From Deltaproteobacteria bacterium (GTDB lineage: Bacteria; Myxococcota_A; UBA796; JAFGLY01): 54,729 nt of DNA. The DNA lies in contig JAFGLY010000013.1 in the NCBI GenBank assembly GCA_016927815.1, forward strand, positions 1-54,729. The letters run 5' to 3'. Numbering within the stretch: position 1 is the first letter of the stretch; each line of letters begins with the position of its first letter. Under the pieces are notes generated by a model, which was given only the letters and a program-made list of their open reading frames with translations, was not told the DNA's origin and did no database searches. The translations under genes and the position numbers were made by a program. Shown one piece after another: positions 1 through 54,729 of this stretch.

Positions 1-392
1 CCGGGACGCCTGCCCGGCGGCCAGGTGCGCCGTTCCCCCTGCTCCGCGCGGCCCGTCGAGGAGGCGGGACGGAGGGGCAGGGCGTAGCGGCGCGCCCCCC
101 TGTAGGGTCCGGAAAAGATGGCGGGGGCGATCCGGAAAGTCTGGCGGGATCTGACCCCCGGGCGAGCACTCGAGTCTCCGCGACCTGAGGGTCATCCCCC
201 CGAAAGACCCGTCTGGTGATCGACCCCATGACACGCCCGAAGGTACACATGCTGCCGAGAGCAGGGCTCCCACACCCGGACATCACGGCCCGGGAGCCGG
301 GTCGTGCTTCTGGCTGGACGCTCCAGCCTGTCCGGCGCGGGGCTCACTTCGTTCGACGTTGAAGGACCTGGCCGGGGATCTCGGGCACGACG
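1..392. other. Left-edge region without a recognised gene
   Basis: No convincing coding frame, tRNA or repeat was found in this stretch downstream of hipA. The only structure is a short hairpin at 312-328. A gene entering from the left edge cannot be excluded. Confidence 0.5.
312..328 (-). terminator. Hairpin downstream of hipA, possible terminator
   Basis: Perfect 7-bp inverted repeat GGCTGGA / TCCAGCC with a 3-nt loop, 65 nt beyond the hipA stop codon. There is no T-run on the hipA strand, so a classical intrinsic terminator is not shown. Confidence 0.25.
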
Positions 393-1480
393 TCAAGGAA
401 GGTGGCGACGGATATGCTCCATCACGGCTCGGTTCACACCCGCCGATGCGGCGTGACCCGGCCAGCCGGCCACCGCCGCGGCGACCTCGTCGATGATGGC
501 CTGGGCCCCTCTCCTCGCGATCCCGACCTGATCGGCCGTGCGCAACAGGTCGACCCGCCCCGGCCGCCCCTCTCCCGCGACCGCCATGCTGTGCTCTCCG
601 CCCGGCCCCTCGGTGAAGGTGAGATCGTAGGCGGGGGCCAGCGTCCAGCGGCCCTCGCGGTCCATGCGCAGGCTCACCTGCCTCGTGTGGGCGTCGCGGT
701 TGTGGGCCAGGACGTTGAACACCATGCGGCGGAACATCTGCTCGAGCTGCTGCCAGTCGCCGATGAGCCGGTGAACGGCGGCGAGCGCGCCGACGTCATC
801 GAGGGAGGGCAGGCGGTGATCCGCGTGCAGCAGACCGCAGAGCGTGTGGACGTGCCAGCGGCGTCCGTGGACGAGGTCGAACCGCTCGACGGCGAAGAAT
901 CCACCGGTCCGTGCGCCGGGCAGCAACCAGGCCTCGGGGACCTCGATCCCCGCGGCGCGGGCCATGGCGTGGTACGCGAACTCGATGGGGCCCGCGTCCT
1001 CTTCGTCCCCGACGCCGCGGAACTTCACGAGGACCGCGCGGAGACCGGGCTCGGCCGGCGTCGAGACGACGCAGCCTTCCTCGGGGCGAAGGGAGACGAG
1101 CACCTTGGGCTGCGCGCCATGGGGCGAACCACCGAGCCGGAGAAGTTCCGGGAGGACATCGACGGCCGCAGCGGAGAGGACCTCGCGGCTCTCCTGCGCC
1201 AGCCTGTCCAGGTCGAGGATGCGGGGCGGCTCCCCCCCGTCGGGCAGGCTGTCGTCGAACACTCCGAACAGGCCCGAGAATGGCTCCAGCGGAGCGGACA
1301 CGAGCCCTCGCTGGACCGGGAGCCGGAAGGGCGAGAGGGGGGGAGCGCCGCCGCGAGGAAGGCCTCGTCAAACTCGAGCCAGGCCCGCCGATCCCTCCAT
1401 GCGAGTCGTTCGACCCTCTGCTCGTCCTGCGCGTCCCACCGCAGGCGGGCCTCGAGCGCCTGGTGCGGAGCGAGCCTCAT
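393..1480 (-). pseudogene. hipA: HipA-family kinase toxin, frameshifted and internally deleted
   Basis: HipA toxins are Ser/Thr kinases that phosphorylate a glutamyl-tRNA synthetase-type target and are neutralised by HipB. The N-terminal part (MRLAPHQALEARL...) starts at 1480, overlapping the hipB stop as ATGA. The frame breaks at a run of seven G at 1337-1343; adding one base restores the HipA-like sequence LSPFRLPVQRG. A second defect lies after DSLPDG: about 50-55 residues normally linking the N-terminal lobe to the kinase core (the WGxLLxDR...RGMGAL part) are missing, although the frame is kept. The C-terminal kinase core runs from 1301 to 393. It keeps LVKF, NRDAH (catalytic Asp) and PAYDLT, but the usual Mg-binding Asn after the catalytic loop is Gln (TRQVS). 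The frameshift could be a sequencing error or phase variation in the G-run. The internal deletion cannot be explained that way, so the toxin is probably inactive. Confidence 0.72.
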
Positions 1481-1755
1481 GAACGCCGACCCCGCTTGCG
1501 GGGAGTCGGGGCGAGCAACTCGTCCAGGTTCGCCGGCTGATCCGGGAACAGCGCGGCCAAGCCCTGGATCGCATCCAGGGCCACGGCGAGGCGCACAAGG
1601 GAGAGGAAGGCGATCTCACCGCTCCGCTCGAAGCGACGCAGGCTGGACAGGCTCATCCCTGAACGCTGGGCCAGTTCCTGCTGGGTCCATGCGCGCCTGA
1701 GGCGCGCGGCTCGAGCGCGACCAGCGACGTGCCGCGCGATGTGGGGCGGCGTCAT
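1477..1755 (-). CDS. hipB: HipB-like XRE-family antitoxin/repressor
   Basis: This 92-residue protein has a helix-turn-helix at about residues 23-60 (TQQELAQRSGMSLSSLRRFE), typical of XRE repressors. Members paired with HipA bind their own operator and hold the toxin inactive. It is the first gene of the pair and overlaps hipA by four bases (ATGA), the usual hipBA arrangement. The frame is intact even though hipA is damaged. The AT-rich block just upstream (1770-1799) is the likely autoregulated promoter. The family assignment is firm; its role as an antitoxin follows from the neighbour. Confidence 0.85.
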   Translation of the reverse strand: MTPPHIARHVAGRARAARLRRAWTQQELAQRSGMSLSSLRRFERSGEIAFLSLVRLAVALDAIQGLAALFPDQPANLDELLAPTPRKRGRRS

Positions 1756-2038
1756 GAACTCAAGTGCGGTTACTATCTATATATTGACACTTCCGGTAAG
1801 AAGCGCAAGCCGCCATCGCACGGACACCGACTGGGCTGCGACGCCGGCGGAACACGTGCTGGGCGTGGACGCCCCCTCCGGGGAGGCGACGGTGGAGGGC
1901 CACCGGGCAGAGTCCCCAACCCCGTGCACCTCTGCATCCTCACGAGCGCCGCGGACTGTTCGCTGGACGGCGTAGGATCTCCAGGGCAGCCCGCGTGAGC
2001 CTGGAGCGGCCGACGCCGCGGCCCCCCGAAACGCGAAA
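1756..2038. other. Intergenic stretch between hipB and tRNA-Ala
   Basis: Apart from the hipB promoter block at its left end, no gene, tRNA or conserved structure was recognised here. The open frames present have no ribosome-binding site and no recognisable protein motif. Confidence 0.5.
1770..1799 (-). promoter_or_regulatory. AT-rich promoter/operator of hipBA
   Basis: This is one of the few AT-rich islands in the window and lies 15 nt upstream of hipB. On the minus strand TTACCG (1799-1794) is followed after 16 nt by GATAGT (1777-1772), a weak -35/-10 pair. The block is bounded by TTAC (1770-1773) and GTAA (1796-1799), a short dyad that could be a HipB site. The location is convincing; the exact elements are inferred. 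Confidence 0.45.
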
Positions 2039-2060
2039 CGCCCCCTCGAAAGAGGAGGCG
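2039..2060 (-). terminator. Hairpin after tRNA-Ala
   Basis: A 9-bp stem (CGCCTCCTC / GAGGGGGCG on the minus strand, one G-T wobble) with a TTTC loop starts 21 nt beyond the tRNA 3' end and is followed by GTTTCGCGTTTC. It is a plausible terminator for the tRNA transcript, though the T-run is interrupted. Confidence 0.5.
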
Positions 2061-2080
2061 TCCCGGTTCTGGGTACAGGG

Positions 2081-2153
2081 TGGAGCAGAAGGGATTCGAA
2101 CCCTCGACCCCAGCATTGCGAACGCTGTGCTCTCCCGGCTGAGCTACTGCCCC
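2081..2153 (-). tRNA. tRNA-Ala (anticodon CGC)
   Basis: The full cloverleaf can be folded by eye: acceptor GGGGCAG/CTGCTCC, D-stem GCTC/GAGC, anticodon stem CAGCG/TGCTG with loop TTCGCAA (anticodon CGC, codon GCG), and T-stem GAGGG/CCCTT with TTCGAAT. The acceptor stem has the G3:U70 wobble, the main identity element for alanyl-tRNA synthetase. Discriminator is A; the CCA end is not encoded. Length is 73 nt. Confidence 0.95.
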
Positions 2154-2164
2154 GAAGCCGCCCC

Positions 2165-2193
2165 ACGGTAGCCCGGGCTGCTCTAGGCGTCAA
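2165..2193 (-). promoter_or_regulatory. Promoter of tRNA-Ala
   Basis: TTGACG (2193-2188) and TACCGT (2170-2165) on the minus strand are separated by 17 nt, placing the start about 5 nt before the tRNA. The -10 form TACxxT recurs upstream of ugd and the S41 protease. Confidence 0.6.
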
Positions 2194-2202
2194 ACGGGCC
2201 GG

Positions 2203-2628
2203 TCAGCCACCCTCGGCCCGCGCCTTGAACCGGGCCAGCGTGGCCGGCAGGCTCTCGCCGACCAGGGAGTTGACGATGGCGCGCGGGATGAACACGTCCA
2301 TGACGAGGTCGATGGCGTAGGTGGCCCGGGTCCGCGCACCGCCATCCATGGGCTCGAGCTCCCAGGAGCCGTCGTTGGAGCGGAAGATCCCAGCAACGAG
2401 GCTCCACTGGAGGAGCCGGTCCTCGTCGCGGGAGAGGCGCAGGGTGTACTCCATCCGCCGGATGAGCCTGAGCACGAACCGGACCTCCCAGGACTCCGGG
2501 GTCGCGGACACCACCTCGGCCTCCTCGATCTCCGGAAGGAACCGAGGGTACGCGGGGAAATCCGTGATGACCTCCATGACCCGCGCCGGGGGAGCATCGA
2601 TCTCCACCCTGCAACGTGCGCTCGGCAT
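2203..2628 (-). CDS. SRPBCC/START-fold (polyketide cyclase-like) protein
   Basis: The 141-residue protein fits the SRPBCC (Bet v1/START, Coq10-like) fold. It begins with a beta strand RCRVEIDAPPARVMEVITDFPAYPRF and a helix whose DFPAYPRFLP matches the family signature, and ends with an amphipathic helix (LPATLARFKARAEGG). Such proteins bind hydrophobic ligands in a helix-grip cavity; no ligand can be read from the sequence. The start at 2628 is chosen because GGAGGAGACC lies directly before that ATG; a longer in-frame start at 2676 lacks this. It lies 78 nt downstream of the RecG-like gene on the same strand and may share its transcript. Confidence 0.75.
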   Translation of the reverse strand: MPSARCRVEIDAPPARVMEVITDFPAYPRFLPEIEEAEVVSATPESWEVRFVLRLIRRMEYTLRLSRDEDRLLQWSLVAGIFRSNDGSWELEPMDGGARTRATYAIDLVMDVFIPRAIVNSLVGESLPATLARFKARAEGG

Positions 2629-2706
2629 GGTCTCCTCCACGTCTGGGCAGGAGGCCTCCCTATTTCCCCATGGCAATGCCGGCGAGGGGGCCAGGGACCC
2701 CGACCG

Positions 2707-5394
2707 TCAGCCCTCCTCGCCCCCTCCGCTCCGGTTGGGCCGCCGGCGACGTCGTCCGCGGCGTCCGCTGGATCCCTCTCCCCCCGTCTGGCCAGCGGTG
2801 GCGAGGGACCTTCCGGGAAACCACCTCTGCCAGGCCTGGTCGAGCGATCGTCGCAGCGGCTCGTGCTCGGGAGACTGCAGCAGGGGCCGCTGAGAGAGGA
2901 GCGCGAACGCCTCGGCCCGAGACCGCACGAGCAACTCGCGATGCTCCAGACCGTCCACCCAGCGAAAGGCCGGGGCCTCGGCCGCGCGCTCCCCCAGGAG
3001 CCCTTCGGTCCCCCGCTGGGTGAGATCCAGCTCGGCGATGCGGAAGCCGTCCCGCTCCTTGAGCACGAGGTCCACACTCGCGACGCCCACCGGATCCGGA
3101 GCGGGTCCCAGGACGAACAGGCAACGCCCCGGCCGGACGCCGTGCGCTACGTGGGCCCGGAGCCGGTGCAGGCGGACGAGGTCGAACCGATCCGCCTGCT
3201 CCACCACCATGGCGGTCGCGGACGGAACCGGAGGCCCGTCCTCGATCACCGTCGTGGTCATCAGCACGTCCACGCGGCGGTGGGAGAAGTCGTCGTAGGC
3301 CCGCTGGCGCTCCTCCCGGTTCATGAGGCCCGAGAAGATGCCGATGCGGGCACCCGGAAAGGCCTCGTTGCGCAGGGCGTCGGCGAACCGGGCCAGATCG
3401 CTGCGGGTGAGCGGCTCCTGCCCGCGCACGAGGGGAAGCACCACGTACGCCTGGCGCCCCGCCTCCACCTCCTCACGGGCCAGCGCGTAGGCAGACAGGC
3501 GCTTCTCGGGCGGGAAGACCTGGAGATCCTGGTTGGCTGGGAGCGTACCCGGCACCAGCGAGATGTCCATGCCTCCGAACACGGTGAGGGCGAGGCTCGT
3601 GGGGAGGGGGGCGTCGCTGACGACGAGGAGGTCGGGCCGATGCCCTTGCAGGGGCAGGTCCTGGAGGGAGACGGTGCCGTAGGTTCCGTGCTCCTCCACG
3701 ACCACCAGACCCAGGCGCCGGCAGGCGGGCCAGGACCGGGCCAGGGCTCGGGTGCCGAACACCACGTGGATCTCGCCCCTCCGGATGGCGTCCGCCTGCC
3801 CGGCGTCGGGCTTCTCGGCCACCAGCGCGGGCACGAGGCCCACGGCTCTAAGGAGGGGCTCGGCGAAGAGGAAGCGATGCTCCGCGGCCAGGATGTCCGG
3901 CGCCAGGAAGAACACCTGGGACCGCGCCTCGGCGACGACCACGGCAGCCAGGAGCGTGAGGAGCCCCTTCCCCGTGCCGACCTCCCCCTGCAGGAGGCGG
4001 TTCATGGGTCGAGGCGACCCCAGGTCCCGCCGGATCTCGGAGAAGGCCACCTCCTGGGCGTCGGTCAGGCTGCGGCCCCGTTCGAGGAGGATCTGGCTCA
4101 CGAGGCGGTGGCTCACCGGGTGGGCGATGCCCCGTTCCTGCGGGGCCCGCCGCCGCAGCATCCCCACGCCGAGCTGGTAGAGCAGCAACTCGTCGAATGC
4201 CAGGCGTTCCCGACCCCTTCGGTAGCCGTGGCCCGGGAAGTGCAAGCGCTCGATGGCCTCGTTCAGTTCGAGGAGCTTGAGGTTGCGGCGGAGCTCCTCG
4301 GGCACCGGGTCGAGGATCCGGTCCCGGAAGCGGTCGAGGGCGAGCCGTTGGAGGCGTCGCGTTTCCGGATCGGGCACGCCGGGAATGCCGTAGACCGCCT
4401 GTCTCCCCTGGCCGCGGCTGTCCACCGAGACGACCTCGCCCTCCAGGAGGACGGCCCGCTCTCCGTCCCGCTCGGGCGATCCCAGGACGGCTACCTTCGC
4501 CCCCGGGTGGAAGCGCTGCCGGAAGGACTCGTCCACGCGCCCGGCCCATCGGCAGGTGACGTCGGCTTCTCCGTCCGTGAGGACGACCTCGAAGATCGAC
4601 CCCTCGGGTCTGAGGCGCGTGCGGCGCCGACGGACCGTGCCGCGCACGACCACGGGCGTGCCCTCCTCCAGGGGTTCGGACGGGACGATGGCCCGCGGCA
4701 ACAGGTCGAGACGCACCGGCGGGTGGAGAAGGAGGTCCGCCACGGTCTCGAGGCCGGCCTCGGCCAGCGCCGCGGCCGTGGAGGCAGACGCGTCCAGGGC
4801 GCTGGACAGGTCCTGACCGGTGCCCATGGGATCTCCCAGGAGGAGCGGTCGGCGGGGCTCGGGGGGCGGAAGGCGCTCCTCCTCGACCTCGGGTCGCCGC
4901 GCCGCCGCGAGGAGTGCTTGGAACTCGGCCTCCAACTCCTCCGGCGTGGGCTCGGGAGGCGAAGCCGGAGGGAGATCCTCCGGGGGCGGGCCGGCCCCCG
5001 CCGGTGGAGGGGGACGCGCCGGTTTCGGCGGAGGCGGCACGAGACGGGCCAGCGGTTCCAGAGGCTCAGGCTCCCCGATGGGGCCGATCCGCACGCCGAG
5101 AGACTCCAGGTCCGCGGCAGCGTCGGCGAACAGCGCGCTGCGGGAGCCGAGGTCCAGGGTGTCGCTCCATCCGGCGAGGGTGGTGCGCAGACGGGCGAGG
5201 ATCGCCTTCTCCTCGTCCTCTTCGAGGCCGTGTTCCACGCGGTCGATCCAGGGCAGGCACGTGGCGTCGAGGCAGCGGATCGCTCGGGCCGCTCGCTCGT
5301 TCTTGCAGGCGTAGGTGACCGTGCGGCGCACCACGTCCAGGGCCCGAGCAGCCACAATCCGCCCGTTGTCCGAAGTCTCGGTGGTCCCGCCCAT
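2707..5394 (-). CDS. RecG-like helicase-fold protein with degenerate catalytic motifs
   Basis: The 895-residue protein has the RecG layout: an N-terminal extension with a Pro-rich linker (about 110-185), an OB/wedge region (about 200-320), helicase domain 1 (about 390-610), helicase domain 2 (about 640-765) and a basic tail (RRGRRRRRP). RecG remodels stalled replication forks using ATP. Nearly every catalytic motif is altered. The P-loop reads GEVGTGKG (470-477; usual GxxGSGKT). The DEQH box reads EEHG (567-570). The usual TATPIPRTL reads SDAPLPTSL (593-601). IEVGVDVP reads IEDGPPVP, and QLRGRVGRG reads RLRAHVAHG (744-752), losing the arginine-finger motif. The frame is open throughout, so this is not random decay. 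It starts 8 nt after the greA stop and is probably co-transcribed. It is best read as a RecG paralogue without helicase activity. Confidence 0.8.
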   Translation of the reverse strand: MGGTTETSDNGRIVAARALDVVRRTVTYACKNERAARAIRCLDATCLPWIDRVEHGLEEDEEKAILARLRTTLAGWSDTLDLGSRSALFADAAADLESLGVRIGPIGEPEPLEPLARLVPPPPKPARPPPPAGAGPPPEDLPPASPPEPTPEELEAEFQALLAAARRPEVEEERLPPPEPRRPLLLGDPMGTGQDLSSALDASASTAAALAEAGLETVADLLLHPPVRLDLLPRAIVPSEPLEEGTPVVVRGTVRRRRTRLRPEGSIFEVVLTDGEADVTCRWAGRVDESFRQRFHPGAKVAVLGSPERDGERAVLLEGEVVSVDSRGQGRQAVYGIPGVPDPETRRLQRLALDRFRDRILDPVPEELRRNLKLLELNEAIERLHFPGHGYRRGRERLAFDELLLYQLGVGMLRRRAPQERGIAHPVSHRLVSQILLERGRSLTDAQEVAFSEIRRDLGSPRPMNRLLQGEVGTGKGLLTLLAAVVVAEARSQVFFLAPDILAAEHRFLFAEPLLRAVGLVPALVAEKPDAGQADAIRRGEIHVVFGTRALARSWPACRRLGLVVVEEHGTYGTVSLQDLPLQGHRPDLLVVSDAPLPTSLALTVFGGMDISLVPGTLPANQDLQVFPPEKRLSAYALAREEVEAGRQAYVVLPLVRGQEPLTRSDLARFADALRNEAFPGARIGIFSGLMNREERQRAYDDFSHRRVDVLMTTTVIEDGPPVPSATAMVVEQADRFDLVRLHRLRAHVAHGVRPGRCLFVLGPAPDPVGVASVDLVLKERDGFRIAELDLTQRGTEGLLGERAAEAPAFRWVDGLEHRELLVRSRAEAFALLSQRPLLQSPEHEPLRRSLDQAWQRWFPGRSLATAGQTGGEGSSGRRGRRRRRPNRSGGGEEG

Positions 5395-5402
5395 GGCCGC
5401 CC

Positions 5403-5879
5403 CTACACGTACTCGACCCGGACGATCTCGAACGAGCGCTCACCCCGAGGGGTGTAGACCTTCACTTCCTCGCCCTCCGAGCGCCCGAGGAGGGCCTGCC
5501 CGATGGGGGACGTGGGCGAGATCAGACCCGCGCGGGCGTCCGTCTCCTCCTGGCCGACGATGCGGACCCTGCTCTCCTCCTCGGTGGCGAGGTCCAGCAG
5601 GGTCACGGTGGATCCGAACACGACCCGATCGCTCCGGGGCAGCCGGGTCACGTCGATGACCTCGGCCTTGGCCAGGCGGGCCTCCAGTTCCCGGATCCGA
5701 CCCTCGAGATGGGCCTGGCGTTCCTTGGCCGCTTCGAACTCCGCGTTCTCGCTGATGTCTCCGTGAGCCCTCGCCTCCTCGATGGCCTGGACCACCTCCG
5801 GACGGAGGACCTCGCGGGCGTGCTTGAGTTCGTCCCGCGCGATTCGGTAGCCCTCGGGAGTCATGGGGATGCGCTGCAT
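5403..5879 (-). CDS. greA: Transcript cleavage factor GreA
   Basis: GreA enters the RNA polymerase secondary channel and stimulates cleavage of backtracked RNA. The 158-residue protein has the N-terminal coiled coil with the acidic tip HGDISENAEFEAAKERQ and the C-terminal FKBP-like domain ending in SPIGQALLGRSEGEEVKVYTP. Length is normal. The start at 5879 (MQRIPMTPEGY) matches the family; upstream in-frame codons would add a non-homologous extension, and GAGG lies 8 nt before the chosen ATG. It is followed closely by the RecG-like gene. Confidence 0.96.
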   Translation of the reverse strand: MQRIPMTPEGYRIARDELKHAREVLRPEVVQAIEEARAHGDISENAEFEAAKERQAHLEGRIRELEARLAKAEVIDVTRLPRSDRVVFGSTVTLLDLATEEESRVRIVGQEETDARAGLISPTSPIGQALLGRSEGEEVKVYTPRGERSFEIVRVEYV

Positions 5880-5964
5880 GGTGGAACGCCTCGGCACGGC
5901 GAAGGCCGTGGAGTGCGGGACGACCTGGGGTTGGACGACCCGCTCCCCTCGGCCGGGGACGCCA

Positions 5965-5988
5965 CGCCCCGCCGGCAAGGGCGGGGCG
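5965..5988. terminator. GC-rich hairpin between ugd and greA
   Basis: Perfect 9-bp inverted repeat CGCCCCGCC / GGCGGGGCG with a 6-nt loop in the 148-nt gap between ugd and greA. No T-run follows on either strand. It could be a GC-only terminator or a structure in the greA leader. Confidence 0.35.
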
Positions 5989-6027
5989 GTACGGAACCGT
6001 AACGAGGTCCCCGCCTCGCGGCAGGCC

Positions 6028-7371
6028 TCACCCGCGATCTTCCCCTGGCCGCCCGGACGACCCGCGCCGGATCGGCCGACCGATCCCGTGGTACTCGAGC
6101 CCGGCCGCGGCCACCTCTTCGGGCTCCCAGATGTTCCGGCCGTCGAAGACCACCGGGTGCCCGAGCCGACGCGCCAGTTCGACGAAATCCGGACTGCGGA
6201 ACTCGTTCCACTCGGTCACGAGCAGCAGCGCGTCGGCCCCGTCCGCAGCCTCCATCGGCGAGGGGGCGTAGGCGATCCGGTCTCCGATCCGACGCCGGGC
6301 CTCCTCCATGGCCTCGGGGTCGAAGGCCACCAGGCGCGCCCCCGCCTCGATCAGGCGGTGGATGACGGCGAGGGACGGCGCCTCCCGCATGTCGTCGGTA
6401 CGCGGCTTGAAGGCAAGGCCCCACAGGGCGAACGTCCGACCCGCGAGGTCCGGGCCGAACCGTTGCATCACCTTGTCGGCCAGGAGGTGCTTCTGGTCCT
6501 CGTTCACCTCCTCCACCGCATCCACGACCCGGAGTTGCTGGCCGTGGCGGCGGGCGAGGTGCTGCAGCTCGCGCACATCCTTGGGGAAGCACGACCCCCC
6601 GTACCCGGCGCCCGGAAAGAAGAAGCGCATGCCGATCCGGCTGTCGGATCCCGCTCCCCTGCGGACCATCTCGATGTCGGCGCCCACCCGCTCGCACAGC
6701 CGCGCGAGGTCGTTGATGAACGAGATCCGCGTCGCGAGGAAGGCGTTGGAGGCGTACTTGGTCATCTCGGCCGAGCGGTTGTCCATGAAGAGGATCGGGT
6801 GCCCGGTGCGCACCACCGGCCCGTAGATCCGCTCCATGAGGCGCCGGGACCCTTCGCTCCGGCAACCCACGACGATGCGGTCGGGGTTGCGGAAGTCCTC
6901 GAGGGCCGCCCCTTCCTTCAGGAACTCGGGGTTGTTCACCACCTCGTGCGGCAGCGCACAGGACGCGGCCAGGACCTCGAGGACCCGGTCCGACGTCCCC
7001 ACGGGCACCGTGGACTTGATGACGAGCGTGAGGGGCGAACGCGCGTGTCCGGCCACGATGCGCGTGACCTCGAGGACACCGGAGATGTCGGCGGACCCGT
7101 CTGGCATCGAGGGTGTGCCGACCGCGATGAACACGACCTCCGCCGCCTCGATGGCCTGGACGCCGTCCAGGGTGAAGGCCAGCCGGCCCTCGCGCACGTT
7201 TCGGGCCACCACGTCCGCCAGGCCGGGCTCGTAGATGGGAATCCGGCCCTCCTGCAAGGCCTCGATCTTGGCGCGGTCGCTGTCCACGCAGACGACGTGG
7301 TGCCCCATGTCCGCGAGGCACGCGCCGACCACGAGTCCGACGTAGCCGGTGCCGAAGACGCTGATATGCAT
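6028..7371 (-). CDS. ugd: UDP-glucose 6-dehydrogenase
   Basis: This enzyme oxidises UDP-glucose to UDP-glucuronate with two NAD+, supplying precursors for surface polysaccharide. The 447-residue protein has an N-terminal Rossmann motif GTGYVGLVVG (7-16), the conserved STVPVGTSD segment (120-128), substrate-binding FLKEG, and the catalytic Cys261 in GGSCFPKDV. Length is standard. The start at 7371 gives MHISVFGTGYVG, preceded by GGGTGA 5 nt upstream; the longer frame start lacks similarity. No other sugar-nucleotide genes are adjacent. A good promoter lies about 60 nt upstream. Confidence 0.95.
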   Translation of the reverse strand: MHISVFGTGYVGLVVGACLADMGHHVVCVDSDRAKIEALQEGRIPIYEPGLADVVARNVREGRLAFTLDGVQAIEAAEVVFIAVGTPSMPDGSADISGVLEVTRIVAGHARSPLTLVIKSTVPVGTSDRVLEVLAASCALPHEVVNNPEFLKEGAALEDFRNPDRIVVGCRSEGSRRLMERIYGPVVRTGHPILFMDNRSAEMTKYASNAFLATRISFINDLARLCERVGADIEMVRRGAGSDSRIGMRFFFPGAGYGGSCFPKDVRELQHLARRHGQQLRVVDAVEEVNEDQKHLLADKVMQRFGPDLAGRTFALWGLAFKPRTDDMREAPSLAVIHRLIEAGARLVAFDPEAMEEARRRIGDRIAYAPSPMEAADGADALLLVTEWNEFRSPDFVELARRLGHPVVFDGRNIWEPEEVAAAGLEYHGIGRPIRRGSSGRPGEDRG

Positions 7372-7428
7372 GCTGTCACCCGCATCGCTCGGCGTCCGGG
7401 CCCTTGCGGGGCTCGCGCGAGGCGCCGC

Positions 7429-7458
7429 AAGGTAGCCGCGGGTCGCGGTACGTGTCAA
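7429..7458 (-). promoter_or_regulatory. Promoter of ugd
   Basis: A perfect -35 TTGACA (7458-7453) and TACCTT (7434-7429) on the minus strand are 18 nt apart, giving a leader of about 50 nt to the ugd start at 7371. Confidence 0.55.
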
Positions 7459-7467
7459 TCGTCGGGG

Positions 7468-7495
7468 TTGACGGCGTGTCCACCCCGGTTAGACG
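7468..7495 (+). promoter_or_regulatory. Possible promoter of rpsT
   Basis: TTGACG (7468-7473) is followed after 16 nt by TAGACG (7490-7495). The -10 is weak. The site lies back to back with the ugd promoter in the divergent gap, about 100 nt before rpsT. Confidence 0.35.
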
Positions 7496-7593
7496 CGCCG
7501 GGTCCGCTCGCCGGACCCAAGACGCCCCGATCCGCCACGCCGCTCTTCCCGCGGTGCCGGACGGGGATGCTTTCCACCCAGGAGCCCACGCCG

Positions 7594-7866
7594 TTGGCCA
7601 CGCACAAAGATGCCATGAAGCGCGCTCGCCAGTCCGAGGAGCAGCGCATCCGAAACCGCGCCTACCGCACGCGCATGCGCAACCAGGTCAAGAAGATCCG
7701 CGACGCCATCGCCGCGCAGGATCTCGCGACCGCCGAGGCGCTTCTTCCCCAAACCGTCTCCATCCTGCAGCGGATCGCCTCCAAGGGCGTGATCCATCCC
7801 AGGAACGCGGCTCGCCGCATCCGTCGCATCGCACAGGCCGTGCAGGCCCTCAAGAAGCAGGCCTGA
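7594..7866 (+). CDS. rpsT: Small ribosomal subunit protein bS20
   Basis: bS20 binds 16S rRNA early in 30S assembly. The 90-residue basic helical protein reads (M)ATHKDAMKRARQSEEQRIRNRAYR, closely matching the family N-terminus, and ends in AVQALKKQA. The start is a TTG at 7594: AGGAG lies 9 nt upstream and the family begins with M-A-x-H-K. The ATG at 7567 would add ten unrelated residues. A TTG start is consistent with translational control known for S20 in E. coli, but control is not shown here. It converges with holA, 11 nt apart. Confidence 0.93.
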   Translation: MATHKDAMKRARQSEEQRIRNRAYRTRMRNQVKKIRDAIAAQDLATAEALLPQTVSILQRIASKGVIHPRNAARRIRRIAQAVQALKKQA

Positions 7867-7877
7867 TCGTCCGTCCC

Positions 7878-8894
7878 TCAAGGACGCGGGCCGGGTCCGC
7901 CCGACCGGGTGCAGAGGCCGAGCACCAGGCGTTCGAGCACGTGCCGGTCCCCGGCCCGGTGCCCGTGCATGTCCCGGTTCGCGCGGGCCAGCCGTTCGAA
8001 GATCCGATCGGCCCGGAGCGGATGGGCGTCGAGCGATCGCCGGGCCGCCTCCATCTTGTCACGCGGCATGCGGATCCCCTCCTCCCAGGGCTTGCCCCCG
8101 CGGCGGAGGCACGCCTGGAGCGCGAGCAGCGTCCGGACCTGCCACGCGATGACCGGCAGCACCTTCTCCGGGGGCTGCCCCTCCTCCATCAGCCGGTGGA
8201 GGATGCCCAGGGCCCGGCCGGCGTTCTGCCGCACGATGGCATCGGTGAGGTCCCAGGTCACGGCCTCGCCGAGCAGCGAGCAGACCTCCTCCACGTGAGC
8301 CGCGGTGATCCTTCCGGTGCCTCTCATCCAGGCCAGCAGCTTGTCCACCTCGACGGCGAGGTGCCCGAGGTCCCGTCCCACCAGCGTCACCAGGAGTTCG
8401 GCCTCGTGGCGGCCGATGCCGCACCCTCCCGCCTGGACGCGTTCCTCCACGAAACCCACGGGATCCTGGTCCTTGGGGTCGTACCGCTCCACCCGGCCCA
8501 CCCGTTCCGCGTCCGCCTTCAAGCGCCTGCCCCGCTGTCCCGTGGCGTCGGGCACGGACTGCCCGTGCAGGAGGAGCACGGTGCTGGGGCACGCGGCGGC
8601 CAGGTACTGGCTCAGAGCGTCCAGCGCGGCCGGGCCGGCCTTCTCGATCTCACGGACCGCCACCGCGCGGCGGGGGCCCAACATGGGCGGGGTTCGTGCC
8701 ACCGAGAGCAGGGGTTCGATGGGATCCGAGGCCGAGCCCTCGGTGAGGTTGAACGCCGCCGGCCCCCCCTCCAGGGCGCGGGCGAGCACTCGGGCCACGC
8801 GCTCGCGCACGCGTAGCGCCTCACCGCCCGTCACGAGGTACACGGGCACCAGCAGGTCATCCACCGGTGCAGGACGATGCGCGGCGGGCGTCAC
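7878..8894 (-). CDS. holA: DNA polymerase III subunit delta
   Basis: HolA is the delta subunit of the clamp loader that opens the beta clamp. The 338-residue protein starts with LVPVYLVTGGEALRVRERV, the family's N-terminal signature in place of a P-loop, and carries the helical collar domain (LDAHPLRADRIFERLARANRDMHG) near its C-terminus. Length is typical. It starts with GTG at 8894, preceded by AGGAGG four bases away, and overlaps the lptE stop as GTGA. The lptE-holA order is common in Gram-negative bacteria and supports both calls. Confidence 0.92.
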   Translation of the reverse strand: MTPAAHRPAPVDDLLVPVYLVTGGEALRVRERVARVLARALEGGPAAFNLTEGSASDPIEPLLSVARTPPMLGPRRAVAVREIEKAGPAALDALSQYLAAACPSTVLLLHGQSVPDATGQRGRRLKADAERVGRVERYDPKDQDPVGFVEERVQAGGCGIGRHEAELLVTLVGRDLGHLAVEVDKLLAWMRGTGRITAAHVEEVCSLLGEAVTWDLTDAIVRQNAGRALGILHRLMEEGQPPEKVLPVIAWQVRTLLALQACLRRGGKPWEEGIRMPRDKMEAARRSLDAHPLRADRIFERLARANRDMHGHRAGDRHVLERLVLGLCTRSGGPGPRP

Positions 8895-9388
8895 GGTGCC
8901 TCCTGGAGGAGGAGGACCTCGACGGCCTCCTCGGCGAGGTCCCCCGCGAGGGCGACAAAGGCAGCCGCGCGGGCTGGGGGCAGGCCCGCGGACGATCCGG
9001 GGTCCGGGGCCGGGACCAGGAGGGCGCGGGCGAGTACCAGCTCCCTCGGGTGTGCGCCGATCCTCTCGAAGCGGACCCGGAGCGTGGCCGTCCAGGCACC
9101 CACCGCGCCGATGCCTCCAGCAGCGGGGACGAACGATGCTTCCTCCACCCGAGCCTTCAGTACCTCCGGGCCCACGGCCCCGCGCCGTCGGATGGCCGTG
9201 CCCAGGGACTGCCGGAGCGCGTCGGCCACACCCGGTTCCGCGACCGGCGCCGTCACCTCTCCCACGAGGAGGCCGGGACCGTGGGGCGGGGTGCCCGCGT
9301 GCCAGGCACAGCCGTACGCCACGGACGCGACGGCCAGGGCCAGGACCCTCGCCGCTGCCGCCGGACCCGAGGGATGTGGCGCGGACAT
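8891..9388 (-). CDS. lptE: LptE-like LPS-assembly lipoprotein
   Basis: LptE plugs the LptD barrel that inserts lipopolysaccharide into the outer membrane. The 165-residue protein has an N-terminal hydrophobic segment ending in a lipobox-like VAYGC. The mature part contains an alternating strand/helix pattern (GVADALRQSLGTAIRRRGAV) as in LptE. Sequence similarity in this family is low, so the call rests mainly on the lipobox, size and the coupled position before holA. The start at 9388 is chosen for the signal peptide; its ribosome-binding site is weak. Confidence 0.7.
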   Translation of the reverse strand: MSAPHPSGPAAAARVLALAVASVAYGCAWHAGTPPHGPGLLVGEVTAPVAEPGVADALRQSLGTAIRRRGAVGPEVLKARVEEASFVPAAGGIGAVGAWTATLRVRFERIGAHPRELVLARALLVPAPDPGSSAGLPPARAAAFVALAGDLAEEAVEVLLLQEAP

Positions 9389-9434
9389 GCCCAGGGTGGT
9401 TCCGAAGGAGGATACGTTTCCCACTGGAGGTAAC

Positions 9435-10262
9435 ATGGGCCCGACCCTTCCTGCCGTCCTGCTCCCGGCGCTGATCCCCCTGTCTTCCGCCTCGTCCTGG
9501 AACCCACCCACGTACGACTTCGCCGCGGGCCCCGCGCGGCTGGAGGCCGTGGACCTCGATGAGGCCACGGCGGAGACCCCCGAGCGCACCCGCGACTACC
9601 TCATGGAGGTCAACTTCCGCGGGCGGTGGCTCTCCGTCCCGGACTCGATCCTCGACATCTGGTTCTCCAACGAGGACTCCGACGTGGCGCTGACCAACTG
9701 GCCACGGCCCCAGGTCCGCGCCTGGAGCGCCGGCCTGGAGTACGTCATCCGCAACGACAGCGCCAACGGCATCTTCTACTTCGAGTACGTGGGTTCCCTC
9801 ATCGACGAGGGGTACTGGGACGACATCGACGATCCCCCGGACTACGGCGACGGCCAGTACCTCGTGCCGGATCGGCTCGGCCTCCTGACGCTCGGCGCCG
9901 ACTACGCCCAGGAGTTCCACGCCACCGAGTGGCTGTCCTTCCTGATCGGAGGCGGCCTCGGCATCCTCAAGGTCACGGGCCAGATGACCCTGTGGCGACC
10001 GGGTACGGTGGAGAACCCAGGGGAGAATCTCAACGACCCGTACTGCTCCGAGGGCAGCATCGCGAACCCCCGCAGCCCGGCCTACGAGCGCTACGCAGCC
10101 GGCTGCGGCGACGACGGGGCCAAGGCCATCCCTCCGGTGCTCCCCATCGTGGATCTCAACGCCGGCGTCCGGTTCCACATCGGCGACCGTGCCAACCTGC
10201 GCATCGAGGGCGGACTCCACGACCTTCTCTACGTGGGCGTGGCCACGGGCGTCGTGTTCTAG
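9435..10262 (+). CDS. Secreted, probable outer-membrane beta-barrel protein
   Basis: The 275-residue product has a signal peptide (GPTLPAVLLPALIPLSSASS) followed by alternating strand-like segments rich in Tyr, Trp and Asp, with the pattern of a small beta-barrel. It ends in Phe (GVATGVVF), as outer-membrane proteins recognised by BamA often do. Two Cys residues (around NDPYCSE and AAGCGDD) could form a loop disulfide. A strong GGAGG lies 5 nt before the ATG. It is divergent from lptE with only 46 nt between. I do not recognise a specific function. Confidence 0.75.
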   Translation: MGPTLPAVLLPALIPLSSASSWNPPTYDFAAGPARLEAVDLDEATAETPERTRDYLMEVNFRGRWLSVPDSILDIWFSNEDSDVALTNWPRPQVRAWSAGLEYVIRNDSANGIFYFEYVGSLIDEGYWDDIDDPPDYGDGQYLVPDRLGLLTLGADYAQEFHATEWLSFLIGGGLGILKVTGQMTLWRPGTVENPGENLNDPYCSEGSIANPRSPAYERYAAGCGDDGAKAIPPVLPIVDLNAGVRFHIGDRANLRIEGGLHDLLYVGVATGVVF

Positions 10263-10327
10263 CCAGCATCCCCCCTTCCTCCTGCCGCGGCCGCCGATCT
10301 GCTCGCCACGGGCGTGCCATTCCCGCG

Positions 10328-11314
10328 ATGCCTGGGTTCCTCACCGTCCTGTCCGTCGGCGCCGCCGTCGTCCCCATCCTGGGGTTCCTGCTCGTCCTGT
10401 GGTGGATGGACCGCTACGATCGCGAGCCCGCATGGCTGTTCGCACTCGTCTTCCTGTGGGGCGCCGTGGGTGCGGTGGTGTTCGCCGCGGCGGGCAGCCT
10501 GGCTGCGGTCTACCCCCTGCAGGCCGCGCTGGGCGCCCGAATCGCGACGCACACCGCAACCGTGCTCGTGGCTCCCCTCGTCGAGGAGCCCGTCAAGGCT
10601 GCCATCCTGTTTCTCCTCCCGCTCTCGCGTCACTTCGACAACACCACCGATGGCTTCGTGTACGGCGGAGCGGCGGGTCTGGGGTTCGGGATGAGCGAGA
10701 ACCTCGTCTACTTCGTCGGTCTGTCCACGAACGGGGACCCGGTGGGGTGGATGGGCACGGTGCTGGTCCGCACGTTCTACTCCGCCCTCATGCATGCCGC
10801 GTCCAGCGGGCTCGTGGGGGCAGCGCTCGGGTTCACGCTCTTCCGGAGCCCTCGAATCCGGATCCTGGCCGTGGCGACGGGCTTTCTACTCGCGATGACC
10901 ATGCACGGGGTGTGGAACGGGCTGCTGATTGCGGACGAGATCCTGGAGACCCACGGCGCCCTCTTCGAACTCGACCTGCTGGTGTTCCCCCTGGAGTTCT
11001 TCGTGGTGCTCGCCATCTTCCAGTTCTGTCTCTGGGACGAGCGGCGCGTGCTCCTGCGAGAACTGACCGAGGAGGCCTCCCTGGGGGTGCTGCCCCATGA
11101 GCACGTGGCGCTGCTGGCGTCCTGGATCCGTCGCTCGGGGCGCGGATGGCTTCCTCGGGGCGTCCCGCACGCGGCCTACATTCGATCCGCGACCACGCTC
11201 GCCTTCCGCAAGCAGCAGTCCCGCGCCGGCCGCGGACCCGGGGTTGTGGCACGCCAGGCCGACGTGGAGCGCTTGAGGGAGGAGATCCGCCGCCTGCTCT
11301 CCCCCGCCGGCTGA
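10328..11314 (+). CDS. PrsW-family intramembrane metalloprotease
   Basis: The 328-residue protein has about eight hydrophobic segments and the PrsW motifs in order: VEEPVKAA, FVYGGAAGLGFGMSENLVY, SALMHAASSG and MHGVWNG. In Bacillus PrsW cleaves an anti-sigma factor; other members process various membrane proteins. The C-terminal 90 residues are cytosolic-looking and basic and are not part of the core. No anti-sigma gene is adjacent. The start at 10328 is the first ATG before the first membrane segment; its ribosome-binding site is poor, so the start is uncertain. Confidence 0.85.
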   Translation: MPGFLTVLSVGAAVVPILGFLLVLWWMDRYDREPAWLFALVFLWGAVGAVVFAAAGSLAAVYPLQAALGARIATHTATVLVAPLVEEPVKAAILFLLPLSRHFDNTTDGFVYGGAAGLGFGMSENLVYFVGLSTNGDPVGWMGTVLVRTFYSALMHAASSGLVGAALGFTLFRSPRIRILAVATGFLLAMTMHGVWNGLLIADEILETHGALFELDLLVFPLEFFVVLAIFQFCLWDERRVLLRELTEEASLGVLPHEHVALLASWIRRSGRGWLPRGVPHAAYIRSATTLAFRKQQSRAGRGPGVVARQADVERLREEIRRLLSPAG

Positions 11315-11327
11315 GAGGCGACGCCCA

Positions 11328-14321
11328 TCAGGGGTGGGGTGCCTCCCCATCGATGACCCCCTCGTCGGCCACGGACGCCCGGGCGTCGAGGAATACGCTC
11401 ACGGTGCGTGCCAGGGTGAACCCCTCGTCGTCGTGGCCCAGCAGAACGAAGTTGTTGAACCCGGGCTGCAGGCGTCGCTCCACAGAGAAGGGCATGGCGA
11501 CGAGGCCGGGGCCCGCCCCGCGGAAGTAGACCTTCTCGAGCTCTCCCTCCCCCCTGCGTCCGCCCAGGTCGCGGGCTTCGGAGCGCCTTTCCCCGTCCGC
11601 ATCCTTCCAGGCATGGAAGACCATGAGGTCCCGGACCCCCTGGTCGTCCCTCAGGAGGCCGGACAGCACGATGTCTGCGTCGGTCGTGACCAAGTCCGGT
11701 TCGCGGGTGAGCTCGATGGCGGGCGGGGTCCGGACGCGGCCGAGATCCGCGAGCGTACTCCGGACGTCCGGATCCACGGGGGCTTCGGGCTCGAAGACGG
11801 GCAGGGAGAGGGTCTCCTGCTGCATGGCGTACTCGAAGAAGCCCGTCCGGACGACGGCGCCATAGTCGTAGAGTTCGTTGGCGTCGCCCAGGTGGAACTC
11901 GAGGGGTACCCGACCGTCCTCCCCGAGCCCCCGCACCTCGAACGTGAAGCGGCCGGAGACGGTCTCGCCGGGCGCCGCCCCGCCCAACTCCAGGGTTCCG
12001 CCCCGGAGGTCGATGTCGCGACCGGCCTTGTTGCGTACCTTGGCGAAGACCATCTCGGAGGGGGCCGGACCCACGTTGGTCACGCCGACCTCGAGGTCGA
12101 TCACCTCGCCCACCTCGGGGATGCCGTCCCCATCGCCGCGTGCCTGGCCGGATCGGTCATCGAGGAGACGGAAGGACCAGGCGAAGCGGGGCAGGTCCTG
12201 CCTCCGGGAGCGGAACACCGCCGGGCTGTCGCCGAGCGGGTGCCCGTCGGCGTCCTTCAGGTGGAACCGAACCCGGTCCAGTTCCGAGGGGTAGCCCGCC
12301 GCGAGCGTGACCCGGCGGCTGTAGGCACGGGTCTCCCCCGGCCCGATCCGGCCGAAGAAGTACTCGGTTTCGTCCAGTTCGTTGTCGGCCGACGCCACGG
12401 CCAGGACGCGGTGCACCGGTTCTGGGCCTCGGTTGGTGACCCGCACGGTGATCCGGGTTTCCTTGCCGGCCACGATCTCGCCCTCGGGGCCCAGGTCCAG
12501 GGCCACGCAGAGGTCGGGCTCCGATGGCTGGGGACCCGGGCTCCAGTCCGTTCCGAGGGCGCGGAAGGCCTCGACGATGCGCTCGTCCTGCTCGCGCTCG
12601 GCGCCCTCCACGAGGGCTCCGGCCGCGGCCACCACATCCGCGCGCCTGGACCCGGCGCTGGAGAGCAGCACGGAGCGGACGAACTGCACCTGCCAGTCGG
12701 TACTGAGGTCCTTCTTCTCGTGGCAGCGATTCTCCGCATCGGCGGCGAGATCGTGCAGGTACCGCACGGTGTAGGTGGACTGGTCGTCGCGCTGCGCCGC
12801 CTGGGACTGGAGGTGCCGGTCGAGGTCGGCCTCTCGCTGGACCAGCGCCCGCCACAGGAACGACACCACCGGGTCGAGCTTGCTCTTGTCCTCGACCTTG
12901 CCCCCGCAGGCGGCCTTGATGCGCTCCGGCCGAGGCTCCACCACCACGCCTTCCAGCGCGACATCGGGCGTGATGCCCACCGACTGGATGCTCCGATCCC
13001 CCGGCGTGAGGTACTGGGCCACGGTGAGCTTGAGCTTGGATCGGTCGCTGTTGTCGTAGAGGTGCTGGACCGATCCCTTGCCGAAGGTCCGCTCGCCGAA
13101 CGTTGCGGCCCGGTTGAGGCTCCGGAGCGCGCCGGCCACGATCTCGGCCGCGCTGGCGCTGTGGGCGTTGGTGAGGACCGCCACCGGGTAGTCGGGCTCC
13201 GTGCGCCCCGGTTGAGCCCGGTCCACGTCCCGCCGGCCGCCCGCATTCACGGTGGAGACCACCACGCCCGACGAGAGCCACCGGTCCGCCACCTCCACGG
13301 CCTGCGTGTAGTACCCGCCCGAGTTGTCGCGCAGGTCCAGGACGATCCCCGAGGGCGCGTGGCCGAGATCGCGCCGGAATCCCGCAAGGACGGCATCGAG
13401 GTCCTGGCTGGTCCGGGCGTGGAACTGCCGGATGCGGACGTACCCGATGCCTCCCTCGAGCAGTTGACCCTCCACGGGGTTGTACCGGATGACCTCCCGG
13501 ACGATCGTGAAGTGCTGGGGCTTCTCGATCTGGCTGCGCTGGATCGTGAGGGTCACCGGTTCGCCCGGTCGGCCCCGGAGCTTCGCGACCGCCTCGTCGA
13601 GCGTCATGTTGATGGTGGACTCGTCGTCGATGCGGATGATCTCGTCTCCCGGCTTGAGCCCTCCCCGGTAGGCAGGCGTGCCCTCCAGGGGGTACTCGAC
13701 CGAGAGACGGCCCTTCTCGTTGATGACGATCGTGATGCCCAGCCCGCCGAACTCGCCCTGGTTCTCGGTGTCCATCTCGTCGGCCGCCTCGGGGGGCATG
13801 AGCACCGAGTGCGGATCGAGGGTGGAGAGCATCCCGTTGATGAAGGCGTACTCGATCTCCTCCGGCTCGAGGTTCGCGTCGGACAGTCGTTCCTCGAGGA
13901 TCGTGGCCACCTTCCTCAGGTGGCGCCCCAGGTCGTCGAGGGTGCGCACCGGTTCGACCTGGAGCGTCGTGGTGTAGGACCCGACGGACACGTGGAGGAG
14001 GCTGCCCTGCGGCTCGCGGTCGAAGAGCACCCGGTCCACCTGCCGCTCCACCAGGTCGAGCGCCTTCTCGAACATCTCCTCCGGGTCGATCCGGGTGGGG
14101 TCTACGTACTTCTCCTTGACGAAGTACCGGGTGTGCTCGAAGAGCCGCATCTCGGAGAGGCGGTAGGGCGCGGCCGCGCTCTGGGTGCCGATGGAGAGCG
14201 GGGACGCCCCCACCTCCCCCACGTCGAGCACGTTCCGGCCGCTGGCGAGGTGGTAGGCCAGCAACGTCCCGGCCAACGCCAGGGGAAACAGGATGATGTG
14301 GCCGAGCGTGCGCAGGTGCAT
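11328..14321 (-). CDS. S41 C-terminal processing (tail-specific) protease with long beta-sandwich tail
   Basis: The 997-residue protein has a signal anchor (IILFPLALAGTLLAYHLA), a helical region, a PDZ domain (about 190-262, GGLGITIVINEKG...GLKPGDEIIRI) and an S41 protease domain (about 290-455). The catalytic pair is visible: Ser390 in NAHSASAAEI and Lys415 in TFGKGSVQ. Ctp/Prc enzymes degrade or trim periplasmic proteins from the C-terminus. About 450 further residues follow, including two CARDB/NEW3-like beta-sandwich repeats (EIVAGKETRITVRVTNRGPEP; EVIDLEVGVTNVGPAPSEM). This makes it much longer than E. coli Prc (about 680). The start at 14321 has GAGG 7 nt upstream; a consensus-like promoter lies just before it. 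Confidence 0.93.
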   Translation of the reverse strand: MHLRTLGHIILFPLALAGTLLAYHLASGRNVLDVGEVGASPLSIGTQSAAAPYRLSEMRLFEHTRYFVKEKYVDPTRIDPEEMFEKALDLVERQVDRVLFDREPQGSLLHVSVGSYTTTLQVEPVRTLDDLGRHLRKVATILEERLSDANLEPEEIEYAFINGMLSTLDPHSVLMPPEAADEMDTENQGEFGGLGITIVINEKGRLSVEYPLEGTPAYRGGLKPGDEIIRIDDESTINMTLDEAVAKLRGRPGEPVTLTIQRSQIEKPQHFTIVREVIRYNPVEGQLLEGGIGYVRIRQFHARTSQDLDAVLAGFRRDLGHAPSGIVLDLRDNSGGYYTQAVEVADRWLSSGVVVSTVNAGGRRDVDRAQPGRTEPDYPVAVLTNAHSASAAEIVAGALRSLNRAATFGERTFGKGSVQHLYDNSDRSKLKLTVAQYLTPGDRSIQSVGITPDVALEGVVVEPRPERIKAACGGKVEDKSKLDPVVSFLWRALVQREADLDRHLQSQAAQRDDQSTYTVRYLHDLAADAENRCHEKKDLSTDWQVQFVRSVLLSSAGSRRADVVAAAGALVEGAEREQDERIVEAFRALGTDWSPGPQPSEPDLCVALDLGPEGEIVAGKETRITVRVTNRGPEPVHRVLAVASADNELDETEYFFGRIGPGETRAYSRRVTLAAGYPSELDRVRFHLKDADGHPLGDSPAVFRSRRQDLPRFAWSFRLLDDRSGQARGDGDGIPEVGEVIDLEVGVTNVGPAPSEMVFAKVRNKAGRDIDLRGGTLELGGAAPGETVSGRFTFEVRGLGEDGRVPLEFHLGDANELYDYGAVVRTGFFEYAMQQETLSLPVFEPEAPVDPDVRSTLADLGRVRTPPAIELTREPDLVTTDADIVLSGLLRDDQGVRDLMVFHAWKDADGERRSEARDLGGRRGEGELEKVYFRGAGPGLVAMPFSVERRLQPGFNNFVLLGHDDEGFTLARTVSVFLDARASVADEGVIDGEAPHP

Positions 14322-14358
14322 GGGGGTCCTCGCCCGGGGGGACCCCGGAGCAACCGCC

Positions 14359-14388
14359 AACGTAGGTCTGCGCCGGGGCTCGTGTCAA
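14359..14388 (-). promoter_or_regulatory. Promoter of the S41 protease gene
   Basis: TTGACA (14388-14383) and TACGTT (14364-14359) on the minus strand, 18 nt apart, about 40 nt before the gene start. The spacing and -10 match the ugd promoter. Confidence 0.55.
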
Positions 14389-14559
14389 CGCGGTCCGCCC
14401 TGGTATCGGGCTCGGGCTCGGATCGCCCTGCGTCCGCCCGCGGCCCGGCCACGCCGCTCGCTTGGCGGGTGCACCCGGGGTGGGGTCACTCCTGGCCCGG
14501 ACTGCTTGCCCTGCCGGGGTCGCTGCGGTACGACACCGCCTCCCCTCGGGCAACCCGAC

Positions 14560-15378
14560 ATGCCCCTCACCTTCCAGTGCCCCGCGTGCGGTCGTTCTTT
14601 CCGCCTGCACGCTCCCTACCCCATGCCGGGGACCGAACTGAAGTGTACCTGCGGGCTCACGATCGCGATCACGTTCCCACCCGGCATGATGGCACGGCTC
14701 CGGGCCGAGGGGGCCTGCTTCGTCGAGGATGTCCCGCCGGGCGAGCGTCCCCCCTCTGTGCCGGTCGAAGCGGTGGACGACCCGCCCCGCGGATCCCCGT
14801 CCCGATCCGTCCCACCTGCCCGGACCGGTCGCTCCCGGAGAAACGCCCGCCGTCGCCCTCTCCGGGGGTTGCTGGCCGTCCTCCTGGTGCTGGGTGCCTG
14901 CGCGGAGGAGACCTCCACCACCTGGAATCCCTGCGACGTCACGCTCGTGTCCCTGGCACCCGGGTCGGGTCCGACCGGAACCCAGGTGGAGGCGGTCGGG
15001 ACCCCCTTCACGGATGCGTGGGACACGGCGGTCTACGTGGGGTCGGCCCGTGCCACGATCCTCTCGCTGGATCGGATCGGGTGTGAGGCCTGGGACGCGT
15101 GCGTCTCCTCCACGGGCTGCAATCCCTGCGACGACTGCGACGACTGCGATCCCGATCGGTCCCAGTGCCTCGAGCGCGTGCGCTTCTCAGTTCCAGACGT
15201 GGACCCGGGCCAGGTCTGGATCCAGGTCTTCAACCGACGCGGCCAGAGCAACCGGCTCGGGTTCACCGTCGAGCCCCTGGACGAGGACACGGGTCCGCAG
15301 GACACCGCCGACACGGGTTCGGGGGACACCGCTGCCGCGGACGCTACTACCCGCGTCCAAGCGCCCGCTCGTCCCTGA
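14560..15378 (+). CDS. Zinc-ribbon protein with internal lipobox and TIG-like Cys-rich domain
   Basis: The 272-residue frame starts with a zinc ribbon (C7-P-A-C10 and C29-T-C31), then a Pro/Arg-rich linker, then a complete lipoprotein signal (RRNARRRPLRGLLAVLLVLGAC, lipobox ending at Cys114). The rest is an IPT/TIG-like beta-sandwich with a Cys-rich insert (CEAWDACVSSTGCNPC, CDDCDDC) and a DTG/DTA-rich tail. Zinc ribbons are normally cytosolic and lipoboxes N-terminal, so the combination is odd. It could be a type II membrane protein, a lipoprotein with a long cytosolic leader, or two genes fused in frame. No good ribosome-binding site precedes 14560; internal GTG codons 67 and 72 lack one too. 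Function unknown. Confidence 0.7.
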   Translation: MPLTFQCPACGRSFRLHAPYPMPGTELKCTCGLTIAITFPPGMMARLRAEGACFVEDVPPGERPPSVPVEAVDDPPRGSPSRSVPPARTGRSRRNARRRPLRGLLAVLLVLGACAEETSTTWNPCDVTLVSLAPGSGPTGTQVEAVGTPFTDAWDTAVYVGSARATILSLDRIGCEAWDACVSSTGCNPCDDCDDCDPDRSQCLERVRFSVPDVDPGQVWIQVFNRRGQSNRLGFTVEPLDEDTGPQDTADTGSGDTAAADATTRVQAPARP

Positions 15379-15464
15379 TCCCTATCGACGGAACGGCCGT
15401 GACGCGCTCGCGCCACGGCCGCCGTCTCGTCCGGCTCGACCCAGACGACCCCACACCGTTCGGA

Positions 15465-15758
15465 CTAGCGGGCGATCCGCTCCTTGAGGGTCTTGCCCGG
15501 GCGGAAGGCGGGGAACTTCCGGGCCGGGATCTTGATCTTGGCCTGGGTGGAGGGGTTGGTCCCCACGCGGGCGGCGCGGGTCTTCACGAAGAACGTCCCA
15601 TAGCCGGGGATGGAGACCTTGCCCCCCTTGTTCAGCTCGATGCCGATGATGCCGTGGCCGGGGCGGGCATCGAAGATGGCGTTGAGCACCTCCATGGCCT
15701 TGACCTGGGTCAGGCCGGTGGTCTGGGCGAGCTTGACGGCGAGTTCCTTCTTGTTCAT
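15465..15758 (-). CDS. hup: HU/IHF-family DNA-binding protein
   Basis: HU proteins bend and compact DNA as dimers. The 97-residue protein has the N-terminal helices (MNKKELAVKLAQTTGLTQVKA) and the beta-arm with NPSTQAKIKIPARKFPAFRPGKTLKERI, close to the family consensus. A few extra residues (ARPGHGIIGIE) lie before the first strand. The start at 15758 has GGAGG 8 nt upstream. The gene is monocistronic, with a long divergent upstream region that contains a 10-bp dyad near the predicted transcription start. Confidence 0.95.
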   Translation of the reverse strand: MNKKELAVKLAQTTGLTQVKAMEVLNAIFDARPGHGIIGIELNKGGKVSIPGYGTFFVKTRAARVGTNPSTQAKIKIPARKFPAFRPGKTLKERIAR

Positions 15759-15788
15759 TTCGGGTTCCTCCGGGTGGGACACGTGATG

Positions 15789-15818
15789 GTCGTGGGCGAC
15801 GGTGTTTGCGCCCACGAC
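15789..15818. promoter_or_regulatory. 10-bp perfect dyad upstream of hup
   Basis: GTCGTGGGCG (15789-15798) and CGCCCACGAC (15809-15818) form a perfect inverted repeat with a 10-nt spacer, 31 to 60 nt upstream of the hup start. It overlaps or closely follows the transcription start predicted from TTGGCG/TAAACA, so it may be an operator or a leader hairpin. Confidence 0.6.
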
Positions 15819-15819
15819 G

Positions 15820-15848
15820 TGTTTACCGCAACCACGGACGTCCGCCAA
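15820..15848 (-). promoter_or_regulatory. Possible hup promoter
   Basis: TTGGCG (15848-15843) and TAAACA (15825-15820) on the minus strand are 17 nt apart. Both deviate from consensus. Confidence 0.35.
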
Positions 15849-16223
15849 GGCCGTCAAGGGCCTCAAGAGCGTGTCCATCGCGGCATTCCCGGCCCCGCAC
15901 CCACGACGATCGCGCACCCTCCAAGATCTCGGAACGAGATATCTTCAACAAATTCAAAGACTTGACGACTTCCTTGCAGAGAACGGTGAACCCGGCCAGA
16001 ATCGCGCTTCGAGCCCGGAAGGCCGCGCCAGGCGTCGGTCGCTACCGGACGAATTTTTACATTCGCTGCCCTCGGCGCAGCCGTGGCGCGGCGCGAACGG
16101 CGATCCCACGGCCCCCTCGGCGGCGCAAGGGGCGCTCGGCGTGCCGTGCACACGTGCCGCCTTGCCGCGAAGGGTCGGCCCGGGTATCCCTTGCCGACAG
16201 ACCGCCGCACGCCCGGGGCCTCC
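15849..16223. other. Divergent intergenic region between hup and the 202-aa envelope protein gene
   Basis: No gene was recognised. Base composition becomes AT-rich at 15920-15975 and 16048-16066. Small dyads are present: ATCTCG/CGAGAT (15926-15931 and 15935-15940) and CGAAT/ATTCG near 16050-16066. The second lies around a TACATT that could be a -10 for the downstream gene. No clear function can be given. Confidence 0.45.
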
Positions 16224-16832
16224 ATGCGCCGTTCCCTCCTCGCCCCCTTCCTCCTCGCGTCCCTGCTCGCAGTCCCCGCATCGGCCCGGGCCGGTGGCAT
16301 CGGCTTCCTGGGGGCTGCCGGGCTCCACAACGAGCGCGTCTACTACTACAACGACTCGGGCGTCCAGGGCATCGAGCAGCAGTACCGGCCCACCCTGGGC
16401 GGGGGCATCGAGGCGGTTCTCGGAGACCGCGACGACCGCATCCAGGGCGTAGCCCGGGGCTTCTACCTTCGCGACGCGCCGCAAACCGAGCCGACGCCCG
16501 AGGGTTTCTCGGACCCCGTCTTCGACATCCGAGATGCGCCCATGCACTGCGGCATCGCCACGGTCGGCGTCGTGTGGGGCCTCCTCGGCGATCCCGGCGC
16601 CTTCCAGGTGCACCTCGTCACGCACCTGGGAGCTGGCATCGTGACGTACAACGGCGAGACCCAGGAACCGGCGAGCCTCGAGTTCGCCATCGGCGAGGCC
16701 GGAGGCGGCGCCGAGTACCAGATCGCCCGCAACGTCGAGGTCTACCTGGATGCGGTGTTCTCGGGACGCTATCGCAAACGCTTCTATCCCGGCGCGAACG
16801 GCGTCCTGGGCGTCCGCGTCATCTTCGACTGA
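16224..16832 (+). CDS. Secreted envelope protein, probable small beta-barrel
   Basis: The 202-residue product has a clear signal peptide (RRSLLAPFLLASLLAVPASARA) followed by alternating strand-like segments rich in Gly and Tyr (GGIGFLGAAGLHNERVYYYND; GAEYQIARNVEVYLDAVFSG), as in OmpA/OmpW-size barrels. It ends in GVRVIFD. Six bases separate it from upp, so the two are probably co-transcribed. I recognise no specific family. Confidence 0.7.
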   Translation: MRRSLLAPFLLASLLAVPASARAGGIGFLGAAGLHNERVYYYNDSGVQGIEQQYRPTLGGGIEAVLGDRDDRIQGVARGFYLRDAPQTEPTPEGFSDPVFDIRDAPMHCGIATVGVVWGLLGDPGAFQVHLVTHLGAGIVTYNGETQEPASLEFAIGEAGGGAEYQIARNVEVYLDAVFSGRYRKRFYPGANGVLGVRVIFD

Positions 16833-16838
16833 CGCCGC

Positions 16839-17657
16839 GTGATCCCCGACCGCCAGTACACCACCCTTCCGGCTCCCTCGCGCGGTCTGCCCCATCGCTA
16901 CGGAGAACGGGTCTTCCTCCACTCGAACCCCTGGGCCCTCTCGGCGCTCCTCCGGCTCTGCGCGCCCACGACCACCCAGCCCCTCCTCAACCACCTCGTG
17001 GCCGCTCTCTACGACCACCTGCTGCACCAGGTGGTCGGACTGGAACTGTCGCAGGCGTTCGTGGATCGGCCCACGCGGATGGCGGCTCACCACCCCCGGG
17101 GCCGATACGCCGGGCAGGTGGTCGATCCCGCCCAGGAGGTGGTGGTGGTCGACATCGCCCGGGCCGGAATGCTGCCCGCGCTCCGCTTCTTCGAGGGGCT
17201 GTCCCTGCTGCTCGACCCGGCCCGCGTCCGGCAGGATCACGTCTTCTCCAGCCGCTTGGTCGACGAGCACGGCGAGGTGGTGGGCGCAGACCTCTCGGGC
17301 GCCAAGGTCGGCGGTCCGGCCTCGGGCCGCCTGGTGCTGTGCCCCGATCCCATGGGGGCCACGGGCACCAGCATGGTCCGGGTCATGGACTTCTACCGCG
17401 ACCTGCCCGGGGGCCCGCCCGCGCGGTTCGTCGCCGTCCACCTCATCGTCACGCCCGAGTACCTACGGCGCGTGCTGGGCAGCGGCCATCCCGTACACGT
17501 CCACGCCGTGCGCCTCGACCGCGGCCTCTCGTCGGACGAGGCCCTGGCGGAGGTTCCAGGCGCCCGCTGGGACGAGGAACAGGGCTTGAACGGCGCCGAC
17601 TACATCATCCCGGGCGCGGGCGGCCTGGGGGAACTCATGAACAATACCAGCCGTTGA
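16839..17657 (+). CDS. upp: Uracil phosphoribosyltransferase
   Basis: UPRT converts uracil and PRPP to UMP in pyrimidine salvage. The PRPP-binding loop is visible as CPDPMGATGTSM, and VVVVDIARAGMLPALRFFEGL matches the family's ILRAG segment. The C-terminal GLNGADYIIPGAGGLGELM matches the uracil-binding GDAGDR-type region only loosely. At 272 residues it is longer than E. coli Upp (208), with a longer N-terminus. It starts with GTG. It could have a related substrate, but a UPRT-fold phosphoribosyltransferase is well supported. Confidence 0.85.
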   Translation: MIPDRQYTTLPAPSRGLPHRYGERVFLHSNPWALSALLRLCAPTTTQPLLNHLVAALYDHLLHQVVGLELSQAFVDRPTRMAAHHPRGRYAGQVVDPAQEVVVVDIARAGMLPALRFFEGLSLLLDPARVRQDHVFSSRLVDEHGEVVGADLSGAKVGGPASGRLVLCPDPMGATGTSMVRVMDFYRDLPGGPPARFVAVHLIVTPEYLRRVLGSGHPVHVHAVRLDRGLSSDEALAEVPGARWDEEQGLNGADYIIPGAGGLGELMNNTSR

Positions 17658-17696
17658 CTGAGGCGCAACCGGTTCGACCCGCCTCGGGAGGACACG

Positions 17697-18086
17697 ATGA
17701 AGCAGCGGATCCACACCTCCAGGGCACCCAGGGCCATCGGGCCCTACAGCCAGGCCATCCGGCACGACGGGCTCGTCTGGAGCGCCTGCCAGATCGCCCT
17801 GGACCCGGTCACCGGGGAACTCGTGGGCGCCACGGCGGCCGAGCAGACCGCCCAGGTCCTGGACAACCTCGCTGCGGTGCTGGAGGCCGCGGGATCGGGG
17901 TTCGACCGGGTGCTGAAGGCAACGGTGCTCCTCGTCGATCTCTCGGAGTTCGGCTCGGTGAACGAGGTCTACGCCACCCGGTTCACGGGCGCTGCACCCC
18001 CGGCCCGCTCCGCGTTCCAGGTCACGGGCCTGCCGCGCGGCGCCCTCGTGGGGATCGAGTGCGTCGCCGCGTGCGACCCTACCTAG
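17697..18086 (+). CDS. ridA: RidA-family enamine/imine deaminase
   Basis: RidA hydrolyses reactive 2-aminoacrylate and related enamines made by PLP enzymes. The 129-residue protein has the family landmarks RAPRAIGPYSQAI, TAAEQTAQVLDNLAAVLEAAGSGFDRVLKATVLL, a conserved Arg (PPARSAFQV) and the C-terminal IECVAA. GGAGG lies 6 nt before the ATG. Its last eight bases overlap the convergent rnd gene. Confidence 0.95.
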   Translation: MKQRIHTSRAPRAIGPYSQAIRHDGLVWSACQIALDPVTGELVGATAAEQTAQVLDNLAAVLEAAGSGFDRVLKATVLLVDLSEFGSVNEVYATRFTGAAPPARSAFQVTGLPRGALVGIECVAACDPT

Positions 18087-19281
18087 CCCGCTTGCGCCGC
18101 CTCCGACCCGTTCTCGCCGCTTCCTGGGAGACGATGCAGTCCCGGATGATGCCCAGGACCTCCTCGCCCCACGCCTCCACCTGCCAATGCCGCACGCCCG
18201 GGATCGTCCCCAGCGCCTCCATCGAGCGGGGCGCGACCTGTGCGATCTCTCGGATGACGGCGTTTGAAGGGAGCAGGGCCTGAGTGGATCCAGGCTGTTC
18301 CGCCCGTGCCTTGCGCCACGACTTCAAGCGCTCGGCAATCGTCGGCGCGGCGGGCGCGGCCTGGATGCGCGGAACCGTCGCGCGGGCTCGCGGTTCCGGC
18401 AGGGGTTCTACGTCCGCGAGCCCCTCGGCCACACAGGCCACCAGTCCGTCGCCGTGCTGGCGGACCAGCGCGGACGACAGGCGGACGACCGGGGCGAGTT
18501 CGCGGATCTCCGAGGGCTGCCTGCGGGCCACACCGATCAGAACGCGGTCCGGAACGACCTTGAACACGGGGCGATCCAGCCGTCGCGCCTGCTCCTCGCG
18601 CCACGCCCACAACTTCCTCAGGACCCGCCGCGCCGCGGGATCCAGGGCGCTCGCGCCCTTCACGCGCAGGAACGCCGTGTCGGCGTCGGCCCGGGGATGC
18701 CACTCGCGGTCCTCGATCCTCCGACACTCCTCCTCGACCGCCTCGAGTCGGCCCACCCGCCCGAGGCGGCGCACCAGCACCTCCCGGAGCGGGAGCAGCC
18801 AGTGCGTGTCGCCACGGGCGTAGTGGAGGTGGTCTGCCTCCAGCGGCCGCGCGGCCCAGTCGTGCCGCTGCAGCCGCTTGTCCAGTTCCACCTGGAACAC
18901 GCCTGCGAGGACGTCGGCGAGGCCCACTCCGGGAAGACCGAGGAACGAGGCCGCGATCATGGTATCGAACAGGCCCCGGATCTGGAGGCCGTGGTCGCGT
19001 TTGAGGCTGACGACGTCGTAGTCGGCCCCGTGCAGCACCTTGACGATGGCCGGATTCCCCAGGAGGGGAGCCAGAGGAGAGAGGTCGGGCACCGCCAGGG
19101 GATCGATCACGTAGTCGCAGGACGGGATGGACACCTGGACCAGGCAGACCTTCTCCTGGTAGTGGTGGAGCGAGTCGGCCTCGGTGTCGAGGGCCACCGC
19201 ACGCTCCCGGCCGAGGACCTGCGCCGTGGCCGCGAGGGCCTCGGCATCCTGCACGAGCACCAACGGGACGTCGTCGAACAT
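18079..19281 (-). CDS. rnd: Ribonuclease D
   Basis: RNase D is a 3'-5' exoribonuclease that trims tRNA precursors. The 400-residue protein has the DEDDy exonuclease motifs: ALDTEADSL (Asp32, Glu34), LHGADYDVVSL and HYARGDTHWLLPL (Tyr and Asp). HRDC-like helical regions follow (LDPAARRVLRKLWAWREEQARRLDRPVFKVV), and the tail is Arg/Lys rich (RTGRRRRKRAR). The start at 19281 has GAGG 5 nt upstream. It converges on ridA with an 8-bp overlap, so the two stop codons lie inside each other's genes. Confidence 0.92.
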   Translation of the reverse strand: MFDDVPLVLVQDAEALAATAQVLGRERAVALDTEADSLHHYQEKVCLVQVSIPSCDYVIDPLAVPDLSPLAPLLGNPAIVKVLHGADYDVVSLKRDHGLQIRGLFDTMIAASFLGLPGVGLADVLAGVFQVELDKRLQRHDWAARPLEADHLHYARGDTHWLLPLREVLVRRLGRVGRLEAVEEECRRIEDREWHPRADADTAFLRVKGASALDPAARRVLRKLWAWREEQARRLDRPVFKVVPDRVLIGVARRQPSEIRELAPVVRLSSALVRQHGDGLVACVAEGLADVEPLPEPRARATVPRIQAAPAAPTIAERLKSWRKARAEQPGSTQALLPSNAVIREIAQVAPRSMEALGTIPGVRHWQVEAWGEEVLGIIRDCIVSQEAARTGRRRRKRAR

Positions 19282-19394
19282 CGGATCCTCGAGCCTCCCG
19301 ACGCGTCCCGGCGCCGGGTGGATGACCGCGCAACGGGAGGCGTGTAGCGCGATCCGCTCCTCCGGGCCAGCGGCGGGCCTCCCTGGGCGCCGTT

Positions 19395-21473
19395 TCAGGG
19401 TTCGACCGGGTCCGCGGTCCAGACCGGGCTCGTGATGGCCCACGGCAAACCGCGAGCCGGCGGTCCGGGATCCTCGGTGCCCCATGCGGCCGCGAGCACC
19501 CAGCGTCGGGCCTCGACCACCCGGCTGGCCACGAGCCGTTCGCCCCCCGAGCGACCGGCCAGGTCCCAGCGGGCAACGACCTCGCCGTCCACGAGGAGCG
19601 CCGCGCCGGTGAGCGGCATCCACGAAGGCGCCAGGACGGTCAGCCGGACCGGCACGCTGCCCCCGGCCTCGAGGTGTGAACCGGGCCCCTGCCCCGCCAC
19701 GTCGAGCGCGAGGAAGGGGCCGGACGACGCCACGGTCCGACCGGACACGAGCCCCTGCTCCACCTCCACGCCCGAGAACCGGTCCGGGTCGTCCACGGCC
19801 ACCCAGGTCCACGGGCCCACGGCCGCCAGGTCCATCCAGGCGTCGAGCAAACCCATGTAGAGCGGGAGGTCCCCGATCCCCTCCAGCACCACCATGTCGG
19901 GCCTGGGGTCCCAGGTCCGGGGGTCCGAGGCCGCCTCGATCCACCGGGGATCCACGGACAGAAGCCGTTCCCGGCTCCGCCCGCCCGAGGCCACGGCCAG
20001 CGCGTCCACGGCGTCCAGACCTCTCCAGGGAGCGGCTCCATGGGCCGCCTTCTCGGCGTTCGCAACGACGGGCCAGGCGCCGATCCGGCCCACGGAATCG
20101 GTGAGCGCCGTGGAGCCCGTTTCCACCCGGATCCGCTCCCAAGGCTGGACCCTCTCGCTCCCCGCGACCTCGTCGGGTGCCGTGGTTACGGCGAACCGGA
20201 CCCCCGACGCCGCGGCGAGGGCGAGCGAGGCGGCTGGTTCGGACCGGTCGTCGCGGGACCGCCACGTCTCCACGGCCAGGTCCGCGAGGACGACGTCTCC
20301 CGCATCGCCGGCCAGGGGAAGGTCCCCCTCCAGTGCCGCACCCACCGCGACCTCGAACCCGGCTCGGACCACGCGCTCCCGGAGCGGCCCCGCGTGCAGC
20401 ACCAGGTCCCAGGTGCCGGGTCCGAGGGGCAGGTCGGCACCTTCCGGGGGAACGGGCAGCCGGCGTGCGCACCCCGCAGGATCGCGGGCCTCGAGCACCG
20501 CTCCGAGGTCGTTCCCGGCACCGTCCGAGGCGTGCACGGCGAGGAAGCCGGGATCACCCAGATCGAGCACCAGGGCAGGGCCCGGCGGGAGCACGGGCCC
20601 GGAGGCCACCCCCTCCGCCACGGCCCGGATCCCGTCCGCGCCCTCCGGGAGGGTTCCCTCGAAGGTCCCGCTCTCGTCCACCGGCAGCCAACCCACCACC
20701 CGATCGCCCTCCAGGATCTCCACGCCCGTGGCGTCGGGTGCGGTCCCCCACGCCTCGGGGCCTCCGGGCCAGAGCGCCGCCATGACCGCGGAGGCCTCGC
20801 CCGCTGCGAACCGGTGCGCTCCGCTCCAGAGGACCGCGCCGCCGGTGTCCGTGGCCATGCCGTCCATGGCCAGCGCCCGGTCGTCGTCGTGGAGGATCGG
20901 CCCGGTGAGTGTCGCGCCGGCCGCGGGGTAGAGCCAGGCCGCGTCCGCGCCCTCCATCTCCAGCGCCCTATCGTCGGGGCCGAGGCGCCAGGTCAATGCG
21001 ATCTCGGTGCCCGGTCCCAGCCAGCCTCCAACGCTCGGGACCGGCGCGGGCGTGCCCGTGACCCGCAATACGGCGCTGTCCTGCTCCCTGGCGACCGTGA
21101 CCGTCCCCTCACCGATCCACCCGTTGCCCGGCAGGGGCACCAGTTCGCCCAGCGCGTCCTCACCGTGCGGGGGGGCGGCGTCGAGCAGCGTTCCGCCCGC
21201 CAGCCCGAGGTGCATGGCGGACGAGCCGGCGTGCCGCACCACGAAACGGGCCCAGGCGTTCTCGATCAGGAAATCCCCCCGTTTCCCCTCGCCTCCCGAG
21301 ATGCCTTCGGCATCGCAGGGCAGGCGCCGGGCGCGGACCTCGCCCTCGGCGAGCGTCCGCGGATCGCAGAAGATCTCCCCGGTGTCGTCGGGCGCGGGAC
21401 GGCACGCCCCGTCCACCAGGAACGCCGCCCCGATGGCCCATGGGCCCAGAGCCCGCCCGGGCGCTCGAATCAC
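19395..21473 (-). CDS. PHP/CehA-like lipoprotein lacking the metal-binding residues
   Basis: The 692-residue product starts with GTG and carries a short signal with lipobox VDGAC (Cys24). The C-terminal half follows CehA/McbA-type PHP hydrolases, including the late GRTVASSGPFLALDVAGQGPG block (579-597). The metal ligands are gone. The expected DLHVHS reads DLAVETWRS (398-406). The expected ATDHD reads VTTAPDE (429-435). The expected GH before the next strand reads GRIGAWP. It is therefore probably not a hydrolase. The N-terminal 350 residues are beta-rich with no recognised domain. It overlaps the preceding lipoprotein gene as GTGA, so the two lipoproteins are translationally coupled. The CehA relation is by motif recognition and needs a profile search. 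Confidence 0.65.
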   Translation of the reverse strand: MIRAPGRALGPWAIGAAFLVDGACRPAPDDTGEIFCDPRTLAEGEVRARRLPCDAEGISGGEGKRGDFLIENAWARFVVRHAGSSAMHLGLAGGTLLDAAPPHGEDALGELVPLPGNGWIGEGTVTVAREQDSAVLRVTGTPAPVPSVGGWLGPGTEIALTWRLGPDDRALEMEGADAAWLYPAAGATLTGPILHDDDRALAMDGMATDTGGAVLWSGAHRFAAGEASAVMAALWPGGPEAWGTAPDATGVEILEGDRVVGWLPVDESGTFEGTLPEGADGIRAVAEGVASGPVLPPGPALVLDLGDPGFLAVHASDGAGNDLGAVLEARDPAGCARRLPVPPEGADLPLGPGTWDLVLHAGPLRERVVRAGFEVAVGAALEGDLPLAGDAGDVVLADLAVETWRSRDDRSEPAASLALAAASGVRFAVTTAPDEVAGSERVQPWERIRVETGSTALTDSVGRIGAWPVVANAEKAAHGAAPWRGLDAVDALAVASGGRSRERLLSVDPRWIEAASDPRTWDPRPDMVVLEGIGDLPLYMGLLDAWMDLAAVGPWTWVAVDDPDRFSGVEVEQGLVSGRTVASSGPFLALDVAGQGPGSHLEAGGSVPVRLTVLAPSWMPLTGAALLVDGEVVARWDLAGRSGGERLVASRVVEARRWVLAAAWGTEDPGPPARGLPWAITSPVWTADPVEP

Positions 21474-22279
21474 TCCCCGCCCTCGTCCCTCTCGCCGTTG
21501 CTGTCTGCGGCGTCTCCCAGGAACCGGAGGTACACCGGGTACACCCGGACCCGGCCCGACCACCCCTCGGGGATGTCTCCGTCCGTGTATTCCCAGGTGC
21601 GCGTCTCGCCGGGACGGATGGGACGGTCGAACCCCTCCTGCACGGGGATGCGACCGGGGTAGTACTGCGCCACCACGGGCCAGTCCCTCCGGTCGAGCAC
21701 CCGGTCCTCGTCGTCGAGGAAGGTGAGCGCCAGGCTCAGGCGATCGATGGGTCGCTGCCCGGCGTTGCGGACCTCCACCCACCAGCCCCAGCCGTTCGGC
21801 GGCCCCTCCGGATCCTCCGCGAGGTTCACCCGCTCCTGGCGGATCGGCCCCAGGGTGAAGGCCGAGAGGTGCTCGGCCACTAAGATCCGGTTCCGCGCCT
21901 CCGTCTTCCGCTTCTTCCCGGCCTTCGGGAACTCCGCGAGGTACCGCTTCCACAGGTCGGCGCTGCCCGCCCGGTCCGCCTCCCGCCTCAGAGCGATCTC
22001 GAAGTCCTCTCGCACCCGCTCCCAGTACTGGGAGCCGTTGCCCTCCGGGTACCGGGCCAGGAACGCATCCCAGGCCTCGAGGGTCCCCGCCTCCCTGGCC
22101 CCTTCCCACAGGAGCTTCTCGAGGTTGGCCTCGGCCTGCCTGCGGTAGCCGTCCGTGGGGGGAGCCTGGGCGAGGTAGGCCTCCCAGGCCTCGGGGGTGT
22201 TGGCCTCCAAGGCGTCCTGGTAGGGGGAGCCGCAGCCGGAGGCGAAAGCCAGGATCAGGCAGAACCGGGTGAGGCGCAT
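21470..22279 (-). CDS. Lipoprotein with helical repeats and beta-sandwich domain
   Basis: The 269-residue protein has a lipoprotein signal ending in FASGC (Cys16). It then has three similar helical units of the form (A/E)AW(E/D)A(Y/F)LA--P (EAWEAYLAQAPPTDG; EAWDAFLARYPEGNG; DLWKRYLAEFPKAGK). The C-terminal half is beta-rich (GWWVEVRNAGQRPIDRLSLALTFLDDED), resembling a FxLYD/DUF-type sandwich. The start at 22279 has GGAGA before it. Its stop overlaps the start of the PHP-like lipoprotein, so the two probably act together at the membrane. Function unknown. Confidence 0.72.
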   Translation of the reverse strand: MRLTRFCLILAFASGCGSPYQDALEANTPEAWEAYLAQAPPTDGYRRQAEANLEKLLWEGAREAGTLEAWDAFLARYPEGNGSQYWERVREDFEIALRREADRAGSADLWKRYLAEFPKAGKKRKTEARNRILVAEHLSAFTLGPIRQERVNLAEDPEGPPNGWGWWVEVRNAGQRPIDRLSLALTFLDDEDRVLDRRDWPVVAQYYPGRIPVQEGFDRPIRPGETRTWEYTDGDIPEGWSGRVRVYPVYLRFLGDAADSNGERDEGGE

Positions 22280-22374
22280 CGGTTCTCCAGGGGGGGGGAC
22301 GCACGGAAAGGTAGCGCGGCGCGGCGTTCCGGTCCCGGCGTTACGATGCGCCCCACCGCCCGCCGGAGGTCTCC

Positions 22375-23739
22375 ATGGTGTCCGCCGCCCTCGCCCGCCT
22401 GGCCTCTCGAGAATCGCGCCGCCTGGAGGACCTGGCCCGCCTGGTGGCCATTCCCGGGATCTCGAGCGATCCGGCGCCGAGTCCCGCCATGGAGTCCAGT
22501 GGCGCAGCCGTGGCAGAACTGCTCGTCGGGAACGGCTTCGAGCACGTGGAGATCCTACGTCCGCCCGGCCACCACCCGTTCGTGTACGCGGACCGCCTGG
22601 CTCGCCCCGGCAGGCCCACGGTCCTGCTGTACGCCCACCACGACGTGGTGACGCCCGGCGCACCCGCCCTCTGGACCACGCCTCCCTGGACCCTGGCCGT
22701 GCGGGGCGGCCGGGCGTACGGTCGTGGGGCGGTGGACGACAAGGGGGGTCTGGTCGCCCAGGTGGCGGCCGTGGAGGCCCTCCTGGCCGAGGGTGGCCTG
22801 CCGGTGAACGTCCGGTTCCTGGTGGATGGCGAGGAGGAGGTGTCCAGCCCGGCCCTGCCCGGCCTCCTGACCGAACGCGCCGACGACCTCCGGGCCGACG
22901 TCGTGGTGGTGCTCGACACCGCCAACCTGGCGGCGGGGGTGCCCTGCCTCACCACGTCGCTGCGGGGCATCGCGTCCTGCGTCGTCGAGGCGCGGGCGCT
23001 CGCCGGCCCGCTGCACTCCGGCATGTGGGGCGGGGCCGTGCCGGATGCGACGCTCGCGCTGTGCCAGATCCTCGGCCGGTGTGCCGATCACCGGGGGGAG
23101 AGCCTGGTCGGTCCGGCCCCCGAGGGGCCCGGGGCGGAGTTGGACCGCCTGGCCGCCCTCCCCTTCGACCCCGACGGGTTCCGAAGAGACGCCGGCCTCC
23201 TCCCGGGAGTGGAACCGCTCGAGACGGAAGGCGCCGCGCTCTACGCCCGCCTCTGGCACAGGCCGGCCGTAGCGGTCACTGCGCTCGAAGCTCACCCGCT
23301 CGCGGGTGCCTCCAACCAGGTGCTGCCCAGGGCGCGGGCGCGGGTGAGCCTCCGGGTGGCGCCGGGTCAGGACGCCGCCGCCGTGCTGTCGAGCCTCGTG
23401 ACGCTGCTCACCCGCGATCCCCCCCAGGGCGTGCACGTCCGGGTGGAGCCCGAGGTCCCCGCGCGACCCTGGTCGGTGGACCCCTCGGGGCCGGTTTACG
23501 AGGCAGCGTTCTCGGCGTTGGCAGAAGGCTTCGGCCGACCGGCCCTTCGCATCGGGTGCGGCGCCACCATCCCGGTCATCGCGCCCTTCGCCGACGCCAT
23601 GCCCGGCGTTCCCATCCTGCTGCTCGGCATCGAGGATCCGGACAGTCGACCCCACGCCGAGGACGAGTCGCTGTGCCTCGACGACTGGCGAGGCGTCCAG
23701 CGTGCGCTCGTCCACCTCCTCGTGCGACTGGGGGGGTAG
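22375..23739 (+). CDS. M20-family metallopeptidase (dipeptidase-like)
   Basis: The 454-residue protein has the M20 zinc-peptidase residues in order: YAHHDVV (His, Asp), GRGAVDDKGG (bridging Asp), DGEEEVSSP (catalytic and metal Glu), a VVVLDTANL Asp and a C-terminal His in DSRPHAEDE. The dimerisation (lid) domain lies between (LHSGMWGGAVPDATLAL). Such enzymes cleave dipeptides or deacylate amino acids in the cytoplasm; there is no signal peptide. Unlike its PHP-like neighbour, all catalytic residues are present. GGAGG lies 5 nt before the ATG. Confidence 0.9.
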   Translation: MVSAALARLASRESRRLEDLARLVAIPGISSDPAPSPAMESSGAAVAELLVGNGFEHVEILRPPGHHPFVYADRLARPGRPTVLLYAHHDVVTPGAPALWTTPPWTLAVRGGRAYGRGAVDDKGGLVAQVAAVEALLAEGGLPVNVRFLVDGEEEVSSPALPGLLTERADDLRADVVVVLDTANLAAGVPCLTTSLRGIASCVVEARALAGPLHSGMWGGAVPDATLALCQILGRCADHRGESLVGPAPEGPGAELDRLAALPFDPDGFRRDAGLLPGVEPLETEGAALYARLWHRPAVAVTALEAHPLAGASNQVLPRARARVSLRVAPGQDAAAVLSSLVTLLTRDPPQGVHVRVEPEVPARPWSVDPSGPVYEAAFSALAEGFGRPALRIGCGATIPVIAPFADAMPGVPILLLGIEDPDSRPHAEDESLCLDDWRGVQRALVHLLVRLGG

Positions 23740-23776
23740 GGCTCGGGCGATCCGGCCGGTCGCGAAACCGCACCGG

Positions 23777-25606
23777 TCACCCGCCCCCCAGGTGGACGTA
23801 GACCGCACCCCCACCGACCCCGCCCGCGTCCTGCCCGTTGGCGCCCACGAGGACGTCCTCGGCGCCGTCGCGGTCCGTGTCTCCCGTGGCGAGCGAGATC
23901 CCCGCCTGGTCCCCCGTCTCCTCGCCCACGAGCTTCGCATCGGCCGTGGCGAGGTCCACGGTCCCGGCGACGGGCTCGAGGACCACGTACACGGCGCCCG
24001 CGTACCCGCCGCCCGTACCCTCGGCGAACGCGCCCACGAGAATCTCGTCGACCCCGTCTCCGTCCAGGTCCCCGGCCGCGACCGAGGCGCCCGTGGCGTC
24101 GCCGAAGGCCTCTCCCACGAGCATCGCGTCGGCCTCGGTGAGGCTCATGGTGCTCGAGACCGATCCCAACACGAGGTAGGTCGCGAGCGAGGCGGGGGCC
24201 CCGACGAGGACGTCGTCCGTTCCGTCTCCGTCGAGGTCTCCGGTCGCAAGCGAGGACCCTGCGGCGTCCCCCTTGTCGCCCACGAGCACCCCATCCGCCG
24301 CCGACAGGGCGATCGTCCCCGCCACGGGGCCCTGGAAGACGTGGACCGACCCGGACTCCGCGCCGCCGCGGTCGGATCCCCGGACCCCGACCAGGACGTC
24401 CTGGAGGCCGTCTCCGTCCAGATCGCCCGCGGCAACCGATCCGCCGGCGTAGTCGTAGACCTCCTCGCCCACGAGCTTGGCATCGGCTGAGGCCAGGCTC
24501 ACGGTGCCCGATAGGGGGCCGCGGACGACGTAGGCCGCGCCGGCGTGCGTGCCGCCCTCGTCCTCCTGGTACGCCCCCACGAGCACCTCCTCGGCACCGT
24601 CGCCGTCCACGTCTCCCGCGTCGATCGAACTGCCCGCCAGGGCATAGGCGCCCTCGCCCACGAGGCGCGCGTCCGCCTCGGACAGATCCTTCGTGCCCTC
24701 GAAGTGCCCGAGGACGAGGTAGGTGACGCCCGAGCAGGTGCCTCCTGCTCCCGAGTGCCAGGATCCGACGAGAATCTCCGCGACGCCGTCTCCGTCCGTG
24801 TCGGCGGTCGCCACCGCGACGCCTGCCGAGTCGCCGGCGTCCTCACCCACGAGACGTGCGTCCGCCTCCGAAAGATCCGCCACGCCCGCGACCGGGCCGA
24901 AGACGAGGTACGCACACCCGGCGTTGCCGCCGCCGGCGTTCGCGTGGTCGGCCCCGACCAGGACGTCTCCGAACCCGTCGTCGTCCAGATCCCCCCCGGC
25001 CACCGAGCTGCCTGCGAAGTCCCCGCCGTCGCCCACGAGCATGGCCCAGGCCCCGGACAGGTCGAGGGTGCCCCAGGACCCGCACCTCAAGTCCGCTCCG
25101 CTGCAGTCGGTGTCCACTCCGTCCCCACAGGTCTCGGCCGCGCCGGGGTGGATGGCCGGGTCCGCGTCGTCGCAGTCGGTGTCGAACGGCGACTCGTCCG
25201 GATCCGTGCAGTCCAGATCGTCGGACGCCAGGGTCTCGGATGCCCCGAACCCGTCGCCGTCGGCGTCCCGGAAGCAGGCCTCCAGGCCGTCGCAGTCCTG
25301 ATCCACGCCGTCGCCGGCGGATTCCTCCGCGCCGGGGTGGATGGCCGGATCCGCGTCGTCACAGTCGCCTTCGGTCACGCTCCACCCGTCCCCGTCCCCG
25401 TCGGCGGGACCGGTATCCACGTCGGTGTCGGTGTCCACATCGGCATCGGTGTCGGTGTCCGTGTCCGTGTCCGCGTCCGCGTCGGTGTCGGTGTCCGTGT
25501 CCGTGTCCGTGTCCGTGTCCGCCGGAAGGCTACCGGTCTCCTCCCCGGTGTCGCAGGCGGTGACGCCGAGGAGCAGGAACGGAAGAAGCCCGACGGCCCT
25601 GGGCAC
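23777..25606 (-). CDS. Lipoprotein with DT linker, MopE-type repeats and seven FG-GAP repeats
   Basis: The 609-residue protein has a lipobox VTAC (Cys18), then a 36-residue Asp-Thr/Asp-Ala linker (about 30-65). Two MopE-type Cys/Asp repeats follow (GDCDDADPAIHPGA...GVDQDCDG and TDCDDADPAIHPGA...GVDTDCSG). Then come seven FG-GAP repeats with DxDxDG calcium loops (for example GDLDGDGLQDVLVG), predicted to form a seven-bladed beta-propeller. Such proteins are surface-exposed calcium binders, often adhesive; a specific partner cannot be read. It starts with GTG three bases after the cyaY stop, with GGAGGG upstream, so it is likely in the cyaY transcript. Confidence 0.9.
   Translation of the reverse strand: MPRAVGLLPFLLLGVTACDTGEETGSLPADTDTDTDTDTDTDADADTDTDTDTDADVDTDTDVDTGPADGDGDGWSVTEGDCDDADPAIHPGAEESAGDGVDQDCDGLEACFRDADGDGFGASETLASDDLDCTDPDESPFDTDCDDADPAIHPGAAETCGDGVDTDCSGADLRCGSWGTLDLSGAWAMLVGDGGDFAGSSVAGGDLDDDGFGDVLVGADHANAGGGNAGCAYLVFGPVAGVADLSEADARLVGEDAGDSAGVAVATADTDGDGVAEILVGSWHSGAGGTCSGVTYLVLGHFEGTKDLSEADARLVGEGAYALAGSSIDAGDVDGDGAEEVLVGAYQEDEGGTHAGAAYVVRGPLSGTVSLASADAKLVGEEVYDYAGGSVAAGDLDGDGLQDVLVGVRGSDRGGAESGSVHVFQGPVAGTIALSAADGVLVGDKGDAAGSSLATGDLDGDGTDDVLVGAPASLATYLVLGSVSSTMSLTEADAMLVGEAFGDATGASVAAGDLDGDGVDEILVGAFAEGTGGGYAGAVYVVLEPVAGTVDLATADAKLVGEETGDQAGISLATGDTDRDGAEDVLVGANGQDAGGVGGGAVYVHLGGG
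25412..25519 (-). repeat. Asp-Thr codon repeat in the FG-GAP lipoprotein
   Basis: A roughly hexameric GAC-ACG/GAC-GCG tandem repeat of about 108 nt encodes a (DT/DA)n linker just after the lipid anchor. Its near-identical units could change in number by slippage without breaking the frame. Confidence 0.9.
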
Positions 25607-25609
25607 GGC

Positions 25610-25930
25610 CTAGCCCTCCAGGTCCACCGGGAAGCCCAGGCGGGCCGAGAGCCGCCCGCCCAGAATCGCCTCGAGCGTCTCGGCGCTTCCCCTTTCCCGC
25701 CACCGGTCCCCGTCGAGCACGAAATGCCAGGCGTGGCGGTCCGCGGCCAGCCACAGTTCCTGCACGGGAACCTGCTGGGAGAGGATCCAGGGCTCTGCGT
25801 CCTCGAACTCCAAGGCGAGCACACCCTCCTGGGAGCCAAGGTCCAGGGCGTCGGTGGGCAGGGCATCCAGCGCGAGCCGGATCCTGTCGAGCGTACCCCT
25901 GACGCACGCACGGAAGGCCTGCTCGTCCAC
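25610..25930 (-). CDS. cyaY: CyaY/frataxin-like iron-sulfur assembly protein
   Basis: Frataxin proteins bind iron and tune cysteine desulfurase during Fe-S cluster assembly. The 106-residue protein has the family plan: an N-terminal acidic helix (FRACVRGTLDRIRLALDALP), strands with LALEFED, the LSQQVPVQELWLAADRHAWHF core (usual I-N-x-Q-x-P-x-x-x-I-W) and a C-terminal helix (SAETLEAILGGRLSARLG). It starts with GTG at 25930, preceded by GAGGTG. The DT-linker lipoprotein follows after three bases. No isc genes are adjacent. Confidence 0.85.
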   Translation of the reverse strand: MDEQAFRACVRGTLDRIRLALDALPTDALDLGSQEGVLALEFEDAEPWILSQQVPVQELWLAADRHAWHFVLDGDRWRERGSAETLEAILGGRLSARLGFPVDLEG

Positions 25931-25939
25931 GGATCACCT

Positions 25940-25966
25940 CGGGATAGGAGGATCGAACCTATCCCG
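25940..25966. promoter_or_regulatory. 9-bp dyad in the cyaY/pseudouridine synthase divergent gap
   Basis: CGGGATAGG (25940-25948) and CCTATCCCG (25958-25966) form a perfect inverted repeat with a 9-nt spacer, in a 60-nt divergent gap. TATCCC on the plus strand could serve as a -10 for the downstream gene. The arms are copies of an octamer also seen at 47951 and 49957. Confidence 0.5.
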
Positions 25967-25990
25967 GGCGCCGCCCTGCGGACCGCCGCC

Positions 25991-26629
25991 ATGGCCCACT
26001 ACTTCGCCCTGCACAAGCCCTCGGGCTGCATCACCGCCCGCTCCGATCACCGCGGCCGGCCGACCGTGTACGACCACGTGCCGGTCGCCTGGAGGGGAGT
26101 GCCCCACGTGGGTCGGCTCGACCAGGCCACGGAGGGGTTGCTGCTGTTCACGAACGACGGCCGCCTCGCGCAGGCGGTGCTCAACCCGGGATTCGCCGGC
26201 CTCGCGCCTCCGAGCGCGGTCCCTCCGTTGGAAAAGGTGTACCACGTCAAGGTCCGGGGCCGGATCCCGCCCGACGACCCGGTTCTCGCCCTCCTGGAGC
26301 GGCCCCTGTGCTATCCGGACGGCGTCGAGACCCGACCCGCTCGCGTACGCTGGCTCGGACCCCGCACGCGGGCCACCTGGATCGAGGTGACCGTGCGCGA
26401 GGGACGTACCCACCAGGTCCGTCTCCTGTGCGGTCGGAGCGGGCTACAGGTCGTCAAGCTCCGGCGCGAGGCCGTCGGGCCGGTCCGCCTGGGCGACCTG
26501 CCCCCGCGGTGGTGCCGACCCCTCGAGGAGGCGGAGGTGGCCGCCCTCTACGCGGCGGTGCTGCCGCTGGATCCCCGCCCACCGCTCGATGCCCTGCCCG
26601 ACCCCCTGCTGTCCTCGGAGACCCCATGA
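25991..26629 (+). CDS. RsuA/RluB/E/F-family pseudouridine synthase
   Basis: The 212-residue protein has the catalytic motif GRLDQATEGLLLFTNDG with the essential Asp, an N-terminal HKPSGCITARSD segment, a KVYHVKVRG strand and the VREGRTHQVR motif of RNA-binding synthases. There is no N-terminal S4 domain, as in RluE-type enzymes. The target uridine in rRNA cannot be told. Its stop overlaps the next gene's start (ATGA), coupling the two. Confidence 0.88.
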   Translation: MAHYFALHKPSGCITARSDHRGRPTVYDHVPVAWRGVPHVGRLDQATEGLLLFTNDGRLAQAVLNPGFAGLAPPSAVPPLEKVYHVKVRGRIPPDDPVLALLERPLCYPDGVETRPARVRWLGPRTRATWIEVTVREGRTHQVRLLCGRSGLQVVKLRREAVGPVRLGDLPPRWCRPLEEAEVAALYAAVLPLDPRPPLDALPDPLLSSETP

Positions 26630-27762
26630 AGTGCGCCGTTCTCGGAGCTGGATGGATGGGACGCGCCGCCACCTGGGCCCTGGCCCGTGCACCCGAGGTG
26701 GACGAGGTACGGGTGGCGGACCTGGAACCCGGCCGGGCCCGGGAGGTGGCCGCTGTGTACGGAGCGGGACGCGCGGTCCCGCTCTCGCTCGACCTCTCCG
26801 ACGAGGAGGCCGTGGCGCGCTCGCTCGAGGGCTGCGACGCCGCGCTGGCCGCCGCCTCGTATCGCCTCAACCTGGAGCTGACCCGGGCCTGCATCCGGGC
26901 CGGGGTCCACCTCTGCGACCTGGGCGGCAACCACACCGTGGTCCAGGCCCAGTTCGCCCTCTCTGCCGAGGCCCGTGCCGCCGGCGTGTCCATCGTGCCC
27001 GACTGCGGCCTCGCGCCGGGGATGGCCTCCGTGCTCGCGGCCCGGGCGATCGAGATCCTCCCGGACGCCACCTCGGTGCGCCTCCGGGTGGGGGGCCTGC
27101 CCCAGCGACCGGTCCCCCCCTGGAACTACCGGCTCGTGTTCTCGGCCGAGGGCCTGGTCAACGAGTACCTGGAGCCCACCTTCGGCCTCAAGGACGGCGA
27201 GGTGGTCGAACTCCCCACCCTGGGCGACCTGGAGGCCATCTCCTTCCCGGCTCCGTACGAGCGGCTCGAGGCCTTCAACACCTCCGGCGGGGCCTCGACC
27301 CTGCCGTGGACGCTCCGCGGTCGGATCCGCGATCTCGACTACAAGACCGTCCGGTACCCGGGCCACCGCGACCATGTGGCCGCGCTGTTCGCCCTGGGCC
27401 TCGCCGAGGACGGGCCCGTCGCGGTGGACGGAGCGTCCGTGCGGCCTCGCCGTGTGCTCGAACGCCTCCTGTCCGACCGCCTCTCCGGCGGCGGCCCGGA
27501 CTGCGTGCTGCTGCTCGTGGAGGCGCGCGGCCCGTCCGGGTCCGTGGCGTTCCGCCTGGTCGATCGGGAGGATCCGGTCACGGGGCTCACGGCCATGATG
27601 CGCTGCACCGCCTTCCCCGCAGCCACCGTGACGTGGATGCTGGCGTCGGGCGCGATCGCGGAGCGGGGGGTCCTGCACCAGGAGCTGGCCGTCCCCGCTC
27701 GTCGCTTCGTGGCCTCCCTCGAGTCCCAGGGGCTCGCGATCGAGGAGATTCGAGCCGACTAG
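26626..27762 (+). CDS. Saccharopine dehydrogenase-family / lysine dehydrogenase-like oxidoreductase
   Basis: The 378-residue protein begins with a Rossmann motif AVLGAGWMGRA and shows the segment IVPDCGLAPGMASVLAA, followed by a mixed C-terminal domain (YKTVRYPGHRDHVAALFALGL), typical of L-lysine dehydrogenase and saccharopine reductase relatives. These use NAD(P) to oxidise the amino group of lysine-type substrates. The substrate is not certain. It overlaps the upstream pseudouridine synthase by four bases. Its stop codon overlaps that of the convergent gene at 27759 in a shared CTAG. Confidence 0.85.
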   Translation: MKCAVLGAGWMGRAATWALARAPEVDEVRVADLEPGRAREVAAVYGAGRAVPLSLDLSDEEAVARSLEGCDAALAAASYRLNLELTRACIRAGVHLCDLGGNHTVVQAQFALSAEARAAGVSIVPDCGLAPGMASVLAARAIEILPDATSVRLRVGGLPQRPVPPWNYRLVFSAEGLVNEYLEPTFGLKDGEVVELPTLGDLEAISFPAPYERLEAFNTSGGASTLPWTLRGRIRDLDYKTVRYPGHRDHVAALFALGLAEDGPVAVDGASVRPRRVLERLLSDRLSGGGPDCVLLLVEARGPSGSVAFRLVDREDPVTGLTAMMRCTAFPAATVTWMLASGAIAERGVLHQELAVPARRFVASLESQGLAIEEIRAD

Positions 27763-28250
27763 TAGCGGGCCTGGAGCGGCAGGATCAGAATCCCGTCCTG
27801 GTACTTGGGACCCGCCACGATGAAGGTGCCGTTCCGGTTCACCGAGAGCGTGGTGTCCAGCAGCTTGCCTCGCTGGCTCGTGATCTGGATGCGGAACTGG
27901 GCGTGCTGCGCGGTGCGGTTGAGGAGTCCCACCTGGACGCGGCGTCCACCGGTGATGGCGAGATCCTCCTGGCCCCCGGAGCTCAGCTCGAAGCGGTGGG
28001 TGTCCAGCAGGTCGTAGCCCTTGTACCGCAGGAACGTGAGGTGCCTGGAGAACGGCGCGAGGCGAGGATCCACGCCGCTGTGGCTGTCGGTGGCGGCCAC
28101 CTCGAGGAGGGTGACCTTGACCTTGCCCGGCGCCTGGGCCGCCGGACTCCCCCGCCGCGCCTGGGCCAGGGCATCCCCCGGGAGGGAGGCCGCCGCGAGG
28201 AGCACGAGCATCCCCAGGAGCCAGGCGAGGAGGGTACGGGACCGGCGCAT
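27759..28250 (-). CDS. Secreted protein of the ECF sigma operon, unknown family
   Basis: The 163-residue product has a signal peptide (LLAWLLGMLVLLAAASLPGDALA) and a mature beta-rich domain (KVKVTLLEVAATD; RVQVGLLNRTAQHAQFRIQITSQ; TTLSVNRNGTFIVAGP). The pattern suggests one beta-sandwich in the periplasm. Its start overlaps the stop of the membrane regulator gene (TGATG), so it belongs to the sigma/anti-sigma operon and may be the sensed or sensing partner. No family recognised. Confidence 0.7.
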   Translation of the reverse strand: MRRSRTLLAWLLGMLVLLAAASLPGDALAQARRGSPAAQAPGKVKVTLLEVAATDSHSGVDPRLAPFSRHLTFLRYKGYDLLDTHRFELSSGGQEDLAITGGRRVQVGLLNRTAQHAQFRIQITSQRGKLLDTTLSVNRNGTFIVAGPKYQDGILILPLQARY

Positions 28251-29386
28251 CAGAGGACCGCTCCAGCGTACGACTCCTCGTCCACGTAGATGACCATCGG
28301 CGCGCCCCCCTCGAACTGGAAGACCTGCACCACGGCTCCGGGGTCCACCTGGAGGGCATCGATCCGGGTCTCGTTCAGGTCTGCGAGCACGATGGGAGGC
28401 TCCGCAAAGTAGGCCGTCGCGACATCGTGGACGGCTTCTCGAACGTCCCCGACGAAGGGGGAGCGCACGACATTCACGACCAGGAGGGTGGCGGCGGTCG
28501 CAGCCGCCAGGGCGGCGAACACCGGCACGGGGCGCGTACGCCGCCGGGGCTCGGGCCGAGGCGCACGCATGGGCGCCGACGCGGGCGCGATGATCTCCAT
28601 GACGGCTCCGGCCACGTCGGGCGCACCGTCCGACAGCGCCTTCGAGAGGCCGGCCATGGCCTCTCCCCAGGCGACCTCGCGTTCGAACCCGAGCGCGCAA
28701 GACACCGCGGGCCAGAGGTCGGAGGGCATCCGGGCCTCGGTTCGAAGCGCGCTCCTCAGGTCCTGGCCCAAGGCGGCCAGTCGACCGGCGGCCTTGAGCG
28801 CCGCGGGGTCGGAGGCCAGGCGAGCGGTCACCGAGGACACCCGATCGGCCGGGAGCATGCCGTCCACCAACGCCATGGTCTCCATGGGGCCGATGTCCTC
28901 GATCATCACCCGCTCCAGGACCGCGTCCGCCACCGACGGCGGATCCCCCGCCTCGGCCGCCACGGCCTCGGCCAGGGACGCCTCGGGCCGGGCACCGGTA
29001 CCGAGGTCGGCGAGCACCCGACCGCTCAAGTCCAGTTGTCGGGCGTCGGACACGATCCCCGAGGAGAGGGCCTCCACGGCCCGGTCGAACCCGCTCTCGG
29101 GCACGACCTCTGCGATCACCTCGTGGGAGACATCCACGCCGCCGGCCATTCGGGCCAGTCCGTCGCGCAGGTCGGAGATCGCTGCGGACAGCGACGCCCA
29201 ACCCGCGGCCACGGCGAGCAGCCCTTCGGCCTCGGCCCCCTCGAAGACGGCATCCAGAGCCTCCCGGGCCTCTCCCGGATCCGCCCGGCCCTCCTGGACG
29301 GCCAGCAGCGTCCCGAGCGCCCGGAGCTCCGCCGCCGAGGCTTCGGAGGCCGGATCGATCCATCGCTCGAGAGGGTCGTGGTTCAC
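28250..29386 (-). CDS. Single-span membrane protein, probable anti-sigma factor
   Basis: The 378-residue protein has a long, Ala-rich cytosolic part, one membrane span (about 288-305, PVFAALAAATAATLLVV) and a periplasmic tail of about 70 residues ending in APMVIYVDEESYAGAVL. There is no signal peptide and no zinc-binding HxxxCxxC motif of classical anti-sigma factors. Position right after an ECF sigma gene and this topology make an anti-sigma role likely. The cytosolic half contains repeated helical units (ADRVSSVTARLASDPAALKAAGRLAALG) resembling those in zinc-finger anti-sigma C-termini. Its stop overlaps the next gene. Confidence 0.65.
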   Translation of the reverse strand: MNHDPLERWIDPASEASAAELRALGTLLAVQEGRADPGEAREALDAVFEGAEAEGLLAVAAGWASLSAAISDLRDGLARMAGGVDVSHEVIAEVVPESGFDRAVEALSSGIVSDARQLDLSGRVLADLGTGARPEASLAEAVAAEAGDPPSVADAVLERVMIEDIGPMETMALVDGMLPADRVSSVTARLASDPAALKAAGRLAALGQDLRSALRTEARMPSDLWPAVSCALGFEREVAWGEAMAGLSKALSDGAPDVAGAVMEIIAPASAPMRAPRPEPRRRTRPVPVFAALAAATAATLLVVNVVRSPFVGDVREAVHDVATAYFAEPPIVLADLNETRIDALQVDPGAVVQVFQFEGGAPMVIYVDEESYAGAVL

Positions 29387-29477
29387 GGGAGGGTCCCTCG
29401 GCAGGAGAGCACGCAGCAGGCACGAGGTGAGACGCAGGAGGGGCGTCCTTCATTCGAACCGCGGGCAAGGGGCGGGT

Positions 29478-30128
29478 TCACCGGAGATCCTCCAGGAGTT
29501 CCTGGAGCCGCTTGCGAGCGTAGAAGAGGCGGCTCATCACGGTCCCCTCCGGAATGTCCATGGCATCCGCAATCTCCTTGTAGGAGAGCCCCTCGATCTC
29601 CCTCAAGAGGATGGCCTGCCGGTGCTCCGGACTCAGGTGCTGCAGCGCGGCCATGATGCGATCGTACAGATGCTGGCGCTCGTGGTCTCTCGCGGGGCTC
29701 CGCCTCAAGTGATCGGCCTCCCAGGTGTCCAGCCCCTCGTCGTCGTGATCGAGGGCGTCGTCGTACTCGCTGGTCCGGATCCTCCGGTGCTTCCGGATGT
29801 GGTCGATGGCCACGTTCATCGCGATGCGGAAGAGCCAGGTGTGGAAGGAGGCGTCCTGGCGGAATCCCGAGAGGTTGCGGTAGGCCTTGACAAAGGCCTC
29901 CTGCGTGAGGTCGCGGGCCTCCTCCCGGTCCCGCACCATGCCGTAGACGAGTCCGTAGACTCGGTTCTGGTAGCGCTCCACGAGGCCCCGGTAGGCGGTG
30001 GCGTCCCCGGCCCGCACGCGGTCCACGAGGTCGACATCGTCCAGGATGCGTTCGGGTTCGGCCATCGCGGCCGGGCGACCGGATGCGGGATCCGCGGGGG
30101 AACCGGTTCGGCCGGGGTTGCTGGGCAT
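29478..30128 (-). CDS. ECF (RpoE-type) RNA polymerase sigma factor
   Basis: The 216-residue protein has sigma region 2 (YRGLVERYQNRVYGLVYGMV...DLTQEAFVKAYRNL...FHTWLFRIAMNVAIDHIRK) and region 4 (LSPEHRQAILLREIEGLSYKEIADAMDIPEGTVMSRL). It directs RNA polymerase to stress-type promoters, usually envelope-related. The linker between regions is acidic. The start at 30128 is preferred because GGAG lies 6 nt upstream; the ATG at 30065 has no such site. The membrane regulator follows after 91 nt. Confidence 0.95.
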   Translation of the reverse strand: MPSNPGRTGSPADPASGRPAAMAEPERILDDVDLVDRVRAGDATAYRGLVERYQNRVYGLVYGMVRDREEARDLTQEAFVKAYRNLSGFRQDASFHTWLFRIAMNVAIDHIRKHRRIRTSEYDDALDHDDEGLDTWEADHLRRSPARDHERQHLYDRIMAALQHLSPEHRQAILLREIEGLSYKEIADAMDIPEGTVMSRLFYARKRLQELLEDLR

Positions 30129-30227
30129 CCGAGTCTCCGGGGCCGGACCGATCGCCCGTCCGGGGGCCGCACGAGGGACGACGGGGGCGCGAGGACATTC
30201 ACGATCTAACGGTCCGACCGTCCGCGG

Positions 30228-32918
30228 TCAGGCCTCGTGGGCTTCCTCCCAGGTACGCCCGACCGCGGTGGCGACCACGAGCGGAACCGCGAGGGTGGCG
30301 GCCCCCTCCATCTCCTCGGCCACCGCCCGGCGGACCGGCTCCACACTCGCCTCGGGCACCTCGAGCAGCAACTCGTCGTGCACCTGCAGCAGCAGGCGGG
30401 CTTCGGGGTGCTCCCGGCGCATCCGGTTCCAGACGCGGACCATGGCGATCTTCATGATGTCGGCGGCAGTTCCCTGGATCGGCGTGTTGATGGCCACCCG
30501 CTCGGCGGCCTCCCGGACGTGGCGCTTGGAGGCGTGGAGGTCGGGCACGCGCCGGCGCCGGCCGTACCGGGTGGTGACCACGCCGTCCCGGCGCGCCTTC
30601 TCGACGGTGGTGTCCATGTACCTGCGGACCTGGGGATACCTCTGGAAGTACGCGTCGATGATGCGCTGGGCGTGGCGCCGGGGAATGCCCAGGTCGTTCG
30701 CGAGCCGGAACGCCCCCATGCCGTACACGATGCCGAAGTTGACAGCCTTGGCCGCCCTGCGCTGCTCGGAGGTGACCCACGCCGGCACGACCCCGAAGAG
30801 CTCGGCAGCCGTGCGACGATGAACGTCCTCTCCCTGCAGGAAGGCCTCGAGCAGCGGGCCCTCCCCGCAGGCATCGGCCAGCACACGCAGCTCGATCTGG
30901 GAGTAGTCGGCCGACACGAAGAGATGGCCCGCCTCGGGGACGAACGCCGCCCGGATCCGCCGGCCCTCGTGGGTGCGGATCGGGATGTTCTGGAGGTTGG
31001 GCTCCATGGAAGCCAGCCGCCCCGTGGCCGCGACGGCCTGGTGGAACGAGGTGTGGATGCGCCCGTCGAGCGGATGGATGGTGCCGGGCAGGGCCTCCAC
31101 GTAGGTGTTCAGGAGCTTCGAAAGGCTCCGGAAGGCCAGCACGGCCGCGGGCAACGGGTTTCCGCTGTCCAGGAGCGTCTCGAGGGTCTGAGCGTCGGTC
31201 GATCGGCCCTTGCTCGTCTTCTTGAGGGGCTGGAGCCCCTGCTCGTCGTAGAGGACCACCGCCAGCTGCTGGGTGGACTGGACATTGAACGTGTGCCCGG
31301 CCATTTCATGGATCTCGGCCTCTTTCTTGGCGATCCGGGTCTTCAACTCTTCGCCGAAGGCCTGCAGGGCTCCGGCGTCGAGCCGGATGCCGTGGCGCTC
31401 CATCGAGGCCAGGACGGGGATCACGGGCAGCTCCACCTCTCGGTAGAGCCGATCGAGGCCCTCGTCGCACAGGCGGGAGACGAGGATCCGCTCCACCAGG
31501 AAGGCCACGTGGGCGTCCTCGGCGGCGTAGCGGGTGGCGGTGTCCAGGTCCACGGCCTCGAATCCCGCACCCGGGGGCACGCCCTGGGTGGCCTCCGCGA
31601 ACGGAATCATGCGGTGACCCAGGATCCGGAGGGAGAGGTCGTCGAGCTTGCGCCCCTCCCGATCGGGCTCGAGGAGGTAGTCGGCCAGCAGCGTGTCGCC
31701 GTCGATGCCGGCCAGCCCGAGGCCGGCGGTCTGCAGGACCTGGAGGTCGAACTTGACGTTCTGGCCGAACGTGCCGACTCCGGGATCGGCAAGGAGCGGC
31801 CCCAGGCGGGCCAGTGCGGTCTTGCGCGGCACCTGCTCTCCCTCGAGATGACCGATGGGCACGTACACCGCGTCGTTGGCGGACCAGCACAGGGAGAAGC
31901 CCACCAGGCGCGCGACGAGGGGATCGAGCGAGGTGGTCTCGGTGTCGAAGGCGAACCGGCCGGCCGCGCGGCAGGCCCCGAGGGCTTCGTCGAGCGCTTC
32001 GAGCGTTCGGACCGTGCGATAGCGGTCCCGGTCGAGGCCCACCGAGGCGGCACCGGCATGGGCGCTGTCGAGGTCCGCGAGGTGCTGGCGGAACTGGAGA
32101 CGGAGGAAGAGGTCGCGCAGGACGGGGACGTCGGGACCCTTCGGGGCCAGGTCGTCGAGGGTGGCGGGCAGCAGATCCTCAGGTACGTCGGTGCGGATGG
32201 TCACCAGGTCCCGGCAGAGCCGGGCCTGCTCGGCGAAGGCGGAGAGGCTCTCGCCGAGGCGGCCGGGGATGGAGGCCGCGTGGGAGAGGATGGCCTCCAG
32301 GCCACCGTGAGCCCGGACGAGGGCCGTAGCCTTCTTCTCGCCCACACCGGGCACCCCCGGGACGTTGTCCGAAGCGTCCCCCCAGAGGGCCAACAGGTCG
32401 ACCACCCGGCCGGGGGGAACGCCGAGCCGTTCCTCCACCTCGTCGGGCCCCAGCCTCCGGCGCTCCGCGCCCTTCCACTCGAGGATGTGGATGTGATCGT
32501 CCACGAGCTGGGCGAAGTCCTGGTCGTTGGACACGATCAGGACGTGGGTGTCCGGGCCGGCGTGACGGCGAGCCAGGGTCCCGATGACGTCGTCGGCCTC
32601 CCACCCGGGCGTCCCCAGGCAGGTCACGCCCCAGGCCCGCACGAGATCCGGAAGGACGGTCCACTGCTGGGCAAGCTCGGGCGGCATGTCCGGACGGTGG
32701 CCCTTGTAGGCGGGATAGAGGTTGATCCTGAAGGACGGACCGGTGTCGAAGACCACTGCGAGGTGGTCGGGACGCTCCTCCCGGAGAAGCGCACGCAGCA
32801 GGTTGGCGAACCCCAGCAGGGCTCCCGTGGGGCGATCCCCGACGGTGAGGCGGGGCATGGCGTGGAAGAGGCGAAAGGCGTGGTTGGATCCGTCCACCAG
32901 GTAGAGCGTCCGAGCCAT
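30228..32918 (-). CDS. polA: DNA polymerase I
   Basis: The 896-residue enzyme has all three domains. The 5' nuclease spans about 1-290 (LYLVDGSNHAFRLFHA; WEADDVIGTLA; ALWGDASDNVPGVPGVG). The 3'-5' exonuclease spans about 300-480, with FDTETTSLD, NVKFDLQVL and YAAEDAHVAF, so the proofreading residues are present. The polymerase domain follows: motif A DYSQIELRVLA (671-681), motif B RRAAKAVNFGIVYGMG (720-735), motif C QVHDELLLEV (845-854). It fills gaps and removes RNA primers. GGAGG lies 5 nt before the ATG at 32918. Length is standard. Confidence 0.98.
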   Translation of the reverse strand: MARTLYLVDGSNHAFRLFHAMPRLTVGDRPTGALLGFANLLRALLREERPDHLAVVFDTGPSFRINLYPAYKGHRPDMPPELAQQWTVLPDLVRAWGVTCLGTPGWEADDVIGTLARRHAGPDTHVLIVSNDQDFAQLVDDHIHILEWKGAERRRLGPDEVEERLGVPPGRVVDLLALWGDASDNVPGVPGVGEKKATALVRAHGGLEAILSHAASIPGRLGESLSAFAEQARLCRDLVTIRTDVPEDLLPATLDDLAPKGPDVPVLRDLFLRLQFRQHLADLDSAHAGAASVGLDRDRYRTVRTLEALDEALGACRAAGRFAFDTETTSLDPLVARLVGFSLCWSANDAVYVPIGHLEGEQVPRKTALARLGPLLADPGVGTFGQNVKFDLQVLQTAGLGLAGIDGDTLLADYLLEPDREGRKLDDLSLRILGHRMIPFAEATQGVPPGAGFEAVDLDTATRYAAEDAHVAFLVERILVSRLCDEGLDRLYREVELPVIPVLASMERHGIRLDAGALQAFGEELKTRIAKKEAEIHEMAGHTFNVQSTQQLAVVLYDEQGLQPLKKTSKGRSTDAQTLETLLDSGNPLPAAVLAFRSLSKLLNTYVEALPGTIHPLDGRIHTSFHQAVAATGRLASMEPNLQNIPIRTHEGRRIRAAFVPEAGHLFVSADYSQIELRVLADACGEGPLLEAFLQGEDVHRRTAAELFGVVPAWVTSEQRRAAKAVNFGIVYGMGAFRLANDLGIPRRHAQRIIDAYFQRYPQVRRYMDTTVEKARRDGVVTTRYGRRRRVPDLHASKRHVREAAERVAINTPIQGTAADIMKIAMVRVWNRMRREHPEARLLLQVHDELLLEVPEASVEPVRRAVAEEMEGAATLAVPLVVATAVGRTWEEAHEA

Positions 32919-33035
32919 CGACACCTCCGCTGTGCCGGCTCTCCCTATCTGCCGGCCCCCGTGCCGGATAGAGCATCTTCCGGCTGCGGCCGGCCCAGCC
33001 GCCGCTCCGGCCTCGCCCCGTCCACCGGAGGATCC

Positions 33036-34190
33036 ATGCAGACCGGCCCCGACGACCTCTTCACGCCCAGCGAAGAACACCGGATGTTGAGGAAGATGGT
33101 GGCGGACTTCACCCGTGACGAGGTGGAACCGCAGGCGGAGGAGCAGGATCGGATCGGGGCGCTCAACGTCCCGCTCTTCCGGCGGCTGGGGGATCTGGGC
33201 CTGCTCGGCCTCACGGTGCCGGAGCCCTGGGGCGGCGCGGGCATGGACGCCACCGCCGCGGTCATCGTCTGCCACGAGATGTCCAAGAGCGATCCGGGCT
33301 TCACGCTCGCGTACCTGGCCCACGCCATGCTCTTCGTGAACAACTTCTTCCGGTGCGCCGACGACGCGCAGCGGGAGCGGTACCTTCCCAAGGTCCTCAC
33401 CGGGGAGTGGATCGCCGGCCTGGGCATGACCGAGCCCGGAGCCGGCACCGACGTGCTGGCCATGACCACGCACGCCCACCGCACGGACCGTGGCTACGTC
33501 CTGAACGGTCGCAAGATCTTCATCACGAACGGTGTCGAGGGCAGCGTGTTCTTCGTCTACGCCAAGGTGGACGGGAGGATCACCTCCTTCGTGGTGGACG
33601 TCGATTGCCCGGGCTTCTCGCGGGGTCAGGTCATCCACAAGATGGGGATGCGGGGCTCCTCCATGGCGGAGCTCGTCTTCGACGACTGCGAGGTGCCCCG
33701 CGAGAACCTCATCGGCGAGGAGGGAGGGGGGCTCGTCCACATGATGCGGAACCTCGAACTGGAGCGGCTCACGCTGGCGGCGCAGAGCCTGGGCATCGCC
33801 GATCGCTGCGTGGACGTCATGATCCGCTACGCCGACGAGCGGAGGGCATTCGGGCGCCCGCTCAACCATCTCGGTCAGATCCAGCGGTACATCGGGGAGG
33901 CCTACGCCAAGACCGAGGCGCTCCGATGCCTCGTGTACCAGGTCGCCCGGACCCTCGGTCCGGACCGGCGCAACCGCATCGGTTCCGATGCCGCCAAGCT
34001 CTTCGCAGCCACCACGGCCAAGGAGGTCGCGGACGCGGCCATCCAGGTGCTGGGTGGATACGGATACTGCGTGGAATATAAGGTTGAACGTCTTTTTCGT
34101 GACGCCAAGCTGATCGAGATCGGTGGCGGGACCCTCGAGAGCCACCAGAAGAACCTCACCAAGGACCTCACGCGGGGCCTGCGCGGGTGA
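33036..34190 (+). CDS. Acyl-CoA dehydrogenase, isovaleryl-CoA dehydrogenase type
   Basis: FAD enzyme that introduces a 2,3-double bond in acyl-CoA. The 384-residue protein shows GMTEPGAGTDV (FAD/substrate loop), MGMRGSSMAELVFDDCEVP, QVLGGYGYCVEYKVERLFRDAKLIEIGGGT and YADERRAFGRPL. The usual catalytic Glu in the C-terminal YEGT is Gly here (IGGGT), while LELERLTLAAQSLG keeps the Glu on helix G used by isovaleryl-CoA dehydrogenase. Branched-chain acyl-CoA is therefore the likely substrate. GGAGG lies 5 nt before the ATG. Divergent from polA. Confidence 0.9.
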   Translation: MQTGPDDLFTPSEEHRMLRKMVADFTRDEVEPQAEEQDRIGALNVPLFRRLGDLGLLGLTVPEPWGGAGMDATAAVIVCHEMSKSDPGFTLAYLAHAMLFVNNFFRCADDAQRERYLPKVLTGEWIAGLGMTEPGAGTDVLAMTTHAHRTDRGYVLNGRKIFITNGVEGSVFFVYAKVDGRITSFVVDVDCPGFSRGQVIHKMGMRGSSMAELVFDDCEVPRENLIGEEGGGLVHMMRNLELERLTLAAQSLGIADRCVDVMIRYADERRAFGRPLNHLGQIQRYIGEAYAKTEALRCLVYQVARTLGPDRRNRIGSDAAKLFAATTAKEVADAAIQVLGGYGYCVEYKVERLFRDAKLIEIGGGTLESHQKNLTKDLTRGLRG

Positions 34191-34309
34191 TCCGTCACAG
34201 GCTTCCTCGGGTCGTACGGGCTTGACGGTCGGTCCCCGCCGTGGAACATGTCTGAAGTCGAACGATCCCCGCGAAGCGCGATCCGCTCCCTTTGCGACGG
34301 AGGAGACCC

Positions 34310-34630
34310 ATGATGCAGCGCCTTCCTCTTCTCGCCTTCGTGTGCCTCGCCGCCTGCGGCTACTCTTATGAGCGGTTCGAACAGGACAAGACCGAGGCCA
34401 TGTGCTACAAGATGGAGGAGTGCGAGTGGCTCGAGGGCCTCGGGTGGACCCTCCAGGAGTGCCTCAACCAGACCGGTTCGGACCAGGCCGATGCGTGCGT
34501 GGACTACGACAGCGCTGCCGCCAGGGACTGCGTCGACGCCATCGAGGCGGCCACCTGCGAGGACTACGCCGCCGACGTGGGGCTCGACGCCTGCTACGAC
34601 GTCTGTCGCGACGTGGACACCGGCTCCTAG
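34310..34630 (+). CDS. Small Cys-rich lipoprotein
   Basis: The 106-residue product has a lipoprotein signal ending in CLAAC (Cys16) and a mature part with eight further Cys, probably four disulfides, and many acidic residues. It resembles in plan the lipoprotein at 53406-53711 (eight mature Cys, acidic). The ATG-ATG start at 34310 follows GGAGGAG. No family recognised. A weak promoter-like TTGACG lies at 34222. Confidence 0.75.
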   Translation: MMQRLPLLAFVCLAACGYSYERFEQDKTEAMCYKMEECEWLEGLGWTLQECLNQTGSDQADACVDYDSAAARDCVDAIEAATCEDYAADVGLDACYDVCRDVDTGS

Positions 34631-34668
34631 CCCTGTCCCGCGAGGAGCGGGGCAAGACCCTCCTGCGA

Positions 34669-34995
34669 TCAGAAGGCCTCGCGGACGAAGGCCTCCAACC
34701 TGTCGCGAGGGAGCGCGCCCACGCGCTGGCCCACCACCTTGCCTCCCTTGAACAGCAGCAGCGTCGGGATGGAGCGGATGCCGTAGCGCATCGCCACCTG
34801 CATGGCGTTGTCCACGTCCACCTTGCAGACCTTGAGACTCGATCCGAAGGTCTCGGCCATGCTCTGGACGAGGGGCGCGACGGCCTTGCAGGGTCCGCAC
34901 CACACGGCCCAGAAATCCACGAGCACCGGAACGTCGCTCTGGAGCACGACGGTGTCGAAGTCGGCCTGGGAGACGTGCACGACGTTGCCCGACAT
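34669..34995 (-). CDS. trxA: Thioredoxin
   Basis: The 108-residue protein is a canonical thioredoxin: VLVDFWAVWCGPCKAVAP with the redox Cys33/Cys36, a KVDVDNAMQVAMRYGIRSIPTLLLF core with cis-Pro, and GxLPRDRLEAFV at the end. It is cytosolic, with no signal peptide. GGAGG lies 5 nt before the ATG. It converges with the Cys-rich lipoprotein gene. Confidence 0.97.
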   Translation of the reverse strand: MSGNVVHVSQADFDTVVLQSDVPVLVDFWAVWCGPCKAVAPLVQSMAETFGSSLKVCKVDVDNAMQVAMRYGIRSIPTLLLFKGGKVVGQRVGALPRDRLEAFVREAF

Positions 34996-35142
34996 GGATC
35001 CTCCGAGGGTTGTGGTACCCGGGCCGGACGGCCTGGGCCCTGGCCCCTATGGTCCACGCGCCCAGCCCGCAACCCCGCCGTCGAGACGGGCCTGGGGGGC
35101 TCTGAGCGGGTTAGGAACCGGACCCAACCCGGAAGGGCCGCC

Positions 35143-36633
35143 TTGGACCGGATCTCCTCCGCCGTGTCCGGCTCGATTCGCCGCTATCCGATGGCGCGGT
35201 TGCTCGGATCCGTGTACCGATCCGGGGCATCGGGCACGGTTCGCCTCCAGGCAGGGGCCACCACGGTGTTCCTCGAGGTGAACCGGGGCGGGTTCGTCCA
35301 GGTCCGAGGGGTACCCGGGCTCCTGCCGGGTGGGGGAGAGGACGGGGACCTCGCCCGACAGGTGGAAGCCCGCCTCGCGCGAGGGGACACGCTCGACGAC
35401 GTCGCCCAGGAGGTCACTCGGCGGCTCGGCGAGGCCCTGAGCGGGTTCTGCGGCTCGCGGGACGGCACGCTCTCCTGGGAGCCGGGCACGGTCTCGCCCG
35501 ATCCCGTGCTCGTCCAGCCCGACGTGCTGCGCGTCCTGGACATCGCGTTGCGCAAGGCGGGCTCCGTGGAGCGGGGTCGGGAGATCGTCGATCGCCGTGG
35601 AGGCGATCTCGTCCACGCCGACATGGACGTCGAGGCGGGCGACGTCCTCAAGGGTCTCGACCCCATCTCCCTCCGGGTGCTGCAGCTCGCCGCAGCGCCC
35701 ATCTTCCTGAGGGACCTGATGGCCCTGGCCACCAGCACCAACGAGGCACGCCGGCCCGAGGTGCTGCACCGGATCGCACTCCTCCTCGAGGTGGACCTCC
35801 TGCGCTTCGAGGTCCGGGACGCCGCGTCGTCGTACCCGCCGATGTCCCCCCGCGTGTCTCGCGGCGCGGACACCGAGGATCCCCGTGTCATGGAACTCGA
35901 GGCGCACGCGGTCGAGCTGACCGGCCTGGGGTACTACGCCCGGCTCGGGTTGGAGGACTCCGATCATCCACCGACTCCGGAGGAGATCTCCGCCGCCTTC
36001 CGCACGGTTTCGAACCAGTTCCATCCCGATCGGTTCGCCTCCGAGTCGCCGCTCCTGCAGCGCCGTGCGGCCGAGTGCTTCGCCGTGATCAACGACGCCC
36101 AGGTCTCCCTGCGCGATCCCTCCGTGGCCGAGGAGGAGTGGCAGCGCATCGAGCACGCGCGCAAGGGGATCCCCTTCGTGTCCGACCGGGATCGGAGGGT
36201 TGCCGCCTTGTCCTGGAAGCAGGCCGAACTGCTGTTCCAGAACCGGGACTACGCGGTGGCCGAGGCCTGCTATGCCGAGGCCCTCCGGCGGGACCCCGGC
36301 AATGCCCGGTACCAGGTCCAGCACACGTGGTGTGCCTTCCTGGCGCACCAGATCGACGGGGCGGAGGCCCTCCGGCGGATCGAGGCGGCCCCGGCCAGTT
36401 CCGCCATGGAGCGATCCCGGTTCCTCTTCTTCGCCGGCCAGGTGGCCAAGCTCTCCGGAGCCCCCGAGGCCGAGTGGATCGAGCGGTTCGGGCGGGCCGT
36501 GGAGCTCAACCCCGAGAATCGGGACGCCCAGCGGGAGATCCGACTCTACGAGCGGCGGATCGAACGGACCGCGCCCCGGCCGAGCCTCCTCGGACGGCTG
36601 AAGCTCTGGTTTCAGAGCCACTTCCAACGGTAG
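35143..36633 (+). CDS. DUF4388-like / J-domain / TPR protein
   Basis: The 496-residue cytosolic protein starts with a DUF4388-like region (GSIRRYPMARLLGSVYRSG; SGTVRLQAGATTVFLEVNRGGFVQV), found in bacterial signalling proteins. A J-like domain follows at about residues 260-335 with the conserved HPD in NQFHPDRF, and TPR-like helices come after (LLFQNRDYAVAEACYAEALRRDPGNARY). J-domains recruit DnaK-type chaperones, so this may target a chaperone to a signalling complex. The start is a TTG at 35143 with GGAAGGG 5 nt upstream; the next in-frame GTG (35164) and ATG would cut into the DUF4388 region. Confidence 0.78.
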   Translation: MDRISSAVSGSIRRYPMARLLGSVYRSGASGTVRLQAGATTVFLEVNRGGFVQVRGVPGLLPGGGEDGDLARQVEARLARGDTLDDVAQEVTRRLGEALSGFCGSRDGTLSWEPGTVSPDPVLVQPDVLRVLDIALRKAGSVERGREIVDRRGGDLVHADMDVEAGDVLKGLDPISLRVLQLAAAPIFLRDLMALATSTNEARRPEVLHRIALLLEVDLLRFEVRDAASSYPPMSPRVSRGADTEDPRVMELEAHAVELTGLGYYARLGLEDSDHPPTPEEISAAFRTVSNQFHPDRFASESPLLQRRAAECFAVINDAQVSLRDPSVAEEEWQRIEHARKGIPFVSDRDRRVAALSWKQAELLFQNRDYAVAEACYAEALRRDPGNARYQVQHTWCAFLAHQIDGAEALRRIEAAPASSAMERSRFLFFAGQVAKLSGAPEAEWIERFGRAVELNPENRDAQREIRLYERRIERTAPRPSLLGRLKLWFQSHFQR

Positions 36634-36654
36634 CGCCGGTGCGGTGGAGGTGCG

Positions 36655-37683
36655 TCAGGTCAGCGCACCCGCCCACCGTTCGGCATCCTCCAGGACCTTG
36701 CCGGCACCCGTCACCACCGTGGAGTAGGGGTCGTCCGCGACGATCACCGGCAGTCCGGTGACCCGACGGATGCGCTCGTCGAGGCCCTTGAACAGGGCGC
36801 ATCCGCCCGTGAGCACGATGCCCTTGTCCACGATGTCGCTGACGAGCTCCGGGGGCGTACGGTCCAGGGCGCGTCGCAGGACGTCCACGATGTGCGTCAA
36901 CGGATCCTCGAGCGCCTCGACGATCTCGCTCGCCGTGACCTGGACGGCCCGAGGAAACCCGGTCCGCACGTCCCGCCCCCGGACCTCGACCGCGCCCTCC
37001 ACCACCCCGGGCAGGGCGCTTCCCAGGCGAATCCTCAAGTCCTCCGCGGTTCTGGATCCCAGAAGGAGGCCGTGGTGGGCCTCGACCCAGGCGAGCAGCG
37101 CCTGGTCGAGGTGATCCCCGCCCACCCGGGCAGCGTGGCTGTGCACGATGCCGCCGAGCGAAAGCACCGCCACCTCGGTCGTTCCGCCGCCGATGTCGGC
37201 CACCAGGTTGCCGTCGGGCCGGGAGATGTCGAGCCCCGCGCCGAGGGCCGCCGCGATGGGCTGTTCCACGAGGGACACGTGGCGCACACCGGCCGCCTCG
37301 GCGGAGTCGCGCACCGCGCGCTTCTCGATCTCGGTGGTGCCGAAAGGGATGGCCACCACGGCCCGGAGAGAGAGAAACGACCTGCCTCCCTGGACCCGGC
37401 GGATGAGATGCCCCAGGAGGTCCTCGGTGGCCTGGAAGTCTGCCACCACGCCCTCCCGGATGGGTCGGACCACCTGGACCCCCGCAGGGGTCCGGCCTTG
37501 GAGCGCCCGGGCCTCGCTCCCCACCGCCACCACCCGGCGCCGACCCTCCTCGCCCTCCCTCACGGCGACGAACGAGGGTTCCCGGCAGGCCACGCCCCGG
37601 CCTCGGACCCAGATCCGCGTGTGCGAGGTCCCGAGGTCGATCGCGAGATCGCGCGTGAGGAGTCCCGAGAGGGTTCCGAGCAT
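36655..37683 (-). CDS. mreB: MreB-family actin-like protein
   Basis: The 342-residue protein has the actin-fold nucleotide motifs: DLAIDLGTSHTRIWVRG (phosphate 1), VADIGGGTTEVAVLSLGGI (phosphate 2) and GIVLTGGCALFKGL (adenosine). MreB polymerises under the membrane and guides cell-wall synthesis. It diverges from housekeeping MreB (SHTRIWVRGRGVACREPS instead of the usual ANTLIYVKGKGIVLNEPS), and no mreC/mreD follows, so it may be a paralogue. The start at 37683 has GGAG upstream. Confidence 0.88.
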   Translation of the reverse strand: MLGTLSGLLTRDLAIDLGTSHTRIWVRGRGVACREPSFVAVREGEEGRRRVVAVGSEARALQGRTPAGVQVVRPIREGVVADFQATEDLLGHLIRRVQGGRSFLSLRAVVAIPFGTTEIEKRAVRDSAEAAGVRHVSLVEQPIAAALGAGLDISRPDGNLVADIGGGTTEVAVLSLGGIVHSHAARVGGDHLDQALLAWVEAHHGLLLGSRTAEDLRIRLGSALPGVVEGAVEVRGRDVRTGFPRAVQVTASEIVEALEDPLTHIVDVLRRALDRTPPELVSDIVDKGIVLTGGCALFKGLDERIRRVTGLPVIVADDPYSTVVTGAGKVLEDAERWAGALT

Positions 37684-37726
37684 GGGTCGGCTCCGGCGGT
37701 TCCGAGCGGCAGCAGCCACCCCGTGC

Positions 37727-37758
37727 TATAGAAAGGGACGTGGCTCGCGCGTTCTATA
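37727..37758. promoter_or_regulatory. Symmetric divergent -10 region between mreB and the M48 gene
   Basis: TATAGAA (37727-37733) and TTCTATA (37752-37758) form a perfect inverted repeat with an 18-nt spacer in the divergent gap. Each strand thus carries TTCTATA, giving -10-like TATAGC toward mreB and TATACC toward the protease. No clear -35 is seen for either. Confidence 0.4.
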
Positions 37759-37807
37759 CCCGGTCTTCGCCCGTCCGCGAACCCGTGGCGCCAGCCCGGA
37801 GGGACCC

Positions 37808-38626
37808 ATGTCGAGATCCTTCCTCGCGTCCGCAGGGCTCCTGTGCCTCCTGGTCACCTCGGCCTGCCACAAGGTGCCCTACTCCGGCCGGAACCAGTTC
37901 AACCTCGTGCCCGACTCCCTCATGCTGCCGCTCGGGGCGAGTTCCTACACCTCCACGCTCGCGTCCCTGACGGTGGTGCGCAAGGGCGAGAACCACGAGC
38001 AGGTGGTCCAGATCGGACGCCGCGTCGCCAGGGCGTCGGGCGCCGACTACGACTGGGAGTTCGCCTTCGTGAAGGACACCGAGACCATCAACGCCTGGTG
38101 CCTTCCCGGCGGCAAGATCGCCGTCTACTCGGGGCTGCTGCCCGTGGCTCGCAACGAGTCGGGCCTGGCGTTCATCCTGGGCCACGAGATCGGTCACGCC
38201 ACCGCCCACCACGGGGCCGAGCGGCTGTCCCAGCAGCTCGCCGTGCTCGGGGGCCTCGCGGGGCTCAACCTCTACCTGAAGGACCGCTCCAGCCTCTCGG
38301 GGGAACAGCGCAACCTCCTGCTCTCGGCCCTGGGTCTGGGGGCGGAGGTCGGGTTGATGCTCCCCTTCTCCCGGACGCACGAGCGGGAGGCCGACATCAT
38401 CGGCATGATGTACATGGCCAAGGCCGGCTATCCGCCGGGCGAGTCCATCGACATCTGGGACCGCATGGAGCGCGCCTCGGGTGGCGCGTCCGTTCCGGCC
38501 TTCCTCTCGACCCACCCCTCCTACGACACCCGCAAGGAAAACCTGAGGGACTGGATGGGCCGGGCCAGGAAACGCTACCAGCGGAACAAGCTCGACAAGG
38601 ACACCACGTCCGCAATCTGGAGCTGA
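37808..38626 (+). CDS. M48-family metalloprotease lipoprotein
   Basis: The 272-residue protein has a lipoprotein signal ending in VTSAC (Cys20). It carries the zinc-protease motif HEIGH (126-130) with a third ligand in HEREAD (Glu194), so the active site is complete. It resembles the LoiP/BepA/Oma1 group that degrades misfolded outer-membrane proteins. It has no TPR domain. GGAGG lies 5 nt before the ATG. The PpiD-like chaperone gene follows after 107 nt, a fitting quality-control neighbour. Confidence 0.92.
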   Translation: MSRSFLASAGLLCLLVTSACHKVPYSGRNQFNLVPDSLMLPLGASSYTSTLASLTVVRKGENHEQVVQIGRRVARASGADYDWEFAFVKDTETINAWCLPGGKIAVYSGLLPVARNESGLAFILGHEIGHATAHHGAERLSQQLAVLGGLAGLNLYLKDRSSLSGEQRNLLLSALGLGAEVGLMLPFSRTHEREADIIGMMYMAKAGYPPGESIDIWDRMERASGGASVPAFLSTHPSYDTRKENLRDWMGRARKRYQRNKLDKDTTSAIWS

Positions 38627-38733
38627 TCCGGCCGATCCGGTCCCGAGGCTTCGCCCCTGGCCGAACAGCGTGCTAAAAGGCGGCGCCGGGTGGCCGCCTT
38701 CGAGCGGATCCCCCTGTTTCTCGGGAGACGGCG

Positions 38734-40233
38734 ATGTCCGTGATCGGCAGAATCCGCAAGGGAACCGAGACCGGCACGGTCAAGGTGATCTTCTTCGTCG
38801 TGGTCGTGGTCTTCCTCTTCTGGGGCATCGGCCAGAGCAGCGGGCCGGAGTCCACCGTGGTGGCCGAGGTCAACGGCGAGCGCATCACCGACACTCGGTA
38901 CCACCAGGCCATGCGCAACACGCTCCACGGCCAGCGACGGGCCATGGACGAGGACGAGCAGGTCGCCCTGGCGCGCCAGGTCCTGTCCAACCTCATCCTC
39001 CAGGAGGTGCTCCTGCAGGAGGCCCACCGCCTGGGCGTCGAGGTCAGCAACGAGGAGCAGGCCGAGTACATCCTGAGCCACGAGGCCTTCCAGGACGAGT
39101 CCGGCCGGTTCAACGAGGAGCTCTACGAGCGCGCCCTGAAGCGCAGCGGATCCAACCGGTCCCAGTTCGAGCGGGACATCTACAACCAGATGGTCCTCGG
39201 CCGGCTCGAGGGCGTGGCCCTGTCGGCCATGGCCCTCAAGAAGGAGGATCTCCGCCGGGCCTGGCTCACGGCCGAGACGCGCCTGTCCTTGGAAGTGGTA
39301 CGCGTCCCCGCGCTCTTCTTCTACGACGATGTCCAGCCCACCGAGGTCGAGGTCGACACGTGGATCGCCGAGCACGGGGCCGACATCCACGCCCGATACC
39401 AGGAGGAGTACAACTCCAGGTACTTCCTCCCCATGCGTGCCACGGTCCGCGAGATCCTCCTCAAGACCGGCATCGGGGACGTCACGCTCGACGATCTCCG
39501 CATCCGGATGGCCTCGCTCCGCAAGGAGGCCGAGGCTGGCGCGGACTTCTCCGATCTGGCCCGGCGCTGGAGCGAGGCTCCGACGGCCGCCGACGGGGGA
39601 AGCCTGGGAGAGATCCGTGCGGACACCGCGGATCCGGACGTCGCGCGGGTCGTGTTCGGGGACGAGGGCGCCAACCCCGCGCCAGGCCTGAGGTCCGTGC
39701 TGGAGGCCAAAGAGGGCCTCGTGCTGCTCCAGGTGGACACCCTCCTCCCCGAGGACTCCATTCCGGAGGAGCAGGTGCGCAGCGAGATCGCCCTGCGCAT
39801 GCTCCGCGAGCTTAGGGCACCCGAGATGGCTGCTGCCTTTGCCGAGCAGGTCCGAACGGCATGGAAGGAGCAGGGCGTCGTGCCCTCCGATCTGCTGGCC
39901 GCCCAGAGTCTCGTGCTCGAGACCCCGGAGCCGGTCTCGCTGGCCCACGCGACGGTGCCCGGCCTGCCTCACCTCCCGGACCTCGCGGCCGCCCTGCCTC
40001 AGGCCCAGCCGGGTCAGGTGCTGGAGACCCCCTTCCGGGACGGCGACACCTGGTACGTGGTCCGTCTCGAAAACCGGATCGATCCGGATCCCGCTCGGTT
40101 CGAGGAGGTCCTGCCGCTCGTCCGCACTCGGCTCGAGATGGAGGCACGCGCCGCCTTCGTGAGGACCTGGGAGGACGACCTCGTCGCCCGCGCCAGCGTG
40201 AAGCAGTACTACAAGCCGAGGCCGGGCAGGTAG
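38734..40233 (+). CDS. ppiD: PpiD/SurA-like periplasmic folding factor
   Basis: The 499-residue protein has an uncleaved N-terminal anchor (about 16-34, VKVIFFVVVVVFLFWGIG), a SurA_N-like helical chaperone part (EVNGERITDTRYHQAMRN), a parvulin-type rotamase region (ADFSDLARRWSEAPTAADGGSLGEI) and a C-terminal helical part. PpiD helps outer-membrane and secreted proteins fold near the Sec exit. It is shorter than E. coli PpiD (623). GGGAG lies before the ATG. Confidence 0.88.
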   Translation: MSVIGRIRKGTETGTVKVIFFVVVVVFLFWGIGQSSGPESTVVAEVNGERITDTRYHQAMRNTLHGQRRAMDEDEQVALARQVLSNLILQEVLLQEAHRLGVEVSNEEQAEYILSHEAFQDESGRFNEELYERALKRSGSNRSQFERDIYNQMVLGRLEGVALSAMALKKEDLRRAWLTAETRLSLEVVRVPALFFYDDVQPTEVEVDTWIAEHGADIHARYQEEYNSRYFLPMRATVREILLKTGIGDVTLDDLRIRMASLRKEAEAGADFSDLARRWSEAPTAADGGSLGEIRADTADPDVARVVFGDEGANPAPGLRSVLEAKEGLVLLQVDTLLPEDSIPEEQVRSEIALRMLRELRAPEMAAAFAEQVRTAWKEQGVVPSDLLAAQSLVLETPEPVSLAHATVPGLPHLPDLAAALPQAQPGQVLETPFRDGDTWYVVRLENRIDPDPARFEEVLPLVRTRLEMEARAAFVRTWEDDLVARASVKQYYKPRPGR

Positions 40234-40370
40234 GAGGCGGACGGATCGCCGTGCGCGCCGCGCACCGATCCCGGACCCTCCGGTGCCGAGTGCCTCGCCG
40301 ATCCTGGATCTGCCTGTCGTAGATCCGCCCGCATCGCCGATTATCAAAAAAGTGTCGAGATCGATGAACC
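40234..40370 (+). other. Intergenic stretch after ppiD
   Basis: No gene seen. A 6-bp inverted repeat GGATCT/AGATCC (40306-40311 and 40321-40326) might mark the ppiD transcript end but no T-run follows. An A-rich patch (ATCAAAAAA) begins at 40343. Confidence 0.4.
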
Positions 40371-40403
40371 GAGGTATTGACTTGTCAACGCCTCGCCTAT
40401 CTA
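40370..40403 (+). promoter_or_regulatory. Dyad operator overlapping a promoter upstream of sppA
   Basis: A dyad spans 40370-40395: half-site CGAGGnnTTGAC mirrored as GTCAAnnCCTCG around a central TT, with 20 of 26 positions paired. TTGACT (40377-40382) inside it can act as a -35, with TATCTA (40398-40403) as -10 after a short 15-nt spacer. A repressor dimer bound to the dyad would cover the -35. The regulator is unknown. Confidence 0.6.
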
Positions 40404-40435
40404 CTACATGAGAGTCTGAACGCTCTCCTCGCATC

Positions 40436-40589
40436 ACGGAGGTCGGACAGTCCGGGTCGTCATGCCGCACCGGGAGCCGTAGCACCTGTCCTCAACCCGC
40501 CCCTGGACGCTCGTTCCCCGGTCCGCCTGGGCGAGCCGGATCGAGGGAAGGCTGACGCTGTCGCCCCCGACCCGGACTGTCCCCTCCGT
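40436..40589 (+). ncRNA. Structured intergenic element, candidate non-coding RNA or leader
   Basis: The element is closed by a 22-bp helix: ACGGAGG (40436-40442) pairs with CCTCCGT (40583-40589). After a 2-nt bulge, GGACAGTCCGGGTCG (40445-40459) pairs perfectly with the 15 nt at 40568-40582. The 108-nt interior contains a hairpin (GCTCG-TT-CCC with GGG-CGAGC, 40509-40536) and a supporting CCCT/AGGG pair (40501-40504 and 40544-40547). It begins about 27 nt after the start predicted from the upstream promoter and ends about 90 nt before sppA. A long irregular rod with a terminal hairpin is 6S-RNA-like in outline, but no conserved 6S, RNase P, tmRNA or SRP element was recognised. It could be a free RNA, an sppA leader or a small palindromic mobile repeat. 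The strand is inferred from the promoter. Confidence 0.5.
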
Positions 40590-40679
40590 CCTCCCACCGA
40601 GCCGAGCCACGCGACGATCGGCCCCTGGTCCCAGGCCGGGTCCGTGAATACCCCTTCCGCGCACCCGGTGGACGTCGCC

Positions 40680-42410
40680 ATGAGAAAGAGCACCCGCCTG
40701 CTGTTGTGGATCTCCGTCCTGGGGTTCGTCCTGTTCGCGGCGACCACCGCTGCGCTCGTCCTGGTCCTGTCCGGCGAACGGGTCCTGGGAGACCATGAGC
40801 CCCGCACCCTGGTGGTGGAACTGGGCCCGGCGCTGTGCGACGCACCGCGGGAAGGGACGTTCGTGATGGACCCGCAAAACCTCCCTCCCCTCCTCACGGA
40901 CGTCACCGCCGCCCTCCGGAAGGCTGCGGACGATCCGGAGGTCGCCGGTCTCCTGCTGGTGATCGAGCCCCTCGACATCGGGTTCGGCGGCGTCCAGGAA
41001 CTGGTCGCGGCCCTGGAGGCGTTCCGCGCGTCCGAGAAGCCGTGCGTCGCCCACGCCGACGAGTACGGCAACAAGGAGTACCTGCTGGCGGCGGCCTGCG
41101 GGCGGGTGGAGGTGTCGCCCGCGGGCATCGTGCTCGTGAACGGGCTGCACGTCACCGAGACCTACTACAAGGGCACGCTCGACCGAATCGGGGTGGACCC
41201 CGAGCTGGAGCACGTAGGCGATTTCAAGTCCGCGGTGGAGCCGTTCGAACGCACCGCGCCGTCCGAGGAGGCCCGCATGGCCACGGACGCCGTCCTGGAC
41301 TCGCTGTACGGGCAGTTCGTGGACGCGATCGCACGCGCTCGGGGCATGGAGCAGGACCGCGTCCGATCCCTGCTCGATCGCCCGCCGCTCTCCCCGAACC
41401 TGGCCCTGGAGGCCGGCATGGTGGACGCGGTCGCCTTCGAGAAGGAGGCCCGCGAGGCTGCCGGGGACGACGACGCCATCGATCTCTCCGACTACGTCCG
41501 GAAGGTCCGGCGGGCTCGCTCCAAGGGCGTCCGGATCGCGGTGGTCCACGCGGACGGGTCGATCGTCTCCGGAAAGAGCCGGATCGGGGTCCTCGGTGGA
41601 CGGTTCGTGGGAGACGAGGACACCGTCGAGCTCCTCGAAGACGTCCGAGACGACGACGACGTGGCGGCGGTGGTCCTGAGGGTGAATTCCCCCGGCGGGA
41701 GCGGGCTCGCGTCCGACAACATCTGGCGGGCGCTCCAGGAGGTCCGGGAGGAGAAGCCCGTCGTGGTGTCCATGTCGGACGTCGCCGCGAGCGGCGGGTA
41801 CTACATCGCCGCCGGCAGCGATCTCATCGTGGCCCAGCCTGCCACCTTGACGGGGTCCATCGGCGTGTTCGGCGGAAAGATGAACGTCGCGGGCCTCTAC
41901 GAGAAGATCGGCCTGACCCGTCATGTCTACAAGCGCGGCGAGATGGCGGACCTGTTCTCGAGCACCTCGGCCTTCTCGGAGGATGGCCGAGCTCGGTTCC
42001 GAGCCTACCTCGACGCGTTCTACGCGCTCTTCCTCGAGCGCGTCTCCGAGGGGCGGAACCTGGACGTGGCCCAGGTCCACGCCTCGGCACAGGGTCGCGT
42101 CTGGACCGGGGAGCAGGCCCTGGATCGGGGCCTGGTGGACGAACTCGGCGGCCTCGACGTGGCCATCCAGCGGGCCCGGGAGCTCGCGGGCGTCGAGGGG
42201 GAGACCGGGATCCTGCGCCTGCCCGCCGAGAAGACGATCGTGGAGCAGGTCTTGGAGGAGCTGACCCAGCCCGGCACCGGAGCGTCCCGCACCCTCGGGA
42301 CGGCGCTGCCGGAGGCGGGCGAAACCCTGGCGCTGGCCGAGACCCTGGCTCGGGTGCTGGAGGGCAGTGAGGTCGCGGCGATGCTTCCGGGCGTGATCGA
42401 ACTGTGGTGA
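40680..42410 (+). CDS. sppA: Signal peptide peptidase SppA, 67K type
   Basis: SppA is a membrane-bound serine protease that degrades cleaved signal peptides. The 576-residue double-domain protein has an N-terminal anchor (LLLWISVLGFVLFAATTAALVLVL), the first-half Lys183 in FKSAVEPF and the second-half Ser371 in VAASGGYYIA, the Lys/Ser dyad of the 67K type. Other family segments are VNSPGGSGLASDNIW and LTGSIGVFGGKMN. The start at 40680 gives the anchor directly; its ribosome-binding site is weak (GGTGG). The leader is long (about 270 nt) if transcribed from the dyad promoter. Confidence 0.92.
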   Translation: MRKSTRLLLWISVLGFVLFAATTAALVLVLSGERVLGDHEPRTLVVELGPALCDAPREGTFVMDPQNLPPLLTDVTAALRKAADDPEVAGLLLVIEPLDIGFGGVQELVAALEAFRASEKPCVAHADEYGNKEYLLAAACGRVEVSPAGIVLVNGLHVTETYYKGTLDRIGVDPELEHVGDFKSAVEPFERTAPSEEARMATDAVLDSLYGQFVDAIARARGMEQDRVRSLLDRPPLSPNLALEAGMVDAVAFEKEAREAAGDDDAIDLSDYVRKVRRARSKGVRIAVVHADGSIVSGKSRIGVLGGRFVGDEDTVELLEDVRDDDDVAAVVLRVNSPGGSGLASDNIWRALQEVREEKPVVVSMSDVAASGGYYIAAGSDLIVAQPATLTGSIGVFGGKMNVAGLYEKIGLTRHVYKRGEMADLFSSTSAFSEDGRARFRAYLDAFYALFLERVSEGRNLDVAQVHASAQGRVWTGEQALDRGLVDELGGLDVAIQRARELAGVEGETGILRLPAEKTIVEQVLEELTQPGTGASRTLGTALPEAGETLALAETLARVLEGSEVAAMLPGVIELW

Positions 42411-42471
42411 GCGGCTCGGGGTGCCTCGAGGCGCCGGGGGAGAGTTGCGACGGTGCCGGCGTCGTGCCTGT

Positions 42472-42488
42472 CTGACGCACGGCGTCAG
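42472..42488. terminator. Hairpin at the sppA/phosphoesterase-like convergent end
   Basis: Perfect 7-bp inverted repeat CTGACGC/GCGTCAG with a 3-nt loop, overlapping the stop of the minus-strand gene. No T-run; possibly a bidirectional end structure. Confidence 0.3.
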
Positions 42489-43684
42489 GATCGGGAGCCG
42501 GTGCGCCAGCCCTCGTCGTCCACGTAATCCACCCGGTAGACGTCCTGGAATCCGCCCTCGAGATCGTAGAGGCGGAACGTGGCCTCCATGCCTTCGGCGC
42601 GGAGCGTGATCCGCCACCAGCCGTACAGGGGGAAGTACTTGGCGTCGTACTGTCCGGGGAACCCCTCCCAGGAACGTTCCGCCCGGGCCGCGTCGATGAT
42701 GTTCTCCGGGACCTCCCTCTCCTGGGCACGCTGGTTGAACGCCTTGAGGAGGGAAAGGTCGAAGACCGTCTCCAGCTTGAGAGCCTCCGAGTTCCTCTCG
42801 TCGGCGACGCCCCAGCGCGCCAGGGTGGACGCCCCTGCCCCGCCCCCGCCCGCGTTGACGTGCAGCGTGCCGAACCGTCCGCCCACGAGGAACGCCTCGC
42901 TGGTGTACGGATCGGCGGTGAAGACGGCGCGCAGCTTCATGAGCTCGACGGTGTCCTCCACGAGTTCGAGAAGCTCCCCGGGAGCGCCCTCCCGGTTCGC
43001 CTGTCCACCCAGGGCCAGCGTCTGGAGCGGGTGGTGCATGAACACCACGAGACCGTCGTAGTCCTTGCCCTCCACGGCCTTGGGGATCCAGTAGAGCTGC
43101 TCCTGCCAGCGAGGCCCGAGGGCGCGCTTGTTGGTGTCGAGCACCAGGAAACGCCACCGACCCTTGGCCAGCCGGACGTCGAAGGCGTACCAGGAGGCCA
43201 CGCGCTTGAACCCGATGTTCACACCGACGCCGGGGAAAGCGGCTTCGTAGGAGCGGAGCTGGCGGTCCTTCTGGAACTCGCGATCCCCGGCCACCGGCAG
43301 CGTGGGGACGCGCTTGCGTCCAGCGTCGGCCAGGGTGCTCCCGGCCAGCAGGTTGTGCATGCGGTGGTCGAAGCGCCTCCAGGCGCCGGTCGATGCGGCG
43401 GGGACGTCGTCGCCCATGAGCGTGACCCAAGCCAGGTCCTGGCTGTCCACGGCGCGCACGAGGTCCTCCGCGATGGCATCGGCGACGCCCGGGTGGATGG
43501 CCCGCCCCGTGGCCCGGCCCCTCACCTTCTCGGCGTCGCGCAGGTTGCCGACCACGCCGAACGTGATGGGGCGCGGCGAGGCGATCTCGTCCCCGTCGTC
43601 CGCAGCGAGGGTGTGGCCCGCCACCCGGGACGGGTCCACGCCGCAGGCGGCGACGAACAGCAGGAGGGGAAGGAGAAAGCGCAT
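42485..43684 (-). CDS. Calcineurin-like phosphoesterase-fold lipoprotein lacking metal ligands
   Basis: The 399-residue protein has a lipobox VAAC (Cys14) and the overall pattern of calcineurin-like metallophosphoesterases (WRFLVLDTNKRALGPRWQEQLYWIP; VVFMHHPLQTLALGG; LHVNAGGGGAG). The metal-binding positions are changed. The first motif reads VVGNLRD (44-50; usual GDxH). GNHE reads GDREF (133-137). The last GHxH reads ADPYT (257-261). GDD (91-93) and HHP (217-219) remain. It is unlikely to bind the usual dinuclear metal centre. GGAGG lies 4 nt before the ATG. It follows glmS after 14 nt on the same strand. Confidence 0.75.
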   Translation of the reverse strand: MRFLLPLLLFVAACGVDPSRVAGHTLAADDGDEIASPRPITFGVVGNLRDAEKVRGRATGRAIHPGVADAIAEDLVRAVDSQDLAWVTLMGDDVPAASTGAWRRFDHRMHNLLAGSTLADAGRKRVPTLPVAGDREFQKDRQLRSYEAAFPGVGVNIGFKRVASWYAFDVRLAKGRWRFLVLDTNKRALGPRWQEQLYWIPKAVEGKDYDGLVVFMHHPLQTLALGGQANREGAPGELLELVEDTVELMKLRAVFTADPYTSEAFLVGGRFGTLHVNAGGGGAGASTLARWGVADERNSEALKLETVFDLSLLKAFNQRAQEREVPENIIDAARAERSWEGFPGQYDAKYFPLYGWWRITLRAEGMEATFRLYDLEGGFQDVYRVDYVDDEGWRTGSRS

Positions 43685-43698
43685 GAAACCTCCGAAGT

Positions 43699-45522
<1,824 letters not shown>

Positions 45523-45533
45523 GTGGTCTCCGT

Positions 45534-47435
45534 TCACCGGTTGGGGGACGCCAGCCGGCGCACCTCGCGATCCAGATCCTCGATGCTGTCGGGACCGTAA
45601 CCCCGCGCCTCCCACTCCACCCGCCCCGAGGGGCCCAGGATCCAGGTCGACGGGATGGCCCGGACCCCCAGCGAGCCCGCCAGCTCGGGGGCCCGGGCCA
45701 CGGTCAGGCCCTCGACCCCGAAGCGCCGGCGTCCGGCCTGGTACGCGTCTTCGCGCTCGTCCACGGACACCGCGAGCACCCATACGCCCAGGCCGCCGGC
45801 ACGCCACGCCGCCGCGGCGTGCGCCAGGGCGTTCAGTTCGTCCTTGCACGGTGCGCACCACGATGCCCAGAAGGCGATCACCACCGTGCGGCCCCTCAGG
45901 TCCGAGAGCGCGAGCGGCCCGGCGTCGGTGGCCAGCCGGGCGGTGGCGAGGACGGCCTCGGGGGAGCCCGGCGGCGGTTGGGTCGCCGCCGTGATCGCCT
46001 CCGGATCGGGTCGAGCCTCGAGCCGCCTCCGGGCCGCCTCCACGAGGGCCACGGGCTCTGCCGGCCCCTCGTAGAGGCGTCCGAGCGCGGCCTCCGCGTC
46101 GGGATGCCCCAGTGCGCCCGCCTCCGCCCAGGCGGCCAGGGCCGCTTCCCGGGCTCCCGACGTCTCGAGGAGCCGGGCCCGAGCCGCCGCCAGGTCGGGG
46201 GTCGGAGCTATGGGCACGGCTTCGGAAAGAGCCTCCAGGGCCCGATCGGATCCGGCGGCCGCCAGGGATTCCGCCTCCACGGAGAGGATCCGCATCCGGA
46301 GCGTGGCGTCGGCCCCTGGATCGAGACCGGGCGCCATGCGGCCCAGCGCCGCCCGCGCGCGGCCGGCGAACCCGGCCGCCCTCGAGGGGTCCCGCGACAG
46401 GAGCGCCTCAGCCGCTTCGAGGAGGCATGCCGGATCCGCGTCGACGCACGCCCGTTCCCAGGCCTCGGCCGCGAGGGGATGGCCGGCACGCGATCGCCAG
46501 CGGGCCTCGGCCCGGTGGATGCCGGCCCGCTCCGCAGGCGTGAGATCCGCAGGCAGGGGGCCGCCCCCCTGCGCCGCGGCTTCGCCGAGGTGGCGGAGCA
46601 TCACGGCTCCGAAGGGCAGCCGGGGTGGAAGCACCAGGCCCGGCACGATCCGGGCGAGACGCCTGGCCGACTCCCCCACCGCCGGATGGCCCGCCCGGGC
46701 GAGCACCTCCCAGGCTCGGAAGAGCGAGACCGGGTCCGCGCTGCCGAGCAGGGCCACAGCCGCCTCCACGGCCGCGTGCCGGGCCGGCCCGAGGCCCCGT
46801 TCGTCCACACCCCTGCCCCACAGCCCCACCGCCACGTCGGGGCGTCGGGGGTTCCGAGCCAGGGCCTCCAGCACGAGCGCCGCACCCGTGCGGGGATCGC
46901 CCGCCTCCGCGAGCGCCCGGACCGCCAGGCGGACGGCGTCGGCGTCCAACCGGCCATCGAGCGCCCGAAGGGCAGCTCGGGCGTCTCCGGCTGCGAGCAG
47001 GGCTTCGGCCTCGAGGAGCGCACCCGGCCCGGGCAGTCTCGATGCGGCCTCCGCCAAAGCCTCCCACGCAGCCGGATCGCGGGGGGTGGCCTCTATGGCC
47101 GCCCAGGCTCGGACGAGCGACGGCAGGGGCGCGTCCCCCAAAGCCGAGAGCTCCGAGGCCAGCGACCAGTCCGTGCCGGCCGCCCGCATGGCCCGCACCC
47201 ACGCGGCCAGGGCCTCGGGATCCTCCGGGGCGGCGCGCGCCGCGGATCGGGCCTCGTCCAGGGCTTGATCCGGCAACCCGGCCGCACCCCAGGCCGCGAC
47301 GAGCCCGGGCATCCCCGTTGCCGAGCGGGGAGAGGGCGCCGTCTCCTGCTGGATCTCCGGTGCGGGGGGCGGGAGGATCTCGGGAGGCCGATGCACGGAG
47401 CAGCCGGCCAGGAGGGCCAGGGCCAGCCCTCTCAT
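45534..47435 (-). CDS. Lipoprotein with TPR-like repeats and C-terminal TlpA thioredoxin domain
   Basis: The 633-residue protein has a short lipoprotein signal (LALALLAGC, Cys12), an Ala-rich helical repeat region resembling TPR/Sel1 repeats (about 40-470), and a TlpA/ResA-like domain with WCAPC (526-530) and cis-Pro IPSTW. TlpA domains reduce disulfides in the periplasm, for example in cytochrome c maturation. Fusion to a long helical repeat suggests a scaffold for clients. Its start overlaps the coaD stop (ATGA), and glmS follows closely, so coaD-tlpA-glmS is one operon. Confidence 0.85.
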   Translation of the reverse strand: MRGLALALLAGCSVHRPPEILPPPAPEIQQETAPSPRSATGMPGLVAAWGAAGLPDQALDEARSAARAAPEDPEALAAWVRAMRAAGTDWSLASELSALGDAPLPSLVRAWAAIEATPRDPAAWEALAEAASRLPGPGALLEAEALLAAGDARAALRALDGRLDADAVRLAVRALAEAGDPRTGAALVLEALARNPRRPDVAVGLWGRGVDERGLGPARHAAVEAAVALLGSADPVSLFRAWEVLARAGHPAVGESARRLARIVPGLVLPPRLPFGAVMLRHLGEAAAQGGGPLPADLTPAERAGIHRAEARWRSRAGHPLAAEAWERACVDADPACLLEAAEALLSRDPSRAAGFAGRARAALGRMAPGLDPGADATLRMRILSVEAESLAAAGSDRALEALSEAVPIAPTPDLAAARARLLETSGAREAALAAWAEAGALGHPDAEAALGRLYEGPAEPVALVEAARRRLEARPDPEAITAATQPPPGSPEAVLATARLATDAGPLALSDLRGRTVVIAFWASWCAPCKDELNALAHAAAAWRAGGLGVWVLAVSVDEREDAYQAGRRRFGVEGLTVARAPELAGSLGVRAIPSTWILGPSGRVEWEARGYGPDSIEDLDREVRRLASPNR

Positions 47436-47929
47436 GGGGACGGTCGGCCGGTCCCGGCTGCCTTCAGCGCGGCCAACGCGGCCGCGGGCACGTAGGCCGA
47501 CACGTCGCCGCCCGAGACCAGGATCTCCTTGACCAGGGAGGACGAGATGAAGATGAAGCGGGGGGCGGGCAGCAGGAACACCGTCTCGATGTTCGGGGCC
47601 ATGTCGCGGTTGGCCAGGCCGGCCTGGAACTCGAACTCGAAGTCCGCCACGGCGCGCAGGCCCCTCAAGATCACGCCCGCGCCGATGGAGCGGCAGAAGT
47701 CCACGAGCAGCCCCGAGAAGCAGGTGACCTCCACGTTCGGGATCTCGCGGGTGACCTCCCGCAACGTGGCGATGCGGACCTCCTTGGGCAGGAGGTACCG
47801 CTTGGCGGGGTTCTCCCCGACCCCGACGATCACCCGCTCGAACACGCACGCGCCACGCTGGATGATGTCCAGGTGCCCGAGCGTGACCGGATCGAAGGAG
47901 CCTGCGTAGACGGCCGCGCGCACGGGCAT
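47432..47929 (-). CDS. coaD: Phosphopantetheine adenylyltransferase
   Basis: CoaD makes dephospho-CoA from 4'-phosphopantetheine and ATP. The 165-residue protein has the nucleotidyltransferase motif YAGSFDPVTLGHLDII, LLVDFCRSIGAGVILRGLRAVADFEFE and the ISSSLVKEI motif. Length is standard. The start at 47929 has GGGAGG 5 nt upstream. Confidence 0.97.
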   Translation of the reverse strand: MPVRAAVYAGSFDPVTLGHLDIIQRGACVFERVIVGVGENPAKRYLLPKEVRIATLREVTREIPNVEVTCFSGLLVDFCRSIGAGVILRGLRAVADFEFEFQAGLANRDMAPNIETVFLLPAPRFIFISSSLVKEILVSGGDVSAYVPAAALAALKAAGTGRPSP

Positions 47930-48031
47930 GGAGGCCTCCCTGCCGCCGGACCTATCCCGCCGGGGACCGGACGGCGTGGGCCCGCACCCCCGCACCGATC
48001 CAGGCGCCACGCAACGCAGGGGAGACGGAGG

Positions 48032-48673
48032 CTAGTACCTCACGATCGCTCGGATCATCGCATCCCGGTCCACCGCCGGGAAGATCGTCTCCATCGGCAC
48101 CCACTTGGAGGACTCGTTCCACTTCCACCAGGTCCGGCCGTCGGGTTCGTCGTGATCCGCACCGAGCCACTGGGCGTCCTCCCCCTCGTACCCGGCAGGC
48201 GTGCTCCAATCCATGGCCACGTAGAAATCCTCGTTCATCACCAGGGCCAGAGAGGTAAGGTCCGCGTCCGCCCAGTGGTTGCCCCCCGGGAACACGCAGT
48301 GGGTCATGACGGTCTCGGCCAGCAGAGGTGTGCCCGGTTTGCCGTCGGCACCATCCGGAGCGTAGAGCTGGACGGCGAACTCCGTGTTCGGGGACCCCTC
48401 GTTGCCGATCCAGTACCTCACGACGAGCAGGTCCACCGGGTAGCTCTCCGCGGTGAACCGGACGGCGACCTGGGCGTGCAGCGCTTCGGTCTCCGGGACG
48501 AGCAGTTCTTCGGCAAACCCGTCGTCGTAGGCGATCTCGACCTCGTCGGTGTCCGTGTCGGTATCGACGTCGGTGTCGGTGTCGGCCTCACCCGTCTCCA
48601 CGACCTCCTCCGAGCAGGCCGACTGTCCGCTGGCCAGGAGCGCGAGCCCGGCCGTGGTGAGCACCCATCGCAT
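48032..48673 (-). CDS. DT-linker lipoprotein of unknown function
   Basis: The 213-residue protein has a lipobox QSAC (Cys20) and an Asp-Thr linker (residues 31-43). The mature domain is beta-rich with many Trp (GEDAQWLGADHDEPDGRTWWKW), reminiscent of a single jelly-roll or secreted carbohydrate-binding-like domain. The family is not recognised. The start at 48673 is preferred over 48679 because GGAGG then has a normal 6-nt spacing. TTGACG (48739-48734) with CAGGAT (48715-48710) on the minus strand may be the promoter. Confidence 0.72.
   Translation of the reverse strand: MRWVLTTAGLALLASGQSACSEEVVETGEADTDTDVDTDTDTDEVEIAYDDGFAEELLVPETEALHAQVAVRFTAESYPVDLLVVRYWIGNEGSPNTEFAVQLYAPDGADGKPGTPLLAETVMTHCVFPGGNHWADADLTSLALVMNEDFYVAMDWSTPAGYEGEDAQWLGADHDEPDGRTWWKWNESSKWVPMETIFPAVDRDAMIRAIVRY
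48545..48583 (-). repeat. Short Asp-Thr codon repeat
   Basis: A 39-nt tandem GAC-ACC/GAC-ACG-type tract encodes the DT linker of this lipoprotein, like the longer tract at 25412-25519. Confidence 0.8.
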
Positions 48674-48788
48674 CGGCATCCTCCGTTCGAGGGGAACCGG
48701 TCCTGGGGATCCTGCCAGGATCGTGCGGCCCGCGTCAACCACGACAGGGGCCGGCCGGTTTCGATCGTAGCCGGCCGCGTCGTCTGCG

Positions 48789-49925
48789 TCATGTCAATCG
48801 CCCGGGTTCCCGGCCTCCATGCGGGCGCGGTCGTCTGCGGGCGGAAGGACCCGGTGCATCCCGTCGGGGTTCGAGGGTCTCCAGGACCTTTCGGCCGAGT
48901 CGGGACAGGGCCACCTCGTCGCGGGCCTGATCGGGAGCCAGGAACCGAAAGCGGGTCCACCCCCGGGCTTCGGGTGCGCCCCGGGCGTCCACGCGGACCA
49001 CGTCCACGGCCCAGCGCCGGTGGGTGAAGGCGTGGGTCACGCACCCGAGCCGCTCCACGGCCCTGCTCCGGACGCCGAACCCCTCGGCGAGGAGCCGTAC
49101 CGCTTCCTCCTCGGGCGACTCGCCCGCCGCGATCGGCCCGTCCGGCGGGCCCCAGGTGCCGGCGAGCAGGCCCGGACCCGGCCGCTCGACCACCAGCACG
49201 GCACCCTGCTTCGCCCAGATCACCGCCACCCGCTGCTCAAGGGGTCTCGGGGTCCGGGTCCGGGACGACGGGACGGACGCTTCGATGCCCCGGGCACGGG
49301 CCAGGCATTCCCTGGCGAGCGGGCAGTCGGCGCAGCGAGGCCTCCGAGGAACGCAGACCGTGGCGCCGAGGTCCATGAGGGCCTGGTTGAACGCGCCGGC
49401 TCGGTCGGGCGGGATCCGGGATCGAACCCACGCCTCCACCTGCCGGATTCCGGACGACGGCGCCGGGTCCTGGCCGGTCAAGCGTGCCACCACCCGCCGG
49501 ACGTTGCCGTCCACGGCCGGCACCGCCTCGCCGAACGCGATGGAGGCCACCGCGCCCGCGCTGTAGGGGCCGAGGCCCGGCAGGTGAACCAGCTCCGCCG
49601 CCGTGCGGGGGAACACCCCGCGGGCCCACACCGCCCGGGCCGCGGCGTGCAGGTGGCGGGCCCGGCCGTAGTAGCCCAGGCCGGCCCACTGCTTCAGGAC
49701 CTCCTCAATCGGAGCACGCGCCAGATCCTCCACAGTTGGAAAGTGCTCCAGGAACCTGGTGTAATACTCGATCACGGTATCTGCGCGGGTCTGTTGGAGC
49801 ATGACCTCGGACACGAGCGTGCGGTAGGCGCGAAGGTCGGGGTCGGAGGGCGGATCCTCACGCCAGGGCAGTCGGCGGGCACGGGAGGCGTACCAGGCGA
49901 GGAGGGGATCGGTGGGGCCGGGCAT
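48789..49925 (-). CDS. mutY: A/G-specific adenine glycosylase MutY
   Basis: MutY removes adenine opposite 8-oxoguanine. The 378-residue protein has the catalytic Glu in LVSEVMLQQTRAD, the helix-hairpin-helix LPGLGPYSAGAVASIAFG, the catalytic Asp in AVDGNVRRV and the [4Fe-4S] ligands CVPRRPRCADCPLAREC (C-x6-C-x2-C-x5-C). A C-terminal NUDIX-like 8-oxoG reader follows. GGAGG lies 5 nt before the ATG. An octamer TATCCC 32 nt upstream may be its -10. Confidence 0.95.
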   Translation of the reverse strand: MPGPTDPLLAWYASRARRLPWREDPPSDPDLRAYRTLVSEVMLQQTRADTVIEYYTRFLEHFPTVEDLARAPIEEVLKQWAGLGYYGRARHLHAAARAVWARGVFPRTAAELVHLPGLGPYSAGAVASIAFGEAVPAVDGNVRRVVARLTGQDPAPSSGIRQVEAWVRSRIPPDRAGAFNQALMDLGATVCVPRRPRCADCPLARECLARARGIEASVPSSRTRTPRPLEQRVAVIWAKQGAVLVVERPGPGLLAGTWGPPDGPIAAGESPEEEAVRLLAEGFGVRSRAVERLGCVTHAFTHRRWAVDVVRVDARGAPEARGWTRFRFLAPDQARDEVALSRLGRKVLETLEPRRDAPGPSARRRPRPHGGREPGRLT

Positions 49926-49992
49926 CCGGACCTCCTACCCGGTCGCCCGGCGGCGCGGGATAGGGGGGCGCGTCCCCCGAGCACTCCGGCGC

Positions 49993-51366
49993 GTGTACGG
50001 CCCGCCCCCCGATCCCCGGCAGGTCGCTGTCCCGGCGGGTCCCCTCGACCTGCCGTGGCCATGGGTGGCCTGCCTCGTGGTGGGCGTGCTGCTGGTTCTC
50101 CTGGGCGTGTGGGGGGTCCGCCGGAGGCCGGCCTGGGGCGTGCTCGCGCTGGTTTCGGGCCACGTGATCGCGCTCACGGCGCCCGCGGCCGCGGTGCTCG
50201 ACCGCTACGTCTGGGGTGCCTGGCCCACGCTGGACAAGGCCGGCTCGTACCTGTTCTACCGCGAGGGCGTGCACCGGACGATCCTGGACGTCGTGCCGGT
50301 GGACCCCGCGTTGCGCCTGATCGGCGTCCACGTGGGGCACCTCTGGGTGGTGGCCGGCTTTGACCTGATCCTGCCCCCGCTCGGCGCGTTCGGAGCCACG
50401 AGCCTGCTCTGGCTGGTCCTGGGCTGGGGGTGCGCCGCGCTCTGCTTCCGGGAGGCGGGCGCCCGGTGGTGGCCTGCGTTGATCGCTGGGTTTCCCTTCG
50501 GCATGGGCCTCCACCAGTTCCGCGACGTCCAGTGGTTCACCGTCGAGAAACCCGCGGTCTTCGGCATCGCGTTGTTCTGCTGGGCGCTCCTCCGCACGCG
50601 GCGGACCCGCGGAATCGGTCCGATCCTCGTACTCGCAGCGGTCTTCGTGGGCAGCACGTTCCTCGACGTCTACCTGGGCCTCGTGGAGGGCGCCCTGGCG
50701 TGCCTGGCCCTGGTCGCGGCCCGGGATCGGCGCATGCTGGCGGCCGTGGGGGCCTCGGCCCTGGCCGTGCTCCCTCTCGTGCTCCTGCAGGTCCACCTCC
50801 TCCAGGGAGAGGGCGCGCTGGCCGATCCGGAGATCTGGCTGTGGGAGCGGGCGGCGCTGGACGTCGCGTCCCTCTGGCCCCCCCGCTGGAACCACCTCGA
50901 GGCCTGGCGGGCGCTCAACCTGCCGTTGCTCGCGCTGGGCGCCTGGGGTCTGTGGCGCGACCGACGCGATCCCCTCGCCCGGTTCGCGGCCCTGGGGGTG
51001 GTGGTGCTGGGCCTCCTGGCCCTGGGGCCCCGGCTCGTCGGCACCCGGGCGCACGGGATCCCCAACCCGTTCTTCCTGGCCCTCTGGTACGGGCTGCCGG
51101 GCGCGTGGCGCCTGGCCAAGCCCGAGTTCCTCCTCGAGGCCCCGGTGCTCCTGCTCCTGGGCTCGGCGGCGCGCGTGTTGTCCGGCCCCGCTTTCGGACG
51201 CCGCCTTCTGGCCGTACTGCACGCGTTGCTGCTCGCGGGCTGGATCCTGTCGGTCCGCACGCACCCTGCGTATCCGGGGTTCTCGCAGCCGGTGACGGTG
51301 CGCCTGGCCCCGCACTGGCAGGACACCCTGGGCCCAGGCGCGGTACGCCCGCTGCCGGATCCGTAG
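49993..51366 (+). CDS. Polytopic membrane protein, unknown (glycosyltransferase-like topology)
   Basis: The 457-residue protein has about ten membrane segments (WVACLVVGVLLVLLGVWGV; LLWLVLGWGCAAL; ILVLAAVFVGSTFLDVYLGL; LAVLPLVLLQV) with short loops, and a periplasmic-looking C-terminus. The layout resembles membrane mannosyl/arabinosyltransferase-type proteins, but no catalytic motif was identified. The start is uncertain: the frame is open from 49912, overlapping mutY; GTG 49993 is chosen to avoid that overlap but has no clear ribosome-binding site. Confidence 0.65.
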   Translation: MYGPPPDPRQVAVPAGPLDLPWPWVACLVVGVLLVLLGVWGVRRRPAWGVLALVSGHVIALTAPAAAVLDRYVWGAWPTLDKAGSYLFYREGVHRTILDVVPVDPALRLIGVHVGHLWVVAGFDLILPPLGAFGATSLLWLVLGWGCAALCFREAGARWWPALIAGFPFGMGLHQFRDVQWFTVEKPAVFGIALFCWALLRTRRTRGIGPILVLAAVFVGSTFLDVYLGLVEGALACLALVAARDRRMLAAVGASALAVLPLVLLQVHLLQGEGALADPEIWLWERAALDVASLWPPRWNHLEAWRALNLPLLALGAWGLWRDRRDPLARFAALGVVVLGLLALGPRLVGTRAHGIPNPFFLALWYGLPGAWRLAKPEFLLEAPVLLLLGSAARVLSGPAFGRRLLAVLHALLLAGWILSVRTHPAYPGFSQPVTVRLAPHWQDTLGPGAVRPLPDP

Positions 51367-51372
51367 GGGTCC

Positions 51373-51873
51373 TCAAGGGTTGGTGGGCCCCTCGCCGCCC
51401 GGAGGTGCCCAGGGGGGCGGCTCGTCGGGGCTCTCGGGACCCGTTTCGCCCGGAGCCGCTTCCGGCGAGGCGGGCTCGTCCGGGATGGGGGGCGGAGGCA
51501 CGGGGGGGGCCATGGGCTCGGGCGCGACTCCGACGGGGGACGTGCCGCCCCCGGCCATCCACGCGGCCACCTCCGGCTTGCCGAGTTGGACCACGGACAG
51601 GATCTCGAGGACGATCCCGATGACGTTCCCACAGAGCAGCGCCGCCACGATGCCCAGGATGGACACGGTCTTCGCGTTGGCCTTGTACTGGCCCTTGTAG
51701 ACGGCCAGGCCCGTCACGACCTCGAAGATCCCCATGGCCAGCGGGAACACCCAGAGCGCGCCGACGCACACCCAGATGAGGCCCCCGATCCAGCCCAGAG
51801 AGGCCAGGATCGTGAGCGCTCCCGAGAGGATCATGAAGAGACCGGAGGTCTTGTAGTCGGATGGTGCCTGCAT
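51373..51873 (-). CDS. Membrane protein with Pro-rich C-terminal tail
   Basis: The 166-residue protein has three or four hydrophobic segments (GLFMILSGALTILASLGWIGGLIWVCVGALWVF; VSILGIVAALLCGNVIGIVLEILSVVQLG) and a disordered Pro/Glu tail (PPVPPPPIPDEPASPEAAPG). The start at 51873 has GGGAG 7 nt upstream. No family function is known to me. It converges with the polytopic protein gene, six bases between stops. Confidence 0.75.
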   Translation of the reverse strand: MQAPSDYKTSGLFMILSGALTILASLGWIGGLIWVCVGALWVFPLAMGIFEVVTGLAVYKGQYKANAKTVSILGIVAALLCGNVIGIVLEILSVVQLGKPEVAAWMAGGGTSPVGVAPEPMAPPVPPPPIPDEPASPEAAPGETGPESPDEPPPWAPPGGEGPTNP

Positions 51874-51999
51874 TGGGGGCTCCCAGGAGTGGAGGGGGGT
51901 CAGCAAGTCCTACCACGGCCGGCACGGGTTCGGGCGCATCTTCTCCGAAAAGGGCCTCTCGCGGCGTCCGGATCGGCGCTCGCCGGCCGGGGCGGGGCG

Positions 52000-52011
52000 G
52001 ACATCGATGTC
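52000..52011. promoter_or_regulatory. 12-bp palindrome, candidate enhancer site
   Basis: GACATCGATGTC is a perfect palindrome 67 bp upstream of the sigma-54 -24 element, a usual distance for an activator (bEBP) binding site. A direct repeat GGGTCGGCC (52029-52037 and 52065-52073) lies between. Function is inferred from position. Confidence 0.4.
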
Positions 52012-52077
52012 GCGATCCGTTCGTACGCGGGTCGGCCGCGATGGAGGTACACTGCCTTGACCGTGGGTCGGCCCCGC

Positions 52078-52092
52078 TGGCACGAACCTTGC
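52078..52092 (+). promoter_or_regulatory. Sigma-54 promoter of the serpin gene
   Basis: TGGCACG-N4-TTGC matches the sigma-54 -24/-12 consensus with the invariant GG (52079-52080) and GC (52091-52092) exactly 12 bp apart. Only the last consensus base (A/T) differs (G). The start would be near 52104, leaving a 25-nt leader to the GTG at 52129. The site is intergenic. Confidence 0.75.
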
Positions 52093-52128
52093 GTGCTCCC
52101 CGGACGATCCATCGGAAGGAGGCTCTCC

Positions 52129-53367
52129 GTGCACCGATCCATCCTCGTCCTCTCGATCCTCACTGCCACCGGCTGCGCCACCGCGGATCCCCGGGCGATT
52201 ACCGACGTGACCCCGGCCATGATGCCGCTGGTCCGGGGCAGCAACGCGTTCGCCTGGGGCTCGTACGCGGCCCTCGACGCCATGGGCACGAGCGGCAACC
52301 TCTTCTACTCGCCGTTCTCCATCGTGGCGGCGTTCTCCATGGTCTATGGAGGCGCCGAGGGGAACACCGCCAGCCAGCTCGAGGACGCCTTCGGCATCGA
52401 GGACGAGTCGGCCTGGCACCGGAACATGGGCCTGCTGCTGGAGGACCTGACCGGGGAGCACCACCGGCCCTACACGCTGCACACGGCCAACCGGATCTGG
52501 GCCCAGGCGGGCTTTCCCTTCGAGACGCCGTTTCTCGACCTCACCGCCGAGACCTACGGCGCCAGCCTCGCGGAGGCCGACTTCGTGGCCGAGGCCGAGG
52601 CCGTCCGGGAGGAGATCAACGCGTGGGTGGCCGACCAGACCCGGGATCGGATCCCGGAACTCCTCCCGGAGGGCTCCGTCAGCGGCGACACGATCATGGT
52701 GCTGGCCAACGCCATCTACTTCCTGGCCGACTGGGCCACGCAGTTCGATGCGGACGACACCTGGGACCAGTCCTTCACCCGTGCGGCCGGCGGCACGGTC
52801 CAGGTGCCGTTCATGCACGCGGTGACCGAGTTCGGCTATGCCGAGGACGCCAGCGTCCAGATCCTCGAGATGCCCTACGAGACGGGCGATCTCTCCATGT
52901 ACGTCATCCTGCCGCAGGACGGCGTGGACCTCGAGGGCATCGCGGACCTGCTGACCGTGGAGCAGGTGGACGCCTGGATCGCGGACCTGTCCGTCTGCGA
53001 AGTGGACGTGGCCTTCCCCTCCTTCCAGATGGACTGGACCCTGCCCCTGGTGGACACCCTCCTCGAGATGGGCGTGACCGACGCCTTCGATCCGGGCCTC
53101 GCGGACTTCACCGACATCGCCGACCCCGTGGAGGGCAACATCTTCATCCAGACGGCCGTGCACAAGGCGTTCGTTCGGGTCGACGAGAAGGGCACCGAGG
53201 CGGCCGCCGCCACCGGGATCGTGATGGACCTGGAGTCCGCGGAGCCCGAACGCCCAATCTTCGAGGCCGACCACCCGTTCGTCTACTTCATCCGCGACAA
53301 CCTCACGACCAGCATCCTCTTCCTGGGCCGCATGGAGGATCCCTCCGAGGCGCCCCTCGAGGACTGA
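52129..53367 (+). CDS. Serpin lipoprotein with inhibitory-type hinge
   Basis: Serpins trap serine or cysteine proteases by a conformational change. The 412-residue protein has a lipoprotein signal ending in TATGC (Cys16) and the serpin fold segments NLFYSPFSIVAAFSMVYGGA, VLANAIYFLADW, HKAFVRVDEKGTEAAAATG and DHPFVYFIRDNLTTSILFLGR. The hinge GTEAAAATG (355-363) is the small-residue type found in inhibitors. By counting from the hinge, P1 would be Glu369 (DLES); the loop is three residues longer than in antitrypsin, so P1 may shift. It starts with GTG after AAGGAGG. A lipoprotein serpin would sit on the periplasmic or surface side and may protect against external or own proteases. Confidence 0.93.
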   Translation: MHRSILVLSILTATGCATADPRAITDVTPAMMPLVRGSNAFAWGSYAALDAMGTSGNLFYSPFSIVAAFSMVYGGAEGNTASQLEDAFGIEDESAWHRNMGLLLEDLTGEHHRPYTLHTANRIWAQAGFPFETPFLDLTAETYGASLAEADFVAEAEAVREEINAWVADQTRDRIPELLPEGSVSGDTIMVLANAIYFLADWATQFDADDTWDQSFTRAAGGTVQVPFMHAVTEFGYAEDASVQILEMPYETGDLSMYVILPQDGVDLEGIADLLTVEQVDAWIADLSVCEVDVAFPSFQMDWTLPLVDTLLEMGVTDAFDPGLADFTDIADPVEGNIFIQTAVHKAFVRVDEKGTEAAAATGIVMDLESAEPERPIFEADHPFVYFIRDNLTTSILFLGRMEDPSEAPLED

Positions 53368-53405
53368 GGAGGCACGGCTGCCTTTGGCCCGGCCGCGAGG
53401 CCGGA

Positions 53406-53711
53406 TCAGGAGCAATCCGGGAAGTCCACCTCGTAGGTCTCTTCGGCGGAGACGGCCTGGTCGATCCAGCCCTGGCAGGTCGAGTCCGGCGTGCCGAAAC
53501 AGATGTAGGGCTCGCAGTCGAACGTGTCGGATCCGGGCTGGGAGGTCTCCACCGCCCACTCCACGTACTGGTTGCAGCAGTCGTAGGCCTGCTGGCAGAC
53601 CTCGGTGGCCTGGTCGTAGTCGCAGACAGGGTCTCCGTCGTCACCGCCGCAGCCGGTGGCCAGGCCGGTGACGGAGAACGCGGCCAGGATCCAGAATCGT
53701 TGCCCCTTCAT
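53406..53711 (-). CDS. Small Cys-rich lipoprotein
   Basis: The 101-residue product has a lipoprotein signal (ILAAFSVTGLATGC, Cys21) and eight further Cys in a short acidic domain (VCDYDQATEVCQQAYDCCNQY), probably disulfide-bonded. It is similar in plan to the protein at 34310-34630. AAGGAG precedes the ATG at 53711. Function unknown. Confidence 0.75.
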   Translation of the reverse strand: MKGQRFWILAAFSVTGLATGCGGDDGDPVCDYDQATEVCQQAYDCCNQYVEWAVETSQPGSDTFDCEPYICFGTPDSTCQGWIDQAVSAEETYEVDFPDCS

Positions 53712-53733
53712 CCGTTGCTCCTTCTTCTTGGGG

Positions 53734-54030
53734 TCACCACTCTGCATAGTCCGTAGCGCTTCTCGTCGTCCAGCCCTTCATCGAATGGATCCCGACGCGG
53801 GACGGCAAAGCACCCATGACCGCGCCCCGGGGCGCGGCCTCCGGCACGGGGCCGAGCAGGGCTCTGCCCGCTTCGGTCGGCTTCACGTACAGCAGGTTGT
53901 CGCAGACGAGCGCGACGACCTTGCCGTCGCAGTAAAGCGCGTACTCGCCGAACATCTTGCGGAAGGCCACGCGCCCCGCTCCCTCTGCCGGGTCCACGAT
54001 GGACCGCACGAGGGTCTCGTTGCTGGCCAT
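53734..54030 (-). CDS. TfoX N-terminal-domain protein, C-terminus atypical
   Basis: The 98-residue protein matches the TfoX/Sxy N-terminal domain in FRKMFGEYALYCDGKVVALVCDNLLYVKPTEAGRALLGP. Some TfoX proteins regulate competence; many single-domain members are of unknown role. After residue 70 (EAAPRGAVMG) the sequence leaves the family pattern. An overlapping frame reads FAVPRRDPFDEGLDDEKRYG, closer to the expected acidic tail, so a frameshift near 53820 is possible. GGAGC precedes the ATG. Confidence 0.75.
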   Translation of the reverse strand: MASNETLVRSIVDPAEGAGRVAFRKMFGEYALYCDGKVVALVCDNLLYVKPTEAGRALLGPVPEAAPRGAVMGALPSRVGIHSMKGWTTRSATDYAEW

Positions 54031-54156
54031 GTCGCTCCGAGGGTCGGGGGAAGCCCCTCGAGCGCCGGATGGTTGCGGCTCCGTCCCCGGCTGCCATCGG
54101 GGCGGCGGCCCTCCGCAAGCGTGGAGGGTGGCGGACCAGGGGGAACGGTGTGCCCG

Positions 54157-54729
54157 TCACGCCCCCCGGTACCGGGCCTCCGCGAAGTTCACCCGCCGCA
54201 TGCGCGGTTGGGTCATGATCTCCTCGTAGTAGTGGGCGGCGAGGCCCGCCACGCGGCCGAACACGAAGAGCGCCTTGCCCACGCGCGGGTCGAGGCCCAT
54301 GTCGGCGACGAGCGCGCCGATGACGCCGTCCACGTTCACGGGCAGGTCCAGGCCCTTCACGTCCTTGAACACGCCGCCCACCAGGCGCGAGGCCTCCACA
54401 CACGGTCCGGAGAGGCCGAGCTCCGCGGCCAGCGTCCACAGCGCGTCACGGCGGGGATCCCGGGTGTGGACCCTGTGGCCCAGCCCCTCGATCCGCTGGC
54501 CGGCGCCGAGCCGGGCCTCGATCTCGAGGCGGATGGCCCGGGCCAGGTCCTCGCCCCGGGCGCGAGCCTGGCAGGCGGTGAAGAACTCGGCCGCGCGGGC
54601 GCCCGCGCCGCCGTGGACGTCGGTGATGGCCATGACCCCGGCGGCCACGGCCACCTCGAAGCCCGGCCGCACGGTGGCGGCCAGGATCGTGGCCTGCGCC
54701 GAGGGAGGGGTGACCCCGTGGTCCACCGA
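54157..54729 (-). CDS. Citrate synthase/citryl-CoA lyase-family protein, 5' end outside window
   Basis: The visible 190 residues are the C-terminal part of a citrate synthase-fold enzyme: DHGVTPPS with the catalytic His, TDVHGGAGARAAEFF, GLGHRVHTRDPRRDALW and LPVNVDGVIGALVADMGLDPRVGKALFVFGRVAGLAAHYYEE. The DHG/TPP and GHR blocks fit citryl-CoA lyase or related citrate synthase-like enzymes rather than classical GltA. The reading frame continues past the window edge; the GTG at 54726 is probably internal. Confidence 0.85.
   Translation of the reverse strand, partial: SVDHGVTPPSAQATILAATVRPGFEVAVAAGVMAITDVHGGAGARAAEFFTACQARARGEDLARAIRLEIEARLGAGQRIEGLGHRVHTRDPRRDALWTLAAELGLSGPCVEASRLVGGVFKDVKGLDLPVNVDGVIGALVADMGLDPRVGKALFVFGRVAGLAAHYYEEIMTQPRMRRVNFAEARYRGA

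Follow-up and report, generated by a model that had tools for sequence, protein, structure and literature searches.

A predicted pseudoknotted RNA family located 3' of ppiD in an order of uncultured Myxococcota and its probable role as a leader of a hydrolase-sppA unit

The window examined here is the whole 54,729-nucleotide stretch of DNA that was analysed. In it, a 446-bp gap separates a ppiD-like gene (38734-40233, + strand) from sppA (40680-42410, + strand). The ppiD-like product carries SurA_N and rotamase domains by Pfam and has homologs in 61 of the 63 genomes of the order, and sppA encodes a signal peptide peptidase (TIGR00705, Peptidase_S49). Within the gap we read a presumed promoter from the sequence (TTGACT and a weak -10 box, TCTACT, separated by 17 nt; 40377-40405, + strand, position inferred), and the presumed -35 box is overlapped by a dyad operator, the perfect palindrome TTGACTTGTCAA (40377-40388), which occurs three times in the genome compared with zero times for the reversed control. 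A small 5' hairpin predicted from sequence and fold, P0 (GAGAG/CTCTC; 40410-40427, + strand), lies near the presumed transcript start, and the element under study follows at 40436-40589. The initial annotation had placed this element directly downstream of a promoter with a dyad operator. The dyad is borne out by its counts, but the presumed promoter is only weakly σ70-like, and a consensus scan found none.

The element is closed by a helix, P1, in which the outer 5' strand ACGGAGG (40436-40442) pairs with CCTCCGT (40583-40589) and, after a bulged TC on the 5' side (40443-40444), the main 5' strand GGACAGTCCGGGTCG (40445-40459) pairs with 40568-40582, all on the + strand. All pairs of the initially described arms of 7 and 15 bp, with a 2-nt bulge and a 108-nt interior, were confirmed. 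The perfect 15-bp arm is the longest inverted repeat in the window at spacers of up to 200 nt, and it does exceed chance as had been claimed, with shuffled sequence yielding 0.1 such repeats per window, or about 0.001 for the ppiD-sppA gap. The interior is indeed able to form a hairpin, P2 (40514-40549, + strand), with 12 bp, one bulged A and a loop at 40526-40536; pair probabilities computed with ViennaRNA are 0.91 for P2 and 0.99 for P1. The fold energy of the single sequence is ordinary (z = −1.5), and the case for an RNA therefore rests on comparison among genomes rather than on energy.

A protein-coding origin of these sequences is not indicated, in agreement with the earlier reading. The reading frame of sppA stays open 5' of the gene as far as 40377, yet its third-position GC content there is only 0.69-0.75, compared with 0.91 in sppA, and among relatives the spacing between P1 and the start codon falls in all three reading frames, which argues against coding. 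We also considered an open frame that begins from ATGGCAAG in the g23 relatives and rejected it, as the frame of P1 varies among relatives with respect to both this open frame and the next gene.

The relatives compared are uncultured Deltaproteobacteria/Myxococcota, including UBA796, and all genomes are drafts assembled from metagenomes. A DNA search for the element in 57 relatives recovered nothing beyond the window, as the primary sequence changes too quickly for matches at the DNA level, and the regions 5' of sppA in relatives looked empty of the element. In many members of the order, however, the regions 3' of ppiD orthologs share the layout of the window, with inverted arms of 12-15 bp set 101-122 nt apart (for example GGAGGACGGGCAGG/CCTGCCCGTCCTCC). 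A covariance model built from ten sequences of family f2, with the window left out, matched the window at 40436-40592 (19 bits, E = 0.008 in 28 kb), matched genomes G001 and G020 at the corresponding place and added G017 and G054 as members. A broader model with nine seed sequences, which included the window and for which the E-values of the seeds are by construction, found one site in each of 19 of the 379 genomes scanned across the phylum, all of them within this order; in family f4 it gave matches in two genomes (E = 0.007 and 0.011). Altogether the family comprises 23 genomes of one order, in which the element is nearly always located just 3' of ppiD. Nineteen of these members were identified by covariance model, two f4 genomes by the weaker model match and two further f4 genomes (G033 and G023) by inspection only. 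Public copies are found in CANKOI010000042.1, CAMBIK010000128.1, CAITDR010000275.1, SXOM01000630.1 and CAMAWH010000011.1.

Candidate elements at the same place in six genomes of family f3 (G053, G022, G032, G013, G038 and G045) have unrelated stems and no model match, and are not counted as members. At this place the f3 loci (L085, L180, L186, L189, L185 and L198) contain other long inverted repeats of unrelated sequence, some of which enclose the start codon of the hydrolase gene, and these may be either diverged homologs or independent structures.

The helices are conserved among members by matched changes on both strands. P1 varies between 20 and 22 bp across the family (22 bp in the window), and a comparison of just the window with G001 already shows four P1 pairs changed on both sides, including the first pair of the outer arm. 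In an alignment of the family (A6), P1, P2 and a small helix together account for 35 pairs, of which 22 have changed on both sides; for P2 (helix 3 of the alignment) the figure is 10 of 11 pairs. The proportion of paired cells is 88.8% versus 72.5% after shuffling, and the covariation score is 0.435 versus 0.177 for shuffled (0/500) and at most 0.135 for slid controls, although the structure guided the alignment of A6 and so works in favour of its score. A structure-free MAFFT alignment (A3) also scored above its controls (0.235 versus 0.154, 0/500). These shuffled and slid nulls ignore phylogeny, and the f2 sequences are related to each other. The compensatory changes in relatives that the initial annotation had proposed to look for are thus strong for both P1 and P2. 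There are 25 G.U pairs against 11 A.C mismatches, a bias that points to the + strand.

A third helix links the P2 loop to the 3' side of the element. The loop sequence GGGCGA (40529-40534, + strand) is complementary to UCGCCC (40561-40566, + strand), which lies one nucleotide from P1 in the window and 0-4 nt from P1 in nearly all relatives, such that the two strands form a pseudoknot, P3. Among representatives of 11 lineages all 66 of 66 cells are paired, and permutation of partners matches this in 1e-5 of trials. One P3 position takes all four Watson-Crick types (GC, CG, UA and AU). The paired strands are GGGUGA/UCACCC in G001, GGAGCR/YGCUCC in most of g3, GGGACG/CGUCCC in G031 and GGAGUG/CACUCC in G040. 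P3 was spotted by reading the sequences and its register was set by hand, always adjoining P1. When sequences were shuffled individually the test was weak (p from 0.005 to 0.78 each, with the intended P3 missed in two sequences), so the support for P3 comes from covariation. The 3' strand of P3 is preceded by a conserved joining motif, GACGCUGU (40554-40561, + strand), which is present in the model consensus, the window and most relatives. From these sequence comparisons, the ppiD-sppA gap is predicted to encode a structured RNA that is kept by matched base changes across the order, and the existence of the RNA family is well supported.

In relatives the gene that follows the RNA is not sppA itself. 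Where measured (16 cases), the RNA ends 4-53 nt 5' of the start codon of an α/β-hydrolase gene (Pfam Abhydrolase_1), and in most relatives sppA is next after the hydrolase gene. In the window's genome (G000), which is 97% complete, the hydrolase is missing, with just a 30% paralog elsewhere, and the RNA precedes sppA, whose start codon lies about 90 nt (90-91) beyond P1. In G017, the RNA and the hydrolase are found together, away from both ppiD and sppA. In most members the RNA lies on the same strand as the following gene, between the presumed promoter and the start codon. In relatives of genus g3 (for example L078, L080 and L084) codons 3-4 of the hydrolase, GACGGA, repeat the core of the P1 5' strand, and the P1 3' strand could pair with the hydrolase coding start instead, a possible alternative fold observed in this genus only.

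The dyad also recurs beyond the window. The same or a near-copy dyad stands before the RNA or the hydrolase in many relatives, and one further site of TTGACTTGTCAA in the window's genome is 5' of a gene for a small HTH protein (G000:C215:19608-19856, locus L234; PF13518/PF13384). This protein has no NCBIfam name and is present in 52 of the 63 genomes of the order. A perfect TTGACNCGTCAA dyad lies 5' of the HTH gene in 22 of the 23 relatives examined (operators in L234-L263), and in several f3 genomes the HTH gene itself is close 3' of ppiD. The third TTGACNNGTCAA site in the window's genome is at a contig end (G000:C105:11683-11694, L201). The shared operator suggests that the small HTH protein probably represses the RNA-hydrolase-sppA unit as well as its own gene, in each case at the promoter. 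Neither the pseudoknot, nor the family, nor this probable regulator figured in the initial annotation.

We consider it fairly likely (with a probability of roughly 0.6) that the RNA serves the hydrolase-sppA unit as a pseudoknotted 5' leader acting in cis. A transcript would start from the promoter overlapped by the TTGACNNGTCAA operator, which is probably bound by the small autoregulated HTH protein, and its first ~180 nt would fold into P1 (22 bp here) around hairpin P2. The P2 loop would then pair with the 3' strand beside P1, such that P3 could stack on P1, and the folded domain would end a short distance 5' of the point at which translation of the first gene begins. From this arrangement we infer transcription and an action in cis, by which the leader would control ribosome access to, or the mRNA stability of, the hydrolase-sppA unit, possibly in response to a signal sensed by the fold. 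Of the three options raised initially (a new small RNA, a leader controlling SppA and a palindromic repeat), the leader fits best because in almost every relative the RNA is placed after the presumed promoter and ahead of the first gene of the unit, and because it has moved with the hydrolase in G017. The linkage in G017 pulls toward cis action on the hydrolase and that in G000 toward sppA, and a leader of the whole unit fits both. Some observations count against a leader: we found neither a terminator nor a hidden Shine-Dalgarno site nor any conserved alternative pairing, and P1, at 20-22 bp, is long for a switching helix. The leader reading is also weakened by the intact RNA in G000 despite the loss of the hydrolase, as a trans role would explain this too.

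The new small RNA of the initial annotation would be one that acts in trans, and this alternative is possible if on balance improbable. Such an RNA would have its own promoter, would be detached from the 5' end of the mRNA, for instance through RNase III cleavage of the ~20-bp P1, and would regulate other RNAs or bind a protein. A helix of ~20 bp is of the length of RNase III substrates, and P1 is both long and stable. The presumed regulated promoter, the retention of the element in the window's genome after hydrolase loss and conserved unpaired GCUGU-type motifs, to which a partner could bind, are all consistent with this possibility. Nevertheless, in the relatives examined the element is just 5' of the first gene of the hydrolase-sppA unit on the same strand and, where measured, 4-53 nt from its start codon, it was relocated together with the hydrolase in G017, and a terminator-like site was not found after the element in the window.

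A ligand-binding riboswitch, in which P1, P2 and P3 would make up the aptamer and the formation of P1 or P3 would set translation of the next gene, appears unlikely. The compact pseudoknot beside P1 and the position before a start codon do resemble translational riboswitches, and the GACGGA repeat at the g3 coding start offers an alternative partner for the P1 3' strand. This alternative pairing, however, is confined to g3 and was identified by eye. P1 is also very long, every member found in the scan of 379 genomes of the phylum belongs to a single order and the genes concerned suggest no ligand.

The outline of the element had also been described as 6S-like, a likeness that proved misleading. 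Of 4227 Rfam models compared with the window element, none matched at gathering level, with two chance-level matches at E up to 10, and the elements of relatives gave only chance-level matches to unrelated families; the initial impression that no known RNA signature is present thus holds. The sole gathering-level Rfam match in the window is a tRNA gene at 2081-2153 on the - strand. It is very improbable that the element is a 6S RNA or imitates an open promoter in the manner of 6S. Its long closing stem and large interior would suit such a role, and 18 of the 19 genomes with a match to the broader model have no full RF00013 match, but RF00013 does not match the element at E up to 10, nor does it match the elements of relatives, the pseudoknot closes what would be the bubble and G000 has a separate RF00013 match (C58:372-552, 41 bits, E = 1e-6) whose neighbouring genes are those found beside 6S elsewhere in the order. 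A full RF00013 match is present in many genomes of the order that lack the RNA, and the missing matches may reflect divergence of 6S in family f2 rather than its replacement. Finally, despite its perfect terminal inverted repeat, it is scarcely credible that the element is a palindromic repeat, a miniature transposon or a chance palindrome acting as DNA, given one copy per genome by both DNA search and model instead of the dispersed copies expected of a repeat, a position conserved in distant relatives, compensatory changes that include G.U pairs and no visible target-site duplication.

The comparison thus yields a pseudoknotted RNA family that Rfam lacks, with strong covariation, in uncultured Myxococcota known here from draft genomes alone, and ties this family to a specific operator and a candidate regulator. 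We found no earlier description of either the RNA or the operator in the open papers searched. A leader of this unit would also provide an entry to the control of envelope proteins, with the unit associating a chaperone-like PpiD, a hydrolase and a signal peptide peptidase. A bolder and rather doubtful extension is that the RNA represents a new sensor or regulatory class under the dedicated small HTH regulator, either as a ligand- or protein-sensing leader or as a trans RNA with a global role in lineages without a recognisable 6S. Single-sequence fold energy would have missed this RNA, and the reading of intergenic inverted repeats therefore has value.

Among known systems, 6S RNA (SsrS, RF00013) shares with the element a long closing helix, a large interior, a similar length and a single copy per genome, but the element differs in lacking any sequence or structure match, in its loop-to-3'-strand pseudoknot, in its position before a gene start and in occurring beside a separate 6S in the same genome. 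In twister and similar self-cleaving ribozymes, a terminal loop forms pairs next to the closing helix. The element shares this feature but has no Rfam ribozyme match at the thresholds used, a much larger interior and no recognised cleavage motif. Translational riboswitches and other pseudoknotted mRNA leaders are likewise structured 5' leaders with a pseudoknot by the closing helix and a start codon nearby, although P1 of the element is much longer, a conserved expression platform was not found and no Rfam model matches. Structured leader RNAs are a known kind, and the element is best classified as a new family among them.

Follow-up and report, generated by a model that had tools for sequence, protein, structure and literature searches.

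Sequence evidence for sigma-54 control of a lipoprotein serpin gene and its relatives in Myxococcota

Is a bacterial protease inhibitor made continuously, or only when a dedicated activator is switched on? A lipoprotein serpin gene of a myxococcotal bacterium raises this question, because an initial annotation placed a near-consensus sigma-54 promoter before its GTG start and a 12-bp palindrome, a candidate enhancer, further upstream. The window analysed here is the whole 54,729-nt stretch of DNA, which is a complete contig (C75) of a draft genome (3.99 Mb, 216 contigs, 97% complete). We located both elements upstream of the serpin, at the following positions.

52000..52011, no strand: palindrome GACATCGATGTC, class A (GACA-N4-TGTC), candidate enhancer-binding-protein site; same element and position in the paralogue
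52078..52092, + strand: sigma-54 -24/-12 promoter TGGCACG-N4-TTGC, TGGCACGAACCTTGC, from sequence; present in relatives with a strict 4-nt spacer
52103, + strand: predicted transcription start, inferred from 52078-52092 with the G of the -12 GC counted as -12
52114..52122, + strand: Shine-Dalgarno sequence GGAAGGAGG, 6 nt 5' of the GTG, from sequence
52129..53367, + strand: gene for a 412-aa lipoprotein serpin with a GTG start (PF00079, E 9.6e-107); best solved relative 8gxv (chloropin)
52129..52173, + strand: predicted lipoprotein signal peptide, from sequence; the paralogue and locus L035 share this N-terminal plan
53185..53244, + strand: reactive-centre-loop hinge EKGTEAAAATG and the loop after it, with inhibitory-type hinge residues

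The serpin and its upstream region

The predicted product contains a full-length serpin domain (profile positions 3-370 of 370, Pfam), and no NCBIfam model matched it. By inspection, its N-terminus MHRSILVLSILTATGC has a basic n-region, a hydrophobic stretch and a plausible lipobox Cys; the lipobox is followed by Cys16 (codon 52174-52176). A lipobox was also called in most relatives. The hinge carries the residues of inhibitory serpins (P17 E, P15 G, P14 T and small residues from P12 to P9). Directly 3' of the serpin lies a convergent ORF for a small cysteine-rich predicted lipoprotein without a Pfam or NCBIfam match (53406-53747, minus strand). Farther on, a citrate synthase or citryl-CoA lyase-like ORF is truncated by the contig end (54157-54729, minus strand).

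The 255-bp gap between the serpin and the gene divergent from it (51373-51873, minus strand) carries both the promoter and the palindrome. We observed that 36 nt separate the last C of TGGCACGAACCTTGC from the GTG at 52129. Both elements of the initial annotation are confirmed. The site has the GG at -24 and the GC at -12 with the fixed spacing of TGGCAC-N5-TTGC, and it is the sole exact match to TGGCACG-N4-TTGC in the 54.7-kb window. It deviates from the consensus in the G that follows TTGC, as does the site of the paralogue; an A or T at this base (TTGCW) is a preference and not an absolute requirement. The ribosome site is strong.

Conservation of the promoter in the genome and the phylum

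When the genome contigs were scanned with the window serpin, only two distant loci were found. Elsewhere in the genome, a serpin paralogue (C76:465-1691) shares 71% protein identity with the window serpin. Its promoter, TGGCACGGACCTTGC, is again an exact -24/-12 site, 34 nt before the ATG. A GACA-N4-TGTC palindrome, GACACGGGTGTC (L036:339-350), lies 65 nt upstream of that site, compared to 66 nt between the perfect palindrome GACATCGATGTC and the -24 element in the window. Promoter, palindrome and ribosome site apart, there is much divergence between the upstream sequences of the two genes.

Pattern searches gave eight exact matches to the -24/-12 pattern in the whole 4.0-Mb genome, compared to two for the reversed control, and serpin genes follow two of these eight. 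The combination of the palindrome with a -24 half-site, GACANNNNTGTC-N40..70-TGGCA (GACA-N4-TGTC as the first element), occurred in only two places in the 4.0-Mb genome, both at serpins. The remaining exact sites include ones that stand before genes whose translations read as a Flp-type pilin, a lipoprotein, a short protein similar to nitrogenase-cofactor accessory proteins and a short membrane protein (L006:1501-1515, L007, L008 and L002, on contigs C115, C121, C154 and C2).

Because the two serpin genes are paralogues, the site could have been inherited by duplication or transfer and conserved by shared ancestry alone, with no present function here. The divergence of the two upstream regions everywhere except at the promoter, palindrome and ribosome site argues against this. 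Serpins of other families also keep the site, and the sequence around it has no evident similarity. We consider inheritance without function very improbable.

We extracted 169 serpin genes across the class and the phylum, 165 of them with enough upstream sequence, and scanned the 120 nt before each called start. With at most one mismatch to TGGCACG-N4-TTGC, 41 of 165 upstream regions had a site, compared to 0-1 for spacers of 0-3 and 5-8 nt. At most two mismatches gave 63 of 165 (at most 7 for any other spacer), and perhaps three or four of these 63 are chance matches. In the first locus set, seven sites with up to one mismatch were found elsewhere in 556 kb of strand sequence. The base after TTGC was left out of the scan, and it was A or T in 56 of the 63 related sites (89%) compared to 36% in the background, as expected of real sigma-54 sites. 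Three serpins of a second genus of the same family, the only further one covered, had an exact or one-mismatch site. These counts and the exact site of the paralogue supply the conservation of the -24/-12 element that had been proposed as a check.

A FastTree phylogeny of the 169 serpins contained a branch (support 95) with 52 serpins on one side, none of which has the site, and 117 on the other, among them every one of the 63 that do. On the larger side, 63 had the site, 50 did not and four had too little sequence, so that the site frequency was 0/52 on one side and 63/113 on the other. The 50 of 113 scored serpins that are counted as lacking the site are those without a match of up to two mismatches within 120 nt. 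Site labels changed 29 times on the tree, compared to 50.5 on average and no fewer than 43 after shuffling. As a quick, unrooted tree, it was not used to infer gain or loss.

The 52-leaf branch is a second lipoprotein-serpin lineage, many members of which have Pro/Ala/Ser/Thr-rich linkers, with zero sigma-54 sites. Because this site-free branch is also largely made up of lipoprotein serpins, it serves as an internal control: the promoter follows one serpin lineage, not lipoproteins generally. A linker-motif rule for the promoter-bearing serpins gave a weak association. In one genome of the same phylum, five serpin genes stand in tandem (L234, G076:C1:3462000-3481900, and L122), and a sigma-54-like site was found at just one of them in the range searched.

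These data bear on a simpler reading, in which a housekeeping or ECF sigma factor expresses the serpin constitutively and the -24/-12 match arose by chance, the genome being GC-rich. Matches with two mismatches are indeed equally common in the window and in shuffled sequence. This reading is hard to reconcile with the conservation of the site in the paralogue and relatives, the strict spacer, the restriction to one clade and the A/T excess at a base that was not scanned. A search for a sigma-70-like promoter between 51850 and 53450 also found none. Constitutive expression is thus highly unlikely in our judgement, and the match at the serpin is more than chance. Sigma-54 control of the window serpin, as first annotated, is strongly supported at the level of sequence by the paralogue, the relatives, the strict spacer and the clade specificity.

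Upstream palindromes and the activator

The centre of GACATCGATGTC lies ~72 nt upstream of the -24 element and at about -97 from the predicted start. We scanned the sequence upstream of the 63 promoters for all four-base inverted arms with gaps of 0-20. CTCA-N6-TGAG ranked first and GACA-N4-TGTC second, each with five exact occurrences compared to ~0.1 expected. With one mismatch allowed, each type was found in 15 upstream regions (2.7-2.9 expected). After removal of close relatives, 20 of the 57 non-redundant upstream regions had either type centred 40-112 nt from -24; 2.5 were expected, and none of 200 shuffles gave more than 8. The palindrome centres cluster near 50, 60, 72, 83 and 104 nt from -24, a helical period of ~11 bp, and 0 of 2000 random draws were as regular.

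The palindrome types were discovered and scored on the same data, apart from GACATCGATGTC, which had been named beforehand. CTCA-N6-TGAG, found by scanning, drops in rank in the non-redundant set, close relatives having supplied several of its exact matches, and it is less secure than the GACA type. Other families have it ahead of their sigma-54 serpin promoters, in most cases ~72, 83 or 104 nt from -24 (L127, L147, L132, L157, L181, L133, L094 and L118). Searched across the phylum, a loose GACA palindrome with the TGGCAC pattern gave many matches in the control too, and no wider regulon was defined; the CTCA palindrome pattern found serpins but many other places as well.

The genome encodes RpoN (C14:18085-18558, E 8.9e-61) and has 19 strong matches to the Sigma54_activat profile (PF00158). 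In 40 serpin flanks (619 kb), nearly all with the promoter site, we observed no gene for an enhancer-binding protein; the same profile was positive on 19/19 control loci. Because the serpin flanks contain no activator gene, the activator most likely acts in trans. The cognate enhancer-binding protein whose identification had been suggested could not be assigned.

An alternative is that the -24/-12 promoter is real and the palindrome is the operator of another regulator, such as a repressor or an activator outside the enhancer-binding-protein family, with the enhancer elsewhere or the activator lacking a strict site. The lack of an activator gene near the serpins is compatible with this, as is the finding that palindromes of two types occur at only about one-third of the sigma-54 serpin promoters. 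The positions of the palindromes, with centres 49-106 nt upstream of -24 and ~11-bp phasing to it, fit enhancer sites. They also agree with the sigma-54 regulome of D. vulgaris, where the activator site is found no more than 100 nt away from most promoters (PMC4641369). We therefore regard a different regulator as unlikely, while giving it more weight than constitutive expression or ancestry alone. An enhancer role of the palindrome, as initially proposed for 52000-52011, is well supported by the comparison, in particular by the position in the paralogue and the helical phasing.

A model of activator-dependent serpin expression

What sequence comparison revealed of the promoter, the palindrome, their conservation and clade specificity, and of RpoN and activators in the genome is, as a whole, best explained if the serpin is made only once a sigma-54 activator is switched on. 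We consider this very probable. Sigma-54 RNA polymerase would wait in the closed state at 52078-52092. About seven helical turns upstream, the palindrome at 52000-52011 would be bound by a dimeric enhancer-binding protein whose gene lies elsewhere. This protein would use ATP to open the promoter, and transcription would begin near 52103. The serpin would then be exported, lipidated at Cys16 and retained in the envelope, where its loop would be predicted to trap serine (or cysteine) proteases.

The TGGCACG-N4-TTGC core, a palindromic site within ~100 nt upstream and a genome with rpoN and activators are shared with known sigma-54/NtrC-family systems such as that of D. vulgaris (PMC4641369). A serpin target and the GACA-N4-TGTC and CTCA-N6-TGAG sites are, in contrast, absent from the literature searched. 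The novelty lies in the target, the kind of control being known already. The open-access literature searched contained no account of a sigma-54 serpin regulon, or of a bacterial serpin linked to sigma-54, in agreement with the initial annotation, which knew of no such case.

To our knowledge, bifidobacteria have no sigma-54. The serpin of Bifidobacterium breve is inducible by protease and controlled by a two-component system, which sets a precedent for on-demand expression (PMC8012564). Both are bacterial serpins under a dedicated regulatory system and not constitutive, if our reading of the present locus is right. The two-component genes of B. breve adjoin the serpin operon, whereas here the regulator would act in trans on a promoter of the sigma-54 class. 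The closest solved structure by sequence is chloropin of Chlorobium limicola (PDB 8GXV), which shares the full serpin domain and the inhibitory-type hinge and for which regulation has been examined through a DNA cofactor; the same study notes that little is known of how bacterial serpins are regulated (PMC10090351). A superfamily phylogeny describes membrane-anchored prokaryotic serpins, an envelope-anchored class to which the present protein may be compared. It classified serpins by location and sequence and is not known to treat promoters; the words lipoprotein, myxococc and deltaproteobacteria are absent from its main text (PMC8233489).

The initial annotation had tied sigma-54 control to development, starvation or predation signals. 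As no activator and no signal could be put to the promoter, this link has gained no support. For the trigger, our guess would be protease or envelope stress, caused by prey, by competitors or by proteases that the cell itself secretes. Myxococcota include predators among the Bradymonadales and the myxobacteria, and we take predation as context only. A wider scenario, possible and distinctly more tentative than activator-dependent expression itself, is that Myxococcota have retained, by vertical descent, an ancient sigma-54 regulon of envelope serpins. One serpin branch would be wired to one enhancer-binding-protein lineage, the site drifting between GACA-N4-TGTC and CTCA-N6-TGAG. The inhibitors might then be deployed on demand against prey, rival or self proteases at the envelope, as immunity or self-protection of predatory bacteria.

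The presence of this promoter on one serpin branch across Myxococcota points to an old, apparently undescribed way to turn on protease inhibitors. An activator-requiring promoter of this kind would offer a handle (rpoN, the activator and the palindrome) on the timing and purpose of serpin production in bacteria, and the two concrete activator-site motifs could be matched with orphan enhancer-binding proteins. In a phylum with known predators, it opens the question of whether predatory bacteria aim serpins at their own or at foreign proteases.
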